Source of the DNA: Thermoleophilia bacterium SCSIO 60948
GTDB lineage: Bacteria > Actinomycetota > Thermoleophilia > Solirubrobacterales > 70-9
Length of the DNA: 64,000 nt
Reading direction: 5' to 3'
Assembly: GCA_021496505.1 (NCBI GenBank)
Contig: CP053031.1
Span: 2,782,001 to 2,846,000, forward strand
In this document: piece after piece, positions 1-64,000 of the stretch
How the letters are laid out: the number at the start of each line of letters is the position of its first letter
Position numbering within the stretch: position 1 is the first letter of the stretch
The notes under the pieces: generated by a model
What the model saw: only the letters and a program-made list of their open reading frames with translations
What the model was told of the DNA's origin: nothing
The model's database searches: none
Program-made: the position numbers and the translations under genes

Positions 1-294
1 GACGGGCTCAGCAGGATCTCGCCGCGGTGGCCCCTTGACCGCGGTGCGGTTGGTGATCCGGTAGCGGATCACCGAGTCCGGCTCGCACTCCGTCACCGTC
101 TCGACGATCGGCGGCAGCGGCCCGATCCGCAGCTCGCGCTGCGACCCGACACCGTTGCGCGAGGACTCGCCGTCGCGAAGCCGCTTGATCTTCGCGCCGA
201 AGAGCGGGCCGAGGTTCTCGTGCTCGGACATGAACGCGAACACGCGCTCCGGCGGCTTGGAGAAGTCTCGCTCGATCAGGACCCTGGCGCTCAC
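1..294 (-). CDS. SRPBCC/polyketide-cyclase-like protein, 3' part outside window, probable frameshift
   Basis: The N-terminal part reads VSARVLIERDFSKPPERVFA followed by FMSEHENL, the usual first strand and helices of START-like SRPBCC proteins, which bind hydrophobic ligands. The GTG start at 294 is 85 nt from the divergent end of the next gene. After about 87 residues the frame runs into an unlikely proline/arginine stretch, while dropping one base from the CCCC run at 31-34 gives KGHRGEILLSP, the pattern expected at that point of the family (a His-x-Gly strand). So either the gene carries a one-base insertion or there is a sequence error. The C-terminal half is beyond the window edge. Ligand unknown. 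Confidence 0.6.
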   Translation of the reverse strand, partial: MSARVLIERDFSKPPERVFAFMSEHENLGPLFGAKIKRLRDGESSRNGVGSQRELRIGPLPPIVETVTECEPDSVIRYRITNRTAVKGPPRRDPAEPV

Positions 295-379
295 GGACGG
301 GCATCCAACCACGCCGAGGGGGCGAGGCGCGCCGCGCCCCCTCGGCGGCCCCCTCCGGGGAGGATCGGCCGGTCCGCCG

Positions 380-1183
380 TCAGATCGATGCCGCTGCGGC
401 GCGCAGAGCCTCGGCGGTCTGAGAGTCGGCCGGCAGGAACGCCTCGATCGAGAGCTCGGCGGCGGTGACGTCGAGAGCCGTCCCGAACGTTGCGACCGTG
501 CTGAGGAAGCTGAGCTCGCCGCCGCTGCCGTCCGAGATCCGCAGCGGGACCGCGACACGCTCCCCGGTCGGGCCGATCAGCTGGTCCTCGCCGATGACCG
601 GGAACCCGAGCGCCTCGTCGAGCAGGTCGCCCAGCATCGCGTCGCCGGAGACCGCGAACTCGCGCCGAAGCCGGTCGATCAGGTGCGCGCGCCACTCTGC
701 GAGGTTGACGATCCGCGGGGCGAGGCCGTCGGGATGCAGGCTGATCCTGACCACGTTGGGCGGCGCTTCGAGCAGATCCGGGTCGACGCCCGCGGTCAGC
801 AACCCGATCGCCGAGTTCGCCGCGACGAGGTTCCAGCCGCGATCGATCGCGAGCGCCGGGAAGGGCTCGTGCGCCTTCAGGATCGAGTCGAGCGCGGCGC
901 GGATCGGCTCCATCTCCGGCGAGTGGAGGTCGCGCTCGCCGAAGCTCGGTGCATGCCCGGCGGCGACGAGGATCTGATCGCGCTCGCGGAGCGGCACGTC
1001 GAGGCGTTCGCAGAGCCGGAGCACCAGATCGGGACTCGGCGTCGCCCGGCCGGTCTCGCAGAACGAGAGGTGGCGCGCCGAGGTCGCGGCGTCGAGCGCG
1101 AGCTCCATCTGCGAGAGCCCGCGACGCCGGCGCCACTCGCGAAGCAGCGTTCCCGCCCTGTCGTTCTTCGCCGCGACGGCCAC
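380..1183 (-). CDS. XRE-family regulator with MmyB-like ligand-binding domain
   Basis: A 267-residue DNA-binding protein. Residues about 11-66 form an XRE helix-turn-helix (LLREWRRRRGLSQMELAL, then HLSFCETGRATPSPDLV). The rest matches the MmyB-type domain that follows such HTHs in actinobacteria (FPALAIDRGWNLVAANSA, EWRAHLIDRL, LSFLSTVATFGT), a PAS-like fold thought to bind a small ligand such as a fatty acid. The GTG start at 1183 is favoured because a TACGGT -10 hexamer (1190-1195) ends exactly 6 nt before it, implying a leaderless message. It is divergent from the methyltransferase gene at 1274, which it may regulate; that is only an inference from position. Confidence 0.8.
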   Translation of the reverse strand: MAVAAKNDRAGTLLREWRRRRGLSQMELALDAATSARHLSFCETGRATPSPDLVLRLCERLDVPLRERDQILVAAGHAPSFGERDLHSPEMEPIRAALDSILKAHEPFPALAIDRGWNLVAANSAIGLLTAGVDPDLLEAPPNVVRISLHPDGLAPRIVNLAEWRAHLIDRLRREFAVSGDAMLGDLLDEALGFPVIGEDQLIGPTGERVAVPLRISDGSGGELSFLSTVATFGTALDVTAAELSIEAFLPADSQTAEALRAAAASI

Positions 1184-1273
1184 GGCGGCACCGTATCCGG
1201 GCCGCCGTGGCTCGGGCGAGCGGGCGCGCCGGCCGCGAGCCCGCGGCGACCGGCCTCGGGGTAGCTTGGGCGG

Positions 1274-2236
1274 ATGGAGGCGAGCGCAGGCCGTGACTTC
1301 CGCACCGCCCTGACATCCGGGGACGTGATCGTGACCGACGGCGGGATCGAGACGCGGATCATGTTCGAGACCGATTACGAGCTCGACCCCGATGTCCAGG
1401 TGGCGGCGATGGTCGGCGATCCGAGGGGCCGAGCGCTGATCCGCGAGGTCTACGCGAGCTACGTGCGGGCCGCCGAGCGCGCGGGCGTCGCAATCGTGAT
1501 CGGAACGCCGACCTTCCGTGCCTCGCGCAACTTCGCCGTCCGAGCCGGTCTGGGTGGCGAGGTCGAGCGGCTCAACCGCGAGGCGGCGGAGATGCACGCC
1601 GAGATCCGCGCGACCGCCGAGGTGCCGGTCTACGTCGCGGGCGTCCTCGGCCCGGCGCGCGACGCCTACACGCCCGGTGAGGCGCCGGACGCCGCCGAGG
1701 CGGCCACGTACCACGCCGAACAGGCCGAAGCGCTCGCCGCGTCCGGCGTCGACCTCCTGTTCGCCGCGACCTTCCCGGCCGTCGCCGAGGCGACGGGCGC
1801 CGGGCGCGCGATGGCAGCCACGGGCCTCCCCGCGGTCGTCTCCCTGGTGCTCGGCCCCGACGGCGCGGTGCTCGATGGCACGCCGCTCGGCGAAGCCGTG
1901 GCGCAGATCGACTCGGCGGTCGAGCCGCGAGCCGCGTACCTCTCGCTGTCGTGCATCCACACGAGCCTCGCCGAACGCGCTCTCGCCGCCTGCCCGCCCG
2001 AGGCGCGAGACCGGATCCTGGAGTTGAAGGCGAACGGGTCGCCGCTGCCGACGGAGGAGCTCGTGAAGCTGGACCACCCGGTCGCCGATCCGCCCGACGA
2101 GTTCGCCGCGCGGATGTGGGACCTCCATGACCGCGAGAGCCTCCAGGTTCTCGGCGGCTGCTGCGGAACGACGGTCGCCCACATCGAGGCGCTCGCCGGA
2201 CGCATCGCGAACCCAGCCGACCATCCGGCCGGCTGA
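1274..2236 (+). CDS. homocysteine S-methyltransferase family protein
   Basis: A 320-residue TIM-barrel protein of the homocysteine S-methyltransferase (Pfam S-methyl_trans) family, which transfers a methyl group to a zinc-activated thiol. The three zinc cysteines are visible: one in SLSCIHTS near residue 227 and the pair in GGCCGTT near residue 295. The N-terminus has TDGGIETRIMF, the usual first strand. Length is close to that of single-domain BHMT2/MmuM-type enzymes. ATG 1274 is preceded by TAGCTT at 1262-1267 with a 6-nt gap, so the transcript is probably leaderless. The methyl donor and exact thiol substrate cannot be read from the sequence; S-methylmethionine or a betaine are possible. 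Confidence 0.85.
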   Translation: MEASAGRDFRTALTSGDVIVTDGGIETRIMFETDYELDPDVQVAAMVGDPRGRALIREVYASYVRAAERAGVAIVIGTPTFRASRNFAVRAGLGGEVERLNREAAEMHAEIRATAEVPVYVAGVLGPARDAYTPGEAPDAAEAATYHAEQAEALAASGVDLLFAATFPAVAEATGAGRAMAATGLPAVVSLVLGPDGAVLDGTPLGEAVAQIDSAVEPRAAYLSLSCIHTSLAERALAACPPEARDRILELKANGSPLPTEELVKLDHPVADPPDEFAARMWDLHDRESLQVLGGCCGTTVAHIEALAGRIANPADHPAG

Positions 2237-2261
2237 ATTCGGCACGAGCCGACCGGGCGGT

Positions 2262-3284
2262 TCAGGCCAGGGTCGCCCGGAGCCGCACCATCGCGTCGAA
2301 CGCTCGCGTTCGGTTGACGAGGTTCGGCTGCATCGGCCCGTCCCCCGCGCGCCGTCGCAGCTCGGTCGCGACGGTCACGTAGAGGCGCTCCGGGTCGCGC
2401 CAGCCGAGGTAGGGGCGCGCCTCGGGCGAGGCGAGCATCGCCGCGGTCAGCTCGTAGGCGGGCGCGCCATCGCCCGCGCGTCGCGTCAGCTCGGCGTCGA
2501 TCCAGCGGAAGTAGTCGCGCATCGTCTCGACCGCCGGGCGGCCGGCGACCGGTCCGTGGCCCGGGACGTAGACCGAGGCGTCGAGCGAGAGCAGGAGCTC
2601 GGTCGCGGCGATCCAGTTCGCGACGGGTCCATGCCACATGATCGGTGTCACCCCGACGAACAGGACGTCGGCGGCGAAGACGACGGACGCGTCCGGGACG
2701 TGGACGACGAGATCGCCGGCGGTGTGCGCGGGTCCGACCTCGATCAACTCGAGCTCGCGGCCGCCGACGGTCTCGGAGCCGCGGCCGCTGAACGCCTCGG
2801 TCGGCTCTCGCGTCGCGTTGCCCGCGAACCCGAACGGAGCGAGGCGCTCGGAGAGATAGGCGCCGAGGCGCCCCGGCCTTCCCGGCAGCCGTGATAGCGC
2901 CGAGCTCAGGCGCTTCGATCGCGCGAGCTCGCCGGGCGGCGGCTCCTCGCGGATCGCCGCGAGGCTCGGCTCCGAGGTGACGATCCGGATCCCCGGCGGG
3001 AGCTCGCCGTTGCCCCACCAGTGATCCCCGTCGGAGTGGGTGTTGATCGCCAGCTCGACCGGGTTGCCATCGAGGTGCGGCGCCATGGCGTCGAGCATCC
3101 GGCGCGCCTGGCGGCGGTCCCAGGTCGTGTCGACGATCGCCGCCGAACCGTCGCCGACGACGAGGCCCGCGTTCGCTTCGCCGAGTCCGCCGTCGGGCTG
3201 GATCCATGCCCACGTCCGCTCGCCGACCTCCCTCAGGCCACCGGGGAACGCGGCGACGCCGCCACGCAGGTTCGTCTCAGGCAT
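2262..3284 (-). CDS. MBL-fold metallo-hydrolase
   Basis: A 340-residue metallo-beta-lactamase-fold protein. The metal motif appears at residues 82-92 as THSDGDHWWGN. In the classic HxHxDH motif the second histidine is here an aspartate (H83, D85, D87, H88). The later metal histidine lies in GPAHTAGDLVVHV and another in YVPGHGPV. Such proteins hydrolyse thioesters, lactones or sulfate esters; the substrate here is unknown. Its start overlaps the 3' end of the DUF1330 gene by 8 bp, so the two are almost certainly co-transcribed from the divergent promoter near 3583. Confidence 0.85.
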   Translation of the reverse strand: MPETNLRGGVAAFPGGLREVGERTWAWIQPDGGLGEANAGLVVGDGSAAIVDTTWDRRQARRMLDAMAPHLDGNPVELAINTHSDGDHWWGNGELPPGIRIVTSEPSLAAIREEPPPGELARSKRLSSALSRLPGRPGRLGAYLSERLAPFGFAGNATREPTEAFSGRGSETVGGRELELIEVGPAHTAGDLVVHVPDASVVFAADVLFVGVTPIMWHGPVANWIAATELLLSLDASVYVPGHGPVAGRPAVETMRDYFRWIDAELTRRAGDGAPAYELTAAMLASPEARPYLGWRDPERLYVTVATELRRRAGDGPMQPNLVNRTRAFDAMVRLRATLA

Positions 3285-3576
3285 TCGGTCCGGCCGTCTC
3301 GATGATCCGCAGATCGCGAACCGCGCCGTCGCCGAGGACGGCGAGCGCCTCCTGGTAGCCAGGACTGTCGTGCGCCGCGATCGCGGCCTCGAGGCTCGGG
3401 AACTCGATCACGACCGTGCGCTCGCGAAGCCCGGACTCGTAGACGACCTGCGGTGTGCCGCGGGCCAGGAACCTGCCACCCGCCGCGCCCATCGCGGGGC
3501 CGGCGAGCTCGGCGTATGCGGCGACCTTGCTCGGGTCGGAGATCGAGCGGTAGGTGTTGATCCACAGCGCTGGCAT
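3277..3576 (-). CDS. DUF1330-like dimeric alpha/beta-barrel protein
   Basis: A 99-residue protein with the ferredoxin-like fold of DUF1330: an initial strand (PALWINTYRSIS), a helix with KVAAYAELAGPAM, then GGRFLARG and the signature VIEFPSLEAAIAAHDSPGYQ. Members act as small dimeric barrels; no catalytic role is firmly assigned. It is the first gene of a two-gene unit with the MBL hydrolase (8-bp overlap). ATG 3576 follows a TAGGAC hexamer (complement of 3583-3588) by 6 nt, so it is probably leaderless and divergent from the PPOX gene. Confidence 0.8.
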   Translation of the reverse strand: MPALWINTYRSISDPSKVAAYAELAGPAMGAAGGRFLARGTPQVVYESGLRERTVVIEFPSLEAAIAAHDSPGYQEALAVLGDGAVRDLRIIETAGPNA

Positions 3577-3582
3577 CGAGTC

Positions 3583-3640
3583 GTCCTATCAAGCGCGGAC
3601 CGCCCGCGCACCCCGCCGCGCCGCGAGGATCGGATAGGAC
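3583..3640. promoter_or_regulatory. symmetric divergent promoter pair with 8-bp inverted arms
   Basis: GTCCTATC at 3583-3590 and its exact reverse complement GATAGGAC at 3633-3640 face opposite directions. Each contains a TAGGAC hexamer that lies 6 nt (minus strand, ATG 3576) or 7 nt (plus strand, GTG 3648) before a start codon, the spacing of -10 elements of leaderless transcripts. The DUF1330-MBL unit and the PPOX gene are therefore likely fired from mirror-image promoters. Confidence 0.5.
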
Positions 3641-3647
3641 TCGTGCG

Positions 3648-4280
3648 GTGATCGAAGACGCGGCGGACATCACGACGGAGGAGGAGCTGCGGGCCCTGGT
3701 CGGGGAACCGGTCGATCGCGTCCGCGACAAGGACCGTCCCGTGCTCAGCGAGGCCGACCGGATCTTCCTCGCCGCCTCGCCGATGTGCCTGATCGCGACG
3801 TCGGGCCCGGACGGGCGCTGCGACGTCTCCCCGCGCGGCGATCCGCCGGGGTTCGCGCAGGTCATCGACGAACGGACCATCGCCCTCCCCGAGCGCGCGG
3901 GGAATCGTCGCGCCGACAGCCACCGCAACATCCTCGCCAACCCGCAGATCGGGACCCTGTTCCTGCTGCCGGGCCGCGGCGACACGCTGCGGATCAACGG
4001 TCGCGCGCGCCTCGTGCGCGACCCCGGCGTCCTCGAGCGCATGGTCGTCAAGGGCCACAGGCCGAAGTTCGCGATCCGGATCGACGTCGAGACGGTGTTC
4101 TTCCACTGCGCGAAGGCGTTCATGCGCTCCGAGCTCTGGAACCCCGACACGTGGAATCCCGAGGCGGCACCGACCCGAGCCCAGATCGCCAAGCAGCTCG
4201 AGCGGCCGGGCGACTCGCTCGAGGAGCTCGAGCGCTACTACGACCCCGACGAGTACCGGCGCAAGCTCTACGCCGACTGA
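3648..4280 (+). CDS. pyridoxamine 5'-phosphate oxidase family protein (MSMEG_1061-like FMN protein)
   Basis: A 210-residue split-barrel flavoprotein. The core FLAASPMCLIATSGPDGRCD with DVSPRGDPPGF is the FMN/F420-binding strand region of PPOX-fold proteins, followed by NRRADSHRNILANPQIGTLF. The C-terminal HCAKAFMRSELWNPDTW is typical of the MSMEG_1061 subfamily, whose members reduce or oxidise small molecules with FMN; the physiological substrate is unknown. GTG start chosen for the TAGGAC element 7 nt upstream. Its 3' end overlaps the convergent kinase-like gene by 13 bp. Confidence 0.85.
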   Translation: MIEDAADITTEEELRALVGEPVDRVRDKDRPVLSEADRIFLAASPMCLIATSGPDGRCDVSPRGDPPGFAQVIDERTIALPERAGNRRADSHRNILANPQIGTLFLLPGRGDTLRINGRARLVRDPGVLERMVVKGHRPKFAIRIDVETVFFHCAKAFMRSELWNPDTWNPEAAPTRAQIAKQLERPGDSLEELERYYDPDEYRRKLYAD

Positions 4281-5734
4281 GCGGCGGGCTCGATCGCATC
4301 GTCGGCCGGCGTGGAGCCGACGTCGCCGACGGCGCCCTGGACGGCCTCGAAGAGGTCGGCCCCCGGAGCGATCGCCGCGGCGAAGCTCGACAGGTAGAGC
4401 AGGTTCTTGAAGAACAGGACGAGGTCCTTCGGCATCCGGAATCCGTTGCGCGCGAGCACCCGCAACAGCCGCCCGACCGAGTCGCCGAGGCGCTCGAAGG
4501 TCACCGCGCCGTCCTCGCGGCGCTCGAGCCGCTCGACCTCCGCCGTCAGCTCGGCGAGCAGCGCGTCGCGGTCGGCGGTCGGCGGGATCGCGCCGAGCTC
4601 GGCGAGCGCATCGATCTGGCCGGCGGCGTCGGACGCCGCGAACGCCATCAGGTAGCGGGCGACCTCCCCGCGCTGGCGCTCGTCCAGACGCCCGCAGATC
4701 CCGAAGTCGACGAGCGAGAAGTCGCCATCGGGGGTGACGAGGACGTTGCCCGCGTGCAGGTCGCCGTGGAAGACGCCGTGGACGATCGTGGCGGTGAGCA
4801 CGCCGCCGATCGCGACGCGGAGCAGGCGCTCGCCGTCGACGTCGGCGCCGAGCACCTCCGGTGCCTTGTCGTAAGAGACGCCCGGAACTCGCTCCATGAC
4901 GACGACGCGCTTCGTGACGAGCTCGGGCAGCGGGCGCGGCACGCGGACGAAGTCCATCCCGGCGCCTTCGAAGATCGCGGCGCTCTCGACGAGGTTCTGG
5001 GCCTCGAGGCGGAAGTCGAGCTCCTCGAGCGTGAGCTGGGCGAAGAGCTCGAGGAAGCCGCCGAGGTTGGCGAAGCGGATCCCTTCGTGAAGGCGCTCGG
5101 CCGCGGCGGCGCCGAGCGCCAGACCACCGATGTCCGAGCGAAGCTTCGAGCGCAGGCCCGGCCGACGAACCTTGACCACGACCTCTTCGCCCGACGCGGT
5201 CTTCGCGACGTGGACCTGCCCGATCGAACCTGCGGCGAGCGGCTCGGGATCGAGCTCGGCGAGCGCGTCCGCGCCGATCTCGCGTGCGATCAGGTCCTCC
5301 ACGACCGCGAAGTCGATCGGCGGCGCGTCGTCGCGACACCAGGCGAAGGCCTCGACCCAGTCGCGCGGCAGCAGGCCGTCGGCGGAGGCGATGAACTGGC
5401 CGAGCTTGATGTAGGCGGGACCGCCGGCGCGGACGAGTCGCTGCGCGCGCTTGACCGTGCCCGCCGAGGCGTCGGGCGGCGCGATCGGCGCCCCCATCGC
5501 GCGGGCGGCGGCGGTGAGCAGGACGACCGGCGCGTCGGGCGCGGCCGCGGAGACGGCGCGCCAGGCGGTCGTCGCCAGCGCTCCGACGGTGTCGGTCCAG
5601 ATCCGCGGCTGCGCGAGTCCGGAGGCCTCGCGCGCGATCTCGCGGCGCACCGCGGGCAGCTCGAGCGCCCAGACGCGAGCGGCCTCGGCCAGCGCGACGT
5701 CGTCCGCCGCTGCGGTGGTTGGCACCCCTGCCAT
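4268..5734 (-). CDS. AarF/ABC1/UbiB-family kinase-like protein
   Basis: A 488-residue ABC1-family protein. Landmarks in order: the family motif KLGQFIASADGLLPRDW, the alanine-rich nucleotide loop AAGSIGQVHVA, the ATP lysine in VVVKVRRPG, the catalytic segment HGVFHGDLHAGNVLV and the metal aspartate in FSLVDFGICGRL. Relatives support ubiquinone or other lipid metabolism and are atypical kinases/ATPases. The C-terminus has a hydrophobic helix region (LVLFFKNLLYLSSFAAAIA). It is divergent from a P450 gene across a 24-bp inverted repeat. Confidence 0.88.
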   Translation of the reverse strand: MAGVPTTAAADDVALAEAARVWALELPAVRREIAREASGLAQPRIWTDTVGALATTAWRAVSAAAPDAPVVLLTAAARAMGAPIAPPDASAGTVKRAQRLVRAGGPAYIKLGQFIASADGLLPRDWVEAFAWCRDDAPPIDFAVVEDLIAREIGADALAELDPEPLAAGSIGQVHVAKTASGEEVVVKVRRPGLRSKLRSDIGGLALGAAAAERLHEGIRFANLGGFLELFAQLTLEELDFRLEAQNLVESAAIFEGAGMDFVRVPRPLPELVTKRVVVMERVPGVSYDKAPEVLGADVDGERLLRVAIGGVLTATIVHGVFHGDLHAGNVLVTPDGDFSLVDFGICGRLDERQRGEVARYLMAFAASDAAGQIDALAELGAIPPTADRDALLAELTAEVERLERREDGAVTFERLGDSVGRLLRVLARNGFRMPKDLVLFFKNLLYLSSFAAAIAPGADLFEAVQGAVGDVGSTPADDAIEPAAQSA

Positions 5735-5758
5735 CCACTACATCAAACCATGTAATGG
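5735..5758. promoter_or_regulatory. 24-bp inverted repeat, operator candidate
   Basis: CCACTACAT at 5735-5743 and ATGTAATGG at 5750-5758 are reverse complements at 8 of 9 positions around a 6-bp spacer. The site abuts the ATG of the AarF gene (5734) and lies 50-60 bp before the P450, the arrangement expected for a dimeric repressor acting on both divergent genes. No cognate regulator is adjacent. Confidence 0.45.
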
Positions 5759-5818
5759 TCTGGACGGCGGAGCTATGTGCCGCAGCCCACACGAACGCCG
5801 ACCGGGATAATCGGCGGC

Positions 5819-7177
5819 GTGACCTCCGTGCCCGTCGCCGATCCGGCTCGCGCCGCCGAAGCCTCGCTGCCGCCCCGCCCGGGCCTCAGCCGGGCGATGA
5901 TGAGCGCGGGCTTCATGCTCACGCCGACCCGCTTCCTCGAGGCCTGCCGTGAGGACTGTGGCGAGTACTTCACGCTGCGCCCGCAGGCCGACCGCCGGCT
6001 CGTCGTCACCTCGGACCCGGTCGCGGTGCGTCAGGTCTTCAAGGGCGATCCGAAGCTGCTTCACGCCGGCGAGGCGAACATCGTCCTCGCGCCGATCCTC
6101 GGCTCGGCATCGACCCTGCTGCTCGACGGGGCCGAGCATCTGCGCCACCGAAAGCTCCTGCTGCCGCCCTTCCACGGCGAGCGGATGCGCGCCTACGAGG
6201 AGGCGATCACCGCGATCGCCGAGCGGCACGTCGCCGCCTGGCCGCGCGGGCGGCGCTTCGGCGTACTCGACAGCATGCAGGCGATCACGCTCGAGGTGAT
6301 CGAGCAGGCCGTGCTCGGCGTTGAGTCGGCCGAGCGGCGCCGCGAGGTCTCGCGCCCGCTGCGCCGACTGCTCGACATGATCGGCTCGCGCGCCTGGATC
6401 CTGGCGTTGATCGCGGCCGGCGATCGCAGCGGTCCGCGCAGCCCCTGGGGCAAGCTCCGAGCCGCTCGCACCGAGGCCGACCTCGTGCTCGACCGCCAGA
6501 TCGCCGAGCGCCGCGCCGACGCTCACTCCGACGAGCGCGGCGACATCCTCTCGCTGCTCCTCGACGCCCGCGACGAGGACGGCGACGGCCTCTCAGACCA
6601 GGCGCTCCGCGACGAGCTCGTCACGCTGCTCGTCGCCGGACACGAGACGACCGCCTCGGCACTCGCCTGGACGCTCGAGCGTCTCAGCCGCGAGCCGGAG
6701 GTCCTCGATCGGTTGCTCGGGTCGCTCGGCACGGGCTCCGACGAGTACATCGACGCGGTCATCAAGGAGTCGCTGCGGCTGCGACCGGTCGTGCCGGCGG
6801 TCGCGCGCCGGCTCCAGACGCCGATGCGGTTCGGTCCATGGGACCTGCCCGCAGGCGTCCACATCGCGCCTTCGATCTTCCTCCTGCACCGCCGACCCGA
6901 CCTCTACCCCGAGCCGCTCGCGTTCCGCCCGGAACGGTTCCTCGGCGACGGTGCGCCGGGAACCTACGAATGGATCCCGTTCGGTGGCGGCGTGCGGCGC
7001 TGTCTCGGCGCGAGCTTCGCGATGTTCGAGATCCGCGCCGTGCTGAAGGTCGTGCTCGCGAGAGTGCAGCTCGAGCGCACTCCCGGCCGCCGCGACGAGG
7101 GCGTGACCCGCCGCGCGATCACGTTCGCGCCGTCGCGCGGCGGGCGGATCCGGGTTGCGTCCCGAGCGGTCGCCTAG
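5819..7177 (+). CDS. cytochrome P450
   Basis: A 452-residue heme monooxygenase. Visible motifs: the I-helix oxygen-activation segment LLVAGHETTASALAW, the K-helix ESLRLRP (ExxR), the PERF region (FRPERFLGD) and the heme loop FGGGVRRCLGASFAMFE with the cysteine ligand. The overall pattern (GPRSPWGKLRAARTEAD, EGDGLSDQALRDELVTL-type spacing) resembles the bacterial CYP110/CYP102-heme-like class that hydroxylates fatty acids or terpenoids. GTG 5819 is preferred over ATG 5777 because GATAAT at 5806-5811 lies 7 nt upstream. Overlaps the convergent reductase by 4 bp. No redox partner gene is adjacent. Confidence 0.93.
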   Translation: MTSVPVADPARAAEASLPPRPGLSRAMMSAGFMLTPTRFLEACREDCGEYFTLRPQADRRLVVTSDPVAVRQVFKGDPKLLHAGEANIVLAPILGSASTLLLDGAEHLRHRKLLLPPFHGERMRAYEEAITAIAERHVAAWPRGRRFGVLDSMQAITLEVIEQAVLGVESAERRREVSRPLRRLLDMIGSRAWILALIAAGDRSGPRSPWGKLRAARTEADLVLDRQIAERRADAHSDERGDILSLLLDARDEDGDGLSDQALRDELVTLLVAGHETTASALAWTLERLSREPEVLDRLLGSLGTGSDEYIDAVIKESLRLRPVVPAVARRLQTPMRFGPWDLPAGVHIAPSIFLLHRRPDLYPEPLAFRPERFLGDGAPGTYEWIPFGGGVRRCLGASFAMFEIRAVLKVVLARVQLERTPGRRDEGVTRRAITFAPSRGGRIRVASRAVA

Positions 7178-8184
7178 GACCAGCTCGGCATCATCGACTC
7201 TGGGTAGCGAGCTCCGAACGCCCCGTCGGGGACGATCTCGCCGATTTGCCCGAGATCGGCATCGCTGAGCTCGATGTCGGCCGCCGCGGCGTTCTCGGCG
7301 AGCCTGTCGACGTTGCGGGTGCCGGGGATCGGGACGATGTCGTCGCCCTGGGCCAGCAGCCACGCGAGCGCGAGCTGCGTGACCGTGACGTCCTTCTCCG
7401 CGGCGAGTGCCTGCAGTCGTTCGATCGCCTCGACGTTGCGCTCGTAGTTGCCCGGCTGCCAGCGCTCGTCCCACGAGCGCATGTCGTCCTGCGGGTACTC
7501 GGACGCCGGCTTCACCTCAGAGGTCAGGAAGCCGCGACCGAGCGGCGAGTACGCGACGAACCCGATCCCGAGCTCGCGGATCGTCGGCAGGACCTCCGTC
7601 TCGACGGCGCGCTCGAATATCGAGTACTCCGACTGCAGCACCGAAACCGGGAACTCACCGTGTGCGCGCCGGATCTCGTCGGGCCCCGCCTCGCTCAGAC
7701 CGAGGTAGCGGACCTTGCCCTCGGTGACCAGCTCGCCGACCGCCCCGGCGACGTCCTCGATCGGCACATCGGGATCGACGCGGTGCTGATAGAGCACGTC
7801 GATGTGGTCGGTGCCGAGGTGGCGCAGGCTGTTCTCGGTCACCTCGCGAATGTGCTCGGGGCGGCTGTCGAAGGTGGGCGGCCGGTCCTCGGGCAGCGGA
7901 AGCACGAAGCCGAACTTGGTCGCCAGCACGAGGTCGTCGCGAATCCCCTCGGAGGCGCGGCCGACGAGCTTCTCGTTCGAGCCCGTGCCGCCGCCGTAGA
8001 GCTCCGCCGTGTCGATCATCGTGACTCCGAGGGCGTGCGCGCGACGGATCACCTCGATGCTTCGCGCCTCGTCGCCTCCGGGCCCGTAGGCCATGGTCAT
8101 CCCCATCGTCCCGAGTCCGATGGCTCCGGCCTCGAGCCCCTGCGATCCCAGTCTGCGTGTTCTCACGATGTCCCTTTCGATCAA
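7174..8184 (-). CDS. aldo/keto reductase
   Basis: A 336-residue NADPH-dependent (beta/alpha)8-barrel oxidoreductase of the YakC/AKR13-like group. Seen: LEAGAIGLGTMGMT at the N-terminus, the catalytic Asp/Tyr segment MIDTAELYGGG, the lysine in LATKFGFV, LYQHRVDPDVPIE, and the cofactor region PLGRGFLTSE with IVPIPGTRNVDRL near the C-terminus. It reduces aldehydes or ketones; substrate unknown. GTG 8166 is an alternative start. It is divergent from a TetR regulator with two identical operator-like repeats between them, so it is the likely regulated target. Confidence 0.93.
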   Translation of the reverse strand: MIERDIVRTRRLGSQGLEAGAIGLGTMGMTMAYGPGGDEARSIEVIRRAHALGVTMIDTAELYGGGTGSNEKLVGRASEGIRDDLVLATKFGFVLPLPEDRPPTFDSRPEHIREVTENSLRHLGTDHIDVLYQHRVDPDVPIEDVAGAVGELVTEGKVRYLGLSEAGPDEIRRAHGEFPVSVLQSEYSIFERAVETEVLPTIRELGIGFVAYSPLGRGFLTSEVKPASEYPQDDMRSWDERWQPGNYERNVEAIERLQALAAEKDVTVTQLALAWLLAQGDDIVPIPGTRNVDRLAENAAAADIELSDADLGQIGEIVPDGAFGARYPESMMPSWS

Positions 8185-8190
8185 CCAACG

Positions 8191-8239
8191 AACCAGTTGG
8201 TTACTTGCGTCCAGGCGAGCTTACCAACCAGTTGGTTAC
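8191..8239. promoter_or_regulatory. twin TetR-type operator sites
   Basis: The 14-mer AACCAGTTGGTTAC occurs at 8191-8204 and again at 8226-8239, 35 bp apart. Each holds an inverted repeat AACCA-GT-TGGTT. The second copy ends 11 bp before the TetR start at 8251; the first lies just before the reductase start at 8184. This matches autoregulation plus control of the divergent reductase by the TetR protein encoded next door. Confidence 0.65.
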
Positions 8240-8250
8240 CATCGCCTGCG

Positions 8251-8844
8251 ATGGCGGTTCGAGACGCGGCGGCGACCAGGCGAAGGCTGCTCGACGCGGC
8301 GAGCGAGGAGTTCGCCGTTCACGGGATCGCGGGCGGCCGGGTGGATCGGATCGCCGCGAACGCGAACGCGAACAAGGCGCAGATCTACACGTACTTCGGG
8401 AGCAAGGAGGGCCTCTTCGACGCGGTCTTCGCGGAGATGCTCGACGCGATCATCGATGCGGTCCCGCTCGACGCCGTGGACCTCCCCGGCTACGCGGTCG
8501 CTCTCTACGACGAGTACGTCGCCCGGCCCGAGCTCATCAGGCTCGCGACGTGGGCGCGGCTCGAGCGCCAGCCCGAGGGCGACCTGCTCGGTCCGCGCGT
8601 CGCCGGTGAGCTCGACCAGAAGCTCGCCGCGATCGCCGCCGCCCAGGCGTCGGGACACGTCGACGCGTCGCTGGACCCCGGTGACGTCTACGCGCTCGTC
8701 ACCACGCTCTCGATGGTCTGGTCGCCGGCCAGCGTCATCGTCGCCGCGTCGAAGTCGGACCCGGACCCGGTCCACGAGCACCGCCGCGAGTTGCTCGCGG
8801 AGATGGCGCGCCGGATGTTTGCCCCGGCGCGAGCTTCGTCCTGA
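8251..8844 (+). CDS. TetR/AcrR-family transcriptional regulator
   Basis: A 197-residue repressor. The N-terminal helix-turn-helix is clear: RRRLLDAASEEFAVHGIAGG, VDRIAANANANKAQIYTYFG, then SKEGLFDAVF. The C-terminal helical domain resembles the TetR_C_33/YsiA-like group. ATG 8251 directly follows the downstream operator copy. It most probably represses the divergent aldo/keto reductase and itself; the inducer is unknown. Confidence 0.9.
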   Translation: MAVRDAAATRRRLLDAASEEFAVHGIAGGRVDRIAANANANKAQIYTYFGSKEGLFDAVFAEMLDAIIDAVPLDAVDLPGYAVALYDEYVARPELIRLATWARLERQPEGDLLGPRVAGELDQKLAAIAAAQASGHVDASLDPGDVYALVTTLSMVWSPASVIVAASKSDPDPVHEHRRELLAEMARRMFAPARASS

Positions 8845-8847
8845 GCG

Positions 8848-9600
8848 CTAGGGGGCGATCGCGAACACCCGCGCCGGGAAGCCGGAGCCGCCCTTCGGCT
8901 TCGGCCAGCTCGCGACGACGAGCGCGCCGGTCGGCGGCAGCTCGGACGGGATGTGCAGCAGCTCGATCTGCCAGCGATCGGCGCCGAGGATGTAGGTCTC
9001 GGCGGGGACCTCGCCCGCGGCGACCTTGATCCCGGGGTCCGTGTCGGTCATGTCGTGTCCGACGCCGACCACGCCGCGGCCCTCGACGAGCAGCTCGAGC
9101 GCGTCGACGCCCCAGCCCGGGTAGTGCGAGGTGCCATCGGAGTCCTTGTTGGCCATCGCCTCGCCGTCGGGCCAGCGCTCGCCCCACCCGGTGCGAAGCG
9201 CCACGAAGTCGCCCTGCTCGATCCGGCCGTGCTCGGCCTCGTGAGCCTCGATGTCGGCGGCGGACACCGCGTGGTCGACGTCCGCGCCCACCTGCTCGGT
9301 CACGTCGACGACGACGAGCGGAGAGATCATGTCGGTGACCGGAAGCTCGTCGAGCAGCCGCCCGCCGTCGGTGAAGTGACCCGGCGGGTCGCAGTGCGTG
9401 CCCCACTGGCCGACGTGGCTGTAGCGGTGGGCGAGGAAGCCCGAGCCCATCTCGCCGACGCCCTCGGCGAAGTCGTAGAGGACGGTGCGCTCCTCATCGG
9501 GGAAGCCGTGGTAATGCGGCGTCCCGGGCTCGAAGGCGTGGGTCATATCGACCCAGCGGCAGGACTTAAGATCGGCGAGGACGGCCTTGAGGTCGGGCAT
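8848..9600 (-). CDS. cyclase family protein (kynurenine formamidase-like)
   Basis: A metal-dependent hydrolase of the cyclase/KynB family (about 250 residues). The signature at residues 62-75, HVGQWGTHCDPPGHF, supplies the metal ligands H69, D71 and H75, and VALRTGWGERW and GVGHDMTDTDPG are further family blocks. Relatives hydrolyse N-formylkynurenine or isatin, or act as cyclases in polyketide routes; no kynurenine genes are nearby, so the substrate is open. ATG 9600 is preferred over 9630 because a GATACT hexamer (complement of 9607-9612) sits 6 nt before it. Confidence 0.87.
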   Translation of the reverse strand: MPDLKAVLADLKSCRWVDMTHAFEPGTPHYHGFPDEERTVLYDFAEGVGEMGSGFLAHRYSHVGQWGTHCDPPGHFTDGGRLLDELPVTDMISPLVVVDVTEQVGADVDHAVSAADIEAHEAEHGRIEQGDFVALRTGWGERWPDGEAMANKDSDGTSHYPGWGVDALELLVEGRGVVGVGHDMTDTDPGIKVAAGEVPAETYILGADRWQIELLHIPSELPPTGALVVASWPKPKGGSGFPARVFAIAP

Positions 9601-9644
9601 CGGCGCAGTATCCCCAACGGCCGCGGGCATAGCATCGCGATTCG

Positions 9645-10190
9645 ATGACGACCTGGATCGCGCTGCTGCGCGGGATCAACCTCGGCTCGCGAAACCGCGT
9701 CACGATGCCTGAGCTGCGCGCCGGGCTCACGCAGCTCGGGTTCGCAAACGTGCGGACACTGGTCCAGAGTGGGAACGTCGTCCTCGACTCCGAGCTCGAC
9801 GGGGACGGTGTCGCCCGGGCGGTCAGCGACCTCGTCGCACGCGACTTCGACGTCGTGACGCCGACCGTCGTCCGCAGCGCGGCCGAGCTCGACGACGTGA
9901 TCGCCCGCAACCCGATGCGCTCGGAGGCCGATGCCGAGCCGAAGCTCTTCCAGGTCAGCTTTCTCGCCGAGGAACCACCGTCCGAGCTGGTCGAGGCGCT
10001 CCTGAGCGCCGACATCGGCGACGAGCGCGTCGCCGTTTCGGGTCGCGAGATCTATTCGCACCACCCCGGCGGGATGCAGCGCTCGAAGCTCGGCAGACAG
10101 ACCACCGACAAGAAGCTCAGCGTCGTCGTCACCGCCCGCAACTGGAATTCGGTGACGAAGCTCTCCGCGCTCGCCCGGAACGATGACTGA
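9645..10190 (+). CDS. DUF1697 domain-containing protein
   Basis: A 181-residue member of DUF1697: TTWIALLRGINLGSRNRVTM at the N-terminus, then LRAGLTQLGFANVRTLVQSG and NVVLDSE are the defining blocks, and the ending RNWNSVTKLSALARN is typical. The fold is known from structural genomics but the function is not. It overlaps the next gene by 8 bp and is likely co-transcribed with it. Confidence 0.88.
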   Translation: MTTWIALLRGINLGSRNRVTMPELRAGLTQLGFANVRTLVQSGNVVLDSELDGDGVARAVSDLVARDFDVVTPTVVRSAAELDDVIARNPMRSEADAEPKLFQVSFLAEEPPSELVEALLSADIGDERVAVSGREIYSHHPGGMQRSKLGRQTTDKKLSVVVTARNWNSVTKLSALARNDD

Positions 10191-11103
10191 GCCGATCTTC
10201 GAGGCGTTCGAGGAGCGACGGATCACGGTTCCGCGCGGCGAGATCAACGTCCGCGTCGGCGGGAGCGGGCCCCCGCTGCTCCTGCTCCACGGCTGGCCGC
10301 AGACGCATTTGATGTGGCATGCCGTCGCGGCCGGGCTCAGCGACCGATTCACGATCGTCGCCGCCGACCTCCCCGGCTACGGAAACTCGTTTCGTCCCGA
10401 GCCCACCGATGACCACGCGCCGCATTCCAAACGCGCGATGGCCTCTGACCTGATCGCGGCGATGGCGGTGCTCGGCTACGGCCGCTTCGCGCTCGCCGGT
10501 CACGACCGCGGCGGCCGCGTCGCCTACCGGATGGCGCTCGACCGCCCCGACGCGGTGTCGGCGCTCGCGGTTCTCGACATCGTGCCGACGGGTGAGGTCT
10601 GGAACCGGGCCGACGCGACGTTCGCGGTCGGCTACTGGCACTGGGGCTTCCTCGCCCAGGCCGCCCCGCTTCCCGAGCGCCTGATCGCCGCCGACCGCGA
10701 GATGTTCTGGGTCGCCGTCGAGCGCATGGGTCTCGGTCGCGACGCCGGGCGCTATCCCGAGGAGGTGCTCGAGGCCTACCGCACCGCGCTCGAGGACCCG
10801 GCCGTCGTCGAGGCGATGTGCGAGGACTACCGGGCCGGCGCGAGCATCGACCGTGAACTCGACGACGCCGCCGCGAGCGAAGGTCGCAGGATCGAGTGCC
10901 CCTCGCTGGCGCTGTGGGGGTCGCGGGGAGCGCTTCCGCTCTTCTACGAGGACCCGCTCGAACCGTGGCGGCGATTCGCCCCCGACATCGAGGGCCGCGC
11001 GATCGAAGCCACGCACTTCCTCGCCGAGGACCGCCCCGACGAGGTCGCGGCGGCACTCGCCGCTCACTTCGACCGCCCGGCGCGGTCGAACGTCCCGGAC
11101 TGA
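10183..11103 (+). CDS. alpha/beta hydrolase, haloacetate dehalogenase/epoxide hydrolase-like
   Basis: A 306-residue alpha/beta-hydrolase. LLLHGWPQTHLMW carries the oxyanion HGWP motif, and GHDRGGRVAYRM (106-117) provides an aspartate nucleophile (D108) rather than a serine, as in fluoroacetate dehalogenases and epoxide hydrolases. The closing histidine is in EATHFLAEDRPDEVA. The same HDRGGRVAYRMALDRPD run is characteristic of haloacetate dehalogenase-annotated proteins. Its last codons lie within a palindromic repeat shared with the convergent gene. Confidence 0.85.
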   Translation: MTEPIFEAFEERRITVPRGEINVRVGGSGPPLLLLHGWPQTHLMWHAVAAGLSDRFTIVAADLPGYGNSFRPEPTDDHAPHSKRAMASDLIAAMAVLGYGRFALAGHDRGGRVAYRMALDRPDAVSALAVLDIVPTGEVWNRADATFAVGYWHWGFLAQAAPLPERLIAADREMFWVAVERMGLGRDAGRYPEEVLEAYRTALEDPAVVEAMCEDYRAGASIDRELDDAAASEGRRIECPSLALWGSRGALPLFYEDPLEPWRRFAPDIEGRAIEATHFLAEDRPDEVAAALAAHFDRPARSNVPD

Positions 11104-11133
11104 CCCCCGTGGGGGCCTACTGCGGGACGTTCG
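11087..11133. repeat. 47-bp palindromic repeat, bidirectional terminator candidate
   Basis: CGAACGTCCCG at 11087-11097 and its exact reverse complement at 11123-11133 enclose a second stem (CCCCCGTGGGGG, 11104-11115). It spans the 3' ends of two convergent genes, both of which therefore end in Asn-Val-Pro-x. The same outer arms with the same spacing occur twice more in the window, at 62879-62924 and 63776-63821. Confidence 0.6.
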
Positions 11134-11758
11134 GCGTCGGCGGGGGCCGACGCGGCCGGACTGCGAGGGCGGCGGTCAGGAAGCCGAGCGCGCCGAGGAA
11201 CGTCCCGGCGTTGACGAGCCCCTGGTCGAGGACCTCGTTCGTCGCCGGCAGGACGAAGGACGCGAAGGCCGATATGGCGAACGCGACCGCACCCGCTGCA
11301 TTGAGCCACAGCGCGAGCGCGTCGCGCTGGCGAAGCGAGCGGCGCAACTGGTGCCGGGCCGACGCGGCGCGGATGGCGAACCAGCTCGAGGCGAGGAAGC
11401 AGACAGAGCCGACCGCATCGGGGGCCCAGACGGCGCGATCGGCCTGAATCGGCGACGGGTGCTCCGAGAGCGCCGCGAGCGTCGTGAGGTTGAACGCGAG
11501 CGTGCCGACGAACTGGACGAGCGACGCCCGCCAGTCCTCGCGCTCGGCGCGGGACTCGGAGTCGAAGCCCCGCGATAGCCGAAGCTGGATGAACGCCGCC
11601 GCGGTGAAGAAGACGGCGCCGATCGCGAAGGTGATGTTGTCGGCGCTCTCGCCGACCAGTCCGAGGTAGCCCGGCAGCGCTCCGACGGCAAACAGCGCCG
11701 AGCCGATCGCGAATCCGTTCGACTCACGCCTCGAGCTCGTGGTCCGCGCGCCCCTCAC
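11117..11758 (-). CDS. hypothetical membrane protein (YrhK-like)
   Basis: A 213-residue protein with about five to six membrane segments: FAIGSALFAVGALPGYLGL, ITFAIGAVFFTAAAFIQL, VQFVGTLAFNLTTLAAL, AVGSVCFLASSWFAI, AAGAVAFAISAFASFVL and a last one near TFLGALGFLTAALAV. The spacing and the cytoplasmic SRGFDSESRAEREDWRA loop resemble proteins with YrhK-like segments in actinobacteria. No catalytic residues stand out. It is 7 bp from the phospholipase D gene upstream and may share its transcript. Confidence 0.7.
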   Translation of the reverse strand: MRGARTTSSRRESNGFAIGSALFAVGALPGYLGLVGESADNITFAIGAVFFTAAAFIQLRLSRGFDSESRAEREDWRASLVQFVGTLAFNLTTLAALSEHPSPIQADRAVWAPDAVGSVCFLASSWFAIRAASARHQLRRSLRQRDALALWLNAAGAVAFAISAFASFVLPATNEVLDQGLVNAGTFLGALGFLTAALAVRPRRPPPTPNVPQ

Positions 11759-11765
11759 ACCTTGC

Positions 11766-13016
11766 CTACATCAGCGGTCGCAGCGGCGCCAGCAGTCCCT
11801 CGACGAACTTCGCCCCCAGCGATCTGCCCTGCCAGTCGCCGAGGGTGAGCCGGTGAGCGTTGGTGAGGTCGGTGCGGAAGATCCGCTCGAGGTGGTCAGC
11901 GAGGCCGTCGTCGAAGACCTCGAGGTTGATCTCGTAGTTGCCGGTCAGGCTGAGGCGGTCGATGTTGGCGGTGCCGACAGTGCTCCAGAGCCCGTCGATC
12001 GTCATCGTCTTCGCGTGGACCATCGCGTCCTCGTACAGCCACATCCGCACCCCGCCCTCGAGCAGCTGGGTGTAGAAGCCGCGCGAGAGCCAGTCGGCGA
12101 CGACGTGGTTGGAGGTCGCCGGGACGAGGACGTCGACCGTGACCCCGCGACGGGCGGCGCCGAGCAACGCCCGCATCATCTCGCGGTCGGGGATGAAGTA
12201 GGGCTGGGTGATCGCGACCCGCTCGCGGGCGCGGTCGATCGCCTCGAGGTAGACGCCGCGGATCGGATAGATGAGCTGCGAGGGCAGGTTGCGGTGCACG
12301 CGCACGCGCGGCTCCCAGTCGACCGAGCCCTCCTCGGGCAGCCGCGGCCGCGACGACCCGGCGTGGTCGTTCCAGAAGTCGATGAACGCGTTCTCGAGCC
12401 CCCAGGCCGAGGGCCCCTTGACGCGCAGGTGCGTGTCGCGCCACTGCGTCGCGTACGCGCTGCCGACGTTGTAGCCGCCGACGAAGCCGACCAGGCCGTC
12501 GACCGCGAGCAGCTTGCGGTGGTCGCGACCCGACTTGCGGACGTCGAGCAGCAGCATGCCCGGCTTGAGTGCCGGATAGCGAAGGACGTGGACCGAGCTC
12601 GGGAAGTCGAAGAACGAGCGACGGACGACGAGGTTCGCGAACCCGTCGTAGATCACGTAGACCTCGACCCCGCGCTCGGCGGCCTCGATCAGGGCCCGCT
12701 TGAAGCGCTCGCCGAGCTCGTCGCCCTTGACGATGAACGACTCGAACATGACGCGGTGCCGGGCGGAGTCGATCGCGGCCAGCATGTCCTCGTAGAGGTC
12801 CGCCCCGTAGGCGTAGACCTTGACCTCGTCGGATCCGACCGCGAACTCGGCCGGCGCGCTGCGCGGAAAGGTCGCGCGCTGCGGCCGCACTCGCTTGCGC
12901 CACGCGTCGGTCGCAGTCAGCCCCGCTACCACGGCCGCCTGCGCGGCTCCGACGCCGAGTGCCGTCCTTCGAGCGAACCTCGCGAGGTCACGATCGCGTC
13001 TTCCGAGAATCCCCAT
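11766..13016 (-). CDS. phospholipase D-like protein, cardiolipin synthase type
   Basis: A 416-residue two-domain PLD-superfamily enzyme. The first HKD motif is in SGRDHRKLLAVDGLVGFVGG and the second in HAKTMTIDGLWSTVGTAN. ITQPYFIPDREMM is also typical of bacterial cardiolipin synthases, which condense two phosphatidylglycerols or transfer phosphatidyl groups at the membrane. The N-terminus has one hydrophobic helix (GVGAAQAAVVAGLTATDA). ATG 13016 follows TAGTCT (complement of 13024-13029) by 7 nt, so it is probably leaderless. Divergent from DUF503 with only 23 bp between start codons. Confidence 0.87.
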   Translation of the reverse strand: MGILGRRDRDLARFARRTALGVGAAQAAVVAGLTATDAWRKRVRPQRATFPRSAPAEFAVGSDEVKVYAYGADLYEDMLAAIDSARHRVMFESFIVKGDELGERFKRALIEAAERGVEVYVIYDGFANLVVRRSFFDFPSSVHVLRYPALKPGMLLLDVRKSGRDHRKLLAVDGLVGFVGGYNVGSAYATQWRDTHLRVKGPSAWGLENAFIDFWNDHAGSSRPRLPEEGSVDWEPRVRVHRNLPSQLIYPIRGVYLEAIDRARERVAITQPYFIPDREMMRALLGAARRGVTVDVLVPATSNHVVADWLSRGFYTQLLEGGVRMWLYEDAMVHAKTMTIDGLWSTVGTANIDRLSLTGNYEINLEVFDDGLADHLERIFRTDLTNAHRLTLGDWQGRSLGAKFVEGLLAPLRPLM

Positions 13017-13023
13017 GGGCGGC

Positions 13024-13033
13024 AGACTACGTT
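13024..13033. promoter_or_regulatory. overlapping divergent -10 elements
   Basis: Reading minus, TAGTCT (complement of 13024-13029) is 7 nt before ATG 13016. Reading plus, TACGTT (13028-13033) is 6 nt before GTG 13040. The two hexamers overlap by 2 bp, so polymerase could serve only one gene at a time and each promoter's upstream region lies inside the other gene. Confidence 0.5.
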
Positions 13034-13039
13034 GAGTCG

Positions 13040-13342
13040 GTGAACGCTTTCGTCTGCCTCATCGAGGCGCGTCTCCGGCTTGCCGACTCACACGACCTCA
13101 AGGCGAAGCGAAAGCACGTCAAGTCGGTCAAGGAAAGGCTGCGCGCGCGGCTCGGGGCTGCCGTCGCGGAGATCGAAGGCCATGACGCCTGGCAGTCGGC
13201 GACGCTGCTCGTCGCGGTCGTCGGCGAGGGCTCCGAGATCGAGGCGAGGGCCGACGCCGCCGAGCGCCTGATCGAGTCGCGCTTCCCCGACGGCTGCAGC
13301 TTCGAGCGCACGCTGCGAAGCCTCGAGGACCTGCGCGACTGA
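13040..13342 (+). CDS. DUF503 domain-containing protein
   Basis: A 100-residue protein of the YlxP/DUF503 family: VNAFVCLIEARLRLADSHDL at the N-terminus, KAKRKHVKSVKERLRARLG, VAEIEGHDAWQSATLLVAVVG, then a C-terminal helix. It has a ferredoxin-like fold; in many bacteria it is encoded near infB-rbfA, but here it stands alone. The start was set at GTG 13040 because the family begins exactly there and a TACGTT hexamer precedes it by 6 nt. Confidence 0.85.
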   Translation: MNAFVCLIEARLRLADSHDLKAKRKHVKSVKERLRARLGAAVAEIEGHDAWQSATLLVAVVGEGSEIEARADAAERLIESRFPDGCSFERTLRSLEDLRD

Positions 13343-13363
13343 CGCCGCGCGCTCGCCGCGCGG

Positions 13364-14590
13364 TCAGGGCCGCAGCCGCACCGGCATCGACTTCCACTGG
13401 TTGAGGAACAGCGAGCGCATCCGCTCGCCGGGGCCGTCGAGCTCCATCCGCGGCCAGCGCGCGAGCGTCTCCTCGATCCAGATCCGAAGCTCCATCCGAG
13501 CGAGGGCGGCACCGAGGCAGAAGTGCCGTCCGCCGGCGCCGAAGGCCTGATGCTCGGAGGCGTTCTCGCGGCGGACGTCGAAGCGCTCGGGATCGTCGAA
13601 GACCTCGGGGTCGCGGTTCGAGGCGATGTACCAGAGCAGGACACGGTCGCCGGCTCTGACCTCCGCGCCGCCGAGCTCGACGTCGCGGGTCGCCGTGCGG
13701 CCCATGAACCCGAAGGCGGGGAAGCAGCGAAGCCCCTCCTCGACTGCGTTCTCGATCAAGCCGGGGTCGGCCAGCAGCGCTTCGCGTTGCTCGGGGTGCT
13801 CGATCAGGGCCCGCATCGTCGCCAGGTAGGTCGCGCGGGTCGAGTCGTTCCCCGCCGCCAGCAGAAGGAGGAAGAAGGTCGTGATCTCGTACGGCTCGAG
13901 GCGCTCGCCGTCGACCTCGGCGGCGATCAGCGCGCTCAGCAGGTCATCGCGGGGCTCGGCCTCGCGGGCCTTTCGGGCCTCCTCGACGTAGGCGACGACG
14001 TCGACGAACTCGTCCTCCGAGCTCTCCCAGCCCGCGCGGATGTCGGGGTCCTCGAACGCGGTCGAGACGTTGGTCCAGTGGATCAGCCGGGGGTCATCGG
14101 ACTCCGGCGTGCCGAGCAGCGACCCGATCACGCGCGCCGGCACCGGCCGCGCGATCTCGATCGCCAGATCGCAGCTCTCGCGAGCGGCGAACCGGTCCAG
14201 GATCTCGCGGACGATCGCGCGCACGGCCTCCTCGTGGAGCGCGATCCGCTTCGGCGTGAAGGCGCGGCCGACGAGCTTCTTCAGCCGGTCGTGGCGCGGC
14301 GGGTCCATCGAGATCATCTGCAACCGCTGAACGTCGAGCGGAACGCCGACGTCGTCGACGAGGAAGATCCCTCGACGCTCCGAGGAGAACGTCTCGAAGT
14401 CGCGCGTCACGGTCCGCATGTCCGCATATCGGGTGACCGACCAGAAGCCTCCCTCGCCGGCGTAGCGCTCGTTCGGGCTCCAGTGGAGGGGCTCGTCGCG
14501 AAGCCGCGCGAAGAGCTCGTATGGCGGCCCCTCGGACCACAGATCGTGGTCGCCGAGATCGATCGCTTCGGTCGCTTCGGTGGCGGTCAT
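13364..14590 (-). CDS. cytochrome P450
   Basis: A 408-residue soluble bacterial P450 of the CYP125/CYP142-like style. Motifs: I-helix LLLLAAGNDSTRATYL, ExxR in EEGLRCFPAFGFM, the heme loop FGAGGRHFCLGAALARMELR, and SMDPPRHDRLKKLVGRAFTP with the N-terminal SEGPPYELFARLRDE. Such enzymes hydroxylate steroid side chains, fatty acids or terpenoids. It starts at ATG 14590, 20 bp from a perfect 15-bp palindrome shared with the divergent dehydrogenase gene. No ferredoxin or ferredoxin reductase is adjacent. Confidence 0.93.
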   Translation of the reverse strand: MTATEATEAIDLGDHDLWSEGPPYELFARLRDEPLHWSPNERYAGEGGFWSVTRYADMRTVTRDFETFSSERRGIFLVDDVGVPLDVQRLQMISMDPPRHDRLKKLVGRAFTPKRIALHEEAVRAIVREILDRFAARESCDLAIEIARPVPARVIGSLLGTPESDDPRLIHWTNVSTAFEDPDIRAGWESSEDEFVDVVAYVEEARKAREAEPRDDLLSALIAAEVDGERLEPYEITTFFLLLLAAGNDSTRATYLATMRALIEHPEQREALLADPGLIENAVEEGLRCFPAFGFMGRTATRDVELGGAEVRAGDRVLLWYIASNRDPEVFDDPERFDVRRENASEHQAFGAGGRHFCLGAALARMELRIWIEETLARWPRMELDGPGERMRSLFLNQWKSMPVRLRP

Positions 14591-14610
14591 GGCGCGACCG
14601 TACCGGTGCA

Positions 14611-14625
14611 TAGACACTGTGTCTA
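14611..14625. promoter_or_regulatory. perfect 15-bp palindrome, TetR-type operator candidate
   Basis: TAGACACTGTGTCTA is a palindrome with a single central base. It lies between the divergent P450 (start 14590) and alcohol dehydrogenase (start 14684) genes, where one dimeric repressor could control both. A related 15-bp site, CAGACACACTGTCTG, lies upstream of the molybdenum hydroxylase genes at 52834. Confidence 0.6.
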
Positions 14626-14683
14626 GGTAGAAGGCGTGAGAGGGGTCACCCGGCGCATCGCGCCGCGTGAGAAGATCGAGCCG

Positions 14684-15850
14684 ATGCGAGCGGTCGTCTG
14701 CCAGCACGCGGAGCTCGACGTGCGCGAGGTCCCCGACCCCGAGCCCGGACCGGGTCAGGTCCTGCTCGAGGTCGCGCGCTGCGGGATCTGCGGCTCGGAC
14801 CTCCACGCCCGCGAGGGCATGGACGAATGGGCCGAGATGGTCGCCAAGGTCGGTTACGAGCGCTTCGCCCGCCGCGACGACCCGGTGGTCTTCGGGCACG
14901 AGTTCAGCGGCCGAGTCGCGGGCTATGGACCCGACACACGGCGCGACTCGGAAGAGGGCGAGCTGGTCGTGGCGCTGCCGTTGGTCCGCGGCCCGGACGG
15001 GATCGACTCGACCGGCCTCTCCCCGCACGCGCCCGGCGCCTACGCCGAGCGCGTCGTGGTGCAGGAGTCGATGATGACGGCGGTACCGAACGGCCTCGCC
15101 GAGGACATCGCGACCCTGACCGAGCCGATGGCCGTCGCGCTCCACGCCGTCCGCCGCGGCGAGGTCGGCCGCGGCGACGTGGCGATCGTGATCGGCTGCG
15201 GCCCGATCGGGCTCGGGGTGATCCTGATGCTGAAGGCGCGTGGCGTCGCGAACGTCGTCGCGAGCGATCCGTCGGCGGCGCGTCGCCGGCTCGCCGAGCG
15301 CTGCGGCGCCGACATCGTCATCGACCCGACGGTCAACTCGCCGTATGAAGACCGCGCCGGCAAGGGCTGGCTCCTCGATCTCCCGTCGGCGTTCGGGCTC
15401 GCGATCGACGTGCGCGAGAAGCTCGAGCGGCTGCCCGTCGGCTGGTGGCACGCGTGGCGGCTCGGCGAGAAGCTCGGTCAGGCGCCGAAGCGTCCCGTGA
15501 TCTTCGAGTGCGTCGGCGTGCCTGGGATGATCGGCTCCGTCCTCGACGAGGCGCCGCTCTATTCACGCGTCGTCGTGGTCGGCGTCTGCGTCGGCACCGA
15601 CCACTTCACCCCGGCGATGGCGATCAACAAGGAGATCGACCTGCGCTTCGTGCTCGCATACACGCCGCTCGAGTACCGCGACACGCTGATGATGCTCGCC
15701 GAGGGCAAATGCGATCCGGCCCCGCTGATCACCGGCCACGTCGGGCTCGACGGCGTCGCGAACGCGTTCGACGTCCTCGGCGCGGCCGAGGACCACGCGA
15801 AGATCCTGATCGACCCGCGAAGCGACGCGGCCGCTCCGGCGCCGGCCTAG
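14684..15850 (+). CDS. zinc-dependent medium-chain alcohol dehydrogenase
   Basis: A 388-residue MDR-superfamily oxidoreductase. CGICGSDLHAREG contains the catalytic-zinc cysteine, GHEFSGRV the zinc histidine, and VIGCGPIGLGVIL the NAD(P) Rossmann motif. LTEPMAVALHAVRRG and the overall pattern resemble 2,3-butanediol or sorbitol-type dehydrogenases. It lacks the usual four-cysteine structural-zinc loop in the region after residue 90. ATG 14684 is preferred to the upstream ATG 14636 because the domain begins MRAVVCQ. Its pairing with the divergent P450 suggests oxidation of a hydroxylated product; that is inference. Confidence 0.87.
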   Translation: MRAVVCQHAELDVREVPDPEPGPGQVLLEVARCGICGSDLHAREGMDEWAEMVAKVGYERFARRDDPVVFGHEFSGRVAGYGPDTRRDSEEGELVVALPLVRGPDGIDSTGLSPHAPGAYAERVVVQESMMTAVPNGLAEDIATLTEPMAVALHAVRRGEVGRGDVAIVIGCGPIGLGVILMLKARGVANVVASDPSAARRRLAERCGADIVIDPTVNSPYEDRAGKGWLLDLPSAFGLAIDVREKLERLPVGWWHAWRLGEKLGQAPKRPVIFECVGVPGMIGSVLDEAPLYSRVVVVGVCVGTDHFTPAMAINKEIDLRFVLAYTPLEYRDTLMMLAEGKCDPAPLITGHVGLDGVANAFDVLGAAEDHAKILIDPRSDAAAPAPA

Positions 15851-15865
15851 GGCACCGAGCGGGTC

Positions 15866-18079
15866 CTACCCGCGGCGGCGCACGACCTTCTCGCAGCCTC
15901 GCGTCCGGTCCCGCCGCCCGACGAAGGCGACGTCCCGACCGGCGCCGCAGCGGATCAGGTCGCGACCCTGGCCGCGTGCGCGTACGAGGTCACGTCCGCC
16001 CGCCGCGAAGACGACATCGCGACCCGTGCCGGGCCTGATGCAGTCGGCGCCGCCACGTGCCCGCACGACGTCGGCTCCGGCCAGTCCGGCGATCCGATCG
16101 GCGCCGGCCGTGCCCCTGAGCCTGTCGGCGCGCATCGTTCCCCGGATCCGCTCGAGGTCGCTCGGGCAGCCGAGCGGCTGCGGCTGCGGCCTGAAGTCCT
16201 CGGCGAGCTCGTAGCCCGGCGGCAGGACCTTCTCCGCCGGCTCAGTCACCCCGCCGGAACCGGGCCGGTCGACTACGGGGAGACGCAGGTCGAGGTTCGA
16301 CACCGTGATCGGCGTCTGGCCGTTCGAGACGCGCACGTAGGGAGCGTCGCTGGGCAGCAGTTCGAGCTTGGCGACATGACCCGGCTCGAAGCTGTACCCG
16401 TTCGGGTGCAGCTGGAAGACCTGGCGCGACGGCGTTCCCGAGGTCGTCTCGGGCCGGAAGACGCCGCGCGCGACGAGCGTCTCCTGGCCCTCCGGATCGA
16501 CGTCGAGCAGCCTGCCGACGAGCTGGTTGTTCGGTCCGCTCGAGTCGATGTCGGCGACGATCGTCGGAGAGCCCATAAGCGTGTAGCCGTCGCCCTCCGG
16601 CTCGGGCAGGCGGTAGTTCGCGACCCCGGGCTGGTCCCCGGCACCGACCTCGGCGCAGGCGCCGTCACCCGCGATCGGATCGAAGGCGCGACTGGCTTCG
16701 GGACTGCCGGAGCCCGGCGTGATCTGCTGCGCCTCGGCGCTCTGGAACCTCACCTCGCCGGGCGCCAGCGACGCCCAATCGGGTGCGGTGAAAGGCCCGG
16801 CCGACGGCCCGTCGCAGGTCTGGGTCAGAGTTTCGACTCGGTTCGCGGGCTTCGCGCCCTCGCCCTTCAGATAGTGGTCGAACCAGGCCTCCTGGCGCGA
16901 CCTGAGCAGCGCCGTGTCCGCCGCCTTGTTCTGGCCGCGGGCGTGCCCGAAGTCGAAGAACATCAGTGAGATGTCGGCCTGGGGGTGGTCGGCGAGCGTG
17001 CGGTGGTAGTAGCGCACCGCCTCGTCGACCGGGAACAGGTCGTCCGTCCAGCCGTTGGCGATCAACAGCGGCGCGGGCTCGACCGAGTCGTCGATGTAGT
17101 AGCTCGAGTGGTAGGTCGTGACCTCGTCGGCGATCCCCTGTGCCGCCGGGTTGCCCTCGTAGGGCTCGCCCGCCGTCAGCAGGGCGTACCAGGCGTTGAC
17201 GTCGGCGCTCGGATCGGTGCCGGGCGGCGTGAAGTTCGAGCTCGCCACCCCGACGCCGTAGAGCCCGGTCACGAACGACTGCTTGAGGACTCCGAACGGG
17301 CCCTTGTCGTAGCTGTTGTTCGACGCGTAGTCGAGCGTCGAGCCGTTCGGGACGAGCGAGTAGGCGAGGTCGGTCCACGGGATGTCGGGGGCCGCGGCGG
17401 CGAGATGCAACGGGGTGCCCTCCGGACTCTCCCACGGCACGAGCTCGCCGTTCTGCTCGCCGTCGAGGGCGCCGAGCATCGTGCGGTCGTTGAGCGCGGC
17501 GAGCGCCATCGAGATGCCGCCGCCGTACGACGGCCCCGTGGCGCCGATCGCGTCGGGGTCGACGACACCCGAATCGACGAGCCGCCCCGCCATCGTCTGG
17601 GCGTCGCGAACCTCGAAGCGAGTGTCCATCAGGTGGTTGTAACCGCGGCTTCCTCCCTGGCCGGGCGGCGTGCCCGTGCACTGCGGGGTCAGCCGCTTCG
17701 GGTCCTGACCGCCGCAGGACATGCCCCAGCCGCGGTCCGACATCGAGAACGCGGCGTACCCCTTCGCGGTCCAGCGCTCGAGGTCGTACTCGTCCTTGTC
17801 GCCGCCCCAGCCGTGGAAGCCCATGACGAGGGGGAGGTCACCGTCGGACGACGCATTCTCGGGCTGCGGGGGAAGCAGCAGCTTCACGTCGATGGGAGCC
17901 CCGTCGAAGGACTCGACGACGCCGGTGCAGAGACGCTCGCCGTCGTTCTCGGTGGTGCATCCGGGGCCGCTCGGCCCGAACGGCTGATCGATCTGCGCCG
18001 ACGCGACGTCGGCCGGAACGAGTACACCGAACAGGACCGCGAGCGCCGCCAGGGCCCCGCGTCCGAACCATCCACGCAT
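15866..18079 (-). CDS. secreted CocE/NonD-family hydrolase with RTX-like C-terminal repeats
   Basis: A 737-residue exported serine hydrolase. After a signal peptide (LAALAVLFGVLVPADVASA) comes an X-Pro dipeptidyl peptidase S15/CocE-type domain: MGFHGWGGDKDEY, the nucleophile in GATGPSYGGGISM, an acid region NGWTDDLFPVDEAV and the histidine in DFGHARGQNK, followed by a jelly-roll PepX_C-like domain. The last about 90 residues are degenerate glycine-aspartate nonapeptides (GTAGADRIAGLAGADVV, GGADCIRPGTGRD), resembling calcium-binding RTX repeats with many Asp replaced by Arg. It is likely an extracellular peptidase or esterase. ATG 18079 has the purine-rich leader GAGAGGGG, unlike the leaderless genes around it. 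Confidence 0.85.
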   Translation of the reverse strand: MRGWFGRGALAALAVLFGVLVPADVASAQIDQPFGPSGPGCTTENDGERLCTGVVESFDGAPIDVKLLLPPQPENASSDGDLPLVMGFHGWGGDKDEYDLERWTAKGYAAFSMSDRGWGMSCGGQDPKRLTPQCTGTPPGQGGSRGYNHLMDTRFEVRDAQTMAGRLVDSGVVDPDAIGATGPSYGGGISMALAALNDRTMLGALDGEQNGELVPWESPEGTPLHLAAAAPDIPWTDLAYSLVPNGSTLDYASNNSYDKGPFGVLKQSFVTGLYGVGVASSNFTPPGTDPSADVNAWYALLTAGEPYEGNPAAQGIADEVTTYHSSYYIDDSVEPAPLLIANGWTDDLFPVDEAVRYYHRTLADHPQADISLMFFDFGHARGQNKAADTALLRSRQEAWFDHYLKGEGAKPANRVETLTQTCDGPSAGPFTAPDWASLAPGEVRFQSAEAQQITPGSGSPEASRAFDPIAGDGACAEVGAGDQPGVANYRLPEPEGDGYTLMGSPTIVADIDSSGPNNQLVGRLLDVDPEGQETLVARGVFRPETTSGTPSRQVFQLHPNGYSFEPGHVAKLELLPSDAPYVRVSNGQTPITVSNLDLRLPVVDRPGSGGVTEPAEKVLPPGYELAEDFRPQPQPLGCPSDLERIRGTMRADRLRGTAGADRIAGLAGADVVRARGGADCIRPGTGRDVVFAAGGRDLVRARGQGRDLIRCGAGRDVAFVGRRDRTRGCEKVVRRRG

Positions 18080-18207
18080 GAAACCCCTCTCGCGCCCAGT
18101 CGAGCGCACGCTTCCCCGCCTCCGGGTCGAGCGTAGGTGAGTCCGCCCGCGTCGGCGCCGGTCATCCGTGCGGCGAGCCGCGGGGCGGACCGAATAGGCG
18201 CGTCGGC

Positions 18208-18355
18208 ATGAAGATCGGTTTCAAGCCATCGCGAGGTGTTCGCTCAGTTCCGCGACGCCGGCTTCGACCACCTCGCGCTGCTGTCGGCGGGGCCGGACGT
18301 CGACGCCTTCTTCGACTTCTTCGAGGCCGAGCTGGGAGCGGCGCTCCACGAGTAG
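18208..18355 (+). pseudogene. deletion remnant of an F420-dependent LLM-class oxidoreductase
   Basis: The first six codons read MKIGFK, the typical beginning of G6PD-like F420-dependent oxidoreductases. Only about 20 bp later, in another frame, comes REVFAQFRDAGFDHLALLS and then FFDFFEAELGAALHE before a stop, the typical end (DAGFDHV...FFRFYE...L) of the same family. About 300 internal codons are missing, so this is a gene reduced to its two ends by one internal deletion. The family assignment is from motif memory and should be verified by search. Confidence 0.6.
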
Positions 18356-18410
18356 CGCCGGGCGGCTTCAACAATCCATAAAGTCAGCGCTCGGGGGAGC
18401 CGATAGGACT

Positions 18411-19775
18411 TTGAGCAAACCGTTGTCTGCCTTCTCCGAGATCCTCGCCCCCGAGCGCTCGCCCGAAGTCGAGGCGGAGCTCGTCGCCGCGCGCAAGCGC
18501 GCGAGCATCACGCCCGATGCGCGTGAGCGGCTGATCGAGGCCGCGTTCGCCGCGGCCTTCATCGTCGCGGCGACCCTGTTCGCGGCGCTCGCCCCGTGGG
18601 AGAGATCGCTCGACGCCCTCCCGGCGGTGGCGCTGGTCCTCGCCGCGGCCGCCTCCTGTCGCGTCGTCTTCAGCGTCGGCTCGACATACACCACCCCGAC
18701 CCAGCTCGTCCTCGTGCCGATGCTCCTGATGCTTCCGGTCGCCGTCGTGCCGCTGGCGCTCGCGGCCGGATTCCTGCTGTCTGCCGCAATCGAGACCGCG
18801 ACGACCGAGCGTCCGCTCTCGAAGCTCCCGAACGCACTCGCCGACTGCTGGTTCGCGATCCCGCCGGCGCTCGTCCTGCTCGCCGCGGGGCAGCCCGGCG
18901 CCGAGACCGTCGGGCCGGCGATCCTCGCGCTCGCGCTCGCCGCACAGATCCTCGGTGATTTCGCCGTCTCGAGCCTGCGCGAGCACCTGCACACCGGCGC
19001 GCCGCTTCGCGAGCAGATCCGCGAAGGCGCCTGGGTCTATCTGACGGATGCCTTCCTGACGCCGCTCGGGTTCGTGATCGCGCTCGGTGCGATCCAGCGA
19101 GATTGGGTGATCGTCCTCCCGTTCGCGCTGATCGGGCTGCTGGCGGTGTTCGCCCGCGAGCGCGAGGAGCGCCTCGACTCGATCGTCGAGCTGTCGGAGG
19201 CCTACCGCGGCACCGCGCTCGTGCTCGGCGACGTCGTCGAGCACGACGACGCCTACACCGGCGCCCACACCCGCGGCGTCGTCGGGCTCGCGACCCGCGT
19301 CGGCGAGGAGCTGGGCCTGAAGCCGCGCCGTCAGCGACTGGTCGAGTTCGGAGCCCTGCTCCACGACGTCGGCAAGATCGCCGTTCCGAACGAGATCATC
19401 AACAAGCCGGGACCGCTGACGAGCGACGAGTGGCAGGTGATCCGGACCCACACCGTCGTCGGTGAGCGGATGCTGACGCGGATCGGAGGGCTCATGTCCG
19501 AGGTCGGCCACGTCGTGCGCTCGGCCCACGAGCGCTGGGACGGAGCCGGCTACCCGGACGGACTCACCGCCGAGGAGATCCCGCTCGAGTCACGGATCAT
19601 CTTCTGTTGCGACGCCTACGACGCGATGACGTCGGATCGCAGCTACAGGCGGGCACTCGACGTCGAGGTCGCGCTCGGCGAGCTCGAGGCCAACGCGGGG
19701 ACCCAGTTCGACCCGCGCGTCGTCGAGGTGCTGGCGCGCGTGGTCCGGTCGGACCACGCCGCATCGTCGCGCTGA
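18411..19775 (+). CDS. membrane-bound HD-GYP domain phosphohydrolase
   Basis: A 454-residue protein. Residues about 45-250 contain six to eight hydrophobic helices (AAFAAAFIVAATLFAALAP, LPAVALVLAAAASCRVV, VLVPMLLMLPVAVVPLALAA and more), a MASE-like sensor. The C-terminal 190 residues are an HD-GYP domain: HTRGVVGLATRVGEELG, LLHDVGKIAVPNEIINKPGP, HTVVGERML and the diagnostic HERWDGAGYPDGL. Such proteins hydrolyse cyclic-di-GMP or related dinucleotides at the membrane. The start is TTG 18411; a second TTG at 18423 is possible, since TAGGAC at 18404-18409 is too close to the first. Confidence 0.85.
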   Translation: MSKPLSAFSEILAPERSPEVEAELVAARKRASITPDARERLIEAAFAAAFIVAATLFAALAPWERSLDALPAVALVLAAAASCRVVFSVGSTYTTPTQLVLVPMLLMLPVAVVPLALAAGFLLSAAIETATTERPLSKLPNALADCWFAIPPALVLLAAGQPGAETVGPAILALALAAQILGDFAVSSLREHLHTGAPLREQIREGAWVYLTDAFLTPLGFVIALGAIQRDWVIVLPFALIGLLAVFAREREERLDSIVELSEAYRGTALVLGDVVEHDDAYTGAHTRGVVGLATRVGEELGLKPRRQRLVEFGALLHDVGKIAVPNEIINKPGPLTSDEWQVIRTHTVVGERMLTRIGGLMSEVGHVVRSAHERWDGAGYPDGLTAEEIPLESRIIFCCDAYDAMTSDRSYRRALDVEVALGELEANAGTQFDPRVVEVLARVVRSDHAASSR

Positions 19776-19908
19776 ACGATCGGCGAGCGCACCCCTCATC
19801 ACTTCGTCCAATTGCGGGCCTCCCCCCTTTGGCGCCGGACGTCTCGCGTCGATGGGCACCGCAATGGAATCCGTCCGCGGCAGGGACGCCGCACCAAGGG
19901 GGAGCCTC

Positions 19909-20502
19909 ATGCGAGTCGTCCGCGCTCTGATCGTCTTCGTCGTATTCGGCCTGACGGCCGCGTTCGCGCCCGCGGCGCTGGCCCAGCCCTGCGAGGGCGG
20001 CGGCGAACAGGCCTTCCTCGACTGGGGCGACAACGACTTCTACGTGCTCGCCGGCGGCGGCGACTTCGAGTCCGAGCTCGACGGCTGGCAGCTGCGCGGC
20101 GGCGCCGAGGTGGTCTCGGGCGGCAACGTCCTGCGTCCGCAGTCGAGCGCGCACTCGCTCTCGCTCCCCGACGGGAGCTCGGCGGTCACCGCCCCGATCT
20201 GCGTCACCCGCGACAACCCCGTCGCGCGGATGTTCTCCAAGACCACCTCGGGCCTCGGCCTGCTGCGCGTCCAGGTCATCTATCTCGATCACGAGACGGG
20301 CGAGGAGATCATGCGACTTCCGCTCATGACGCTCAACCGCGAGCCGCGCTGGGACGCGACGCAGCGGATGCGGCTGACCGAGCAGCTCTTCGACCTCGAC
20401 CCGGAGACCGGCCGTGGCTACATCCAGCTCCGCTTCGCGCCGCTGCTCGGCACCGATTGGAAGATCGACGACGTTCTGATCGATCCCCGCCGCCGGATCT
20501 AA
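19909..20502 (+). CDS. secreted protein of unknown function
   Basis: A 197-residue protein with a clear signal peptide (MRVVRALIVFVVFGLTAAFA, ending PAALAQP). The mature part begins with CEGGGEQAFLDWGD, then GGDFESELDGWQL and GGAEVVSGG, a pattern of carbohydrate-binding-like beta-sandwich domains in actinobacterial exported proteins (TDWKIDDVLIDP at the end is typical). No catalytic motif. ATG 19909 is chosen because GGGGGAG lies 5-10 nt before it and the signal peptide begins there. Confidence 0.75.
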   Translation: MRVVRALIVFVVFGLTAAFAPAALAQPCEGGGEQAFLDWGDNDFYVLAGGGDFESELDGWQLRGGAEVVSGGNVLRPQSSAHSLSLPDGSSAVTAPICVTRDNPVARMFSKTTSGLGLLRVQVIYLDHETGEEIMRLPLMTLNREPRWDATQRMRLTEQLFDLDPETGRGYIQLRFAPLLGTDWKIDDVLIDPRRRI

Positions 20503-20555
20503 GCCCCGCGGGCGAGCTCTGGCCAAGGCGCGGGCGATGCGCTTAGTCTGAGCCC

Positions 20556-21455
20556 GTGGGGCAGGCTGAAACCGCGAGCAGCCCGGCGCTGACGGTGGAA
20601 ACCGAGCTCGGCCCGGTGGAGGTCGAGCGCGAGGGGACCGGGCAACCCGTCCTGGTCATACACGGTACGCCGGGCGGCGCCGACGCCGCGAGGGCGCTCG
20701 GCGGTTTCCTCCTCGACGCCGGCTTCGAGGTGATCGCGCCGTCGCGGCCGGGATACCTCGGAACGCCGCTCGACGGGCGCGAGACGATCGACTCGCAGGC
20801 CGACCTGCTGGCCGCACTCGTCGCCGAGCTCGGCCTCGGCCGAGTCGGGGTTCTGACGTGGTCCGGTGGCGGTCCGTCGGGGTATCGGCTGGCGGTACGC
20901 CACCCCGCGGTCGTGGGATCGCTCGTCGCGTTCGCCGCCGTGAGCGGCCGGTTCAAGCCCGCTCCCGCGAGCCTCGACGAGCGACTGATGCTCGAGACCT
21001 CGGCCGGCAACTGGCTGCTTCGCTTCATGTCGCAGCACGCGGAGCGAACGACGATCCGCGCCACGATCGGTGCCGAGGGCGATGTCACGCGCGCCGAGCT
21101 CGCCGATCTCGTCGACCGCGCCGTGAGCGACCCGCGCCAGCGCCACCTCGTCCTCACGATGGCGCGCGCCGTGGCCGACCGTACCCGCCGCGGCGCCGGT
21201 GTCGACAACGACTGGCGCCAATTCGAGGCGATCGACTCGCTCGAGATCGAACGGATCGCGGCTCCGACGCTGATCGTCGGTGGCGATGCGGACACCGATG
21301 TCCCGCTCGCGCACAGCACCGTCGCGGCGGAGCGGATCCCCGGCGCCGACCTGGTCGTGATCGATCGCGGCACCCACCTCGGGCTCGTGGTCCATCCCGA
21401 AGCGGAGGCGACGCAACGGCTCGTCGCCGAGCGACTGCGGAACCCCGGTGGCTGA
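20556..21455 (+). CDS. alpha/beta hydrolase
   Basis: A 299-residue serine alpha/beta-hydrolase. VLVIHGTPGGADAAR holds the oxyanion loop, LTWSGGGPSGYRLA the nucleophile elbow (a GxSxG variant, WSGGG), GDADTDVPLAHS the acid and RGTHLGLVVHPEAEA the histidine. Substrate unknown. GTG 20556 is exactly 6 nt after TAGTCT (20544-20549), indicating a leaderless message. Its stop overlaps the GTG of the VOC gene, so they form a two-gene unit. Confidence 0.87.
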   Translation: MGQAETASSPALTVETELGPVEVEREGTGQPVLVIHGTPGGADAARALGGFLLDAGFEVIAPSRPGYLGTPLDGRETIDSQADLLAALVAELGLGRVGVLTWSGGGPSGYRLAVRHPAVVGSLVAFAAVSGRFKPAPASLDERLMLETSAGNWLLRFMSQHAERTTIRATIGAEGDVTRAELADLVDRAVSDPRQRHLVLTMARAVADRTRRGAGVDNDWRQFEAIDSLEIERIAAPTLIVGGDADTDVPLAHSTVAAERIPGADLVVIDRGTHLGLVVHPEAEATQRLVAERLRNPGG

Positions 21456-21813
21456 GATGGATACCTCGCTGTTCGCCGGCGCGCGCGTGCGCGACTTCGA
21501 GGCGGCGCGGCCGTGGTACGAGCGGTTGCTGGGAGAGATCGCCTTCCAGCCCCACGCGACCGAGGCGGTCTGGGAGCTCGCGAGCGAGCGCTTCGTCTAC
21601 ATCGTCGAGGACGCTGAGCACGCTGGTGGGGCGCTGGTGACGGTATTCGTGGCCGACCTCGACGCCACCGCCCACGCGATCGCCGAGCGTGGGCTCGAAC
21701 CCGATGAGCGCGAGACGTACACGAACGGCGTGCGCAAGCTCGTCTACCGCGACCCCGACGGGAACGAGATCGGCTTCGGCGGCGCGCCGGACGACGGGTC
21801 CGAGCCACGATGA
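21448..21813 (+). CDS. VOC (glyoxalase/bleomycin-resistance) family protein
   Basis: A 121-residue vicinal-oxygen-chelate protein of one and a half betaalphabetabetabeta units: ARVRDFEAARPWYERLLGE, the beta strand FVYIVEDAEHAGGALVTV, and the C-terminal VYRDPDGNEIGFG with the metal glutamate. Members isomerise or sequester small molecules; no substrate can be given. GTG 21448 overlaps the hydrolase stop; ATG 21457 is an alternative start. Confidence 0.85.
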   Translation: MAEMDTSLFAGARVRDFEAARPWYERLLGEIAFQPHATEAVWELASERFVYIVEDAEHAGGALVTVFVADLDATAHAIAERGLEPDERETYTNGVRKLVYRDPDGNEIGFGGAPDDGSEPR

Positions 21814-21889
21814 CTTGCGGCAGGGGACCCACGTCGAGTCATCCGATCGGGGTGAACGCGTATCTGTCCAGGGGCCATAGCTTGGGCGG

Positions 21890-22699
21890 GTGCTCTTCGA
21901 GCTCTCGACCGCCGAGCTCGCGCTTGTCATCGCGGCCGCGGTTCTTGGCGCGACCGCGCTGGGCACGTTCGCCGGGCAGCGGGTCCGGCACCTGTCGGAG
22001 AGCTTCGGCGAGCCCCTCGGTGTCCTGCAAGCCGCCTTCCTGGGGGTCGTCGGGCTGCTGTTGGCCTTCGGCCTCTCGCTCTCGTTGTCGCGCTACGAGG
22101 ACAGGCGCGCGACGATCGTGACCGAAGCGAACGCCATCGGTACGACCTACCTGCGGGCGCAGATGCTCGACGAGCCGGTTCGCACCCGTTCGCTCGCCCT
22201 GCTGCGGCGCTACACGGCGAGCGCGATCGAGGTGGCCGACGAGCAGCCCGGCAGCGCCGAGGCGCAGGCCAGTGCGGCTGAGGAGTCGCGTTACCAGCAG
22301 CAACTCTGGACGCTCGCCGGCCAGGCCGTGGCCGCCGCGCCGAACGCAACCGCTCCTCGGCTCTACGTCGAGACCCTGAATGAGATGATCGACGCGCAGA
22401 CCAGCCGGATAGCCGCGCTCGCCAATCGTGTTCCGAGCGCGGTCCTGATCCTCGAACTGCTCGGTGCCTGCCTCGCCGTCGGCTTCCTGGCCGGGCACCT
22501 CGCGCTCATCGGTCGCAGCGCCGGAACGGTGTTCCTCGCTTCGGCGCTCGTCGCCTTCCTGCTCTTCATCACGGTCGACCTCGATCGCCCGACGCGGGGA
22601 CCGATCCAGGTACCGGACACCGTCCTCGTCGAACAGCTCAGGTCGATGCAGGGTCCCCCGGCCGCCTCCCCGGCGACCCCGGGGCGAGAGGTCCCGTGA
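21890..22699 (+). CDS. DUF4239 (bestrophin-like) membrane protein
   Basis: A 269-residue membrane protein. Two N-terminal helices (LALVIAAAVLGATALGTFAG and LQAAFLGVVGLLLAFGLSL) are followed by SLSRYEDRRATIVTEANAIG, the DUF4239 signature, a cytoplasmic helical part, and two C-terminal helices (ILELLGACLAVGFLAGHLAL, VFLASALVAFLLFITV). The family is distantly compared with bestrophin channels. GTG 21890 follows TAGCTT (21878-21883) by 6 nt. It overlaps the ClC gene by 4 bp, suggesting a joint role in anion flux. Confidence 0.85.
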   Translation: MLFELSTAELALVIAAAVLGATALGTFAGQRVRHLSESFGEPLGVLQAAFLGVVGLLLAFGLSLSLSRYEDRRATIVTEANAIGTTYLRAQMLDEPVRTRSLALLRRYTASAIEVADEQPGSAEAQASAAEESRYQQQLWTLAGQAVAAAPNATAPRLYVETLNEMIDAQTSRIAALANRVPSAVLILELLGACLAVGFLAGHLALIGRSAGTVFLASALVAFLLFITVDLDRPTRGPIQVPDTVLVEQLRSMQGPPAASPATPGREVP

Positions 22700-24027
22700 C
22701 CGAGCCCGCCACACCCGATCCGCTCGCCGCCATGCGAAGCCCGAGCTTCGTCGGCCTGCTCGCGATCGCGGCGGTCGTCGGCGTGGTCGCGTCGGTCGCC
22801 GCCTGGGTCTTCCTCGAGGCCATCCACCTGATCCAGCAGCTCGCCTACCACGACCTGCCGGATGCGCTCGGCTTCGACGCAACGCCGTCGTGGTGGTCGA
22901 TCCCGCTGCTGCTCATCGCGGCGTTCCCCGTCGCGTTCGCCATCGCGAAGCTCCCCGGCGCGGGCGGTCACATCCCGGCGCGCGGCCTCGACCCCTCGCC
23001 GAGCTCGCCCGACGTCCTTCCGGGCGTGCTGCTCGCCGCGCTCGCGGGCATCGGCCTCGGGGTGGTCCTGGGTCCCGAGGCTCCGCTGCTGGCCCTCGGC
23101 GGTGGCCTCGGGGCGCTCGCCGTCCGAGCACTCCGGCGCGACCCCGCCTCGCAGGTCGGAACCGTCCTGGCGGTCTGTGGGACGTTCGCGGCGGTCTCGT
23201 TCCTGTTCGGCTCGCCCCTGATCGCCGCGGTCCTGCTGATCGAGGCGGCCGGGCTCGGCGGAGCCATGCTGCCGCTGGTGCTGGTCCCTGGCCTGGTCGC
23301 GGCCGCGGTCGGTTCGCTCGTATCGATCGGCCTCGGGTCGTGGACCGGGGTGAGCACCGCCACGATCTCGATCGACCCGCTCGAGCTGGAGGCGTTCGCA
23401 AGACCCGACCTCGCCGACTTCCTCTGGGCGATACCGCTGTCGGCGGTGATCGCGCTCGGCGTGTCGGTGATCCTCAGGATCGGCCGAGGCGTGGTCCCCG
23501 CGGCGGGACGGCGCCCGTTCGTCGTCCTGCCGGTCGTCGGGCTCGCCACGGGTGTGCTGGCGCTCGGATTCGCCGAGGCCACCGGGCGGAGCGCCGACCA
23601 CGTGCTGTTCTCGGGTCAGGAGGCGCTCGACGGTCTCGTCTCGGCGGGTCCGGACTGGGCGCTGTGGGCGCTCGGCCTGCTGCTCGTGTGCAAGGGAATC
23701 GCCTATGGCCTCGCGCTCGGGAGCTTTCGCGGCGGTCCGGTCTTCCCGGCGATGTTCCTCGGCGCCGCCGCCGGGATCGTCGCCGCCGGGCTGCCCGGGT
23801 TCGACCTGACGCCCGCCGTTGCAGTCGGCATCGGGGCGGCGACGGCCGCGGTCCTCCGCCTGCCGCTGTCCGCGGTCGTGCTCGCGACCCTGCTCACCTC
23901 CTCGGCCGGCCTCGGCGCGGGCCCGGTTGTGATCATCGGGGTCGCGACCGCCTACCTCGTGACGCTCGTGATCGCGCCCCGCGAGCCCGAGCCTGCCGCG
24001 CCGGCCACGGCCCCCGCGCGGACCTAG
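22696..24027 (+). CDS. ClC-family chloride channel/antiporter
   Basis: A 443-residue ClC protein with about ten helices. The three conserved anion-path regions are present: GAGGHIPARG (in the position of GSGIP), GVVLGPEAPLLALGGGLG (GREGP-like, with the gating glutamate in GPEAP), and GSFRGGPVFPAMFLGAAAG (GxFxP). It carries chloride across the membrane, possibly coupled to protons. GTG start overlaps the DUF4239 gene by 4 bp. The 3' end overlaps the convergent potassium channel gene by 4 bp. Confidence 0.9.
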   Translation: MTEPATPDPLAAMRSPSFVGLLAIAAVVGVVASVAAWVFLEAIHLIQQLAYHDLPDALGFDATPSWWSIPLLLIAAFPVAFAIAKLPGAGGHIPARGLDPSPSSPDVLPGVLLAALAGIGLGVVLGPEAPLLALGGGLGALAVRALRRDPASQVGTVLAVCGTFAAVSFLFGSPLIAAVLLIEAAGLGGAMLPLVLVPGLVAAAVGSLVSIGLGSWTGVSTATISIDPLELEAFARPDLADFLWAIPLSAVIALGVSVILRIGRGVVPAAGRRPFVVLPVVGLATGVLALGFAEATGRSADHVLFSGQEALDGLVSAGPDWALWALGLLLVCKGIAYGLALGSFRGGPVFPAMFLGAAAGIVAAGLPGFDLTPAVAVGIGAATAAVLRLPLSAVVLATLLTSSAGLGAGPVVIIGVATAYLVTLVIAPREPEPAAPATAPART

Positions 24028-24539
24028 CGACCCGGGCGGGGGTCCTCCCCCGGCGGCCGATCCGCCGAGCGCCCGAGGGCCCCGAGCTCGGCGCGGACCG
24101 CGGCGAGCTCGGACTCGACCCGCGCCAGCGTCTCGCGCAGCTCCGATTCGGAGTCGACCCCGAGATCGACGCGATCGCGCGCCACGAAGGCGCTCGTGAT
24201 GATGGCGGTGATGACGGCGAAGAACGACAGGCCGCCGATGAGCAGGAACGAGGCGATGATCCGGCCGGCGGTCTGATCGGGAACCACGTCGCCGTAGCCG
24301 ACCGTCGTCACAGTCTGGGTCGCCCACCACATCCCGGTCCAGATCGTGTCGAAGCTCTCCGGGTCGACGAGGTGCTCGACGATCCCGAAGACGACGATCG
24401 CGCCGAGCCAGAACGTCGCGATCAGGGCGGCGGCGAGCCGCGGCCGGAGCCCCTTGCGGCGGACTCGCCGGCTGACGATCCGCGAGACCCGCGGGTAGGG
24501 ATCGGCGGCCCCGCCCCCTTCATCGCGTCGCTCGGCCAT
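24024..24539 (-). CDS. two-transmembrane potassium channel
   Basis: A 171-residue protein: a basic N-terminus, helix one (AAALIATFWLGAIVVFGIVE), a pore helix ending in the selectivity filter TVTTVGYGDVVP, helix two (IIASFLLIGGLSFFAVITAI), and a C-terminal coiled coil (ELRETLARVESELAAVRAEL) that probably tetramerises the channel. This is a KcsA-like ion channel without a visible RCK or cyclic-nucleotide domain. ATG 24539 is chosen over the upstream GTG because the reading begins MAERRDE. It ends against a chloride channel gene. Confidence 0.9.
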   Translation of the reverse strand: MAERRDEGGGAADPYPRVSRIVSRRVRRKGLRPRLAAALIATFWLGAIVVFGIVEHLVDPESFDTIWTGMWWATQTVTTVGYGDVVPDQTAGRIIASFLLIGGLSFFAVITAIITSAFVARDRVDLGVDSESELRETLARVESELAAVRAELGALGRSADRPPGEDPRPGR

Positions 24540-24593
24540 CGCGAAGCATCGTTGCCCGCGCGCCGGACGCCACAAGCGGCAAAGGCCGCGGCG

Positions 24594-24995
24594 TCAGCCC
24601 TCGGGATGTACCTGGGCGAGGAAGGCCGCGACGTCGAACTCGTCCCAGGCGCGGTCGATCAGTCCCTCCGCGATGCGAAGGATCGCCGTCGAGGTGACAT
24701 CGATGCGGATCCCGGTCGCCTCGACGCCGAGGAACTCGCCGTCGTGGGTGCCTGTCCAGCGCTGGTGCGCGGCGACCAGATCGCCCTCGGCGAGGATCAG
24801 CTCGATCTCGTTTCGAAGGTCGGAGAACGCCGCGAGGAAGTACTCGACCGCCGCGCGCTGCCCGGCGCGGCCGCGCTGCTCCCCGTTGTGGACGAAATCC
24901 GTGCTCAGCAGCCGCTCGCAGGCGGTGGGATCGCGGTCGTTGATCGCTTCGGCGTAGAAACGCTCGACGATCGCCTTGTTCTCAGTCGTCCCCAT
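24594..24995 (-). CDS. SnoaL-like ester cyclase family protein
   Basis: A 133-residue NTF2-fold protein: KAIVERFYAEAINDRDPTAC, then EYFLAAFSDLRNEIELILAEGD and VAAHQRWTGTHDGEFLGV are the SnoaL-like polyketide-cyclase blocks. Proteins of this type catalyse aldol cyclisations or serve as small-molecule binders; no polyketide genes are nearby. ATG 24995 follows TAGGCT (complement of 25002-25007) by 6 nt. Confidence 0.85.
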   Translation of the reverse strand: MGTTENKAIVERFYAEAINDRDPTACERLLSTDFVHNGEQRGRAGQRAAVEYFLAAFSDLRNEIELILAEGDLVAAHQRWTGTHDGEFLGVEATGIRIDVTSTAILRIAEGLIDRAWDEFDVAAFLAQVHPEG

Positions 24996-25104
24996 TTCGG
25001 GAGCCTAGGTCACCCGCGCCGAGCGGAGCGCGCCACCGGGCGTCGCCGTGCCCCGAAGGCCGACTTGACTTCGACCGCACTCGAACCCCGATCATCATGT
25101 GAGC

Positions 25105-25707
25105 ATGAGCTCGTCCGGATCCGACCAGCCGCTGATCCTCGGGATCGGCGGGGCACTGCGCTTCGGCTCCTCGAGCGGCCGGGCACTGCGGATCGCGCTC
25201 GATTCCGTGGAGCGGCTCGGCACGAGGACGCGAGTCGTCGAGGGCGCACAGCTCGACCTCCCGGCGTTCGACGTGACGCTCGACCCGAACGAGGCCGCGG
25301 CATTCTTCGTCGAGCAGGTCCGCCAGGCAGACGGTCTGCTGATCGCCACCCCGAGCTATCACGGCGGGGTCTCGGGCCTGCTCAAGAACGCGCTCGACCA
25401 CGTCGAGGCGCTGTCGAGCGATCGCCGCCCATACCTGAGCGGGCGCGCGGTCGGCCTGATCGCGACCGGGGACGGATGGCAGGGCCCGAACGCGACACTC
25501 GCGGCGATGCGCGCCCTCACCCATGCTCTGCGGGGGTGGCCTACGCCGCTCGGCGTCGCGCACAACGTCAAGCAGGGTGGTGCCGCCGGGGCGAGGACCC
25601 AGCTCGAGACCGTCGCGGAGCAGGTCCTCACCTTCGCGCGGAGCTTCGATCCGCATTCGCCCGCGGACCGCACACCGCCCCCCGCCGCGGGCCGCTCGGC
25701 CGTCTGA
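25105..25707 (+). CDS. NADPH-dependent FMN reductase family protein
   Basis: A 200-residue flavodoxin-like oxidoreductase. LILGIGGALRFGSSSGRALR is the phosphate-binding first loop, ADGLLIATPSYHGGVSGLLK with NALDHVEAL the FMN/dimer motif, and AVGLIATGDGWQG the third loop. It reduces flavins or quinones with NAD(P)H. GTG 25099 is an alternative start six bases upstream. No obvious partner monooxygenase lies next to it. Confidence 0.85.
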   Translation: MSSSGSDQPLILGIGGALRFGSSSGRALRIALDSVERLGTRTRVVEGAQLDLPAFDVTLDPNEAAAFFVEQVRQADGLLIATPSYHGGVSGLLKNALDHVEALSSDRRPYLSGRAVGLIATGDGWQGPNATLAAMRALTHALRGWPTPLGVAHNVKQGGAAGARTQLETVAEQVLTFARSFDPHSPADRTPPPAAGRSAV

Positions 25708-25764
25708 CCGGCGACCCTCCGCGCTCCGATTCCGCCATCCCGACCGGGGTAGGCGGGGCCGCCG

Positions 25765-26910
25765 ATGACGGTTGCAGAGCGACGCCCTGAGTTCCCGGCC
25801 CAGATCGTCAGCGTCGCGTCGATCCCGTCGGGTCATGTCTACGTGCGCCACCTCGCCGACCCCGACGGCGGCGATGGGATCGACCGACTGCCCGACATCG
25901 AGCCCGCCGACGGGCGCAAGGTGCCGGGCGGCTGGTGGCCCCCCGTGATGCTCGACGCCGGCTGGATCCGTGAGAACCGGGACCGCTTCGACCTCTTCCA
26001 CGTGCACTTCGGGTTCGACGCCAAGACCCCCACCGAGCTCGAGGAGGTCACCACGGCTCTCGGCGAGGTCGGCGCACCACTCGCCGTCACCGTCCACGAC
26101 CTCCGAAACCCGCACCACCACGAGGGGGAGCGCCACGACGCCCAGCTCCGCGTCCTGCTCGACGACGCCGCCGCCGTCCTGACCCTGACGCCGGGCGCGG
26201 CGAGCGAGATCGAGCGACGCTACGGGTGCGAGAACGTGCGCGTACTGCCGCACCCGCACGTCCTCGAGTTCGACGAGCTCGGCCGGGCCCGCCGGCGGCA
26301 TGACGACTTCGTGATCGGCCTCCACGCGAAGAGCCTGCGGGCCAACATGGATGCCGTCGGCGTCGCACGGGCGCTCTGCGAGGCGGCGTCCGAGCTGCCC
26401 GGAGTCAGGGTCCAGATCGACGTCCATGAGGAGATATTCGACCCCGACAACCACTGGTTCGCCCCGGCGTCAGGCGCCGAGCTCCTCGATATCGCGGACG
26501 GGTATGAGGCAGCCGAGCTCCGCGTGCATCCGTACTTCTCGGACTCGGAGCTGTGGGACTACCTGCGCGGCATCGACGCGTCGGTTCTCCCGTACCGCTT
26601 CGGGACGCACTCGGGCTGGCTCGAGGCCTGCTACGACCTCGGGACGCTCGTCATCGCGCCGACCTGCGGCTTCTACGTCGAGCAGCGCCCCTGCCTCACA
26701 TACCGCCACGACGAGTCCGGCCTCGACGTCGACTCGCTCCGCGAGGCCGTGCGGGTGGCGGCTCTGGAACGACCGCGATTCCAGGCTGACCGTGACGGGA
26801 GGCTGGCCGAACGCAGAGCGCTGGCCGCGTCCCATCGGTCCCTGTACCGAGCGCTCCTCGGGGCACCGTCGGCCCCCGCCGGGTCGTTACGCCGCTCGGC
26901 CCAGGGGTAG
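25765..26910 (+). CDS. glycosyltransferase, GT-B fold
   Basis: A 381-residue protein with a GT-B layout: an N-terminal domain with FDLFHVHFGFDAK and LAVTVHDLRNPHHHE, a linker, and a C-terminal domain with VIGLHAKSLRANMD, RVHPYFSDSELWDYLRGIDA and SVLPYRFGTHSGWLEACYDL, the region that binds the nucleotide sugar in GT1/GT4-like enzymes. Neither donor nor acceptor can be inferred. The next gene's GTG follows the stop codon without a gap. Confidence 0.8.
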   Translation: MTVAERRPEFPAQIVSVASIPSGHVYVRHLADPDGGDGIDRLPDIEPADGRKVPGGWWPPVMLDAGWIRENRDRFDLFHVHFGFDAKTPTELEEVTTALGEVGAPLAVTVHDLRNPHHHEGERHDAQLRVLLDDAAAVLTLTPGAASEIERRYGCENVRVLPHPHVLEFDELGRARRRHDDFVIGLHAKSLRANMDAVGVARALCEAASELPGVRVQIDVHEEIFDPDNHWFAPASGAELLDIADGYEAAELRVHPYFSDSELWDYLRGIDASVLPYRFGTHSGWLEACYDLGTLVIAPTCGFYVEQRPCLTYRHDESGLDVDSLREAVRVAALERPRFQADRDGRLAERRALAASHRSLYRALLGAPSAPAGSLRRSAQG

Positions 26911-27429
26911 GTGGCGCCGGTGGCACGGACCGAACCCGAGAACCTCGCCGAGGACACGGCCTCCTACTCGGATGAATACGTGGCCCACGGGGGGCACGCG
27001 GTGCTCGTCGGAGCGTTCGCATCCGTGATCGCGGCCGCGACGGCCGCGAACCGGGCCGCGGGAAACGGAGTCCCCGACCGGGTCGCAGTGCAGGACATCG
27101 TCATGATCGGCATCGCGACCCACAAGCTGAGCCGGCTGATCTCGAAGAGCCGCGTCGCCGCGTTCGCGCGGGCGCCGTTCACCCGGTACGAGGGCAACCG
27201 CGGCCACGGCGAGCTCTCCGAGGAGCCGAAGGGCGGCGGGGTCCGGCTGGCCGTCGGCGAGCTCTTGGTCTGCCCACACTGCCTCGGGCAGTGGATCGCC
27301 GCCGGGTTCGCCGCGGGCCTCGTCGCGGCACCGAACATGACACGGCTGGCCGCGGCGATGTGGAGCGCCGAGGCGATCGCCGACGGCCTCCATCTCGCCT
27401 ATGTAGCCGCCGAGGACCGGGTCGGCTGA
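26911..27429 (+). CDS. DUF1360 domain-containing membrane protein
   Basis: A 172-residue protein of DUF1360: ATHKLSRLISKSRVAAFARA, APFTRYEG, and the metal-binding-like VCPHCLGQWIAAGFAAGL. Hydrophobic stretches lie at LVGAFASVIAAATAANRA and near the cysteine motif. Homologues are often found next to spore or cell-envelope genes in other bacteria, but no function is established. GTG 26911 abuts the stop of the glycosyltransferase; GTG 26920 is an alternative. Confidence 0.82.
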   Translation: MAPVARTEPENLAEDTASYSDEYVAHGGHAVLVGAFASVIAAATAANRAAGNGVPDRVAVQDIVMIGIATHKLSRLISKSRVAAFARAPFTRYEGNRGHGELSEEPKGGGVRLAVGELLVCPHCLGQWIAAGFAAGLVAAPNMTRLAAAMWSAEAIADGLHLAYVAAEDRVG

Positions 27430-27625
27430 CGGCGTAAAGCCGGTCGCGGAGGCCGGCGCGACGGGCTTTCCGCCGACGCCGCGCGGGCGGCACCCGAAAA
27501 CATGTTTGAGGATGGCCAAGCCGGGAAGGCCGAGTTCCGGGCGGGCCCAGCTCGATCCCCCTTGCTGGACCCGCCCACCTCCCTTTCTCCGCGTTCCCGA
27601 GGACCGCGGTCTCGCCGGGTTTCGG

Positions 27626-28099
27626 TCAGTGAGCGACCCGCGTGCCTCCCCGATTCGCGGTCTCCCTCGGCAGCGGCTCCCCCTGCCTGGGCTCGCCGCG
27701 GACGCGAGTGCCGTCACGGGCTTCCGCGGCCTGCTCGCCGTAGACGAGGATCCCGTGAACGACCCAGCAGCAGAGCGCGAACATCGCGAGCGACCAGAAC
27801 GGGAAGCCCGTGCCGATCGACAGCAGCGCCATCAACGCACCGACGCTCCCGGCGATCACTCCGATCACGCGCCCGAACACGTTGCCCATCGCGAGTGAGA
27901 ACCCGCCCACGAGCTGCAGCGCACCGACCCCGATCAACACCCACCCGTAGGTGTTCAGGTCGTCGAAGACCAAGCGCGTGTCGCCGACGAACACGTTCGC
28001 CCGGTCGAGCGCCCCGAGCCCGTAGACGATGTTCAGCGCCCCGAGGATCAGCAGCATCGTCGCCGCGAACATCACCCGGCCCGCTCCCTTGGTACCCAT
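27626..28099 (-). CDS. DUF7144-like four-helix membrane protein
   Basis: A 157-residue integral membrane protein of a family common in actinobacteria: MFAATMLLILGALNIVYGLG, NTYGWVLIGVGALQLVGGFS, VIGVIAGSVGALMALLSIG and FWSLAMFALCCWVVHGILVYG are four helices; the motif LDDLNTYGWV between the first two is diagnostic. Function unknown. ATG 28099 with the GGAGAT leader is chosen over upstream in-frame starts. The 196 bp between 27430 and 27625 show no gene or clear signal. Confidence 0.78.
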   Translation of the reverse strand: MGTKGAGRVMFAATMLLILGALNIVYGLGALDRANVFVGDTRLVFDDLNTYGWVLIGVGALQLVGGFSLAMGNVFGRVIGVIAGSVGALMALLSIGTGFPFWSLAMFALCCWVVHGILVYGEQAAEARDGTRVRGEPRQGEPLPRETANRGGTRVAH

Positions 28100-28253
28100 G
28101 CGATCTCCTTCCGCACCAGTGCGGGCCGCGAACATGTCTCCCGGTCGCCGTCGCTGACGAACCGAGACGTGCCCCCTGGCCGCGCACGCTGATTTGCAGG
28201 CCAAAACTAGGTTCCAGGCGGGCGTCGATCCAGGAAGCCGCCCACCGGATCAG

Positions 28254-28274
28254 CCTCCGTAGCCACCACGGAGG
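28254..28274. other. 7-bp hairpin upstream of a membrane-protein gene
   Basis: CCTCCGT at 28254-28260 pairs with ACGGAGG at 28268-28274 across 7 bases. It lies 43 bp before ATG 28317 in the 217-bp gap between two divergent genes, which otherwise holds a TAGTTT hexamer at 28294-28299. It may be an operator or 5'-leader hairpin. Confidence 0.3.
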
Positions 28275-28316
28275 CGCTGTCCGGGCCCGGGTCTAGTTTC
28301 GGTGCACCGAAGGGTG

Positions 28317-29555
28317 ATGACGACCCCCGTTGAGACCAGCGCCGAGCGCCCGGGGCACCCTCGTGTCGCGCTCGTGCTCGTCTGGATCGCCTCGCTGACG
28401 CTGCTGCTGAGCACGTTCGGTATCTGGGCGGACCGCCAGCTCTTCGAGACCTCGAGCTGGACGGAGACGACGAACGAGCTGCTCGCCGAACCGGAGGTCA
28501 CCGACGCGCTCGCGGACTACCTCGTCGCGCAGCTCTACGAGGCTGTCGACGTCGAGGAGCTCCTGGCCGCGCGGCTCCCGGACGAGGCCGACGCGCTCGC
28601 CGCGCCGGCCGGCGCCGCGCTCCGCCGCGGAGCGCTCGAGATCGCCGGCACGGCGCTGGCGAGCGGCGAGGTCCAGGCCCTGTGGACCGAGGCCAACGAG
28701 TCGGCGCACGGTCTGCTGATCGACGTGCTCGAGGGCGGCGGAGAAGGCGTATCGACCGAGGAAGGCGTCGTCACGCTCGACCTCGGGGCGCTGCTCGCCC
28801 GGCTGTCGAGCGAGCTCGGGCTCCCGGGCGAGCTCAGCTCCCGGATCCCGCCCGGGACCGCCGAGCTCGAGGTGCTGCGCTCGGACGAGCTCGCCACGGC
28901 GCAGAGCGCGGTCACCACTTTCAAGCGGCTCGCCTGGGCGCTCGTGATCGCGACCCTCCTCCTCTACGCGGTCGCTATCGCGATCGCCGGGGCGCGGCGG
29001 CGCGAGACCGTCCGCGCAATCGGGCTCGGCGCGATCGCCGCGTGTGGGCTGGCGCTGCTGCTGCGCCAGTGGGCCGGGACGGCGGTCGTCGACGAGCTCG
29101 CGCAGACGACGGCGCGGCCCGCGGCCGAGACGACATGGGAGGTCGGCACCTCGATGCTCGCCGAGATCGCGCAGGCGGGTGTCGCCTACGGGATCGCGAT
29201 CGTCTTCGGCGCCTGGCTCGCCGGCCCGACGGCGCTCGCCACGTCGGCGAGGCGCACCGCCGCGCCGTACCTCGCCGAGCCGCGGTTCGCGTTCGGCGGA
29301 GCGGCCGTCCTGCTGGCGCTGCTCTTCTGGTGGGCCCCGACGCCGGCGTTCGAGCGCATCGGCCCCTCGCTGCTCGCGATCGTGGTCGTGCTCGCTGCGA
29401 CCGAGGCGCTGCGGCGGCGCACCACGTCGGAGTTCCCGAGCGCGACGACCGAGCGCCCGCCGAGCGCCGGGCTCGAAGGCCCCGGACCTGACGATCCCGG
29501 ACCGTCGGGTCCCGCGGCCGGCCCCGACGCGGAGGCCCGCACGGTCGCGCGCTGA
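28317..29555 (+). CDS. multi-pass membrane protein of unknown function
   Basis: A 412-residue protein: one N-terminal helix (VALVLVWIASLTLLLSTFGI), a long external helical domain of about 160 residues (EVTDALADYLVAQLYEAVDV), then helices at ALVIATLLLYAVAIAIAGA, AIGLGAIAACGLALLLRQW, AGVAYGIAIVFGAWLAG, GGAAVLLALLFWWAP and LLAIVVVLAATEAL, and a proline-rich tail. The pattern is recurrent in actinobacterial genomes but carries no named domain I recognise. GTG codons at 28302 and 28314 are alternative starts. Confidence 0.72.
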   Translation: MTTPVETSAERPGHPRVALVLVWIASLTLLLSTFGIWADRQLFETSSWTETTNELLAEPEVTDALADYLVAQLYEAVDVEELLAARLPDEADALAAPAGAALRRGALEIAGTALASGEVQALWTEANESAHGLLIDVLEGGGEGVSTEEGVVTLDLGALLARLSSELGLPGELSSRIPPGTAELEVLRSDELATAQSAVTTFKRLAWALVIATLLLYAVAIAIAGARRRETVRAIGLGAIAACGLALLLRQWAGTAVVDELAQTTARPAAETTWEVGTSMLAEIAQAGVAYGIAIVFGAWLAGPTALATSARRTAAPYLAEPRFAFGGAAVLLALLFWWAPTPAFERIGPSLLAIVVVLAATEALRRRTTSEFPSATTERPPSAGLEGPGPDDPGPSGPAAGPDAEARTVAR

Positions 29556-29576
29556 CCGTTGCTCCGGAGCTCCTGC

Positions 29577-31025
29577 TCAGGAGCACTCGACGCCGGCGAG
29601 CGAGTCGACGAGCCAGGTGCCCTCGCTCTCGACCATCGTCGCGGTACCGGTGCAGGACTCGGTCCGGTCCGTGTGTACGGCCGTCGTCGAGAACGCGACC
29701 TCGGCCGTGCTCCCATCGTCGGAGAGGGTCCGCAGTTCGTCGAAGCTGATCGACTCGAGCGTCGCGAAGGTCGACTCGAGCCCGCTCTCGCCGCCGAGCT
29801 GACCGATCAGGTTCGGCGACGCGAGCTCGGACGCGGCGGTGAAGTCGTCCTCGGCGGCGGCCACGTAGAAGCTCTCGAGCGCGTCTGCGGCCGGATCCGC
29901 CGAGTCGGACGATGCGGTCTGGCCGGACCCGCCTCCGGCGTCGTTCGAATCCCCGCTTCGCGCCTGGGAGCTGGGTTCCGTCCCGGCTGGGTCCACGCCA
30001 TCGGAGCCGTCGCCGAGCAGCGCGACGAGGCCGACCGCGACCAGGACGAGAACCAGCGCCGCAGCACCCGCCCAGCGCCACGGCGACCCCTCGCCCCGGC
30101 GCGGTCCCGGCGGGGTGAACGGGATCCGTTCGCGGGTCGTCGGATCGGCGTGGTCCGGCGCCTCGGCAACGACCGGGACGGGCACTTCCTCGCGCGTCTC
30201 GACGTCGGCCTCGGCGAACGCCTCACGAAGCCCGGCCACCACCGCCCTGGCGCTCATCGGCCGCTCTTGGGGGTCGCGCGACAGGGTTCGGAGCAACAAC
30301 TCGGCGGCGGCGGGCGGGGCGCCGGGCAGCACGTCCCGGATGTCGGGCGGCGGTTCGTTGAGCGTCCTGTGCCCGATCTCCGCCGGGCTCCCGCGTCGCG
30401 CCTTCTCGCCGCTCAGCACCTCGAGGGCGACGAGCCCGAAGGAGTAGATGTCGCTGGGCTGCTCGACCGTGCCCCCCGAGAGCTGATCGGGTGACATATA
30501 CGGCAGCGATCCCGGCACCGCGTCCGCCTGCGTCGTCGCGGTGTCCTCGAGGACCCTGGCGATGCCGAGGTCGGTGAGCTTGACGGTCTCGTCGTCGGGC
30601 CCCAGCAGGACGTTCGAGGGCTTGATGTCGCGATGGACGATCCCCGCGGCGTGCAGATGGTCGACCGCCTCGGCGAGACCGTCGAGGATCCGGAACGCCT
30701 TCTCGCGCTCGGGCGCTCCGTGCCCGAGGAGCTCGGAGAGGTCGCGGCCCGGGACGTACTCCATGACGATGACGAGGTCCTCGCCGTCGGAGAAGGCGTC
30801 GAAGATCGCGACGAGGTTGGCATGGCTGAGGCCGGCCGATATCCGGGCCTCGCGACGGAAGCGGCGCGCGGCGTCGTCGGGTCCGTCGGCGTGGAGGCGC
30901 TTCACGGCGACCTGGCGCGCCAGGAGCAGATCTTCAGCCAGAAACACCGATGCCGCGCCACCCGATCCGATCTTCTCGACCAGCCGGTAGCGCTCGCCGA
31001 GCTCTTGTGGGGAACCTGCGCTCAC
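29577..31025 (-). CDS. PknB-like transmembrane serine/threonine protein kinase
   Basis: A 482-residue receptor kinase. Kinase domain residues about 10-270: GSGGAASVFLAED (P-loop), VAVKRLHADG (lysine), HRDIKPSNVLL (catalytic loop), TDLGIARV in place of the usual DFG, and PYMSPDQLSGG. A proline-rich juxtamembrane part leads to one helix (WAGAAALVLVLVAVGLVALL) and an external acidic linker plus about 100 residues of NTF2/SnoaL-like sensor (ALESFYVAAAEDDFTAASEL). It has no PASTA repeats. GTG 31025 begins VSAGSPQELGERYRLV. It is the last gene of a minus-strand run after two secreted proteins and may sense or control them. Confidence 0.88.
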   Translation of the reverse strand: MSAGSPQELGERYRLVEKIGSGGAASVFLAEDLLLARQVAVKRLHADGPDDAARRFRREARISAGLSHANLVAIFDAFSDGEDLVIVMEYVPGRDLSELLGHGAPEREKAFRILDGLAEAVDHLHAAGIVHRDIKPSNVLLGPDDETVKLTDLGIARVLEDTATTQADAVPGSLPYMSPDQLSGGTVEQPSDIYSFGLVALEVLSGEKARRGSPAEIGHRTLNEPPPDIRDVLPGAPPAAAELLLRTLSRDPQERPMSARAVVAGLREAFAEADVETREEVPVPVVAEAPDHADPTTRERIPFTPPGPRRGEGSPWRWAGAAALVLVLVAVGLVALLGDGSDGVDPAGTEPSSQARSGDSNDAGGGSGQTASSDSADPAADALESFYVAAAEDDFTAASELASPNLIGQLGGESGLESTFATLESISFDELRTLSDDGSTAEVAFSTTAVHTDRTESCTGTATMVESEGTWLVDSLAGVECS

Positions 31026-31107
31026 CGATGCTCTCTTTCCCGGCAGAGCGCGCAATTCACCCCTCCCACAGCGCGCCGCGGCTCGGAGCGTCGCGGCAGG
31101 CCTCGGC

Positions 31108-34053
31108 CTACCAGCCCTGCGGCAGCCAGCCGACGCGGCAGCGGCTGCCGCGGTCGCCGTTGATCGCGTGGGCGACCGCGCCACCGAAGACGCGGGGCGT
31201 GAAGAACTCGAGCTTCTCCATGCCGAGCCCCGTCGGGCCGCTCGACGCGATCCGGGGCGCGAACATCTTGGTCCCGAGCCCTCCCGGTGGCGACATGGCG
31301 CCTCCCATGCCGCGGGCGAAGAAGAAGATGTTGCGGATCGGGTTGTTCGCGGCGTTGTAGCCGACGGTCCAGTACATCTGGGCGTCGTCGGGCTGGTTCG
31401 GCCAGGCGCGCTTGTCGTCGGTGATGATGCAGTCCATGGCCCGCGCGTTGTTCGTGTTGCCGCGGATCAGGTACGGATAGGCGGCGGGTACCAGCGAGGT
31501 GTAGAACCACTGCTTCGCGCCGTTCTCGAGCTGCTGTACGGCCACGGTGTCGTTGACCGGAAGCTTCCAGTTCGGATCGTTGTTGATCTTCGCCGCGGCG
31601 GCCTGCAGCTTGCCGAAGTCGCTGACGAGCATCAGGCCGGTGTTGTCGATCTGCTGGCTCGCGACGTCGTAGCGCTGGGACAGTTCCTGTCCGAGCCTCG
31701 CGGCCTCCGTCTTGACCTGCTCGCCGAGCACGGGCGCGCCGGTCCTGTCCTTCGACAGGTAGGCGGCGGTGTCGAACATCGCGCCGACTCCCGACGCGAT
31801 GCCGCTGATCGGCGGACCGAGGACCGAGCCGATCTTGATCGCCTTGCCGATCAGATCGAGCACGAAGCTCGTCTTGTCGACGGCGGGCGGGCGCTGGAGG
31901 CCGTTGTAGATGTCGGTCGAGATCGTCTGCAGGTCCACTTGGGCGCGGCCCTGGACCTTGACGAAAGGCCGCTGGAGCGACTCGGAGTAGGCCTTCACGT
32001 CGACGAGCCAGCCGAGCTCGGTTCCGATCTGGGCCTTGACCGAATCGAACTGCGCCTGCGTGAAGCCGGGGCTGCCGCCCGGGTAGGTCGCGCCGGTGAC
32101 GGCGGCTCGCTTGCTGGCCCATGCGCTCGACTGCAGGCCGTACTGCTGCCAGTAGCAGGCACGGATCTCGGTGCAGCTGTCCTGGGTCGCGCAGAAGCCG
32201 AGCTTCTCCTTGCAGAACCAGTCGGTCACCGCCTTGCGCTCGGCGTCGCTCGCGCCCGGCGCGAGCTGCGGGAAGGCCTGCGGGCTCTGCCAGGTGATGT
32301 CGACGAGGTCGGTGTTGATGGCGCCGGTCGGGGCCTGCGGCGTGGGGGTGCCGCTCGTCGTCGGGACGAGCCGCGAATCGCGCCCGCGCGAGATGACGCC
32401 GCGCAGGCGTGCCGTCGGGTAGCCGGGGTCTCCGTATGGGCCCTTGTCGTAGGCGTCGCTCGACTCGTTCGGCGGGGCGGTCGAGTCCAGGGCCCCGACG
32501 AGCGCGTACGTCGTCGTCTCGTCGAGCCCGTACACGTAGTTGGCGTTGGCGCCGACGCGGCGAAGTTGCTTGACGATCGCGTCCCACTGCCGGCCGGCGG
32601 GCAGCGGCTTGCCGATCGTCTGCACGAACAGGATCGGGTTGGCGCCGGGGGTGTTGAGGATGTCCGCGAGACGGGTCGCCGTCGCGGTCTGCTTCTCGGC
32701 GTCGCCGTCGGGATCGTTGCCGTTCGTCGCGAGGGCCTCCTCCCAGAGCCTGCCGCCGGTGAGGCCGTTCAGTGCGACGACGTGGAGCCCCGCGGTGGCG
32801 TTGGCCGGCAGGGTGCCGACGTAGTTGACCGAGCCGATCCGCATCGTGTTCGAGGTCGCCGTCGATGCGCTCTTCGTGTCGTAGGTGATGTGCTCGGGGG
32901 TCTGGACGTCGTAGATCGCACCGCCGTCGGCGTCGACCGCCTGGTTTTGCTGGAGGTAGCCCTCGATCGCCCCCGAAGGCGGGTCGGCGAGGTTCATCGA
33001 AGGCGCGAATCGAGTGGTGGCAGCGCCTCGAGCGCCGCCCGGTACGCCGACCACGGAGAAGGGCTTGCTGTTTCGAAGCGCCTGGAAGTTGTCGGCCGTC
33101 GGAACGTTCGCGCCGACCTTTTTGAGGAACTGGCCGAAGGCACCGAGCTGGGCGTCCGGCACCCCGGTGCGGCCGCTGACGATCATGATGTGGCGCTGCG
33201 TGCGCTGCCGGTCGCGGTACTTCTCGGCGGTGGCGTTGAGGGCGCTCATGCCGGCGTCCGAGCGCGTCACGGTCCCCGACTCGACCACCGTCCCGGCGGA
33301 GCGTGAGAGCACGACCCAGGCGATCTCCGCACCGGCGCCGTAGGACTCCGTGCCGATTTGGATCGCACCATTCGAGGCGAGCGTGTTCAGCGGCGCTCCG
33401 ATCGGCGGCGTGTTCGCGTTGACCGTCACGGCGACCTGATCGTGTGAGGCCCTGGCCGCCGGCTCGCCCTCCTTGCTCGCCGTGACCCGGAGCCGGTAGA
33501 CGCCGGGCGTAGCCGCAGCGAGAGTCGGGCGCGATTCGTCATCACCCTCGAGCTCGAAGTCCGCGCCAGGCGGCGCCCCGACGGGCTTCCAGTCGTAGCT
33601 GACGTTCGTGCCGCCACGCGCCGGGCTTCCGACCGAGACGGCCGAAGCCGACTCGATCGCGGATGCATCCTCGCCGGCATCGGCGAGCAGCTCGCGCGGA
33701 GCCAGCCTGAACTCGAGCCGGCCGACCGGACCTGAGGCCCGCGTGCCGGAGCTCCGCCGCGCCTCGATGGTGTTCGGGCCCGGCTTGAGACCGTCGGACG
33801 CGCTGAGCTCGGCGTAGCGGACGTCGACTCCGTTCGCGTAGACCTCGGTCGGATCGACGCGCTTGCCGTTCACCCGGAAGCTGACCTGTCCGCGGATGCC
33901 CTGGGCCTTCGCCCGGACGACGACCGGCGCGCGCTTCGTGGCGGTCTTGACCTCGAAGCCGGGTAGGCCCCCCGCCGCCTGAGCGCCCGGCGTGAGCGCG
34001 AGCGATGCGAGGAAGCCGAGACAGATGAGTGTGAGGGGAGCGCGTCGGTTCAT
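31108..34053 (-). CDS. large secreted protein of unknown function (981 aa)
   Basis: A signal peptide (LTLICLGFLASLALTPGAQA) precedes an Ig/PKD-like region (about residues 30-210: GQVSFRVNGKRVDPTEVYAN, VGSPARGGTNVSYDWKPV, PGVYRLRVTASKEGEP). A middle domain has repeated VVxS-type strands (HIMIVSGRTGVPDAQLGAFG, TLPANATAGLHVVALNGLTG, NPILFVQTIGKPLP). The C-terminal half has AYWQQ-type cysteines (CKEKLGFCATQDSCTEIRAC) and ends NGDRGSRCRVGWLPQGW. I recognise no enzymatic signature. It overlaps the preceding secreted-protein gene by 4 bp, so the two are translationally coupled and followed by the kinase. Confidence 0.75.
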   Translation of the reverse strand: MNRRAPLTLICLGFLASLALTPGAQAAGGLPGFEVKTATKRAPVVVRAKAQGIRGQVSFRVNGKRVDPTEVYANGVDVRYAELSASDGLKPGPNTIEARRSSGTRASGPVGRLEFRLAPRELLADAGEDASAIESASAVSVGSPARGGTNVSYDWKPVGAPPGADFELEGDDESRPTLAAATPGVYRLRVTASKEGEPAARASHDQVAVTVNANTPPIGAPLNTLASNGAIQIGTESYGAGAEIAWVVLSRSAGTVVESGTVTRSDAGMSALNATAEKYRDRQRTQRHIMIVSGRTGVPDAQLGAFGQFLKKVGANVPTADNFQALRNSKPFSVVGVPGGARGAATTRFAPSMNLADPPSGAIEGYLQQNQAVDADGGAIYDVQTPEHITYDTKSASTATSNTMRIGSVNYVGTLPANATAGLHVVALNGLTGGRLWEEALATNGNDPDGDAEKQTATATRLADILNTPGANPILFVQTIGKPLPAGRQWDAIVKQLRRVGANANYVYGLDETTTYALVGALDSTAPPNESSDAYDKGPYGDPGYPTARLRGVISRGRDSRLVPTTSGTPTPQAPTGAINTDLVDITWQSPQAFPQLAPGASDAERKAVTDWFCKEKLGFCATQDSCTEIRACYWQQYGLQSSAWASKRAAVTGATYPGGSPGFTQAQFDSVKAQIGTELGWLVDVKAYSESLQRPFVKVQGRAQVDLQTISTDIYNGLQRPPAVDKTSFVLDLIGKAIKIGSVLGPPISGIASGVGAMFDTAAYLSKDRTGAPVLGEQVKTEAARLGQELSQRYDVASQQIDNTGLMLVSDFGKLQAAAAKINNDPNWKLPVNDTVAVQQLENGAKQWFYTSLVPAAYPYLIRGNTNNARAMDCIITDDKRAWPNQPDDAQMYWTVGYNAANNPIRNIFFFARGMGGAMSPPGGLGTKMFAPRIASSGPTGLGMEKLEFFTPRVFGGAVAHAINGDRGSRCRVGWLPQGW

Positions 34054-34919
34054 GGCTTGAGGAAGAGGTAGCCCTCGATCGTCACGGTGTTGCGATTCGG
34101 GTTGGGGTCACCCGCACGGAAGTCGAGGTAGAGAGGCCCGCCGAACTCGCCCGCGGCCTGGCCCGGCGCGTTCGGCGTGTAGAAGTGGTCGCCACGCTCG
34201 GACCCGCCGCCCTCCCCCAGCTGACCCCAGGCGTCGGCGACCGAGAAGTCCGCGGACCCGGGGCCCGGAATGGTGCCGCGGATGTAGGAGGTCACCGTGC
34301 CGCCGAACTGCTGCCACGGATAAGTCTGGAAGCTGAGCGTGTGGGGACCGTGGTCCCAGTCGAGCCTGCCCGCCTGGACATCTCCGCCGAACCCGGTACC
34401 CCACGGGTACGGACCGGCGTTGACCCAGAGGTTCGCGCCCTGAGTCGTGCACGCGCCCCGGCCGCGGCTGATGCTGTCGCCGCTGCAGATCATCGAGACC
34501 TTGCTCAGCTTGCAGAAGGTGGTCGGCCCCTCGCTGACGTACGGGGAGCAGGTCGGGGCGGGCACTCCGTTGTCATCGCCTCCGCCGACGCCGGCCTTCG
34601 ACGTCGTCCGGCTGATCGCCGAAGCGCAGCGCTTCGTGCGAAGCGTCTTCGCATAAAGCGTTCCTCGGGCATCGAGCTGGGCGTACCAGACGCTCGGTCC
34701 CTCCCCTCGGCTCGTCCGCGAACGCGCGATGCGCTTGTCCTCACCGGGGCGGGCCTTCTTGCCACGCATCCGGAAGACGGCAACCTTCCGGCCCTCGCGG
34801 CAGACGTTCCTGCCGCCGCTGACGGCACCCATCACGCCCTTCTCCCACGGCGAGATCGAGACGCGGGCATGCCGAGCGGCGTCGGCCGGTGCGGCGGCAA
34901 GGAGAGCGAGGCCGACCAA
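34050..34919 (-). CDS. secreted protein of unknown function, start uncertain
   Basis: About 290 residues; the mature part begins ARHARVSISPWEKGVMGAVS and carries paired cysteines (CSPYVSEGPTTFCKLSK, CSGDSISRGRGACTTQG) and an aromatic beta-rich C-terminus. The only near start is TTG 34919, which leaves a very short signal peptide, but the in-frame codons just upstream (RRGTAALAVFATLVGLALL) complete a good signal peptide. No ATG, GTG or TTG lies there, so initiation may use CTG near 34965 or be further upstream. It is the first gene of the operon with the 981-residue protein (4-bp overlap). Confidence 0.65.
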   Translation of the reverse strand: MVGLALLAAAPADAARHARVSISPWEKGVMGAVSGGRNVCREGRKVAVFRMRGKKARPGEDKRIARSRTSRGEGPSVWYAQLDARGTLYAKTLRTKRCASAISRTTSKAGVGGGDDNGVPAPTCSPYVSEGPTTFCKLSKVSMICSGDSISRGRGACTTQGANLWVNAGPYPWGTGFGGDVQAGRLDWDHGPHTLSFQTYPWQQFGGTVTSYIRGTIPGPGSADFSVADAWGQLGEGGGSERGDHFYTPNAPGQAAGEFGGPLYLDFRAGDPNPNRNTVTIEGYLFLKP

Positions 34920-35198
34920 GGTGGCGAAGACTGCGAGCGCGGCGGTGCCGCGTCTCGCCGCTGCGATCGGGAGGCTCAGCGACCTCGCGGCGTGCTCAGT
35001 CAGTCGTGCCTCTCCGCGGGCTCCCGCCGCATGCGCGCCCGCGGCAGCTCGTGCGCCTCGAGGGCTTGGGCGGAGAGTCCATGAGTCGCCTTTCGGCCGT
35101 TACGCCGAGGACCTTGAGCGCTCGACCGTGCGCGCAGCACCCGACCCGAGCCCCGGGCGCCCGGCGTCGTGCGTCCAGATCGACCACACTGCCTCCCG

Positions 35199-36296
35199 AT
35201 GCCCGATCACCTTCGCGACCCGGGCTTCGGCTCAGAGCACCCGTTCGCGATCGGCGTCGAGGAGGAGCTCTTCCTCGCCGACCCCTCGGATGGGCGGCTC
35301 CTGAACGCCCGTGAGCGAGTCCTCGATTCGATCGCCGACCCCGCCCGCGGAGAGATCACCGGTGAGGTCCACGCCTGCGAGATCGAGCTGATCAGCGGCG
35401 TGTGCCGGACCGCCGGCGAGGCGGTGGCCGAACTCTCCGAGCTGCGCCGGATCGTGCTCGACTCGGGCGTCGGCCTGATCGGCAGCGGCACCCACCCCTC
35501 CGCCGACGAGCAACGTGCCGAGGTCAGCGACCGCGAGCGCTACCGGTTCATCTCCGAGCAGCTCGGCGACGCGCTCGTGACCCCGGTGGCCGCGACCCAT
35601 GTCCACATCGGGATGCCGGATGCCGAGACCGCGATCCGGGTCTTCAACGGCCTGCGCCGGCACCTTCCCGTGCTCGAGGCGCTCGCCGCCAACGCCCCGT
35701 TCCGCCACGGGCGCGACACCGGCTTTGCATCGGCTCGCGAACTCGCCCTGCGCGCCTGGGCGCGATCCGGAACGCCGCGCCCGATGGACGACTACGAGGA
35801 CTTCGTCGCCTACGCCGAGCGGCTGAACCGCGCCGCCGGGATCGAGGACTACACGTTCCACTGGTGGAAGCTGCGACCGCATCCCGCGCTCGGGACGGTC
35901 GAGCTGAGGGCGCTCGACGCCCAAGCGACGCCGGCGCACACCGCCTCGATCTCTGCGCTGGTCCACGCGCTCGCACGCCACGAGGCCGACGCCGACCCGA
36001 TCCCCGGCCCGGCGCCCGAGATCCTCGAGGAGTCGTCCTACCGCGGCGCGAGGGCCGGGCTCGACGCCGAGCTCCCCGACGCCGACGGCCGGCTCACCCC
36101 CGCCAGGGATGTCCTCGCCGCGACCCTGGAGCTCGCCGCCGACGCCGCCGCCGAGCTCGGCTGCACGGGCGAGCTCGGCGCGATCGAGGATCTCGTCGCC
36201 GTCGGCGGCGGCGCGGGGCTTCAGGAGCGCGACGCCGAGCGGGGCGGGATCGACGCGGTTCTGGAGGGACTGCTCGAACGGGCGAAGCCGACCTGA
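35199..36296 (+). CDS. carboxylate-amine ligase, YbdK/GCS2 family
   Basis: A 365-residue ATP-dependent ligase of the glutamate-cysteine ligase type 2 fold. FAIGVEEELFLADPSDGRLL holds the metal glutamates, AATHVHIGMPDAETAIRVFN the substrate region, and YTFHWWKLRPHPALGTVELR is the signature near residue 235. Members couple glutamate to an amine; in actinobacteria some make gamma-glutamylcysteine. ATG 35199 and GTG 35169 are both possible starts. Its stop codon lies 10 bp from the first tRNA-Arg repeat, so it marks the chromosomal edge of the island. Confidence 0.88.
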   Translation: MPDHLRDPGFGSEHPFAIGVEEELFLADPSDGRLLNARERVLDSIADPARGEITGEVHACEIELISGVCRTAGEAVAELSELRRIVLDSGVGLIGSGTHPSADEQRAEVSDRERYRFISEQLGDALVTPVAATHVHIGMPDAETAIRVFNGLRRHLPVLEALAANAPFRHGRDTGFASARELALRAWARSGTPRPMDDYEDFVAYAERLNRAAGIEDYTFHWWKLRPHPALGTVELRALDAQATPAHTASISALVHALARHEADADPIPGPAPEILEESSYRGARAGLDAELPDADGRLTPARDVLAATLELAADAAAELGCTGELGAIEDLVAVGGGAGLQERDAERGGIDAVLEGLLERAKPT

Positions 36297-36305
36297 GCTG
36301 AAAGC

Positions 36306-36349
36306 AACGCGCCCGATTGGATTCGAACCAATGACCTTCGGTTTCGTAG
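36306..36349 (-). repeat. tRNA-Arg 3'-end fragment, distal att copy (R1)
   Basis: A 44-bp sequence identical to 46311-46354. On the minus strand it runs from anticodon-loop base C32 (CTACGAAACCG...) through the T arm to the 3' end plus two bases. The 5' half of the tRNA is missing, so it is not a functional gene. No element-end block precedes it, so it is the outer boundary of the tandem array. Confidence 0.9.
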
Positions 36350-36456
36350 GCTTGAGGTCGTCGATCTCACGCGGTCGTAAGCCGAATGGGACCCTGGGAA
36401 TTCGGAGTCCGTGCGGCAGCCTCGGGTCGGCGACCGTCAATAGCGGGTTCAGATTC

Positions 36457-37836
36457 CTAGCGGCCTCGCTCGCCTCGGTAGCGCACGGTGACGAAGTCGT
36501 CGCGCGGGCCTCGGGCGCCGACCAGAGGGTTTGACGTCCCCGCTGCGACCAGGTCGTTGTTTGCGGCGATCGCTACCGCCTCGGCGATATCGAGATGTTC
36601 GTCGTCGAAATTCGGCCGAACGTTGGTCTGGACGGTTCCATCGCCTCCGAATTGCGGGTCGAGATCGCCGTTCGCGCGCAATCGGGCCAGCGCAAAGCGC
36701 AGCTCACCGGTGGCGTTGTTCCGTCCCGTGACCATGAAGCCGGCCATCACGATCCTGCCTCTGGAGTCGCGGGCCAGTGCATAGGCACCGGCGCCGTCCT
36801 CGCCCTTGCCGAAGTCGAGCTGGGTCGAGCCGCCGTCCTCGCCGAACGAGGTGTCGGTCTCGCCGTCGGGAAAGCTGCGGACCGCGGCCATCCTGAATCC
36901 CTCGCCATCGTCGCTCTTGCCGACCGTGAGGATCCGGTCATCGGGCAGGACGTCAACGGCACGGGCCTCGCCGACCGAGACCGGACCGCGGTACTCCACC
37001 CCGTTGACGCCGAAGCTCGTGTCGATCTGACCGTCAACGGTGAAGCGCGAGAGGATCCAGCTCTGCCCGACCTCGCCGACCACGATCGCCTTGCCGTCGG
37101 ACTGCAGGTCGACGCCATAGCCGCGGGCGTAGGTGTCTTCGCCGTAGGTCGTGTAGAGGTGGCCGTTGTCGTTGAAGGAGTTGTCGAGCTCGCCGTTCGG
37201 CAGGAAGCGCGCCATTGCGACCGAGTAGGTATCGGTGACCGCGTTTCGGGTCTCGCCAGCGATCGTGATCTTGCCGTCGGGACCGACGACCATGTCCTTG
37301 GCGGTGGATTGACCGTTGATAGGAGCTGAGGCAACACCTTCCTGAGCAAAGGTTCGGTCGAGCTCCCCGTCCTCGTCGAATCGCACCACGCCGAGTTCCG
37401 AGTCGCAGATCCCGGCGAGTAGAACCTGGCCGTCCGGGAGTAATTCCATGTCTTGGCCGTTCGAACACTGCCGGGCTCTGGCGACCCCCTTTTCGCCGTA
37501 GCTTCGATCTCGGCCCCCGGAGCGGTCGTAGCGAACGACGATCATCGTCCCGGTCCCGTTCGGAGCGATCGCCCAACCCCCGACGAGAATCTTGCCGTCA
37601 GGCTGAACCGCGACCGAGTTGGAGAAGTCGCGCTTGCCGCCTGAGAAGTCATCGAGCCGACGTCCGTTGTTGCCGAAGGACTTAACGAGCTGCCCCGGTC
37701 TAGTTGAGTCCCGCTCGCGCGGCGGTGTAGCTGCGCTTGCCATCAGGCAGCAGCCGTGCGCGGCGGCGAGGAGGAAGGCAACAATCGGACCGAGTACACG
37801 GAGCCTCGTTCTGCGGGTCGTGCGCAAACCGCTCAT
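36457..37836 (-). CDS. secreted delta-60 repeat beta-propeller protein (unit 1)
   Basis: A 459-residue protein with an N-terminal hydrophobic signal (VLGPIVAFLLAAAHGCCLMA) and seven repeats of about 55-60 residues with the core xVxxQPDGKILVGG: SVAVQPDGKILVGG, DMELLPDGQVLLAG, DMVVGPDGKITIAGE, GVDLQSDGKAIVVGE, AVDVLPDDRILTVGK, ALARDSRGRIVMAGF and AVAIAANNDLVAAG. Seven blades suggest a closed propeller of the delta-60 (TIGR02608) type, likely a carbohydrate- or protein-binding surface. Its ATG overlaps the hydrolase stop by 4 bp, so it is coupled to it. Its homologue in unit 2 is about 80% identical over the middle blades. Confidence 0.82.
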   Translation of the reverse strand: MSGLRTTRRTRLRVLGPIVAFLLAAAHGCCLMASAATPPRERDSTRPGQLVKSFGNNGRRLDDFSGGKRDFSNSVAVQPDGKILVGGWAIAPNGTGTMIVVRYDRSGGRDRSYGEKGVARARQCSNGQDMELLPDGQVLLAGICDSELGVVRFDEDGELDRTFAQEGVASAPINGQSTAKDMVVGPDGKITIAGETRNAVTDTYSVAMARFLPNGELDNSFNDNGHLYTTYGEDTYARGYGVDLQSDGKAIVVGEVGQSWILSRFTVDGQIDTSFGVNGVEYRGPVSVGEARAVDVLPDDRILTVGKSDDGEGFRMAAVRSFPDGETDTSFGEDGGSTQLDFGKGEDGAGAYALARDSRGRIVMAGFMVTGRNNATGELRFALARLRANGDLDPQFGGDGTVQTNVRPNFDDEHLDIAEAVAIAANNDLVAAGTSNPLVGARGPRDDFVTVRYRGERGR

Positions 37837-39239
37837 TGCTCGTCTTGAAATGCGGTGAGAAGCGGGCGCGAAATCGTGCCCGCGAAGCCGCCAGGCAGCG
37901 TGCCGTTCGGTTGGCGTTTGAACAGACCGTAGGTGTTCGTTCGCCTTCGAACGCTGTTGTCGCCGTCCGCGACACCGTCACCATCGGCGTCGTCGGTGGC
38001 ACCGTCGTAGTGCCCTGTGTTGTCCGGGCACTTCACATTGCCCTTGTCTGAGTCGCGCGTGTTGTCGACCACACTGAACCAGGCGAGACGCTGGACCGCC
38101 ACCTGCGAGGCGCGGATGTCATTCATCAAACTGGTCAACCGGTCGGCCTGGAGGTCCTCGTCGCGCACGCACTTCCAGCGTCCTGGTTCGCTCGAGTCGG
38201 CATCCGCAACGCCCCAAGCAACCTCCGTCACTCCGACATCCGTCACTCCGTCGAGGGTCGTCAGGTGGCTCCGGACCTTCTCCGGCACCTGACTGGCGGT
38301 TTTGGCGTACGCGTGAATCGTGAGCACATCGAACTTCGTCCGTCTGCTCTGGTTCGTGTTGTATTCCGCGAAGCGCCTGGTCCAGCGCCGCGTGCCGTTC
38401 GTCTCGGCGCCTCCGGCGGCGATTTCGCCTGCGTCAACTCCGATGCCGGGGTCGCCTGCCTCGAGACCGTCGTGGAAATGAACCAGCAGGTCCGAGTAGG
38501 CCTCGGCGCGATTGTTGATCGATGTCAATCCCTCCGGAGCGGCCGGCGAAGAGTCGACCCCCCAGTTCTCCGCAGTGTTCGGCTCGTTCCAAAGCGCGAA
38601 CCGGTCGACGGTGAACGGGCTCGCAGAGCCGTAGTGCGCGGCTAGTGCTTGCGCGAAGGCCTGAAACTCGTCGTAGCGGCTCGGAACCGGCGGGCACATC
38701 TTGACGTCGGTCGCGCCTTGGACTCGAGCGACGCAGTTCGGGTTGGCCGCCCATTCGGGAGCGTCGAGGACGCGAACGGTCCGGATTGGGATCTCGACGT
38801 CGGTCTGATCCGTCGGGTCGTTCAGATACGCGCCGAACTCTTCGTCGTAGGAGTCGAACTGAAGCGGTCGCTCGCCGACGCTGCCGGGCGCGTCCGGCTG
38901 GACGATGCACCAGCGAATCGACAGCTCCACCGCTCCAGTCTGCGCGGCCTGTGAGGCTCGGGCCCCGAGTTGCCCCTGCGCAACGGGCCGCAGAATCGGC
39001 TTCAGGTTCACGTTCGGCTTTTCGCCAGAGGGGCGGCCCTCGTCCGGCGGAGGCTCGGGAAGCGTCTCCGTCGGATCGTCCTCGAGGTAGTCGGCCTTGA
39101 GCGGACCCTCGAGCGGATTGCCATCCTCCTCGTTGGCCGTGCCCTCCGACGGGCAGGAGTCCTTGTCAACCTCGTCCGTGCTCGCCTGGGCCGCCGCCGG
39201 CGGCGCAGACGGCTTAGCAGCGAGCAACGTTGCGAACAT
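37833..39239 (-). CDS. secreted glycoside hydrolase-like protein, clan GH-A style (unit 1); 5' end frameshifted
   Basis: 468 residues from ATG 39239. RFALWNEPNTAENWG (E219) matches the acid/base motif of clan-A TIM-barrel hydrolases (GH39/GH5-like) and DVGVTEVAWG (E339) is in the position of the nucleophile. Before the barrel lies an acidic linker with PLKADYLEDDPTETLPEPPP. ATG 39239 falls inside a hydrophobic segment that continues upstream as LSRLTILIALAAIA, so the true signal peptide begins earlier. ATG 39306, with GGGAAGG nine bases before it, is out of frame by one base because of the G9 tract at 39282-39290. With G8 the reading would be MSASNRGGLSRLTILIALAA. Likely exported, acting on a surface polysaccharide. 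Confidence 0.78.
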   Translation of the reverse strand: MFATLLAAKPSAPPAAAQASTDEVDKDSCPSEGTANEEDGNPLEGPLKADYLEDDPTETLPEPPPDEGRPSGEKPNVNLKPILRPVAQGQLGARASQAAQTGAVELSIRWCIVQPDAPGSVGERPLQFDSYDEEFGAYLNDPTDQTDVEIPIRTVRVLDAPEWAANPNCVARVQGATDVKMCPPVPSRYDEFQAFAQALAAHYGSASPFTVDRFALWNEPNTAENWGVDSSPAAPEGLTSINNRAEAYSDLLVHFHDGLEAGDPGIGVDAGEIAAGGAETNGTRRWTRRFAEYNTNQSRRTKFDVLTIHAYAKTASQVPEKVRSHLTTLDGVTDVGVTEVAWGVADADSSEPGRWKCVRDEDLQADRLTSLMNDIRASQVAVQRLAWFSVVDNTRDSDKGNVKCPDNTGHYDGATDDADGDGVADGDNSVRRRTNTYGLFKRQPNGTLPGGFAGTISRPLLTAFQDEQ

Positions 39240-39306
39240 CGCGATCGCGGCCAGCGCGATCAGGATTGTCAGTCTTGATAGCCCCCCCCCGGTTGCTAGC
39301 GCTCAT
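39214..39306 (-). promoter_or_regulatory. G9 tract and off-frame 30-aa leader of the unit 1 hydrolase
   Basis: ATG 39306 has a good ribosome site but with nine G (39282-39290, read C9 on plus) runs into a 30-codon frame ending at 39214. Loss of one G joins it to the signal peptide and the enzyme. The codons between the tract and ATG 39239 differ from unit 2 by a change that is silent only in the signal-peptide frame, so that frame is under coding selection. Confidence 0.6.
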
Positions 39307-39572
39307 CAGTGCCGCCTTCCCGTGGGCTAAGCCGCTCGGGGCGACCTGTTCGATCGGTGATTCTTGCAGACGGGCCGAGAGTCCCGGTGAGGGTGGCCGG
39401 TTGATCGAGTCGACCTCAGCGGGGCGGGCGAGCGAGATCTGGAGCCCTTGTCGGTGGCCGGTCGAGCCGCGCGCTGGCGGGACCACGCCCATTTGAGTGT
39501 TGGCTCGCCTACGAAGCAGTCACCATCGCAAGGCCCAACGGCGAGGGCCCGCGCGAAAGTCTGCATCGCGAG

Positions 39573-39730
39573 AGAGCCTGAATACGGTTCTACGGAGCGC
39601 CCTCCGCGCGATAGTTGCGAGATAGTCCCGCACCGCATGGATGAGCCATCTGGCCTCAGAGGCGAAGTGGCGGCTGTTGCGGCACCTGTCGACACTCCGC
39701 GTGCCAGAGCGGTTTGTCGGCCTTCAGAGC
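39573..39730. other. conserved unit-end block of unit 1
   Basis: About 158 bp similar to the blocks at 42944-43102 and 46151-46310, each abutting a tRNA-Arg repeat. At 39606-39628 are two near-tandem 11-mers, GCGCGATAGTT and GCGAGATAGTC, 125 bp from the att copy. Tandem ~10-bp repeats at this distance are typical of arm-type sites for tyrosine recombinases. Confidence 0.55.
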
Positions 39731-39774
39731 AACGCGCCCGATTGGATTCGAACCAATGACCTTCGGTTTCGTAG
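39731..39774 (-). repeat. tRNA-Arg 3'-end fragment (R2)
   Basis: The same 44 bp as R1, R3 and the 3' part of the intact tRNA, with no mismatch. Immediately beyond the anticodon-loop end the four copies diverge, so the anticodon loop is the edge of identity. Confidence 0.9.
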
Positions 39775-39908
39775 CCTCGACGTCGCCCGCGCGCTGAGTC
39801 GGCCGGCGGCTGGCTCGGTTCGAGCGATCCGCCAAGTCCGCGAGCGCGGACCCACGGGCAAGGCCAGGCCCGGGACCCGATCGGGCGGGTCCGTAGCCTC
39901 AGAGTGGG

Positions 39909-41276
39909 CTAGCGGCGCTCGCCTCGAACCCTTGCGATCGCGATGTCCTCGGGCTTGCCCGGCTTGCGGTCGGAGTAGCCAGCGACGAGGGCATCGCCGT
40001 TTCGCCCTGCAGCGACTGCCGTCGCGAGATCATCGTGGTGTCGGGGGAGCTGCGGACGCATATCGATACGTACCGTTCCATCCCCGTCTCCGAAGGTGCG
40101 ATCGAGCTGACCGTCGGCGCGCAGGCGAGCCAGCGCAAACCGCCTGACTCTGTCCGGACCCCCGCCGAAGTTCGTGTAACCCGCCATCAATATCCGCCCC
40201 TTCGAGTCCCGGTCCATGGCCCAGGCCTCTTCCTCTCCTTCGCGATTCTTGATCGTCGCCTCGGCCAGGCCCCGGTCGCCGAAGCTGGTGTCGGTATCGC
40301 CGTTCGGCAGTGATCTCACCGCGGCCATTCGAAATCCGTCCCCGTCGAATGAGGTGCCGGCAGCGAGGATCCGGTCGTCCGCCAACACCTCGACCGCATG
40401 GGCGACACCGACCGAGACCGGCCCTCGGTATTCGACCCCGTTGACCCCGAAGCCCGTGTCGATCTGCCCATCGACGGTGAAGCGCGAGAGGATCCAGCTT
40501 CCGCCGACTTCGCCGACGACGATCGCCTTCCCGTCTGACTGCAGGTCGACGCCGTAGCCGCGGGCGTAGGTGTCCTCGCCGTAGGTGGTAAAGAGGTGGC
40601 CGTCGCCGGAGAACGAGGTGTCGAGCTCGCCGTTTGGCAGGAAACGGGCCATTGCGACCGAGTAGCCGCCGGTGACGGCATTCTCCGTTTCGCCGGCGAC
40701 CGTGATCTTGCCGTCCGGGCCGACAACGACGTCTTTAGCGATCGATCCGCCGTTGATGGGCGCGAAGGAGGACCCGTTCTCGCCGAAGCCGCGATCCAGC
40801 TTGCCGTTCTTGGTGAAACGGGCCAAGCCGAGCTCGGACTCGCAGCCACCGACCACGATGATCTTGCCGCTCTCCAGCGGCGTGATTCCATGACCGGCGT
40901 AGCAGCGCCGAGCCTTTGCGACACCGTTGTCGCCGAAGCTCCTGTCGCGGCGACCCGAGTGGTCGTAGCGGACCAGGACCATCGTGCCCGTGCCATTCGG
41001 TGCGACGGTGTTGCCGCCGACCAAGATCTTTCCGTCGGGCTGCACGGCGACCGAGTAGCCGACGTCTCGTTTGCCGCCTGCAAGGTCATCAAGCTGCCGC
41101 CCGTCGTCGCCGAACGACTTAACGAGTGAGCCGGGCGATTGCTTCGTCGACTCGGCCATAGCTACGCCCTCGTCGTCCGATCCCGCTGCCGCGGCCACGG
41201 TCGTCAGCGCGGCCAGAACCGCGACGATGAGGATGGCCCAGGCAGCAAGCCCGCCCGAAGCTGAGCCGGTTCTCAT
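39909..41276 (-). CDS. secreted delta-60 repeat beta-propeller protein (unit 2)
   Basis: A 455-residue homologue of the unit 1 propeller. Signal segment LAAWAILIVAVLAALTTVAA, then seven blades with SVAVQPDGKILVGG, GITPLESGKIIVVGG, DVVVGPDGKITVAGE, GVDLQSDGKAIVVGE, AVEVLADDRILAAGT, AMDRDSKGRILMAGY and AVAAGRNGDALVAGY. The fourth blade is identical to unit 1. The N-terminal signal sequences are unrelated, while the blades are close, so the passenger is conserved and the exporter leader replaced or diverged. Overlaps the hydrolase stop by 4 bp. Confidence 0.82.
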   Translation of the reverse strand: MRTGSASGGLAAWAILIVAVLAALTTVAAAAGSDDEGVAMAESTKQSPGSLVKSFGDDGRQLDDLAGGKRDVGYSVAVQPDGKILVGGNTVAPNGTGTMVLVRYDHSGRRDRSFGDNGVAKARRCYAGHGITPLESGKIIVVGGCESELGLARFTKNGKLDRGFGENGSSFAPINGGSIAKDVVVGPDGKITVAGETENAVTGGYSVAMARFLPNGELDTSFSGDGHLFTTYGEDTYARGYGVDLQSDGKAIVVGEVGGSWILSRFTVDGQIDTGFGVNGVEYRGPVSVGVAHAVEVLADDRILAAGTSFDGDGFRMAAVRSLPNGDTDTSFGDRGLAEATIKNREGEEEAWAMDRDSKGRILMAGYTNFGGGPDRVRRFALARLRADGQLDRTFGDGDGTVRIDMRPQLPRHHDDLATAVAAGRNGDALVAGYSDRKPGKPEDIAIARVRGERR

Positions 41277-42610
41277 TGCTCGTTTTGGAACGCTTCGAGC
41301 AGGAACTGACGCGGAACGGCATCGGCAAATCCATCGTCAAGCGAACCGTCGGGCTGGCGCTTGAAGAGGCCGAACGTGTTGATGCCATCACGGACGTTGT
41401 TCGCGTAGTAGCCGCTGTTGTCAGGGCACTTCACGGACTCCCCTGGGGCGACTGCCTTCTTGTTGTCGATAACGCTGAACCAAGCGACGCGGTGTATCGG
41501 CACCCGAGTGGCGTGAACCTCATCCATGAGGTCAACCAGCCGGTTTCGCTGTGCCAAGTTGCTCGATACGCATTTCCAGCGCCCCTGCGCCGAGCTCTCG
41601 TTGGCGATACCCCACGCAACTTCGGTGACCCCGACCGCGGTCACCCCCGGCAGGTCGCGGTGGCTTCGGACCTTCTCGGGAACCTGATCAGGAGTCTCCG
41701 AGTAGGCGTGGATCGTCAAGACGTCGAAGTTGTCATCACGCCCCTCATTCGAGTTGTAAGCGGCGAAGCGGTCGGTCCAGCGACGGGTGCCGTTCTTAGT
41801 CTCGCCGCCCGCTGCGAGCTCGCCCGCATCCACGCTGACTCCTGGATCCCCAGCGTCGAGCCCGTTGTGGAATCGGGCGAGTAGGTCAGAGTAGGCGTCG
41901 GCACGGTCTTGGATCGAGCTCAGAGGTTCTCGGTCATCAGGGGGATCCGAGTCGACGCCCCAATTCTCAGCCGTGTTCGGCTCGTTCCAGAGCGCGAAGC
42001 GATCGATCGTGAAGCGGCTGGCGGATCCGTAGTGCTCGGCGAGATCCTCTGAGAAGTCCTTGAAGTCGTTGTAGTGCTCGAAGACCGGCGGACACATCGT
42101 GACGTCGGTGTCCTCGACGAGATCGATGCAGTCCTGATCGATCGCCCATTCCGGAGCATCGAGCACGCGAACGGTGCGGATTGGGATCCCAGCATCGACG
42201 TAGGCGTCGAACTCCTCGTCGTAGGCCTCCCACTGGTACTCGGGCGGCTCGGTATCGACCGGCTCGTCGGGCTGGAGGATGCACCAGCGGATCGAGAGCT
42301 CGACGGCGCCGGTGTCGGCGCTAGCGGATGCAGCGGCTCCCGTCTCACCTTCGGCGACCGGGCGCAGGATCGGCTTCAGGTTCTCGTTCGGAGGCGGACC
42401 GCTCGGCCGGCCTTCGTCGGGCGGCGGCTCGGGGAGCGTCTCGGTCGGATCGTCCTCGAGGTAGTCGGCCTTCAGCGGGCCCTCAAGCGGGTTGGCGGCG
42501 TCGTCGTTGGGCGTCCCTGTCGACGGGCAAGAGGACTTGTCGACCGGTGTGCTGCCTTGCGCTTCAGCCGGTGGTGGCCCGTGTCTAGAGCTCGACAACG
42601 CTGCGAACAT
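41273..42610 (-). CDS. secreted glycoside hydrolase-like protein (unit 2); 5' end frameshifted
   Basis: 445 residues from ATG 42610. RFALWNEPNTAENWG gives the acid/base glutamate E210 and AVGVTEVAWG the putative nucleophile E330; conserved cysteines lie in RWCILQPD, VTMCPPV and KWKCVS-type positions. The acidic PLKADYLEDDPTETLPEPPP linker is the same as in unit 1. As there, the hydrophobic signal continues upstream (LSRLTILIALAAIA) and ATG 42677 with its GGGAAGG site is one base out of frame because of a G9 tract at 42653-42661. Confidence 0.78.
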   Translation of the reverse strand: MFAALSSSRHGPPPAEAQGSTPVDKSSCPSTGTPNDDAANPLEGPLKADYLEDDPTETLPEPPPDEGRPSGPPPNENLKPILRPVAEGETGAAASASADTGAVELSIRWCILQPDEPVDTEPPEYQWEAYDEEFDAYVDAGIPIRTVRVLDAPEWAIDQDCIDLVEDTDVTMCPPVFEHYNDFKDFSEDLAEHYGSASRFTIDRFALWNEPNTAENWGVDSDPPDDREPLSSIQDRADAYSDLLARFHNGLDAGDPGVSVDAGELAAGGETKNGTRRWTDRFAAYNSNEGRDDNFDVLTIHAYSETPDQVPEKVRSHRDLPGVTAVGVTEVAWGIANESSAQGRWKCVSSNLAQRNRLVDLMDEVHATRVPIHRVAWFSVIDNKKAVAPGESVKCPDNSGYYANNVRDGINTFGLFKRQPDGSLDDGFADAVPRQFLLEAFQNEQ

Positions 42611-42677
42611 CGCGATCGCGGCCAGCGCGATCAGGATCGTCAGTCTTGATAGCCCCCCCCCGGTTGCTAGCGCTCAT
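42585..42677 (-). promoter_or_regulatory. G9 tract and off-frame 30-aa leader of the unit 2 hydrolase
   Basis: The second copy of the arrangement at 39214-39306: start codon, MSASNRGG, G9 (42653-42661), then a 30-codon frame ending at 42585. With G8 the signal peptide and enzyme are read. Start, tract length and off-frame stop position are the same in both units. Confidence 0.6.
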
Positions 42678-42943
42678 CAGTGCCGCCTTCCCGTGGGCTA
42701 AGCCGCTCGGGGCGACCTGTTCGATCTGTGATTCTTGCAGACCGGCCAAGAGCTCCGCCGAGGCTGGCCGGATGATTGAGTCGACCTCAGCGCGGTAGGC
42801 GGGCGAGATCTGGCGCTCGTGGTCGGTGGGCGGTCGAGCCGCGCGCTGGCGGTACCACGCATCTGAGTTTTGGCTCGCCACGAGACCAGCAGGTCACAGC
42901 AAGGCCCTGCGACGGGGCGCCGCGCGAAAGTCTGCTCGGCGAG

Positions 42944-43102
42944 AGAGCCTGAACACGGCTCTATGCAGCGCCCTCCGCGCGATAGTTGCGCGATAGTCCG
43001 GCATCGCATAGATGAGCCATTCGGCTTCTGAGGCCGAAGTGGCAGCTGTTGCGGGCCCCGTCGAGATACCGCATGCCCAAGCGGTTTCTAGCCCTTTAGA
43101 TC
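42944..43102. other. conserved unit-end block of unit 2
   Basis: Similar to 39573-39730 and 46151-46310. The tandem 11-mers GCGCGATAGTT and GCGCGATAGTC are perfect here (42977-42999), 126 bp from att copy R3. Confidence 0.55.
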
Positions 43103-43146
43103 AACGCGCCCGATTGGATTCGAACCAATGACCTTCGGTTTCGTAG
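43103..43146 (-). repeat. tRNA-Arg 3'-end fragment (R3)
   Basis: Third exact copy of the 44-bp tRNA-Arg 3' end. Just beyond it CTTGCCGTC (43147 region) and GACCGCAAG form an 8-of-9 inverted repeat, a possible core-flanking or terminator structure. Confidence 0.9.
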
Positions 43147-43381
43147 TCTTGCCGTCAGCCTTAGGCGACCGCAAGTGGCGAGAGCTGGCGACTAGCGCCG
43201 ACCGCTGACGACCCTCCCTGACTGTCCGGTAACGACGCAGGGCGCCGACCGTGCTCCGGTGACACGCGACCTCGGCACCCTCTCAACGGAGCGTGAACCT
43301 AGGCACTTGTGACAAGCGCTCGAAAAATCCGTAGTGTTTTAGTAGCGGCGCCTGAGGTCCGCACGATCTACGGAGGACGGG
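43147..43381. other. noncoding start of unit 3 with AT-rich promoter region
   Basis: 235 bp without a gene. The last 60 bp (GCTCGAAAAATCCGTAGTGTTTTAGTAG) are much richer in A/T than the rest of the window and end in GGAGGACGGG just before ATG 43382, so this is probably a leadered promoter, unlike the leaderless core genes. Confidence 0.4.
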
Positions 43382-43897
43382 ATGGGAACGAAGGGGAGAC
43401 TGGCAGCGCTGCTAGCTGTGCTGATCTGTGCGGTCGGTGGCGTGGTCGCCATAGCCGCAGCGCACGAGGCGGATGACTTCTCGGTTGTCCCTGAGGAGCC
43501 CATCGCCGAGCCGAGCCCGAACAACCCCGGCGGGGTGCCCGAGGGCCCGGAGGTCAACTTCTGCCCTACGCATGAGCAGACCGAAGCGCACCTCGACCGC
43601 TACGGCTTCGACTACAAGCCAACGGTGCCGTGCACGCGCGACGGCGAGCTCGAAGAAGTTGAGCCGGCGCCGAGCGACCCTTACGCGGGCGAGACAAACA
43701 GCGAGATCGTCCAGGAGCAGAATCAAGACTTGCGACAGGCGGAGCCGGTCCCACCGACCGACAACGACCCCTCCACGATCGAGGGCGAGACGCCGAACGG
43801 GAATGACGTGACGATCGAGCTGTTGGTGCCACCCGAGGAGGAGATGAACATCGACGAGTTCGCCGAAGAGGTCACCGGATCCGACGGATCGAACTAA
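43382..43897 (+). CDS. acidic exported or membrane-anchored protein (unit 3)
   Basis: 171 residues: a signal/anchor helix (RLAALLAVLICAVGGVVAIA), then a strongly acidic, proline-rich chain with two cysteines (VNFCPTHEQTEAHLDRYGFD and PTVPCTRDGELEE). No known domain. Good ribosome site GGAGG. Its stop overlaps the ATG of the metalloprotease by one base (TAATG), so the two are coupled; it could be an inhibitor, chaperone or surface anchor for the protease. Confidence 0.7.
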   Translation: MGTKGRLAALLAVLICAVGGVVAIAAAHEADDFSVVPEEPIAEPSPNNPGGVPEGPEVNFCPTHEQTEAHLDRYGFDYKPTVPCTRDGELEEVEPAPSDPYAGETNSEIVQEQNQDLRQAEPVPPTDNDPSTIEGETPNGNDVTIELLVPPEEEMNIDEFAEEVTGSDGSN

Positions 43898-44505
43898 TGC
43901 GGCGCCGGCGGATCGTCCTAACCACGGCCGTCATCCCCTTGATCGTGGCTTGTTGCGCAGCTTTAGCCGCACCTGCGAGCGGCAATCACGATCTTGCCGT
44001 GGGGGCCCATTGGAACGACGGTGATGGCCAGCAGGCCAAGATGACGTTTGTCGACAACACGGGGGCGCCCTGGCCGATCTACGCGGCGGCCAACACGTGG
44101 GACAACGCGGGTCGAATCGTCGTCGCCTACAACGCGAACAACTGCAACGGAGACCCGCATTGCGTGGGGGTCAACGCAACGAATATGGGCGGGGACTCCT
44201 GCAACGCGAACCCGGGGTACTTCGCGTGGAACGCGAACTCATCGCGACACCTACTAGCTGCGCAGTCGTACATCAGGCTCAACCAAGACTGCAATCCGCG
44301 GTCAACACGGGTTCAGCGGTTCATTGCCTGTCACGAAGAAGGACACGCGACTGGTCTAGACGACGAGCCGCAGAGCATTCGCGATCAAACATGCATGGCC
44401 GCGGGGACGGCGCCGCCTCACCCGGATTTCGATACCTGGGAAGAGACACCGCGCCCGCATGACTTCGAGATGCTGGACAACCAGATCTACACCCACAACG
44501 ACTAA
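43897..44505 (+). CDS. secreted metzincin-type metalloprotease, snapalysin-like motif (unit 3)
   Basis: 202 residues with a signal peptide (IVLTTAVIPLIVACCAALAA, cleaved near APASG). The zinc motif is HEEGHATGLDD (146-156), i.e. HExxHxxGxxD with an aspartate third ligand as in snapalysin (M7), followed by CMAAG (166-170) at the Met-turn and HDFEMLDNQIYTH at the end, as in matrixin-like proteases. Six cysteines (NNCNGDPHC, DSCNANPG, QDCNPRS, FIACHEE, QTCMAAG) suggest disulfides. Likely a small extracellular endopeptidase. Confidence 0.8.
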   Translation: MRRRRIVLTTAVIPLIVACCAALAAPASGNHDLAVGAHWNDGDGQQAKMTFVDNTGAPWPIYAAANTWDNAGRIVVAYNANNCNGDPHCVGVNATNMGGDSCNANPGYFAWNANSSRHLLAAQSYIRLNQDCNPRSTRVQRFIACHEEGHATGLDDEPQSIRDQTCMAAGTAPPHPDFDTWEETPRPHDFEMLDNQIYTHND

Positions 44506-44521
44506 GTCCGGGTCCAAGGAC

Positions 44522-44552
44522 AGAGCCCCTCACCTTCCGGGGTACGGGGTCT
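44522..44552 (+). terminator. terminator-like hairpin after the metalloprotease
   Basis: AGAGCCCC and GGGGTCT flank a 15-base loop that itself contains CCGG, with T-rich sequence (TTCGTTTGTCT) after it. It lies 16 bp past the stop codon. The stem has a bulge, so the call is tentative. Confidence 0.35.
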
Positions 44553-44660
44553 TCGTTTGTCTGCGTTCGCGAGATTCAGACTCGCGATCGTACGATTGCG
44601 CCGAGAAGCACCGGTTGCACGACGCCTAGGGCTGGTGGCCCCGCGTACCCGAGCCCTGCT

Positions 44661-45063
44661 TCGATCATTCGGCTCCGAAGCGAGCCCTTCGACAGCCTAG
44701 AGATCGGCTACTGCTTCGCCGCTCTCGTGCTTGCGGTCGTAACCGGACTGGCACTTGACGACGCTGCGTTCAACGCTCTGTTGGCGGGACTGATGCTCGT
44801 CGCGTGCTCCTTCCGGACACCGTGCCTTCTACCGCCGCGTGCGCCGGCGCCGCGTGCCCCTCGATCGCATCCAGGTCGACCCGACCGAGCTCCACGACCG
44901 GCTCCGCCGAGAGTTCGGTATCGAGGTGATCGACCGCGCGATCACCGACGTCGTCGACTACGCGCGGGAGTCGACCGATGTGTCGATCAGGTTCATCGAC
45001 GACCCCGCCTCCTCGCGAGGGTCGCGGCACTCGGTACGGGGGTCGTCGTCTCGCACCGACTGA
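44661..45063 (+). pseudogene. decayed membrane-protein ORF (unit 3)
   Basis: No start codon. In one frame from 44661: IIRLRSEPFDSLEIGYCFAA then LVLAVVTGLALDDAAFNALL, then near 44816 a one-base shift into another frame reading HRAFYRRVRRRRVPLDRIQV and LHDRLRREFGIEVIDRAITD up to a stop at 45063. A helix followed by a ferredoxin-like tail of this type occurs in DUF4956 proteins, but the match is from memory. The 5' part is missing. Around it, 44553-44660 and 45064-45136 show no gene. Confidence 0.4.
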
Positions 45064-45136
45064 CGGTCTTGCGCTGAACCTAGCCGCGGAATGACTGGGG
45101 CCTAACAATCCGGTGAGCTCGGCCTCGCTGTCGGTC

Positions 45137-45523
45137 TCAGCCCGGCGGCTCGGCCACCGCCCGGATTTCGACCAGGGCGCCAGGCGTGATCAGCTCCGAG
45201 ACCCCGATTGCCGACCAGGCCGGATAGGGCGGCTCGATCCAGCGGTCCTTGACCGCCAGGAACGGTTCGAGGTGTTCGCGCAGTCCGACGTGGTAGCTCG
45301 TGATCTCGACGAGATCGCCGATCGAGCAACCAGCGGGCTCGAGATAGGCGCGCAGATGCTCGAAGGCTTGATGGAACTGCGTGGCGGGATCCGGATCTAC
45401 CCGGCCGTCGACGGAGGTTCCGGTGACCCCCGAGCAGAAGACAAGACCCCGCGCCTCGACGGTGTGCGTGAAGTGCCAATGGGCCTCGAAGCCTTCGAGT
45501 CCCTCTGGTACGTAGCGCTTCAC
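45137..45523 (-). CDS. RidA/YjgF/UK114-family protein (unit 3)
   Basis: A 128-residue Rid-fold protein: GLVFCSGVTGTSVDGRVDPD, QFHQAFEHLRAYLEPAGCSI with GDLVEITSYHVGL and YPAWSAIGVSELITPGALVE. The C-terminal stretch IEIRAVAEPPG lacks the arginine (R105 in E. coli RidA, in the xxRxE context) only in part: VEIRAVAE keeps an arginine. Members hydrolyse reactive enamines/imines or bind small molecules as trimers. It is on the strand opposite to the protease genes. Confidence 0.85.
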   Translation of the reverse strand: MKRYVPEGLEGFEAHWHFTHTVEARGLVFCSGVTGTSVDGRVDPDPATQFHQAFEHLRAYLEPAGCSIGDLVEITSYHVGLREHLEPFLAVKDRWIEPPYPAWSAIGVSELITPGALVEIRAVAEPPG

Positions 45524-45647
45524 CTCGGTGGCCCGACTCTGCGTCCGCGTGCGGTCATATCGCCGTTTTCTACCTGGTCTTTTCGCGGGGCGAGCCGTGC
45601 CACCGCGGACCCTCAGCGCGCTGACAGCGCGTATCGAGCGCCAACCC

Positions 45648-46016
45648 CTACCCCACCACCTCCATCACCCGCGCCGCCAGGCCGGCGTGCGAAGAGTCGT
45701 CGCGGGGAGCCTCTCCCGGACGCGGCATTCCAAAGCAAAGCGCGAAGCTGCGAGCGAGCTTGGCCACGTAGGCGGCGCGCATCGGCGCGCTCATCTCGGC
45801 GACCTCTTCCGGGCTCGGGCTGAACTCGTCTCCGTAGAGCTCCTCGCCCTCGGTGTCCCAGAGCTCGATCGAGCCGCTCGACGTCGCCTCGAGCAGCCGG
45901 CGAAGCAGCTCGGTCAGATCGTCGCGATCGTTGATCATGTCGCCGGTCGGCAGCTTCGAGGCGAGCTCGATCAGCTGCGGGGCCCACTCGGGGGCGTCGG
46001 TGATGGTCGTCTTCAT
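45648..46016 (-). CDS. small hypothetical protein (unit 3)
   Basis: 122 residues, soluble, largely helical: MKTTITDAPEWAPQLIELAS, LTELLRRLLEATSSGSIELW, then GDEFSPSPEEVAEMSAPMRA. No motif I recognise. ATG 46016 has a purine-rich leader (AAGGACC). It is the gene nearest the unit-end block and the tRNA, but nothing about it resembles an excisionase or recombinase: no helix-turn-helix is obvious. From 46017 to 46150 I see no gene. Confidence 0.6.
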   Translation of the reverse strand: MKTTITDAPEWAPQLIELASKLPTGDMINDRDDLTELLRRLLEATSSGSIELWDTEGEELYGDEFSPSPEEVAEMSAPMRAAYVAKLARSFALCFGMPRPGEAPRDDSSHAGLAARVMEVVG

Positions 46017-46150
46017 GGAGGGGTCCTTTCTTCGTGTTCTTCCCTCTCGAAGGACGCTACGGCACGGTTTGGCTCCGGGGTCGGTTTGGACCGAGGGAAT
46101 CTGCGAACTCGTGCATGTCGGCGATCCTGCGCGACAGTCGCGTTGGCCGA

Positions 46151-46310
46151 ACGCCTCGAAAACGGCTCTGCCAAGGCTCCTCCCGCGCGATGGTTGCGCG
46201 ATAGTCCGACACCGCATGGATAAGCCATCTGGGGTTCTCGCACCCAACGGCGGATGGCTGCGGAGATGTTCGACACCCGCTTGAGCAAGCGGTTTGTGCG
46301 GCCTAGAAGG
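46151..46310. other. conserved unit-end block of unit 3
   Basis: Similar to 39573-39730 and 42944-43102. GCGCGATGGTT and GCGCGATAGTC (46185-46207) lie 126 bp from the 3' end of the intact tRNA. The block also keeps CACCGCATGGATAAGCCATC and GAGCAAGCGGTTTGT. Confidence 0.55.
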
Positions 46311-46354
46311 AACGCGCCCGATTGGATTCGAACCAATGACCTTCGGTTTCGTAG
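46311..46354 (-). repeat. tRNA-Arg 3' end, att copy within the intact gene (R4)
   Basis: The 44 bp shared with R1-R3. In tRNA terms it covers the anticodon loop from base 32, the 3' anticodon stem, variable loop, T arm, acceptor 3' strand, discriminator G and two following bases. Insertion here preserves the gene, the usual outcome of tRNA-targeting site-specific recombination. Confidence 0.9.
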
Positions 46355-46386
46355 ACCGACGCTCTATCCAACTGAGCTACGGGCGC
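46313..46386 (-). tRNA. tRNA-Arg (anticodon ACG)
   Basis: A complete 74-nt cloverleaf: acceptor GCGCCCG/CGGGCGC, D arm GCUC...GAGC, anticodon stem UCGGU/ACCGA with loop CUACGAA (anticodon ACG), T arm AUUGG UUCGAAU CCAAU, discriminator G. CCA is not encoded. It is the only full copy; three truncated copies lie on its 3' side. Confidence 0.97.
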
Positions 46387-46487
46387 GTGCCGGGGTCTCG
46401 GAAGACCTCGGGCGGAGGATCGTAGCGACGGCCGGAGGCCGTGAGCCCTGAGGCCGCACTGAGGCGCCCCGGCTAGCCTGCCGTGCC

Positions 46488-46934
46488 GTGAGCCGCCGGA
46501 CGAGAAGACCGTTCGCCGCGGCGCTCTGCCTCGCGCTCCTGGCGTTGACGGGCTGCGATCCCTCGAATGCCGAGGACGACCGGGTTCGGGATGCAATTCG
46601 CTCCACCCTCGCCAGCCTCGAGTCGGGCGACGCGGCTGACTTCTGCGCTCGTCTCGCCGACGCCGAAGCCGAGGAGCGCTTCGCCGAGGAGCACGGCGGG
46701 CCCTGCGACGAGGACACCGTGAGCGAGCTGCTCGCCGAGCACACGCCCGAGCAGCGCGCGGCTCTGCTCGACCCTCAGATCGCGGTGATCAAGATCGACG
46801 AGGACACCGCGGGCTCGACCGTCAACGGCGATTACTTGTCGATGCGCGAGGTCGACGGTGAGTGGGGCCTCGCCAGCTACGAGACCCCGGCGACCCGCGA
46901 ATCGATCCGCGAGGACGCCGGACTCGAGCCCTAG
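46488..46934 (+). CDS. putative lipoprotein
   Basis: 148 residues with a lipoprotein signal (LCLALLALTGC, cysteine 23) followed by a helical NTF2/DUF4878-like part (RVRDAIRSTLASLESGDAAD, FCARLADAEAEERFAEEHGG) and DGEWGLASYETP near the end, a pattern common in actinobacterial lipoproteins of unknown role. GTG 46488 is 8 nt after TAGCCT (46474-46479). Overlaps the convergent small gene by 4 bp. Confidence 0.75.
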   Translation: MSRRTRRPFAAALCLALLALTGCDPSNAEDDRVRDAIRSTLASLESGDAADFCARLADAEAEERFAEEHGGPCDEDTVSELLAEHTPEQRAALLDPQIAVIKIDEDTAGSTVNGDYLSMREVDGEWGLASYETPATRESIREDAGLEP

Positions 46935-47143
46935 CGACGGCTCTCGGCCCAGTCGGCCGGGATGCGGACCGCCAGCGACAGGCGCCGCCAGCGCGGTAGC
47001 GAGGCGATCAGCTCACGGGCTGCCGCCTCGACCTCGGGGCTCTCGGTCGGGCGCGGTCTGCGCACGTCGGTACGGCGCCGGCCCTCGGGCGGAACCTCGG
47101 CGCCGCTGACACGGTCGGCGATGAAGTTGGCGACTGGAAGCAC
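46931..47143 (-). CDS. small hypothetical protein
   Basis: 70 residues: MLPVANFIADRVSGAEVPPE, a basic middle (GRRRTDVRRPRP) and an amphipathic C-terminal helix (ELIASLPRWRRLSLAVRIP). No domain recognised. The gene is credible because a good promoter (TTGACA, 16-bp spacer, TAGGGT) lies upstream on the minus strand, divergent from the CGNR regulator. Confidence 0.5.
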   Translation of the reverse strand: MLPVANFIADRVSGAEVPPEGRRRTDVRRPRPTESPEVEAAARELIASLPRWRRLSLAVRIPADWAESRR

Positions 47144-47180
47144 GACGTCCTCTCGTGTTGCGGGCTGCTGACCTGTAAAG

Positions 47181-47208
47181 ACCCTATACCGGTCATATGA
47201 CCTGTCAA
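47181..47208 (-). promoter_or_regulatory. promoter with a 12-bp palindrome in the spacer
   Basis: On the minus strand, TTGACA (complement of 47203-47208) and TAGGGT (complement of 47181-47186) are 16 bp apart. The spacer contains the perfect palindrome GGTCATATGACC (47191-47202), and a half-site GGTCAT recurs at 47220. A repressor bound there would block this promoter; the divergent CGNR protein is the obvious candidate. Confidence 0.5.
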
Positions 47209-47242
47209 GCCTTTTTGCCGGTCATGTGGCTAACATCACCCC

Positions 47243-47833
47243 ATGGACGTCGCCGAGCTCAACCGGCAGGTCGAGTACAAGCAGGCTCCGGCGCCTCTGC
47301 TCGCGGTCCAGGCGCTGCTCAACACCTACGACTTCTCGGAGGACGAGGAGGTGCTGCTGAGCCCGGAGTCGACGGCCGAGTGGCTACTGCGCTCCGATCT
47401 GGCCGCGGGCGACGCCACCGTTGATGCCGACGATCACCGCGCGCTCGTCGAGCTTCGGACCGCGCTGCGCGCGGTCGCCGAATCGCACCTGTCCGGCGAG
47501 CTCGACGCCACCGCCGAGTCCACCCTCGCCGAGCTCGCCGCACGACATCCGGTACGACTGCGAGCCACGGGCGACGGCGGGGTCGGCCTCGACCTCGAGC
47601 CGGTCGAAAACGTCGATGGGCTCATCTCGCAGATGCTCGGGATCGTGTTCGAATCGCAGCGTGCCGACACTTGGAGCCGGCTGAAGATCTGCGGCGCCGA
47701 CGACTGCCGCTGGGCGTTCTACGACGCGTCGAAGAACCGCGGTGGGCACTGGTGCCGGATGGACCTGTGCGGTAACCGGGCGAAGAACCGGACCTACCGC
47801 GAGCGCGGCACGGGGAGCTCCAGCGAGGGCTAG
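47243..47833 (+). CDS. CGNR zinc-finger transcriptional regulator (ABATE domain)
   Basis: 196 residues. An N-terminal ABATE-like helical domain (LLAVQALLNTYDFSEDEEVL, DDHRALVELRTALRAVAESH) is followed by the C-terminal CGNR zinc finger: LKICGADDCRWAFYDASKNR, WCRMDLCGNRAKNRTYR. Such proteins are DNA-binding regulators of stress or catabolic genes. ATG 47243 follows TAACAT (47231-47236) by 6 nt. Confidence 0.9.
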   Translation: MDVAELNRQVEYKQAPAPLLAVQALLNTYDFSEDEEVLLSPESTAEWLLRSDLAAGDATVDADDHRALVELRTALRAVAESHLSGELDATAESTLAELAARHPVRLRATGDGGVGLDLEPVENVDGLISQMLGIVFESQRADTWSRLKICGADDCRWAFYDASKNRGGHWCRMDLCGNRAKNRTYRERGTGSSSEG

Positions 47834-49515
47834 AGCGCTGCGGCGATGCCGCGGCCGGCAGCGCGGCCCGAGAACAGGCAGCCGCCGAGGAACGTGCCCT
47901 CGAGTGAGCGGTAGCCGTGAACCCCGCCGCCGCCGAAGCCGGACACCTCGCCCGCGGCGAACAGACCGGGCAGCGACTCACCGGCCGGCGTCTGGACCTG
48001 CCCCGAGAGGTCGGTCTCGAGCCCACCGAGCGTCTTACGAGTGAGGATCGAGAGCCGCACCGCGATCAGCGGGCCGGCTTCGGGGTCGAGCAGGCGGTGC
48101 GGCGCGGCTATTCGCGTGAAGCGGTCGGCCTTGTAGCGGCGGGCGCCGTGGATCGCCGTGACCTGGAGGTCCTTCGTATATGGGTTGTCCATCTCGCGAT
48201 CGCGGGCGACGACCTCACGCTCGACGGAGTCGAAGTCGACGAGCGGCTCGCCGATCAGCCGGTTCATCCCGTCCACGAGCGAGCGCAGGTCGCGCTCGAC
48301 GACGAAGTCGACCCCGTCTCGCTTGAACGCCTCGACCGGTCCGGGAGCGCCGCCGCCGACGCGTGTCTTCAGCAGCTCGCGGACGCTCTTCGAGGTGATG
48401 TCCGGGTTCTGCTCGGACCCCGACAGCGCGAACTCGCGCTCGATGATCTTCTGGGTGAGGACGAACCACGTGTGGTCGTGGCCCGTGGTCACGATGTGCT
48501 CGAGCGTCCCGAGCGTGTCGAATCCGGGGAACAGCGGCACCGGCAGTCGCTTCCCGGTCGCGTCGAGCCACAGCGACGAGGGACCGGGAATGATCCGGAT
48601 GCCGTGCATCGGCCAGATCGGGTCCCAGTTCTCGAGCCCCTCGACGTAGTGCCACATCCGGTCCGGGTTGATCAGGTTGGCGCCGGCGGCGCGGCTGATC
48701 TCGAGCATCCGCCCGTCGACGTGGTGCGGAACGCCGGAGATCATCCGCTTCGGCGGTGAGCCCATCCGCTCCGGCCAGGCCTGGCGGACGAGATCGTGGT
48801 TGCCACCGATGCCGCCCGAGCTGACGAGCACGGCTCCGGCCGAGAGCTCGAAGTCGCCGATCTCCTCGCGTGAGCTCTCGGCCCCGCGGACCACCGAGCT
48901 CGGCGCCAGGACCCGCCCGCGCACGCCGGTCACGGCGCCATCGGAGACGACGAGCTCGTCGACGCGGTGGCGGAGCTTCAACGTGACCAGACCGCGCTCG
49001 ATCCCCTGGCGCATCGCCTTGACGAACGGCTCGAGCAACCCCGGACCCGTCCCCCAGGTGACGTGGAAGCGCGGCACCGAGTTGCCATGGCCGGTGGCGA
49101 GGTAGCCGCCGCGCTCGGCCCAACCCGGGTTCGGAAGGAACTTGACCCCGAGCTGCTCGAGCCACGCACGCTTCTCGCCCGAGGCGAAGTCGACGTAGGC
49201 CTCTGCCCAGCGGCGCGGCCACTCATCCTCCGGCCGGTCGAACCCGGCGGAGCCGAGCCAGTCCTGCCAGGCGAGCTCGCGCGAGTCGCGGATCCGGAAG
49301 CGCCGCTGCTCGGGCGTGTCGACCATGAACAGACCGCCGAAAGACCAGAACGCCTGGCCGCCGATCGAGGCCTCGGTCTCCTGGTCGACGAGCAGGACCC
49401 GCCGCCCGGCGGCCACCAGCTCAGCGGTCGCGACGAGGCCGGAGAGCCCGGCGCCGACGACGATCGCGTCGGCGTGCTTGTCAGACGACCCAGAGATCGC
49501 GGCGAAGCCTCTCAG
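47830..49515 (-). CDS. FAD-binding dehydrogenase (3-ketosteroid dehydrogenase-like), no canonical start
   Basis: A flavoprotein of the fumarate reductase/KstD-like family. DAIVVGAGLSGLVATAEL is the dinucleotide-binding motif, SIGGQAFWSFGGLFMVDTPE, GGYLATGHGNSVPRFHVTWG and VLVSSGGIGGNHDLVR follow, and AAGEVSGFGGGGVHGYRSLE closes the FAD site. The family dehydrogenates steroid or other cyclic ketones. The GTG at 49416 would remove the FAD motif, so translation must begin upstream, but no ATG, GTG or TTG exists in frame before the stop of vapB. CTG 49515 is used here provisionally. Confidence 0.75.
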   Translation of the reverse strand: MRGFAAISGSSDKHADAIVVGAGLSGLVATAELVAAGRRVLLVDQETEASIGGQAFWSFGGLFMVDTPEQRRFRIRDSRELAWQDWLGSAGFDRPEDEWPRRWAEAYVDFASGEKRAWLEQLGVKFLPNPGWAERGGYLATGHGNSVPRFHVTWGTGPGLLEPFVKAMRQGIERGLVTLKLRHRVDELVVSDGAVTGVRGRVLAPSSVVRGAESSREEIGDFELSAGAVLVSSGGIGGNHDLVRQAWPERMGSPPKRMISGVPHHVDGRMLEISRAAGANLINPDRMWHYVEGLENWDPIWPMHGIRIIPGPSSLWLDATGKRLPVPLFPGFDTLGTLEHIVTTGHDHTWFVLTQKIIEREFALSGSEQNPDITSKSVRELLKTRVGGGAPGPVEAFKRDGVDFVVERDLRSLVDGMNRLIGEPLVDFDSVEREVVARDREMDNPYTKDLQVTAIHGARRYKADRFTRIAAPHRLLDPEAGPLIAVRLSILTRKTLGGLETDLSGQVQTPAGESLPGLFAAGEVSGFGGGGVHGYRSLEGTFLGGCLFSGRAAGRGIAAAL

Positions 49516-49557
49516 ACGCTGCTCGCCATCGGGTGCCCGCCGAGGTGTCAGCGGCGA

Positions 49558-49806
49558 TCACCGAGGGAGGCCACGCTCGTCGTATCCGAGGATCTCTCCG
49601 TCCGGGCGCGGGTCGAGCGTCGCCCGGGCCCGTCCCCTCGTGATGATCTCGCCGAGCCCGGGCGGGGCGGCGCGGGCGCCTGCGCGGAGCGTGGCGAGGC
49701 GGGCTTCGATGGCCTCCCGAACCGCGGCGGCGATCGGCTGCTGCGAAAGCCGCGCCAGCTCGCGAGCGAGCCTGTCGGTCTCAGGATCTTTGATGTTCAG
49801 TGCCAC
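49558..49806 (-). CDS. vapB: VapB-family antitoxin without its toxin
   Basis: 82 residues: VALNIKDPETDRLARELARL, QPIAAAVREAIEARLATLRA (ribbon-helix-helix-like DNA-binding N-terminus of Rv0623-type VapB), then the toxin-wrapping C-terminal tail (PDGEILGYDERGLPR). VapC should follow directly, but the next frame is the FAD dehydrogenase, in the same reading frame as vapB with only the TGA between them. An orphan antitoxin, perhaps left by a deletion of vapC. Confidence 0.8.
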   Translation of the reverse strand: MALNIKDPETDRLARELARLSQQPIAAAVREAIEARLATLRAGARAAPPGLGEIITRGRARATLDPRPDGEILGYDERGLPR

Positions 49807-49871
49807 GTCTGCGAGACCTATAGGAAGGAGCTTCCACGGGTTCACATCGTGACGCAGGCGCGGCCGCCGGG

Positions 49872-50354
49872 CTACATCTGCTTCGCGCCTTGCTTGATCG
49901 CCTCGCGGATCCGCGGATAGGTGCCGCAGCGGCAGATGTTGCGGATCTCGTCGACGTCGGCGTCCGTGATCGTCGTGCGGCCCTCCTTGCGGCGGATCTC
50001 GTTGACCTTCGAGACCGCCTGCATGATCTGGCCGGGCTGGCAGTAGCCGCACTGGACGACATCGAGGTCGAGCCAAGCGCGTTGCATCGGGTGGAGCTCC
50101 TTGCCGACCGTCTTCGGCAGCCCCTCGATCGTCGTGATCTCGTCCGAGCGCTTGATCTTCGAGACGGGGACGGAGCAAGGGTTGAACGCCTTGCCGTTGA
50201 TGTGGCAGGTGCAGGCCTTGCAGACGTTGATCCCGCAGCCGTACTTCGGGCCCCTGACCCCGAGCAGGTCGCGGATCACCCAGAGCAGCCGCACGTCGTC
50301 GTCGCAGCTGACGCTGACGCGCTTGCCGTTGAGCTTGAAGCTGTGTCGTGGCAT
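49872..50354 (-). CDS. (2Fe-2S)-binding small subunit of a molybdenum hydroxylase
   Basis: 160 residues with both clusters: plant-type ferredoxin cysteines C40, C45, C48 and C60 (YGCGINVCKACTC...NPC), then the helical domain with C102GYC105 and C141RC143. It passes electrons from the molybdenum centre to an acceptor, as in isoquinoline 1-oxidoreductase IorA or similar aldehyde dehydrogenases. Starts 22 bp after the large subunit's stop, on the same transcript. Confidence 0.92.
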   Translation of the reverse strand: MPRHSFKLNGKRVSVSCDDDVRLLWVIRDLLGVRGPKYGCGINVCKACTCHINGKAFNPCSVPVSKIKRSDEITTIEGLPKTVGKELHPMQRAWLDLDVVQCGYCQPGQIMQAVSKVNEIRRKEGRTTITDADVDEIRNICRCGTYPRIREAIKQGAKQM

Positions 50355-50375
50355 CGGTTCTCTCCTTGCTCTCGG

Positions 50376-52757
50376 CTACTTCGGTGCGTTTCGGTACTTG
50401 AGCCCGTTGCGCGGGGACTCCGGGATCGGCGGTTCGTAGGGGTAGGGGTCGAAGCTGAGCTCGGACTGGTTGACCGGGAACTCGCGCACCTTGCGCCCGG
50501 TCGCGCGCTGTAGCGCCGAGGCGGTCGCGGCCATCGACGCCGCGACCCCGAACTCGCCGGCGCCGCCCGGTTGATCGCCCGTCGGCGGCATCACGATGAC
50601 CTCGACCTTCGGCGGCGAGTTCCACTGCCGCGTGTAGAAGGCGTTGTCCCAGCTCGCCTCGAGGAAGTTGCCGTCCTTGAGGTGCAGGCCGTAGGTCAGG
50701 ACCTGGCCGATCCCGTCCATGATCCCGCCCATCATCTGCGCCTTCAGCCCGAGCGGGTTGATCGGCAACCCGACGTCGACCACGAACGTCGCCTTCGTGA
50801 CCCGCGGTCCCGTCACCGCGCCCTTGATCTTGCGGTTCACGGTCCCCGGCCGGGCGTCGATCTCGACGACGCAGGCGCAGAAGCCCTTGTACTCGCGGTG
50901 CAGGCCGACCCCCTGCGCGGTCCCGCGCGGCATCCGCTTGCCCCAGTTCGAAGCGCGCTTGAGCTTCTTCAGCACCGCGCTCATGCGCTCGTCGCGGACG
51001 AACTCCTGGCGGAAGTCGAACGGGTCCTTGCCCATCTTCTTCGCGACCTGGTCGGCGACGAGCTCGATCGACGTCCGCATCTCGGGGCTGTAGATGTTGC
51101 GGACGCTCGAGGTGTTGAAGGTGTTGTACTCGTAGATCTCGTTGAGCTCCTGCGTGACGACCCCGAAGTCGTAGGGGACGCTCGCGGTGAGCCGGAAGAC
51201 CGTCTGCGAGTACTGGAGGAAGTTCTGGCCGGGCGGCACCGCCCCCGTGGCGGTGAGCGCGTCGCCGAGACCCTGCGTGAAGTCGGTCGCGACGCTCGTG
51301 TGGCGCTGGTCGAGCGCGACGACGTTGTCGCCGTTGTGGACGGTGCGAACCCGTGTGATCGCCATCGGATGGCAGCGGCCCTGCCGCGGCCCGTCGGCGC
51401 GGTGCCACATCAGCTTCACCGGCTTGCCGAACTGGCGCGAGACCTCGGCCGCCTCGAATGCGGCGTCGCAGAACAGGTGGCGGCCGAACGACCCGCCGCC
51501 CTCGGTCACGTGGACGTCGACCGCCGTCGGCGAGAGTCCCAGGTTGACCGCGATCCGCTCCTTGGCCCAGATCGGCGACTTGAGCGCCGACCAGATCTCC
51601 GCGCGGTCCTCGCGGACGTCGGCGACGGCGCAGTTGGTCTCGAGCGGGTCGCCGGGGCGGAAGTGAAAGAGAAAGCGCTCCTCGGTCAGCTCGCCGGGCA
51701 GCGCCGGCGTCATCGGCAGCTCGGCGTCCTCGAGGTCGGACTCGATCGACTCGATGGTCTTGTCGGCGGCCGGACCGTCCTCCCAGGTCACCTTCATCGC
51801 ACCGATCGCGGCCATGCACTGCCCGAAGGTCCGCGCCCTGACCGCGACCCCGCCGGGCACGTTGCCGCCGATCTGAGCCGTGGTGTTGGGGATGATCTTG
51901 ACGTCGATGACACCCGGCATCGCCTTGATCCGCGCCTCGTTGTCGAGCGAGACGGCGTTGCCGTTGATCGTCGGCGGCCGGCAGAGCATCGTCGGAAGCG
52001 CGCCGGGGATCTCGAGGTCCATCGCGAAGACCTTGCGCCCGGTGACCGCGTCGCGGGCATCGATCCGGCGCTGGTCGCGGCCGATGTAGGTGCGCTCGGC
52101 GGCGGCGGCGAACTCGACCTCGGCATCGGAGACGCGCGACTCCGAGACCGCGGCGAGGCTCGTCAACTCGCCGTAGCCGGCGCTGCGGCCGTCCGGTGCG
52201 GTGATCGTGCCGTCGGAGATGACGAGCTGCGAGCGCTCGGCGCCGAGCTGCTCCGCGGCGGCCGAGGCGAGCTGCGCCTTCGCCAGCGCACAGGCGGTGC
52301 GCAGCGGCTCGTAGAGCTCGAAGATCGTGACGGAGCCACCGGTGAGCTGGTTGAAGTTGAGCTCGGGGCGGGCGTCGGCGAGCGTGACGTCGACCTTGCC
52401 GATGTTCACGTCGAGCTCGTCGGCGATGATCTGCGCGCACGCGGTGGTGATCCCCTGACCGTTCTCGGAGCGCGGGAGGTCGAAGACGATGCGACCGTTC
52501 GGGCGCACCTCGACCGCGATCAGATTGGCCGTCGGGCGGGTCGAATCGCGCAGCAGATCCGAGAGGTCGTAGTTGTCGACGGGCTGGACGGTGGGGATTG
52601 CCGCCTTCGCCGTCGATGGGCTGACCGACCGGGCGCCCGCGATCAGGAACGGGGCGGCGATGAGATAGCCGACGGCGCGTCGCCGCGTCATTCCCGCGCG
52701 GCCGTCGTCCTCCTCCGGACCGTCGAGATCGGTCGCGTCGTCGCGGACGTCAGTCAT
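50376..52757 (-). CDS. molybdopterin-binding large subunit of a xanthine dehydrogenase-family hydroxylase (IorB-like)
   Basis: 793 residues. The N-terminus bears a Tat signal (MTRRRAVGYLIAAPFLIAG), so the enzyme is exported with its cofactor. EGGGSFGRHLFCDAAFEAAE is the pterin-binding GGGFGR-type motif; NPLGLKAQMMGGIMDGIGQV and PTGDQPGGAGEFGVAASMAA contain the catalytic glutamate region. Two tandem MoCoBD domains as in isoquinoline 1-oxidoreductase beta. Together with the small subunit it oxidises an aldehyde or N-heterocycle in the envelope. No cytochrome c subunit is adjacent. Confidence 0.9.
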   Translation of the reverse strand: MTDVRDDATDLDGPEEDDGRAGMTRRRAVGYLIAAPFLIAGARSVSPSTAKAAIPTVQPVDNYDLSDLLRDSTRPTANLIAVEVRPNGRIVFDLPRSENGQGITTACAQIIADELDVNIGKVDVTLADARPELNFNQLTGGSVTIFELYEPLRTACALAKAQLASAAAEQLGAERSQLVISDGTITAPDGRSAGYGELTSLAAVSESRVSDAEVEFAAAAERTYIGRDQRRIDARDAVTGRKVFAMDLEIPGALPTMLCRPPTINGNAVSLDNEARIKAMPGVIDVKIIPNTTAQIGGNVPGGVAVRARTFGQCMAAIGAMKVTWEDGPAADKTIESIESDLEDAELPMTPALPGELTEERFLFHFRPGDPLETNCAVADVREDRAEIWSALKSPIWAKERIAVNLGLSPTAVDVHVTEGGGSFGRHLFCDAAFEAAEVSRQFGKPVKLMWHRADGPRQGRCHPMAITRVRTVHNGDNVVALDQRHTSVATDFTQGLGDALTATGAVPPGQNFLQYSQTVFRLTASVPYDFGVVTQELNEIYEYNTFNTSSVRNIYSPEMRTSIELVADQVAKKMGKDPFDFRQEFVRDERMSAVLKKLKRASNWGKRMPRGTAQGVGLHREYKGFCACVVEIDARPGTVNRKIKGAVTGPRVTKATFVVDVGLPINPLGLKAQMMGGIMDGIGQVLTYGLHLKDGNFLEASWDNAFYTRQWNSPPKVEVIVMPPTGDQPGGAGEFGVAASMAATASALQRATGRKVREFPVNQSELSFDPYPYEPPIPESPRNGLKYRNAPK

Positions 52758-52833
52758 CTTCAGCCTCCACCGTCGGTCTTTCCCCCGAAGCGGCCTTGGC
52801 GACGAGCCTCACGCCTCCCCGCGCGACACTGCC

Positions 52834-52848
52834 CAGACACACTGTCTG
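52834..52848. promoter_or_regulatory. 15-bp inverted repeat upstream of the molybdenum hydroxylase
   Basis: CAGACA and TGTCTG flank CAC. It lies 77 bp before the start of the large subunit and 75 bp past the end of the acyltransferase gene. It shares AGACA...TGTCT at the same spacing with the palindrome at 14611-14625, so both may be bound by one regulator. Confidence 0.4.
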
Positions 52849-52922
52849 CGCGGCAGCCTACCCTCGGCGGCGCGCAACCGAGCCGCTTAGGTGCCGCCTA
52901 GGCAGGCCGAAGCGCGCGGGAA

Positions 52923-54167
52923 TCAGGCCGAGAGCAGCGCGTCGACCTCGAGCGTGACCCCGTCGGCGAGGGCGTCGAGGTCGGCGACGATCGCCGGATC
53001 GGCGCAGAAGCCGAAGAAGAGCTCGTTGGCGCACGAGATGACCGAGACGCGGAGCGCGTGATGCTCCCCGATCTCCGCGATCGAGTGCAGCGCCCGGACG
53101 GGCGCCCCGTCGAGCGCGACCGGCCGCTTGGGCCCCGGGACGTTCGACACGTTGAGCGCGAAGCGGCGCGGGCTCTCCTCGACGCGCGAGCAGAAGTCGG
53201 CGAGGTGAGGCGAGATCCGCGCCAGGCCGCGCGTCAGCTCGTCGAGCTCCTCGGCGTCGTGGTCGTGCTTTCGCTCCGAGGTCGCCATGTGGACGTCCCA
53301 CAACCGGGTGACCGGGTCGGGCTCGTTGAGCGGCAGCGGTACGGAGAAGAACGAGTCGCGGTTGGCGACCTGGTCGCCCTCGTGGTGAAGGCTGACCGGG
53401 ACCTTGACCCGAATCTGTCCGAGGTCGCCGTGATGGGCGCGCATCCAGCGGCCGAGAGCGCCGGCGAGGACCGACAGCACGGCGTCGTTCAGCGTCGCGT
53501 CGGCTCGCGCGCGGGCGACGTCGTGGAGCTGTTGCAGCGGCGCGACGGCGAAAGCGATCCGGCGCTGGCGACCGACCTCGCCGTCGAACGGCGACCCATC
53601 GCGCGAGCGCGCGAACTCGCGTCGCAGGACGCCGAGCAGATGGCGCCGGCGGCGCTCGTCGTCGAGCGCGGCCCGGGCACGGGCGTGCTCGACGGGACCG
53701 AGTGGGCCGACGGGGTCCCAGAGCAGCTCGCGGGCGAAGCGCGTCGATGCGGTGCCGTCGGCGAGCGCGTGATGGATCCGCCAGACGAGGACGCGGCCTC
53801 CGTCGTCGAGCTCGACGACGTCCATCCGCCACAGCGGCCGGTCGCGCGGGAGACGTTCGGCGAACAGTCCGGCGACGATCGCGGGCAGGTCGCGACGGGC
53901 GACCGGCCCGCCGACATCGGCGGGGCCGAGGTGGTCGGAGAGCTCGAACGAAGTCGCGTCCACCCAGCGTGGCTCGGCCGTCGAATCGTCGAGGACGCGG
54001 GTCAGCTCGGGCACGCGGTCGATCCGTCCGGCGATCAGCTCGCCGAGCCGCTCGAGGTCCGGCGCTCCCGGACCGACCCCGATGATCTTCGCCGTGTGAC
54101 CCGCGATCGTCTCGGACTCGAGGGTCAGGATCGCTCGGTCCTCGCGGCTCAATGGCGTCGGTTGCAC
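52923..54167 (-). CDS. wax ester synthase/diacylglycerol acyltransferase (WS/DGAT)
   Basis: 414 residues. The catalytic HHxxxDG motif is HHALADG at 132-138 within WRIHHALADG; LSVLAGALGRWMRAH and KVPVSLH, then NVSNVPGPKRPVALDG near residue 345 are the other family blocks. It makes wax esters or triacylglycerols from acyl-CoA at the membrane surface as storage lipid. GTG 54167 begins VQPTPLSREDRAIL; a GATGAT hexamer (complement of 54174-54179) is 6 nt upstream. Confidence 0.9.
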   Translation of the reverse strand: MQPTPLSREDRAILTLESETIAGHTAKIIGVGPGAPDLERLGELIAGRIDRVPELTRVLDDSTAEPRWVDATSFELSDHLGPADVGGPVARRDLPAIVAGLFAERLPRDRPLWRMDVVELDDGGRVLVWRIHHALADGTASTRFARELLWDPVGPLGPVEHARARAALDDERRRRHLLGVLRREFARSRDGSPFDGEVGRQRRIAFAVAPLQQLHDVARARADATLNDAVLSVLAGALGRWMRAHHGDLGQIRVKVPVSLHHEGDQVANRDSFFSVPLPLNEPDPVTRLWDVHMATSERKHDHDAEELDELTRGLARISPHLADFCSRVEESPRRFALNVSNVPGPKRPVALDGAPVRALHSIAEIGEHHALRVSVISCANELFFGFCADPAIVADLDALADGVTLEVDALLSA

Positions 54168-54240
54168 CCACCGATCATCCCGGTCGAGGGCGGGAAATGA
54201 AAGCTCGAGTCCGCCGCGCCGCTGCGTAGCGTGAGCTCCG

Positions 54241-55533
54241 ATGTCCGCGCGGACCGCAACCGAACAGCTCGCCGCGAAGCGCAGCTCCGCCGCCGGCGTC
54301 CTCGACCTGGTCGAGCCGGGGGCCGACCTGATCGTCGGCCTCGCCAACGGCGAGCCGAAGACGGTCCTCGACGAGCTCGAGGCGGTGGAGCTGGCCGACG
54401 TTCGCGCCCACCGGATGGTTCCGCTGCGCGACCGCCCCTACATCCGCGGCGAGCGACCGGGGATGCGACACGTCTCGTGGTTCCTGTCGGCGATCGACAA
54501 GCCGGCCTTCCACGAGGCGCGCTGCGACCTGGTCCCGAACAACTTCTCGGAGGTGCCGGCGCTGATGGCGGCGGCGACGAAGCGCTCGCTCGTCCTCGTC
54601 TCGGTCTCGCCGCCCGACGCGCACGGCTTCTTCTCGCTCGGAACCCACGCCGAATACGCGGCATCGATGATCGGGGAGGTCCCGTTCTTCGTCGAGGCGA
54701 ACGCGCGGATGCCGCGCACCAACGGCGAGAACCAGATCCACGTGAGCCAGGTCTCGGGCTGGTGCGAGGCCGACTATCCGCTGATCGAGGTCCCGCCTCG
54801 CGAGTCGACGGAGATCGACCGGCGGATCGCCGCGCTCATCGCAGAGCGGATCCCGAACGGCGCGACCCTGCAGGCGGGGATCGGCTCGGTCCCGAACGCG
54901 GTCCTCGACCTGCTCGGCGATCATCGTGACCTCGGGATCCACACCGAGCTGTTCTCGGATGGCTTCGTCGACCTGATCGAGTCAGGCGCGGTGAACGGCA
55001 ACCGCAAGGCGACCCACCGCCACAAGGCGATCACGACGAGCGTCCTGGGCACGAAGCGCCTGCACGACTTCGCCGCCGACAACGCAGGCCTCGAGCTGTG
55101 GCCGGTCGACTACACCAACGACCCCCGCAACATCGGCCGCGAGCCGCTGATGAACACGATCAACGCGACGCTCGAGGTCGACTTCCTGGGTCAGTGCGCC
55201 TCGGAGTCGATCGGCTCGGACTACTGGTCATCGACCGGCGGCCAGGCCGACTACGTCCGCGGCTCGCTGTTCTCCGAGAACGGGCAGTCGTTCATCGTCT
55301 GCCACTCGACGCCGCACGACGAGTCTTGCTCGCGGATCGTGCCTCAGCTCCACCCCGGAGCCGCCGTCACGTCCTACAAGAACATCGTCGACAAGGTCGT
55401 GACCGAGCACGGCGTCGCCGAGCTGCGCGGGCAGTCGATCGGCGAGCGAACGCGGCGGCTGATCGCGATCGCGCACCCGAAGTTCCGCGACGAGCTGACG
55501 CGTTCAGCGCGCGAGATCGGCTACCTCGAGTGA
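54241..55533 (+). CDS. acetyl-CoA hydrolase/CoA-transferase family protein
   Basis: 430 residues of the 4-hydroxybutyrate/acetate CoA-transferase family: LIVGLANGEPKTVLDEL at the N-terminus, SPPDAHGFFSLGTHAEY, the CoA-loop GIGSVPNAVLDLLGDHRDLG, the catalytic-glutamate region GIHTELFSDGFVDL, and GQCASESIGSDYWSSTGGQA with FVRGS-type sequence. It moves CoA between carboxylates (acetate, butyrate and so on). The next gene begins inside its stop codon. Confidence 0.9.
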   Translation: MSARTATEQLAAKRSSAAGVLDLVEPGADLIVGLANGEPKTVLDELEAVELADVRAHRMVPLRDRPYIRGERPGMRHVSWFLSAIDKPAFHEARCDLVPNNFSEVPALMAAATKRSLVLVSVSPPDAHGFFSLGTHAEYAASMIGEVPFFVEANARMPRTNGENQIHVSQVSGWCEADYPLIEVPPRESTEIDRRIAALIAERIPNGATLQAGIGSVPNAVLDLLGDHRDLGIHTELFSDGFVDLIESGAVNGNRKATHRHKAITTSVLGTKRLHDFAADNAGLELWPVDYTNDPRNIGREPLMNTINATLEVDFLGQCASESIGSDYWSSTGGQADYVRGSLFSENGQSFIVCHSTPHDESCSRIVPQLHPGAAVTSYKNIVDKVVTEHGVAELRGQSIGERTRRLIAIAHPKFRDELTRSAREIGYLE

Positions 55534-56024
55534 GGCTCGCCAGGCGCCGCGTGGTCCGTCGTGCCCCGACCCCGCGGCAGCGGCCGCGGCGACGTCCGTC
55601 CTACTTCGTCTACGAGGGGTTCGATCTCGGCGCCGAGTTGCGTCGACTCTGCAGACTCGAGGCCTTCGGCGGCCCGGCCGGCTCGCTGGCCACAGACCCG
55701 CCCGAGCTGACGGTCAGACGCGCGTCGAAGCGACCACGCAACCGGATGGGATTCGCGGTCCTCGACCAGCGGCGGATCTCGGTGACCGCCTTCCCCGGCG
55801 TACGCCGCGGTGACCTCGCCGAGACGCTCCTCCACGAACTCGTCCACATCCACGTGGGCGCGGCGCCGGGCAGCCGCCGCTTCCACGGTCGCGAGTTCAA
55901 GGACACGCTCGAGAGGGCGATGCGTGAGGCCTACGACCTGGCGCCCGTGCGGCCCCGCCACTCGATGCACGGCGTCTATGCCGATGCGATCGAGCGGCGG
56001 TGGGCCGCGGCGGAGGCCGCCTAG
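55530..56024 (+). CDS. SprT-like/DUF45-type zinc metalloprotease domain protein
   Basis: 164 residues. The metal motif is LLHELVHIHVG (HExxH), followed by a third-ligand region HGREFKDTLERAM. FVYEGFDLGAELRRLCRLEA and RISVTAFPGVRRGDLAETLL precede it. SprT-like domains cleave DNA-protein crosslinks in eukaryotes; bacterial ones are uncharacterised. GTG 55530 overlaps the CoA-transferase stop codon. Confidence 0.75.
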   Translation: MRLARRRVVRRAPTPRQRPRRRPSYFVYEGFDLGAELRRLCRLEAFGGPAGSLATDPPELTVRRASKRPRNRMGFAVLDQRRISVTAFPGVRRGDLAETLLHELVHIHVGAAPGSRRFHGREFKDTLERAMREAYDLAPVRPRHSMHGVYADAIERRWAAAEAA

Positions 56025-56052
56025 CGGTCGCGCGCTCGGCGAGTCGAGCGTC

Positions 56053-56520
56053 CTAGCGGTCGTAGGTCCCGATCAGCCTGGCCTGTTCGATCACGTGGTC
56101 CTCGATCGCCTCGAGGAGCGCGCGGCGGTCGAGCCCCGGCTCGAGATTGAGATCCTCGTCGAGCGCGTAGACCCAGAAGTAGTAGTGGTGGGGTCCGTGA
56201 CCGGGAGGCGGCGCCGGGCCCATGTAGGCCTGCTCGCCCATCGTGTGGACACCGAGCTTCGGCGGGTCCTCACCCTCGCCGAGCGACGTCGTGTCGCCGG
56301 AGATGCCGTAGCCGACCCAGTGGGTGAAGCCGTCGACGAGCGGCGCGTCGGGGTCGTGGCAGACGATCGCGAACGACTTCGTGCCATCGGGCACGCCCGA
56401 CCACGAGATCGGCGGCGATACGTCCTCGCCCTCGGTCGTGTGCTTGTCGGGGATCCGCTTGTGGCCGTCGAAGGCTTCCGACGACACCTTGAGGTCCTGG
56501 ACGTTCAGCTCTTGGGGCAT
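56053..56520 (-). CDS. YbhB/YbcL Raf kinase inhibitor-like (PEBP) protein
   Basis: 155 residues of the PEBP fold: FDGHKRIPDKHTTEGEDVSP, PISWSGVPDGTKSFAIVCHD with PDAP at the ligand site, FTHWVGYGISGDTT and GPAPPPGHGPHHYYFWVYAL. Bacterial members bind small anionic ligands; role unclear. It begins with a 78-bp leader downstream of the divergent SDR gene's end and has its own start at ATG 56520. Confidence 0.92.
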   Translation of the reverse strand: MPQELNVQDLKVSSEAFDGHKRIPDKHTTEGEDVSPPISWSGVPDGTKSFAIVCHDPDAPLVDGFTHWVGYGISGDTTSLGEGEDPPKLGVHTMGEQAYMGPAPPPGHGPHHYYFWVYALDEDLNLEPGLDRRALLEAIEDHVIEQARLIGTYDR

Positions 56521-56598
56521 CTGTCCTCGCTTTCCAGCTTCGCTTCCGCCCTCGGACCTACCCGCGAAGCGCCGCGCCCAACGTCGTCGCGGCCGTGA

Positions 56599-57378
56599 CT
56601 AGCGCGCGGTCCAGCCGAGATCCATCGTCACCGGTACGCCGGTGAACGCGCCGCCGTTCGGACCGGCGAGGAACGAGACGGTCGCGGCGACCTCGCTCGG
56701 TTCGATCAGCCGCTTGACGGCGTGCGGAGCGAGGATCACGTCCTCGAGCGCTTCGTCCTCGCCCACCCCGTGCGCCTCGGCCTGCGCGGGGATCTGCGCC
56801 TCGACGAGCGGGGTGCGGACGAAGCCCGGGCAGACCGCCGTCGCGCAGATCCCGTCGTCGGCGCCCTCGAGCGCGAGCGTCTTCACGAGACCGAGCACGC
56901 CGTGCTTCGCGGAGACGTAGCCGGCCTTGAACGGCGAAGCGGCGAGCGCGTGCGCCGAGGCGATCGCGATGAAGCGCGGGTCGCGCGCCGAGCGCAGGTC
57001 CGGCCAGGCGTAGCGGGCGAGCAGGAACGGGCTCGTCAGCAGGATCGAGATCAGCGCGTCCCAGCGCTCCTCGGGGAATTCCTCGACCTTGGCGACGTGC
57101 TGGAAGCCGGCTCCCGCGACGACGACGTCGACCGAGCCGAATCGCTCGCGGGCGGCCTCGACCGCCTCGCGGTTTCCCTCGCGGCTCGTGAGGTCGGCCT
57201 CGAACGGCTCGCCCGGTCCCTCGGGATCGGGCTCGAGGTCGACGGCGAGGACGCCGAGTCCGTCCGCCTCGAGCCGTTCGGCGATCGCGCGTCCGATCCC
57301 GCTGCCGGCTCCGGTGACGATCGCATTGCGCCGACGCCCGGTCTCGTTCTCACCCTCCACGGACGATTGTCTACCCAC
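56599..57378 (-). CDS. SDR-family oxidoreductase, 3-hydroxybutyrate dehydrogenase-like
   Basis: 259 residues. NAD motif TGAGSGIGRAIAERL, VVVAGAG, catalytic serine in IAIASAHALAASPFKAGYVS, YVSAKHGVLGLVKTLALEGA with YxxxK, and TAVCPGFVRTPLVEAQIPAQ, a block typical of D-3-hydroxybutyrate dehydrogenases. It interconverts 3-hydroxybutyrate and acetoacetate, fitting the nearby CoA-transferase and storage-lipid genes. GTG 57378 leads into a short polar N-terminus; a GTG closer to the Rossmann motif cannot be excluded. Confidence 0.87.
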   Translation of the reverse strand: MGRQSSVEGENETGRRRNAIVTGAGSGIGRAIAERLEADGLGVLAVDLEPDPEGPGEPFEADLTSREGNREAVEAARERFGSVDVVVAGAGFQHVAKVEEFPEERWDALISILLTSPFLLARYAWPDLRSARDPRFIAIASAHALAASPFKAGYVSAKHGVLGLVKTLALEGADDGICATAVCPGFVRTPLVEAQIPAQAEAHGVGEDEALEDVILAPHAVKRLIEPSEVAATVSFLAGPNGGAFTGVPVTMDLGWTAR

Positions 57379-57407
57379 GACGTCTGGACACTCACCGCGA
57401 TCGTGTA

Positions 57408-57421
57408 TTAGGGTGCCCTAA
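57408..57421. promoter_or_regulatory. TTAGGG-TG-CCCTAA inverted repeat
   Basis: Six-base arms around a 2-bp centre, between the divergent SDR (start 57378) and rpsD (start 57502) genes. TTAGG...CCTAA half-sites occur in iron-regulator (DtxR/IdeR) boxes, but this is five bases shorter than the 19-bp consensus, so the regulator is left open. Confidence 0.4.
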
Positions 57422-57501
57422 CCAAAGCCGACCGCGAAGCTAGGAGATCGTTCTATCCTCGCCGCGCCGCATGAGAGCGAACCAGGAGCAACGCAGCATC
57501 G

Positions 57502-58122
57502 ATGGGTAGGTACACCGGTCCGAAGGAGAAGCTCTCGCGCCGCGAGGGCGTGCAGCTCGGCCTCAAGGGCGAGCGACTGCTGAACGGCAAGTCGGCGATG
57601 GAGCGCCGCCCTTACCCGCCCGGCGAACACGGGCGGGGCCGCAGGCGCGATTCCGAGTACTCGTTGCGGCTACGCGCGAAGCAGCGGGCGAAGCGCATGT
57701 ACGGCCTGCGCGAGCGTCAGTTCTCGACCCTGTTCGACCGCGCCAACCGCGAGTCCGGACAGGCCGGCGAGAACCTGCTCCGCCGCCTCGAGCTGCGGCT
57801 CGACAACGTCGTCTTCCGGCTCGGGCTCGCCAACACCCGGGCCCAGGCGCGCCAGTTCGTCGTCCATCGCCACGTCCTCGTCAACGGCGCGCGCGTGGAT
57901 CGGCCCTCCTACGCGCTCTCCGCCGGCGACGTCGTCCAGATCAAGCCCGGCGCGAAGGTCGAGGGCTCGGCGCGCGCCGCGACCGAGCTCGCCGGTGCGA
58001 CCCCGGCGTGGCTGCTCGCCGACCCCGAGCGACTCAGCGGATCGGTGGTCCGCGAACCCGCCCGCGAGGACTTCTCCGAGCCGATCGACGACCGGCTGAT
58101 CGTCGAGCACTACAGCCGCTGA
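57502..58122 (+). CDS. rpsD: 30S ribosomal protein S4
   Basis: 206 residues. MGRYTGPKEKLSRREGVQLG, ERRPYPPGEHGRGRRRDSEY, then the S4 RNA-binding domain RRLELRLDNVVFRLGLANTR with ARQFVVHRHVLVNGARVDRP. It is a primary 16S-binding protein that nucleates 30S assembly. The N-terminal zinc cysteines of the other S4 type are absent, so it is the zinc-independent form. It lies outside the usual S13-S11-rpoA cluster, next to a MarR gene. Confidence 0.95.
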   Translation: MGRYTGPKEKLSRREGVQLGLKGERLLNGKSAMERRPYPPGEHGRGRRRDSEYSLRLRAKQRAKRMYGLRERQFSTLFDRANRESGQAGENLLRRLELRLDNVVFRLGLANTRAQARQFVVHRHVLVNGARVDRPSYALSAGDVVQIKPGAKVEGSARAATELAGATPAWLLADPERLSGSVVREPAREDFSEPIDDRLIVEHYSR

Positions 58123-58155
58123 GACCGCCCGGATGACCCGAAGGAGGACAGAGCG

Positions 58156-58646
58156 ATGAGCGTCACGAGCCCCGGTCGGTTCGGCGGCGCGGGGCGGCCG
58201 GTCGCCGGCGGCGAGCCGCTCGGCGTTCTGGTGGCCCGGGTGGCCAAGGCCGCCGACCGTGCCTTCGACGAGGAGCTCGACGGCGTCGGGGGAAGCCTCT
58301 CGGCCTGGCGCGTGGTCGAGGCGCTGAAGCTCCATCGGCCGCGCACCCAGCGCGAGCTCGCCCGCCAGCTCGGGATCGAGGGCCCGACGCTGACCCACCA
58401 CCTCACGGGTCTCGAGGCCCGCGGGCTGGTGAGCCGCAGCCGCGAGCCGGACATCGGCGCGTCGTCCGCGTCGAGCTGACGCCGGAGGGCGAGGCGGCGT
58501 ATGAACGGATGCGGATCGCGGCGTCGGGCTTCGACGCTCGGCTCTGCGATGGCCTCGACGACGGCGAGAGCGAGCTGCTCCGGGCGGCGCTGGCTCGGCT
58601 CGAGCGCAACGCGCGCGGCGAGGCGGCGAGCTCGGCTACTGCCTGA
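58156..58646 (+). pseudogene. MarR-family regulator broken by a one-base frameshift
   Basis: The first 100 codons encode a winged helix: VARVAKAADRAFDEELDGVG, LHRPRTQRELARQLGIEGPT, LTHHLTGLEARGLVSRSREP. Then at about 58458 the frame goes to a stop at 58479, but a shift of one base (as if a base were lost in GACATCGG) gives RRVVRVELTPEGEAAYERMR, the wing and C-terminal helices, up to a stop at 58646. Either a recent loss of function or a sequence error. GGAGGACAG precedes ATG 58156. Confidence 0.75.
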
Positions 58647-59472
58647 TCTCGACCGGCGTGCCGAGCGGCACGCGGTCGACGAGCGCCTGGACGTTCTGGT
58701 CCTCCGCGCGCACGCAGCCGTGCGAGGCGTCGACCCCGAGCGTCCCGTCGGTCCCGTGGATCGCGATCCGCCGGCCGCCGATCCAACCCGACGGCGTCCG
58801 CGGCTGGTTGGCGGAGATCGCGACGGCGCAGCAGCCGTATGCCGGGCCGAGCCCACCCTCGAACACGTCGGTCACCGAGAAGCGGCCGGTCGGCGTCGGT
58901 GAGCCGGGCGCGCCGACGGTGACCGGGAAGCTGCCGACCGTCTCCGAGCCGCGCTTGAGCGTCGTCGTGTGGTCGGAGAGGTCGACCTCGATCAGGTAGG
59001 GCGACGTCCCGCTGCCGAGGTGGCGCGGGTCGAGCTCGAGCCAGCCGAGCTGATTGTTGGCGAGATCGGGACTCGTGACCCCGACCCAATCGCCGCGCCG
59101 CTCTGCGACGGAGAACACGGTCGGCGACCCGAACTCGGTACGCCGGTCGACCTTCTGGATCACCTCGCCGCCGGGCGAGGCATGCATCGCGACCTTCTCG
59201 CCCGGCAGGACCCAGACGGCGGGGTTGCCCTTCGTCGCGAGCGCGAGCTCGGGCTCGACCCGGCTCTCGCTGCGGTCGGGGCGGCTGCGCTCCTCGAGCC
59301 CGGCGTTCGCGCGGTCGGCCCCGGGGGTGACCTCGCCGTCGCCCTCGGCCGTCGGCGGAGGCGGCGTCGGCTGCGACTCCGCGTCGGCCGGCGCGGCCGG
59401 ATCGCCGCCGCACCCGCCGAGGGCGGCGATGACGAGAGCGAGCGCGATGAGTTGTGGGGCGAGCCGGCGCAA
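58636..59472 (-). CDS. L,D-transpeptidase lipoprotein (YkuD domain)
   Basis: 278 residues with a lipoprotein signal (LIALALVIAALGGC). An SH3-like part (VWVLPGEKVAMHASPGG) precedes the YkuD domain: PYLIEVDLSDHTTTLKRG, GSPTPTGRFSVTDVF, and the active site HGTDGTLGVDASHGCVR with the catalytic cysteine in SHGCVR. It cross-links peptidoglycan by 3-3 bonds outside the cell. Start is TTG 59472, five bases from the 3' end of tRNA-Ser. The 3' end overlaps the broken MarR gene by 11 bp. Confidence 0.88.
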   Translation of the reverse strand: MRRLAPQLIALALVIAALGGCGGDPAAPADAESQPTPPPPTAEGDGEVTPGADRANAGLEERSRPDRSESRVEPELALATKGNPAVWVLPGEKVAMHASPGGEVIQKVDRRTEFGSPTVFSVAERRGDWVGVTSPDLANNQLGWLELDPRHLGSGTSPYLIEVDLSDHTTTLKRGSETVGSFPVTVGAPGSPTPTGRFSVTDVFEGGLGPAYGCCAVAISANQPRTPSGWIGGRRIAIHGTDGTLGVDASHGCVRAEDQNVQALVDRVPLGTPVEIRQ

Positions 59473-59476
59473 GGAA

Positions 59477-59565
59477 CGGACAGGGCGGGATTCGAACCCG
59501 CGAGAGAGCTTGCGCCCCCTACTCGCTTAGCAGGCGAGTGCCTTCAGCCGCTCGGCCACCTGTCC
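59477..59565 (-). tRNA. tRNA-Ser (anticodon GCT)
   Basis: 89-nt class II tRNA: acceptor GGACAGG/CCTGTCC-type stem, anticodon stem ACUCG/CGAGU with loop CUGCUAA (anticodon GCU), long variable arm GGGGGCGCAAGCUCUC-like, T arm CGGG UUCGAAU CCCG, discriminator G. CCA is not encoded. Confidence 0.95.
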
Positions 59566-59641
59566 TTCGCGGGGGCCGGCTACGCGCCGCCTCCCGAAGG
59601 GCCGGAGTCTAGGCGGCGCGGCGCTTGAGATCGAGACCGGA

Positions 59642-60901
59642 ATGCATGCCCGTGCCCCGCGTGGTTTCCTCGCTTTCGTGACCGACGCCGCGGCCCGCAA
59701 GCAGCGCCTCGACACCGCGACGGCCGAGCTCGACCCGCCGTTCGCCCTGCTCGATCTCGACGCGATGGAGTCGAACGGCCGCGAGCTCGCCCGCCAGGCC
59801 GGTCCACTCCCGGTCCGGATCGCTTCGAAGTCGGTTCGAAGTCGGCCGGTCCTCGAGCGGATCTTCGCGCTTGGCGACGCGTTCGACGGCGTCCTCGCGT
59901 TCACGTTGCCAGAGGCGCTCTGGCTCGCGGAGCACGGGGTCCGCGACGTCGTCGTCGGGTATCCGAGCGTCGATCGTGGTCCGATCCGCGCGCTCGCGTC
60001 GCTCGCGGCGGAGCGCCCGGGCGACGCGCCGGTGGTCATGGTCGACTGCGCGGAGCACCTCGATCTGCTCGCCCGTGCGGCGCGAGAGGCGCGCGCAGAG
60101 ATCGGCGTCTGCATCGACGTCGATGCCGGCTTTCGCGCGCTCGCCGGGCGTGTCCGCGTCGGCGCTCGACGCTCGCCGGTGCGCGACGCCTACGACGCGA
60201 AGGTCCTCGCGCGCGACGTGGCATCGCGCCCGGGGCTGCGACTCGAGGGCGTGATGGCCTACGAGGGCCAGGTCGCGGGCGTCGGCGACGAGCCTCCGGG
60301 GCGGCCGCTTCGCGGCGCCGCGATCAGGCGGATGCAGGCCGCTTCGCTTCGCGAGCTGGCGAAGCGGCTGCCCGAGGTGGTCGCCGAGGTCGAGGAGGTG
60401 GCGGCGGGAAACGGCCGCTCGCTTCGCTTCGTCAACGCCGGCGGGACGGGCAGCCTCGAGCGCGTCGGCGCGCTCGGCTACGCGACCGAGCTCACCGCCG
60501 GCTCCGGCTTCTACGCGCCGACCCTGTTCGATTCGTATCGCGGACTCGACCTGACGCCGGCGGCGATGTTCTGCCTGCCGGTTGTGCGCCGGCCGGACCG
60601 CGAGACCGCGACGCTGCTCGGCGGCGGCTACATCGCCTCGGGTGCGGTCGCGCCCGACCGGGCGCCGAGCCCCTACCTCCCCGAGGGCCTCAGCTTCGAC
60701 CGCGACGAGGGTGCCGGCGAGGTCCAGACGCCGCTGCGCGGCGAGGCCGCGCGCTCGCTCGGCGTCGGCGATCGCGTCTACCTGCGCCACGCGAAGGCCG
60801 GCGAGCTCTGCGAGCGCTTCGCGAGCCTTCACCTCGTCGCGCGCGATCGGATCGTCGACGAGGTGCCGACCTACCGCGGCGAGGGGCGAACCTTCCTCTG
60901 A
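59642..60901 (+). CDS. alanine racemase-type PLP protein (amino-acid deaminase/aldolase, DSD1 family)
   Basis: 419 residues. The N-terminal TIM barrel is alanine-racemase-like with the PLP lysine in IASKSVRS (K63); IGVCIDVDAGFRALAGRVRV and RFVNAGGTGSLERVG follow. The C-terminal beta domain has a D-serine dehydratase/D-threonine aldolase (DSD1) layout: GDRVYLRHAKAGELCERFAS with metal-binding histidine/cysteine. It acts on D- or hydroxy-amino acids by deamination or aldol cleavage. It is convergent with the lactone oxidase, a pairing commonly seen in actinobacteria. Confidence 0.85.
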   Translation: MHARAPRGFLAFVTDAAARKQRLDTATAELDPPFALLDLDAMESNGRELARQAGPLPVRIASKSVRSRPVLERIFALGDAFDGVLAFTLPEALWLAEHGVRDVVVGYPSVDRGPIRALASLAAERPGDAPVVMVDCAEHLDLLARAAREARAEIGVCIDVDAGFRALAGRVRVGARRSPVRDAYDAKVLARDVASRPGLRLEGVMAYEGQVAGVGDEPPGRPLRGAAIRRMQAASLRELAKRLPEVVAEVEEVAAGNGRSLRFVNAGGTGSLERVGALGYATELTAGSGFYAPTLFDSYRGLDLTPAAMFCLPVVRRPDRETATLLGGGYIASGAVAPDRAPSPYLPEGLSFDRDEGAGEVQTPLRGEAARSLGVGDRVYLRHAKAGELCERFASLHLVARDRIVDEVPTYRGEGRTFL

Positions 60902-60933
60902 GCCGGGCGGGCGGCTCGGGCTCCGTCGCGTCC

Positions 60934-62244
60934 TCAGCCGAGGACGCGGTCGGTGTAATCGTTGCCGAAGACCCGGTCGGGGTCGAGCCGGTCGCGGACG
61001 GCCGCGAACTCCGCCCAGGCCGGGTAGGCCGGCTCGAGGTCGGCGGCCGAGCGCGTGTGGCGCTTGCCCCAGTGCGGACGGCCCTCGCGCTCGGCGAGCA
61101 TCGACTCGACGGCGGCGAAGTAGCCCTGCCAGTCGAGCCGGCGGTGGTGGTGGACGGCGATGTAGAGGCTGTCGCGCTCGAACGACGGGCTGAGGAAGGC
61201 GTCGTCGCCGGCCGCGAAGCGGACCTCGACCGGGAAGGCGACGCCGAGGTCAGGACGCGAAGCGATCTCGAGGGCATCGGAGACGTGGCGCGCGGCGTCA
61301 CCGCGCGAACCGCGCGGCAGGCAGTACTCCATTTCCGTGAACCGCACGCGCCGCTCGCTGGCGAAGACCCGGTGGCTCCGGTCGACCGTGACCGCCTTGC
61401 CGACCCCTCGCTCGGCGACCCTGGCGAGCTGCGGCGCGCGGTTCGGGAAGCGGCGGAGCGCGGCGGCGAGGACCGAACCGGCTCCGTTCTCGATCGCAAC
61501 CTCCTGAAGCCAGCGCTTGGCGGGATGGGTCGGCGCGGGTGGCTCGTCGGTGCGCGTCGTCTCGCGGCAGAGGGCGGTGTCGGTGTGGGGGAAGACGTAG
61601 AACTCGAAGTGGTCGAACTCCTCCGGCAGCTCGTCGAGGCGCTCGAGGACCTCGGCCAGCGGCCGGGCGCGGTCGACGCGCCGCAGGGTGAACGCGGGCA
61701 GGACTCGCAGGGTCACCGAGTAGATGATCCCCAGCGCGCCGAGGCCGACCCGGGCGGCGCGCAGCGTCTCCGGGTCGGACTCCGCGTCGATCTCTCTCAA
61801 CTGACCGTCGGCCGTGGCGAGCTCGATCGCCGCGACCTGCGACGAGAGGTTCCGCCAGGTAGCGCCCGTCCCGTGGGTCGCGGTCGAGATCGCGCCGGCG
61901 AGCGTCTGGCGATCGATGTCGCCGAGGTTCTCGAGCGCCAGTCCGAGCTCGTCGAGGCGTTCGTTGAGCTCCGCCAGGACGGCGCCGGCCTCGACGCGAA
62001 CGAGCCCGCGCTCGGCGTCGACCGAGAGGATCCGGTCGAGGCGGTCGAGGCGGACCATCACCCCGTCGGTCAGCGCGACGTCGGAGAACGAGTGCCCCGA
62101 GGCCGAAGCCCGCACGCGCTGCCCACTCTCGGCCGCGCGCGAGACGACCGCGCAGAGATCCTCCGCCGTCCCCGGCCGCTCGATCGCGACCGGGTGGCAG
62201 GTCAGCTCACGCGACCAGTTGCGCCAGGTTTGGGCGGCGGGCAT
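60934..62244 (-). CDS. FAD-linked D-arabinono-1,4-lactone oxidase family protein
   Basis: 436 residues. The N-terminal FAD (VAO/PCMH) domain has ASASGHSFSDVALTDGVMVR and GDIDRQTLAGAISTATHGTG; the C-terminal ALO domain has FDHFEFYVFPHTDTALC and HWGKRHTRSAADLEPAYPAW with the HWGK/R motif. Oxidises aldonolactones or alditols using oxygen. ATG 62244 is 8 nt after TAGATT. Adjacent to a racemase-like gene. Confidence 0.9.
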   Translation of the reverse strand: MPAAQTWRNWSRELTCHPVAIERPGTAEDLCAVVSRAAESGQRVRASASGHSFSDVALTDGVMVRLDRLDRILSVDAERGLVRVEAGAVLAELNERLDELGLALENLGDIDRQTLAGAISTATHGTGATWRNLSSQVAAIELATADGQLREIDAESDPETLRAARVGLGALGIIYSVTLRVLPAFTLRRVDRARPLAEVLERLDELPEEFDHFEFYVFPHTDTALCRETTRTDEPPAPTHPAKRWLQEVAIENGAGSVLAAALRRFPNRAPQLARVAERGVGKAVTVDRSHRVFASERRVRFTEMEYCLPRGSRGDAARHVSDALEIASRPDLGVAFPVEVRFAAGDDAFLSPSFERDSLYIAVHHHRRLDWQGYFAAVESMLAEREGRPHWGKRHTRSAADLEPAYPAWAEFAAVRDRLDPDRVFGNDYTDRVLG

Positions 62245-62255
62245 CCCCGTCGAAT

Positions 62256-62681
62256 CTACGAAGCGAGCTCCGGCGGCAGGGCCTTCGGGCCGTCGGGGTA
62301 AAGGTGCGCGAGCTGCTCCGGTGTCATCTCGAGCGTGTTCGCGGCCTCCTTCGGCGCACCGATGATGAGCCAGAGCGCATCGGCGTCCGTGTCGTTGAAG
62401 ACCTGGCGGGTCGAGGTTGCGTCGACGTGGAGGGCGTCGAGCGGTCCGAGCGTCAGCAGCTCGTCGTCGACGCGGATCCGCCCCTCGCCCTCGAGCACGA
62501 TGTAGAGCTCGTTCGTCTCGAAGTGGCGGTGGCGGGTCGAGGCCTGGCCCGGCGCGAGCCGCCAGAGCCGAGCGCCGAGCGTCGTCGCCTCGAGCTGTTT
62601 GGCGAGGTCCGTGTTCTCGACGCCCATCTGGTTGGACGGGCGCCAGAACGCCTCATCGGCGCGTAGGAGCTTGTGGCACAT
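62256..62681 (-). CDS. cupin domain-containing protein
   Basis: 141 residues, a single cupin barrel: LAPGQASTRHRHFETNELYI with metal histidines (TRHRH...E), VLEGEGRIRVDDELLTLG, DALHVDATSTRQVFNDTD, and WLIIGAPKEAANTLEMTPEQ. Metal and substrate are unknown. It directly precedes the lactone oxidase on the same strand (11-bp gap), so they may form an operon. Confidence 0.87.
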   Translation of the reverse strand: MCHKLLRADEAFWRPSNQMGVENTDLAKQLEATTLGARLWRLAPGQASTRHRHFETNELYIVLEGEGRIRVDDELLTLGPLDALHVDATSTRQVFNDTDADALWLIIGAPKEAANTLEMTPEQLAHLYPDGPKALPPELAS

Positions 62682-62770
62682 CTCCTGCCTCCTTGCCTTG
62701 GATCGACGACCGGAAATTTCCCACGCGAGCGCTCGCGGGAGCAGCCCGGTTGCCTACGCTGCAGGGGCCC

Positions 62771-62860
62771 GGAGGGGTGGCAGAGTGGACGATTGCGGCG
62801 GTCTTGAAAATCGCTGAGCGGGCAACCCCCGTTCCGAGGGTTCGAATCCCTCCCCCTCCG
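62771..62860 (+). tRNA. tRNA-Ser (anticodon TGA)
   Basis: 90-nt class II tRNA: acceptor GGAGGGG/CCCCTCC, anticodon loop CUUGAAA (anticodon UGA), long variable arm GAGCGGGCAACCCCCGUUC, T arm GAGGG UUCGAAU CCCUC, discriminator G; no encoded CCA. A palindromic repeat begins 18 bp past its 3' end. Confidence 0.95.
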
Positions 62861-62877
62861 TAGCGGCCCCTTCGGGG

Positions 62878-62925
62878 GCGAACGTCCCAAACGTTGTTCC
62901 TCAGGTGTACATGCGGGACGTTCGC
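62878..62925. repeat. 48-bp palindromic repeat at the 5' end of the AbiEi-like gene
   Basis: GCGAACGTCCC at 62878-62888 and its exact complement GGGACGTTCGC at 62915-62925. The first 20 bp (GCGAACGTCCCAAACGTTGT) recur exactly at 63775-63794 at the other end of the gene. It could fold over the start codon of the gene, or serve as an operator, or be the end of a mobile unit. Confidence 0.65.
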
Positions 62926-63852
62926 GTGGCTGAGCTCGCCGGCACCCAAGGCAATCGCATTTCGAGCACACAGCTGCGAGCCCTCGGAGCATCGAGGAGA
63001 TGGGTTCACGATCGCGTCGGTGCGGGTCGGCTCGTTCGCGTCGCGCCGAATGTGTTCGCGATCCCCCCGTTCGATGAAACTGATGACCGCGGGCGCTGGT
63101 GGGGCGCGACCCTCGTCCGCGAAGGCGCCGTCATCTCCCACCTCTCGGCCGCGGTTGTCTGGGGAGCGCTTTCGATTGAGGGCCCGCTGACGACGGTCAC
63201 TCAACACGGCAACGCGGGGCCGAGGCGGTATGGTCGCGTCCTCGTCTACCGGCGCGCCCTTGCAGAGGGAGATACGACTACGTTCAACGGCCTGCCGATC
63301 ACCACGGCTGCCAGGACGCTGATCGACATCTCGGGTTCGGTTTCACAACGCGCTCTCGCTCGCGCGGTGCGAGAGATGGTCAGGCTCGAGCGAGTCACCG
63401 TGCCCGAGACAGTCGACGAGGTGGAACGCCACGCGGGCACTCGTGGAATCACTGCGCTGAGAGCCGCGCTCGCCCGCTACTCCGGACTGCCGCTCGACCG
63501 TGCGCGTAGCGGTGCCGAGGTTCGCGCGCTCGAGATCCTGCGCGACAACGACCGTCCGTCGCCGGTGCTCAACCTGATGATCGCCGGTGAGCGCGCCGAC
63601 CTGAGCTGGCCGCGATGCCGAGCCATCATCGAGATCGACGGTCGACCCTTCCACCTGGACCGAGGCGAGGACCTGCGGAAAGCGAGCATCTGGGAGAGCG
63701 CGGGCTGGACCGTGGCACGCATACCCGCCGACCACGTCTACGGCGCGCCGGCGCGCCTGCTCTCCCTCGTCGACGCGAACGTCCCAAACGTTGTGGAGAA
63801 CCGGAACGCCCGGGACGTTCGGCCCGCTGCCCCGCCGCGACCCGAGGCGTAG
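62911..63852 (+). CDS. AbiEi-like winged-helix protein with DUF559/endonuclease-like C-terminus
   Basis: About 313 residues. The N-terminus resembles the AbiEi antitoxin-type domain: VAELAGTQGNRISSTQLRAL, RVAPNVFAIPPFDE, HLSAAVVWGAL and GLPITTAARTLIDIS. The last third, RSGAEVRALEILRDNDRPSP then IIEIDGRPFHLDRGEDLRKA and SIWESAGWTVARI, is a very-short-patch-repair/DUF559-like nuclease fold (E...D...E-x-D). Such proteins are abundant in actinobacteria, often near defence or mobile genes; no AbiEii toxin follows. GTG 62905 and GTG 62926 are alternative starts. The gene is bracketed by two copies of a palindromic repeat. Confidence 0.75.
   Translation: MRDVRVAELAGTQGNRISSTQLRALGASRRWVHDRVGAGRLVRVAPNVFAIPPFDETDDRGRWWGATLVREGAVISHLSAAVVWGALSIEGPLTTVTQHGNAGPRRYGRVLVYRRALAEGDTTTFNGLPITTAARTLIDISGSVSQRALARAVREMVRLERVTVPETVDEVERHAGTRGITALRAALARYSGLPLDRARSGAEVRALEILRDNDRPSPVLNLMIAGERADLSWPRCRAIIEIDGRPFHLDRGEDLRKASIWESAGWTVARIPADHVYGAPARLLSLVDANVPNVVENRNARDVRPAAPPRPEA
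63775..63821. repeat. 47-bp palindromic repeat at the 3' end of the AbiEi-like gene
   Basis: CGAACGTCCC at 63776-63785 and GGGACGTTCG at 63812-63821, the same arms and spacing as at 62879-62924 and near-identical to 11087-11133. Here it is within the last codons (DANVPNVVENRNARDVRP), so the protein has been extended through the repeat. Confidence 0.65.
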
Positions 63853-63861
63853 GGTGGCCCC

Positions 63862-64000
63862 ATGGGAGAGGCTTATGACTATGTGATCGTCGGGGCGGGG
63901 TCGGCGGGGTGTGTGCTGGCGAACCGGCTGACGGAAGACGGCTCGGCGCGGGTGCTGTTGCTGGAGGCCGGGGGCCGGGACCTGGACCCGAAGATCAAGA
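63862..64000 (+). CDS. GMC-family oxidoreductase, 5' part only
   Basis: The first 46 codons read [20 protein letters not shown] then [20 protein letters not shown], the ADP-binding FAD motif of choline dehydrogenase/glucose-methanol-choline oxidases. The rest is beyond the window. TAGGGT at 63850-63855 is 6 nt before ATG 63862, another leaderless-type start. Confidence 0.9.

Follow-up and report, generated by a model that had tools for sequence, protein, structure and literature searches.

The end blocks adjoining the repeated tRNA sequences of this array are probably the attL-type ends of CIME-like, non-autonomous elements whose recombination was carried out in trans by a tyrosine integrase that the genome now lacks. 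Within the window, i.e., the whole stretch of 64,000 nucleotides that was analysed, a 44-bp core is present in four identical att copies (Table 1); it corresponds to the 3' half of tRNA-Arg(ACG) and spans the anticodon loop to just beyond the acceptor end. The copies delimit three units of 3,425, 3,372 and 3,208 bp, all three of them without an integrase, and the units have att sites at both ends, as CIMEs do, with the core at all four boundaries. Neither a recombinase nor a relaxase was found in units 1-3 (Pfam on the main ORFs and, for integrase, an integrase HMM). Having no integrase of their own, the units are not autonomous integrative elements, and no remnant genes of a decayed ICE or IME were found in them.

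Table 1. Coordinates of the att copies, end blocks, arm-like repeats and cargo genes in the window
Feature	Position	Strand	Basis or remark
Distal att copy R1, 44-bp core, left side without end block	36306..36349	+	
Predicted 7-bp overlap TTCGTAG (anticodon loop) and right half-site ending GGTC, R1	36343..36359	+	
Unit 1, DUF5122 beta-propeller protein, 459 aa	36457..37836	-	Pfam
Unit 1, glycosyl-hydrolase-like protein (PF11790), 468 aa	37833..39239	-	Pfam
End block B1, element side of att copy 2	39551..39730	+	
Outer arm-like 11-mer GCGCGAAAGTC, B1	39551..39561	+	newly found
Tandem arm-like 11-mers GCGCGATAGTT GCGAGATAGTC, B1	39606..39627	+	
Internal att copy 2	39731..39774	+	
Predicted overlap and right half-site (..CGTC), att copy 2	39768..39784	+	
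Unit 2, DUF5122 beta-propeller protein, 455 aa	39909..41276	-	Pfam
Unit 2, glycosyl-hydrolase-like protein (PF11790), 445 aa	41273..42610	-	Pfam
End block B2, beside att copy 3	42922..43102	+	
Outer arm-like 11-mer GCGCGAAAGTC, B2	42922..42932	+	newly found
Tandem arm-like 11-mers GCGCGATAGTT GCGCGATAGTC, B2	42977..42998	+	
Internal att copy 3	43103..43146	+	
Predicted overlap and right half-site (..CGTC), att copy 3	43140..43156	+	
Unit 3, two adjoining ORFs of unknown function, 171 and 202 aa	43382..44505	+	ORF list, Pfam
Unit 3, RidA/L-PSP family protein, 128 aa	45137..45523	-	Pfam
End block B3, adjoining intact tRNA	46129..46310	+	
Outer arm-like 11-mer GCGCGACAGTC, B3	46129..46139	+	newly found
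Tandem arm-like 11-mers GCGCGATGGTT GCGCGATAGTC, B3	46185..46206	+	
Intact tRNA-Arg(ACG), target gene (att core 46311-46354)	46312..46387	-	ARAGORN, Rfam

The blocks B1-B3 are non-coding, measure approx. 180 bp each, and lie directly left of att copies 2, 3 and 4. The initial annotation had described them as alike over 160 bp (39573-39730, 42944-43102 and 46151-46310), and this likeness is clear from local alignment without the att core, in which B3 scores 104 against B1 and 87 against B2, compared with a mean of 20 (sd 2.6) and a maximum of 34 for 2,895 random 190-mers of the window. The tandem 11-mers are likewise found where they had been reported (starts at 39606/39617, 42977/42988 and 46185/46196), i.e., 125-126 bp from the att core. 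Their number and the block length required correction, because a third 11-mer, GCGCGA[AC]AGTC, is present in all three blocks 55-56 bp outside the tandem pair and extends each block to approx. 180 bp. A block had been claimed for every internal att copy and denied for the distal repeat; it is present at three of the four copies, and R1 indeed has none, as its flank aligns to the blocks at the background level (scores of 15-20). No copy beyond the three at the att sites was found in the 3.42-Mb genome, and the search of the conserved non-coding stretch against Rfam yielded neither a riboswitch nor any other RNA. The 11-mers are well supported as putative arm-type sites on the basis of their position and co-variation, and the end block as a whole may represent the minimal mobile end.

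Several features of the cargo are worth recording. The only homopolymers of at least 8 nucleotides in the window are two G9 tracts on the minus strand (39282-39290 and 42653-42661), each located at the start of one of the two glycosyl-hydrolase genes; with one G fewer, a typical signal peptide opens both frames, and the tracts could reflect phase variation, slippage or a homopolymer sequencing error. A leader and upstream region (39231-39380 and 42602-42751) shows 96-99% identity between the two units and has no match in Rfam, although silent sites in the genes of both units are saturated; gene conversion or strong constraint can be suggested for this. Outside the array, palindromic GGTCATATGACC repeats (47169-47224) lie just upstream of a CGNR/ABATE regulator gene (47243-47833) and are possibly its operator. 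The beta-propeller protein of unit 1 has a larger relative in another genus, where it is encoded by an integrase-less unit (L054 12147-14363, genome G032).

To the right of each partial core the sequence diverges abruptly, and the half-sites there differ. Since a new half-site begins past each partial att copy, the likely place of crossover is the 7-bp anticodon loop, TTCGTAG, where we infer cleavage from the sequence. As in a lambda-type attL, inverted half-sites (TGACC..TTCGTAG..GTC) surround this 7-bp overlap, the centre of which is the middle anticodon base. Of the 46 partial copies, 15 have GTC at +8..+10, among them the three described here, compared with 0-5 at other offsets.

It is reasonable to assume that the end block represents the attL-type arm, with arm sites and core, on the tRNA side of a family of small non-autonomous elements, for which a tyrosine integrase would be supplied in trans by an autonomous element that has been lost or was never resident. 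The N-terminal domain of such an integrase would contact the 11-mers, its catalytic part would occupy the core half-sites, and strand exchange across TTCGTAG would insert a circular unit at the tRNA. Each new unit would displace the older ones outward from the tRNA, which would make unit 3 the youngest; R1 would then be the far end of the first insertion, with an older, block-free flank as its left neighbour. The distal ends of the units yielded no second set of arms, and the units themselves may have decayed and may no longer be mobile.

The tandem pair of 11-mers strongly marks the 3' ends of tRNA genes. The pattern GCGATRGTYN{1,4}GMGATRGTY matches seven times in 50 family genomes, and all seven matches (the three blocks described here, two att copies in G009, and one match each in G019 and G024) are located at a tRNA 3' end or a tRNA-derived att copy, the G024 match approx. 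115 bp from the 3' end of tRNA-SeC; the reversed control pattern yields no match in the same genomes. Thus, within these 50 genomes the pattern does not occur in coding DNA or far from tRNA repeats, the finding against which the initial annotation had staked its interpretation. In the blocks of G009 and G019, too, an outer repeat resembling the third 11-mer can be seen. At the order level, G096 adds three matches in the blocks of a Ser-type att array, and seven further matches, mostly in coding DNA and without a tRNA nearby, look like chance. A stricter pattern applied to 399 class genomes adds G284 at tRNA-SeC and a single match without a tRNA in G255. In G284, the 22-mer of B2 recurs without any change next to tRNA-SeC, which is present there in two copies separated by 2.4 kb (L243 8229-10705) that enclose a cargo-only unit with window-type arms; this unit contains one large ORF, a hydrolase-cyclase fusion by reading of its sequence. 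Another cargo-only unit with window-type arms, 4 kb in length, is present in G009 (L058 132-4160), and its cargo, read in the same manner, appears to consist of a UV-endonuclease gene and a cation antiporter gene, the frame of which runs through the att core. In IMG/VR, the strict pattern has no match, and the loose pattern has many that are read as chance, none of them near both an integrase and a tRNA.

Many tandem tRNA-Arg(ACG) att arrays are carried by the relatives. Among the 38 units measured, 31 (0.2-21.5 kb) have no integrase, a statement that is weaker in the relatives than in the window, where it is firm, because many of these genomes are fragmented; the other seven (5.2-14.7 kb) have one. 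Five or six of the seven adjoin the tRNA (with the G085 unit excluded, five of six touch the tRNA or are recent), i.e., integrase-bearing units mostly adjoin the intact tRNA, as sequential insertion predicts. Different arm types occur at characteristic distances: type D, GAGCRNTAGTCC (10 occurrences on both strands of approx. 0.65 Mb, 10/10 at -120/-122), type A, a TTGMCTG tandem (10/13 at -87 to -90), type B, a GATGNGAC tandem (3/3 at -143/-144), and the window-type tandem motif (4/4 at -133/-134), although these counts describe how strongly the motifs cluster at att sites and should not be taken as independent tests, because the motifs were defined after the same blocks had been inspected. 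Less bias attaches to the scans of the family, the order and the class with the window pattern. When tandem 10-12-mers were scanned for generically, the result taken by itself was noisy (at least 9 matches at 23 of 68 sites vs. 319 of 2,000 controls), unlike the position-specific motifs, which gave a clear signal.

The arm types follow the integrase clades. Type D arms go with the L054/L065 integrases (82% identical), type A with L044/L053 (65%), and type B with L048/L059 (75%); for L065, in G030, the type D tRNA block lies on a different contig from the integrase. This agreement comprises three clades and few events, with no exception where both partners are readable, and the arms of two other integrases, L060 and L116, fit none of the types A, B and D. 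Integrase-less units also match the arm type of their array, as in G028 (A,A,A), G010 (A,A) and G032 (D,D), and these shared arm types lend sequence support to a putative mobilisation of such units by a related integrase. In the relatives, the repeated putative arm-type sites stand at a fixed distance and are integrase-specific, as in a lambda-type attL. The earlier proposal that the block is a recognition end with arm-type sites gains support from this match between clade and arm, together with the specificity for tRNA sites.

The helper integrase was sought at several levels. The inner 11-mer of the window, GCGCGATAGTCC at -123, is one letter and one position off type D, and this near identity to the GAGCGATAGTCC arm in both sequence and position suggests that the helper possibly came from the L054/L065 clade, which is paired with GAGCGATAGTCC arms in relatives. 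No integrase of the L054 clade is present in the source genome at an E value of 1e-40 or better. Nor was an intact integrase found to share a unit, an array or a genome with window-type arms, save in G019, which encodes a distant (43%) relative of L054 on a contig other than that of the arms. In G096, which comes closest, the integrase gene beside the window-type array is broken and belongs to a clade different from that of L054. Other candidates were rejected. None of the six tyrosine-recombinase loci of the same genome has window-type arms in its flanks. The separate 9.4-kb island at tRNA-Arg(TCT) (G000:C1:2072439-2081846), with an integrase of its own at the distal end, has a different end. 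The clade of the G013 integrase (L286), which is 63% identical to the C-terminal integrase fragment of G096, showed no window-type arms in the flanks of 30 relatives, where the tRNA-side ends mostly lie outside the flanks.

A serious rival to recombination in trans is that the units are fossils, i.e., formerly autonomous elements that lost their integrase after insertion and never moved in trans, so that the blocks are leftover attL arms of CIMEs formed by decay and accretion. Both explanations accept arm sites and integration and thus overlap, and we regard the second as possible but somewhat doubtful. Decay followed by tandem accretion is the accepted model for most tandem arrays (PMC5704250), the integrase-bearing units of relatives tend to be tRNA-proximal and hence youngest, and in G096 an integrase gene within such an array is broken. 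However, units 1 and 2 retain the same two intact genes under purifying selection (dN/dS approx. 0.2-0.3) with no trace of an integrase, decay must have removed the integrase twice with the same outcome, and the blocks have kept all three 11-mers.

The initial annotation had also argued for integration rather than duplication, which the differing half-sites beside the partial cores support. This holds for unit 3, an independent insertion: as had been noted, its cargo is unrelated to that of its neighbour, and outside the blocks units 2 and 3 align with a score of 32, compared with 26-31 for shuffles, i.e., with nothing clearly above the shuffled level. For units 1 and 2, separate integrations are favoured rather than proven. 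They have cargo in common as well as an end region of approx. 550 bp with 75-99% identity, as would be expected if unequal recombination between the att repeats had duplicated one of them in tandem, with unit 3 as the only independent insertion. Nonetheless, such a duplication is unlikely, since it should have left homologous flanks to the right of R1 and att copy 2, yet the first 107-134 bp of the two units do not align (identity of 0.36 vs. a shuffled mean of 0.42). Their proteins are 61-65% identical, with dS above 1.1 and dN/dS of approx. 0.19-0.28, and because the genes are saturated at silent sites, any duplication of one element, whether here or elsewhere, would be very old. No empty site without any unit was found in the relatives, in which homologues of the left-flank gene are not located at tRNA-Arg loci. 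Finally, the block is very unlikely to be a trailer or terminator on the 3' side of the tRNA gene that is maintained for tRNA processing and was copied along with the gene. Its position immediately downstream of the tRNA and a short inverted repeat near the core (CCGCTTG..AAGCGG) would fit this reading, but it has also been retained next to partial tRNA copies that lack a promoter, it is missing at R1, its arm motifs vary among relatives in step with the integrase clade, and the tandem motif also occurs at tRNA-SeC and a Ser-type site.

Judged by analogy, an array of attL-type ends served in trans would work like several known systems. CIMEs are att-bounded tandem units without an integrase that arise by decay and accretion (PMC5704250); like the units described here, they lack integrase and transfer genes and are stacked at one target gene. 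However, they are defined as decayed ICEs or IMEs, whereas most units of this lineage are small and cargo-only and keep arm sites, which in three relatives match a co-resident integrase. The ssrA-specific genomic islands of Dehalococcoides also stand in tandem, with repeats of the 3' end of an RNA gene as their boundaries, and 15 of 31 have no integration module (PMC3146451); they employ a serine recombinase at the T-loop of tmRNA, in contrast to the tyrosine integrases, the anticodon loop of tRNA-Arg and the arm-type repeats considered here. The additive flexible genomic islands of Methylophilaceae similarly consist of variable cargo units (330 bp-42 kb) preceded by tRNA-Lys 3' copies, although their repeat is 20 bp and the accessible portion of that report describes no arm sites or recombinase assignment (PMC10872708). 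The lambda-family attL of KplE1, recognized by the bivalent integrase IntS, also combines core-type and arm-type sites inside the element beside a tRNA, but there the integrase gene adjoins attL (PMC2951348). CALIN integron arrays, too, are tandem cargo cassettes without an integrase that rely on one from elsewhere; they use attC sites and an integron integrase instead of tRNA-derived att sites with arms (PMC11389934).

What appears to be new here is that complete clade-specific arm sets are kept in cargo-only units and that one arm set is found at three tRNA targets. Tentatively, this might point to a tRNA-based cassette system, in which cargo-only stacks would keep full clade-specific arm sets, a single passing tyrosine integrase could insert, excise and exchange units in trans, as an integron integrase does for a CALIN array, and the same arm set would be reused at tRNA-Arg, tRNA-SeC and a tRNA-Ser-type site. 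If the interpretation is right, short arm-site signatures beside tRNA genes could serve to locate non-autonomous units and to link each of them to its helper integrase by sequence alone, a task that is generally not possible for islands lacking an integrase. The build-up of unlinked cargo at one tRNA in the absence of any mobility gene would be explained as well.
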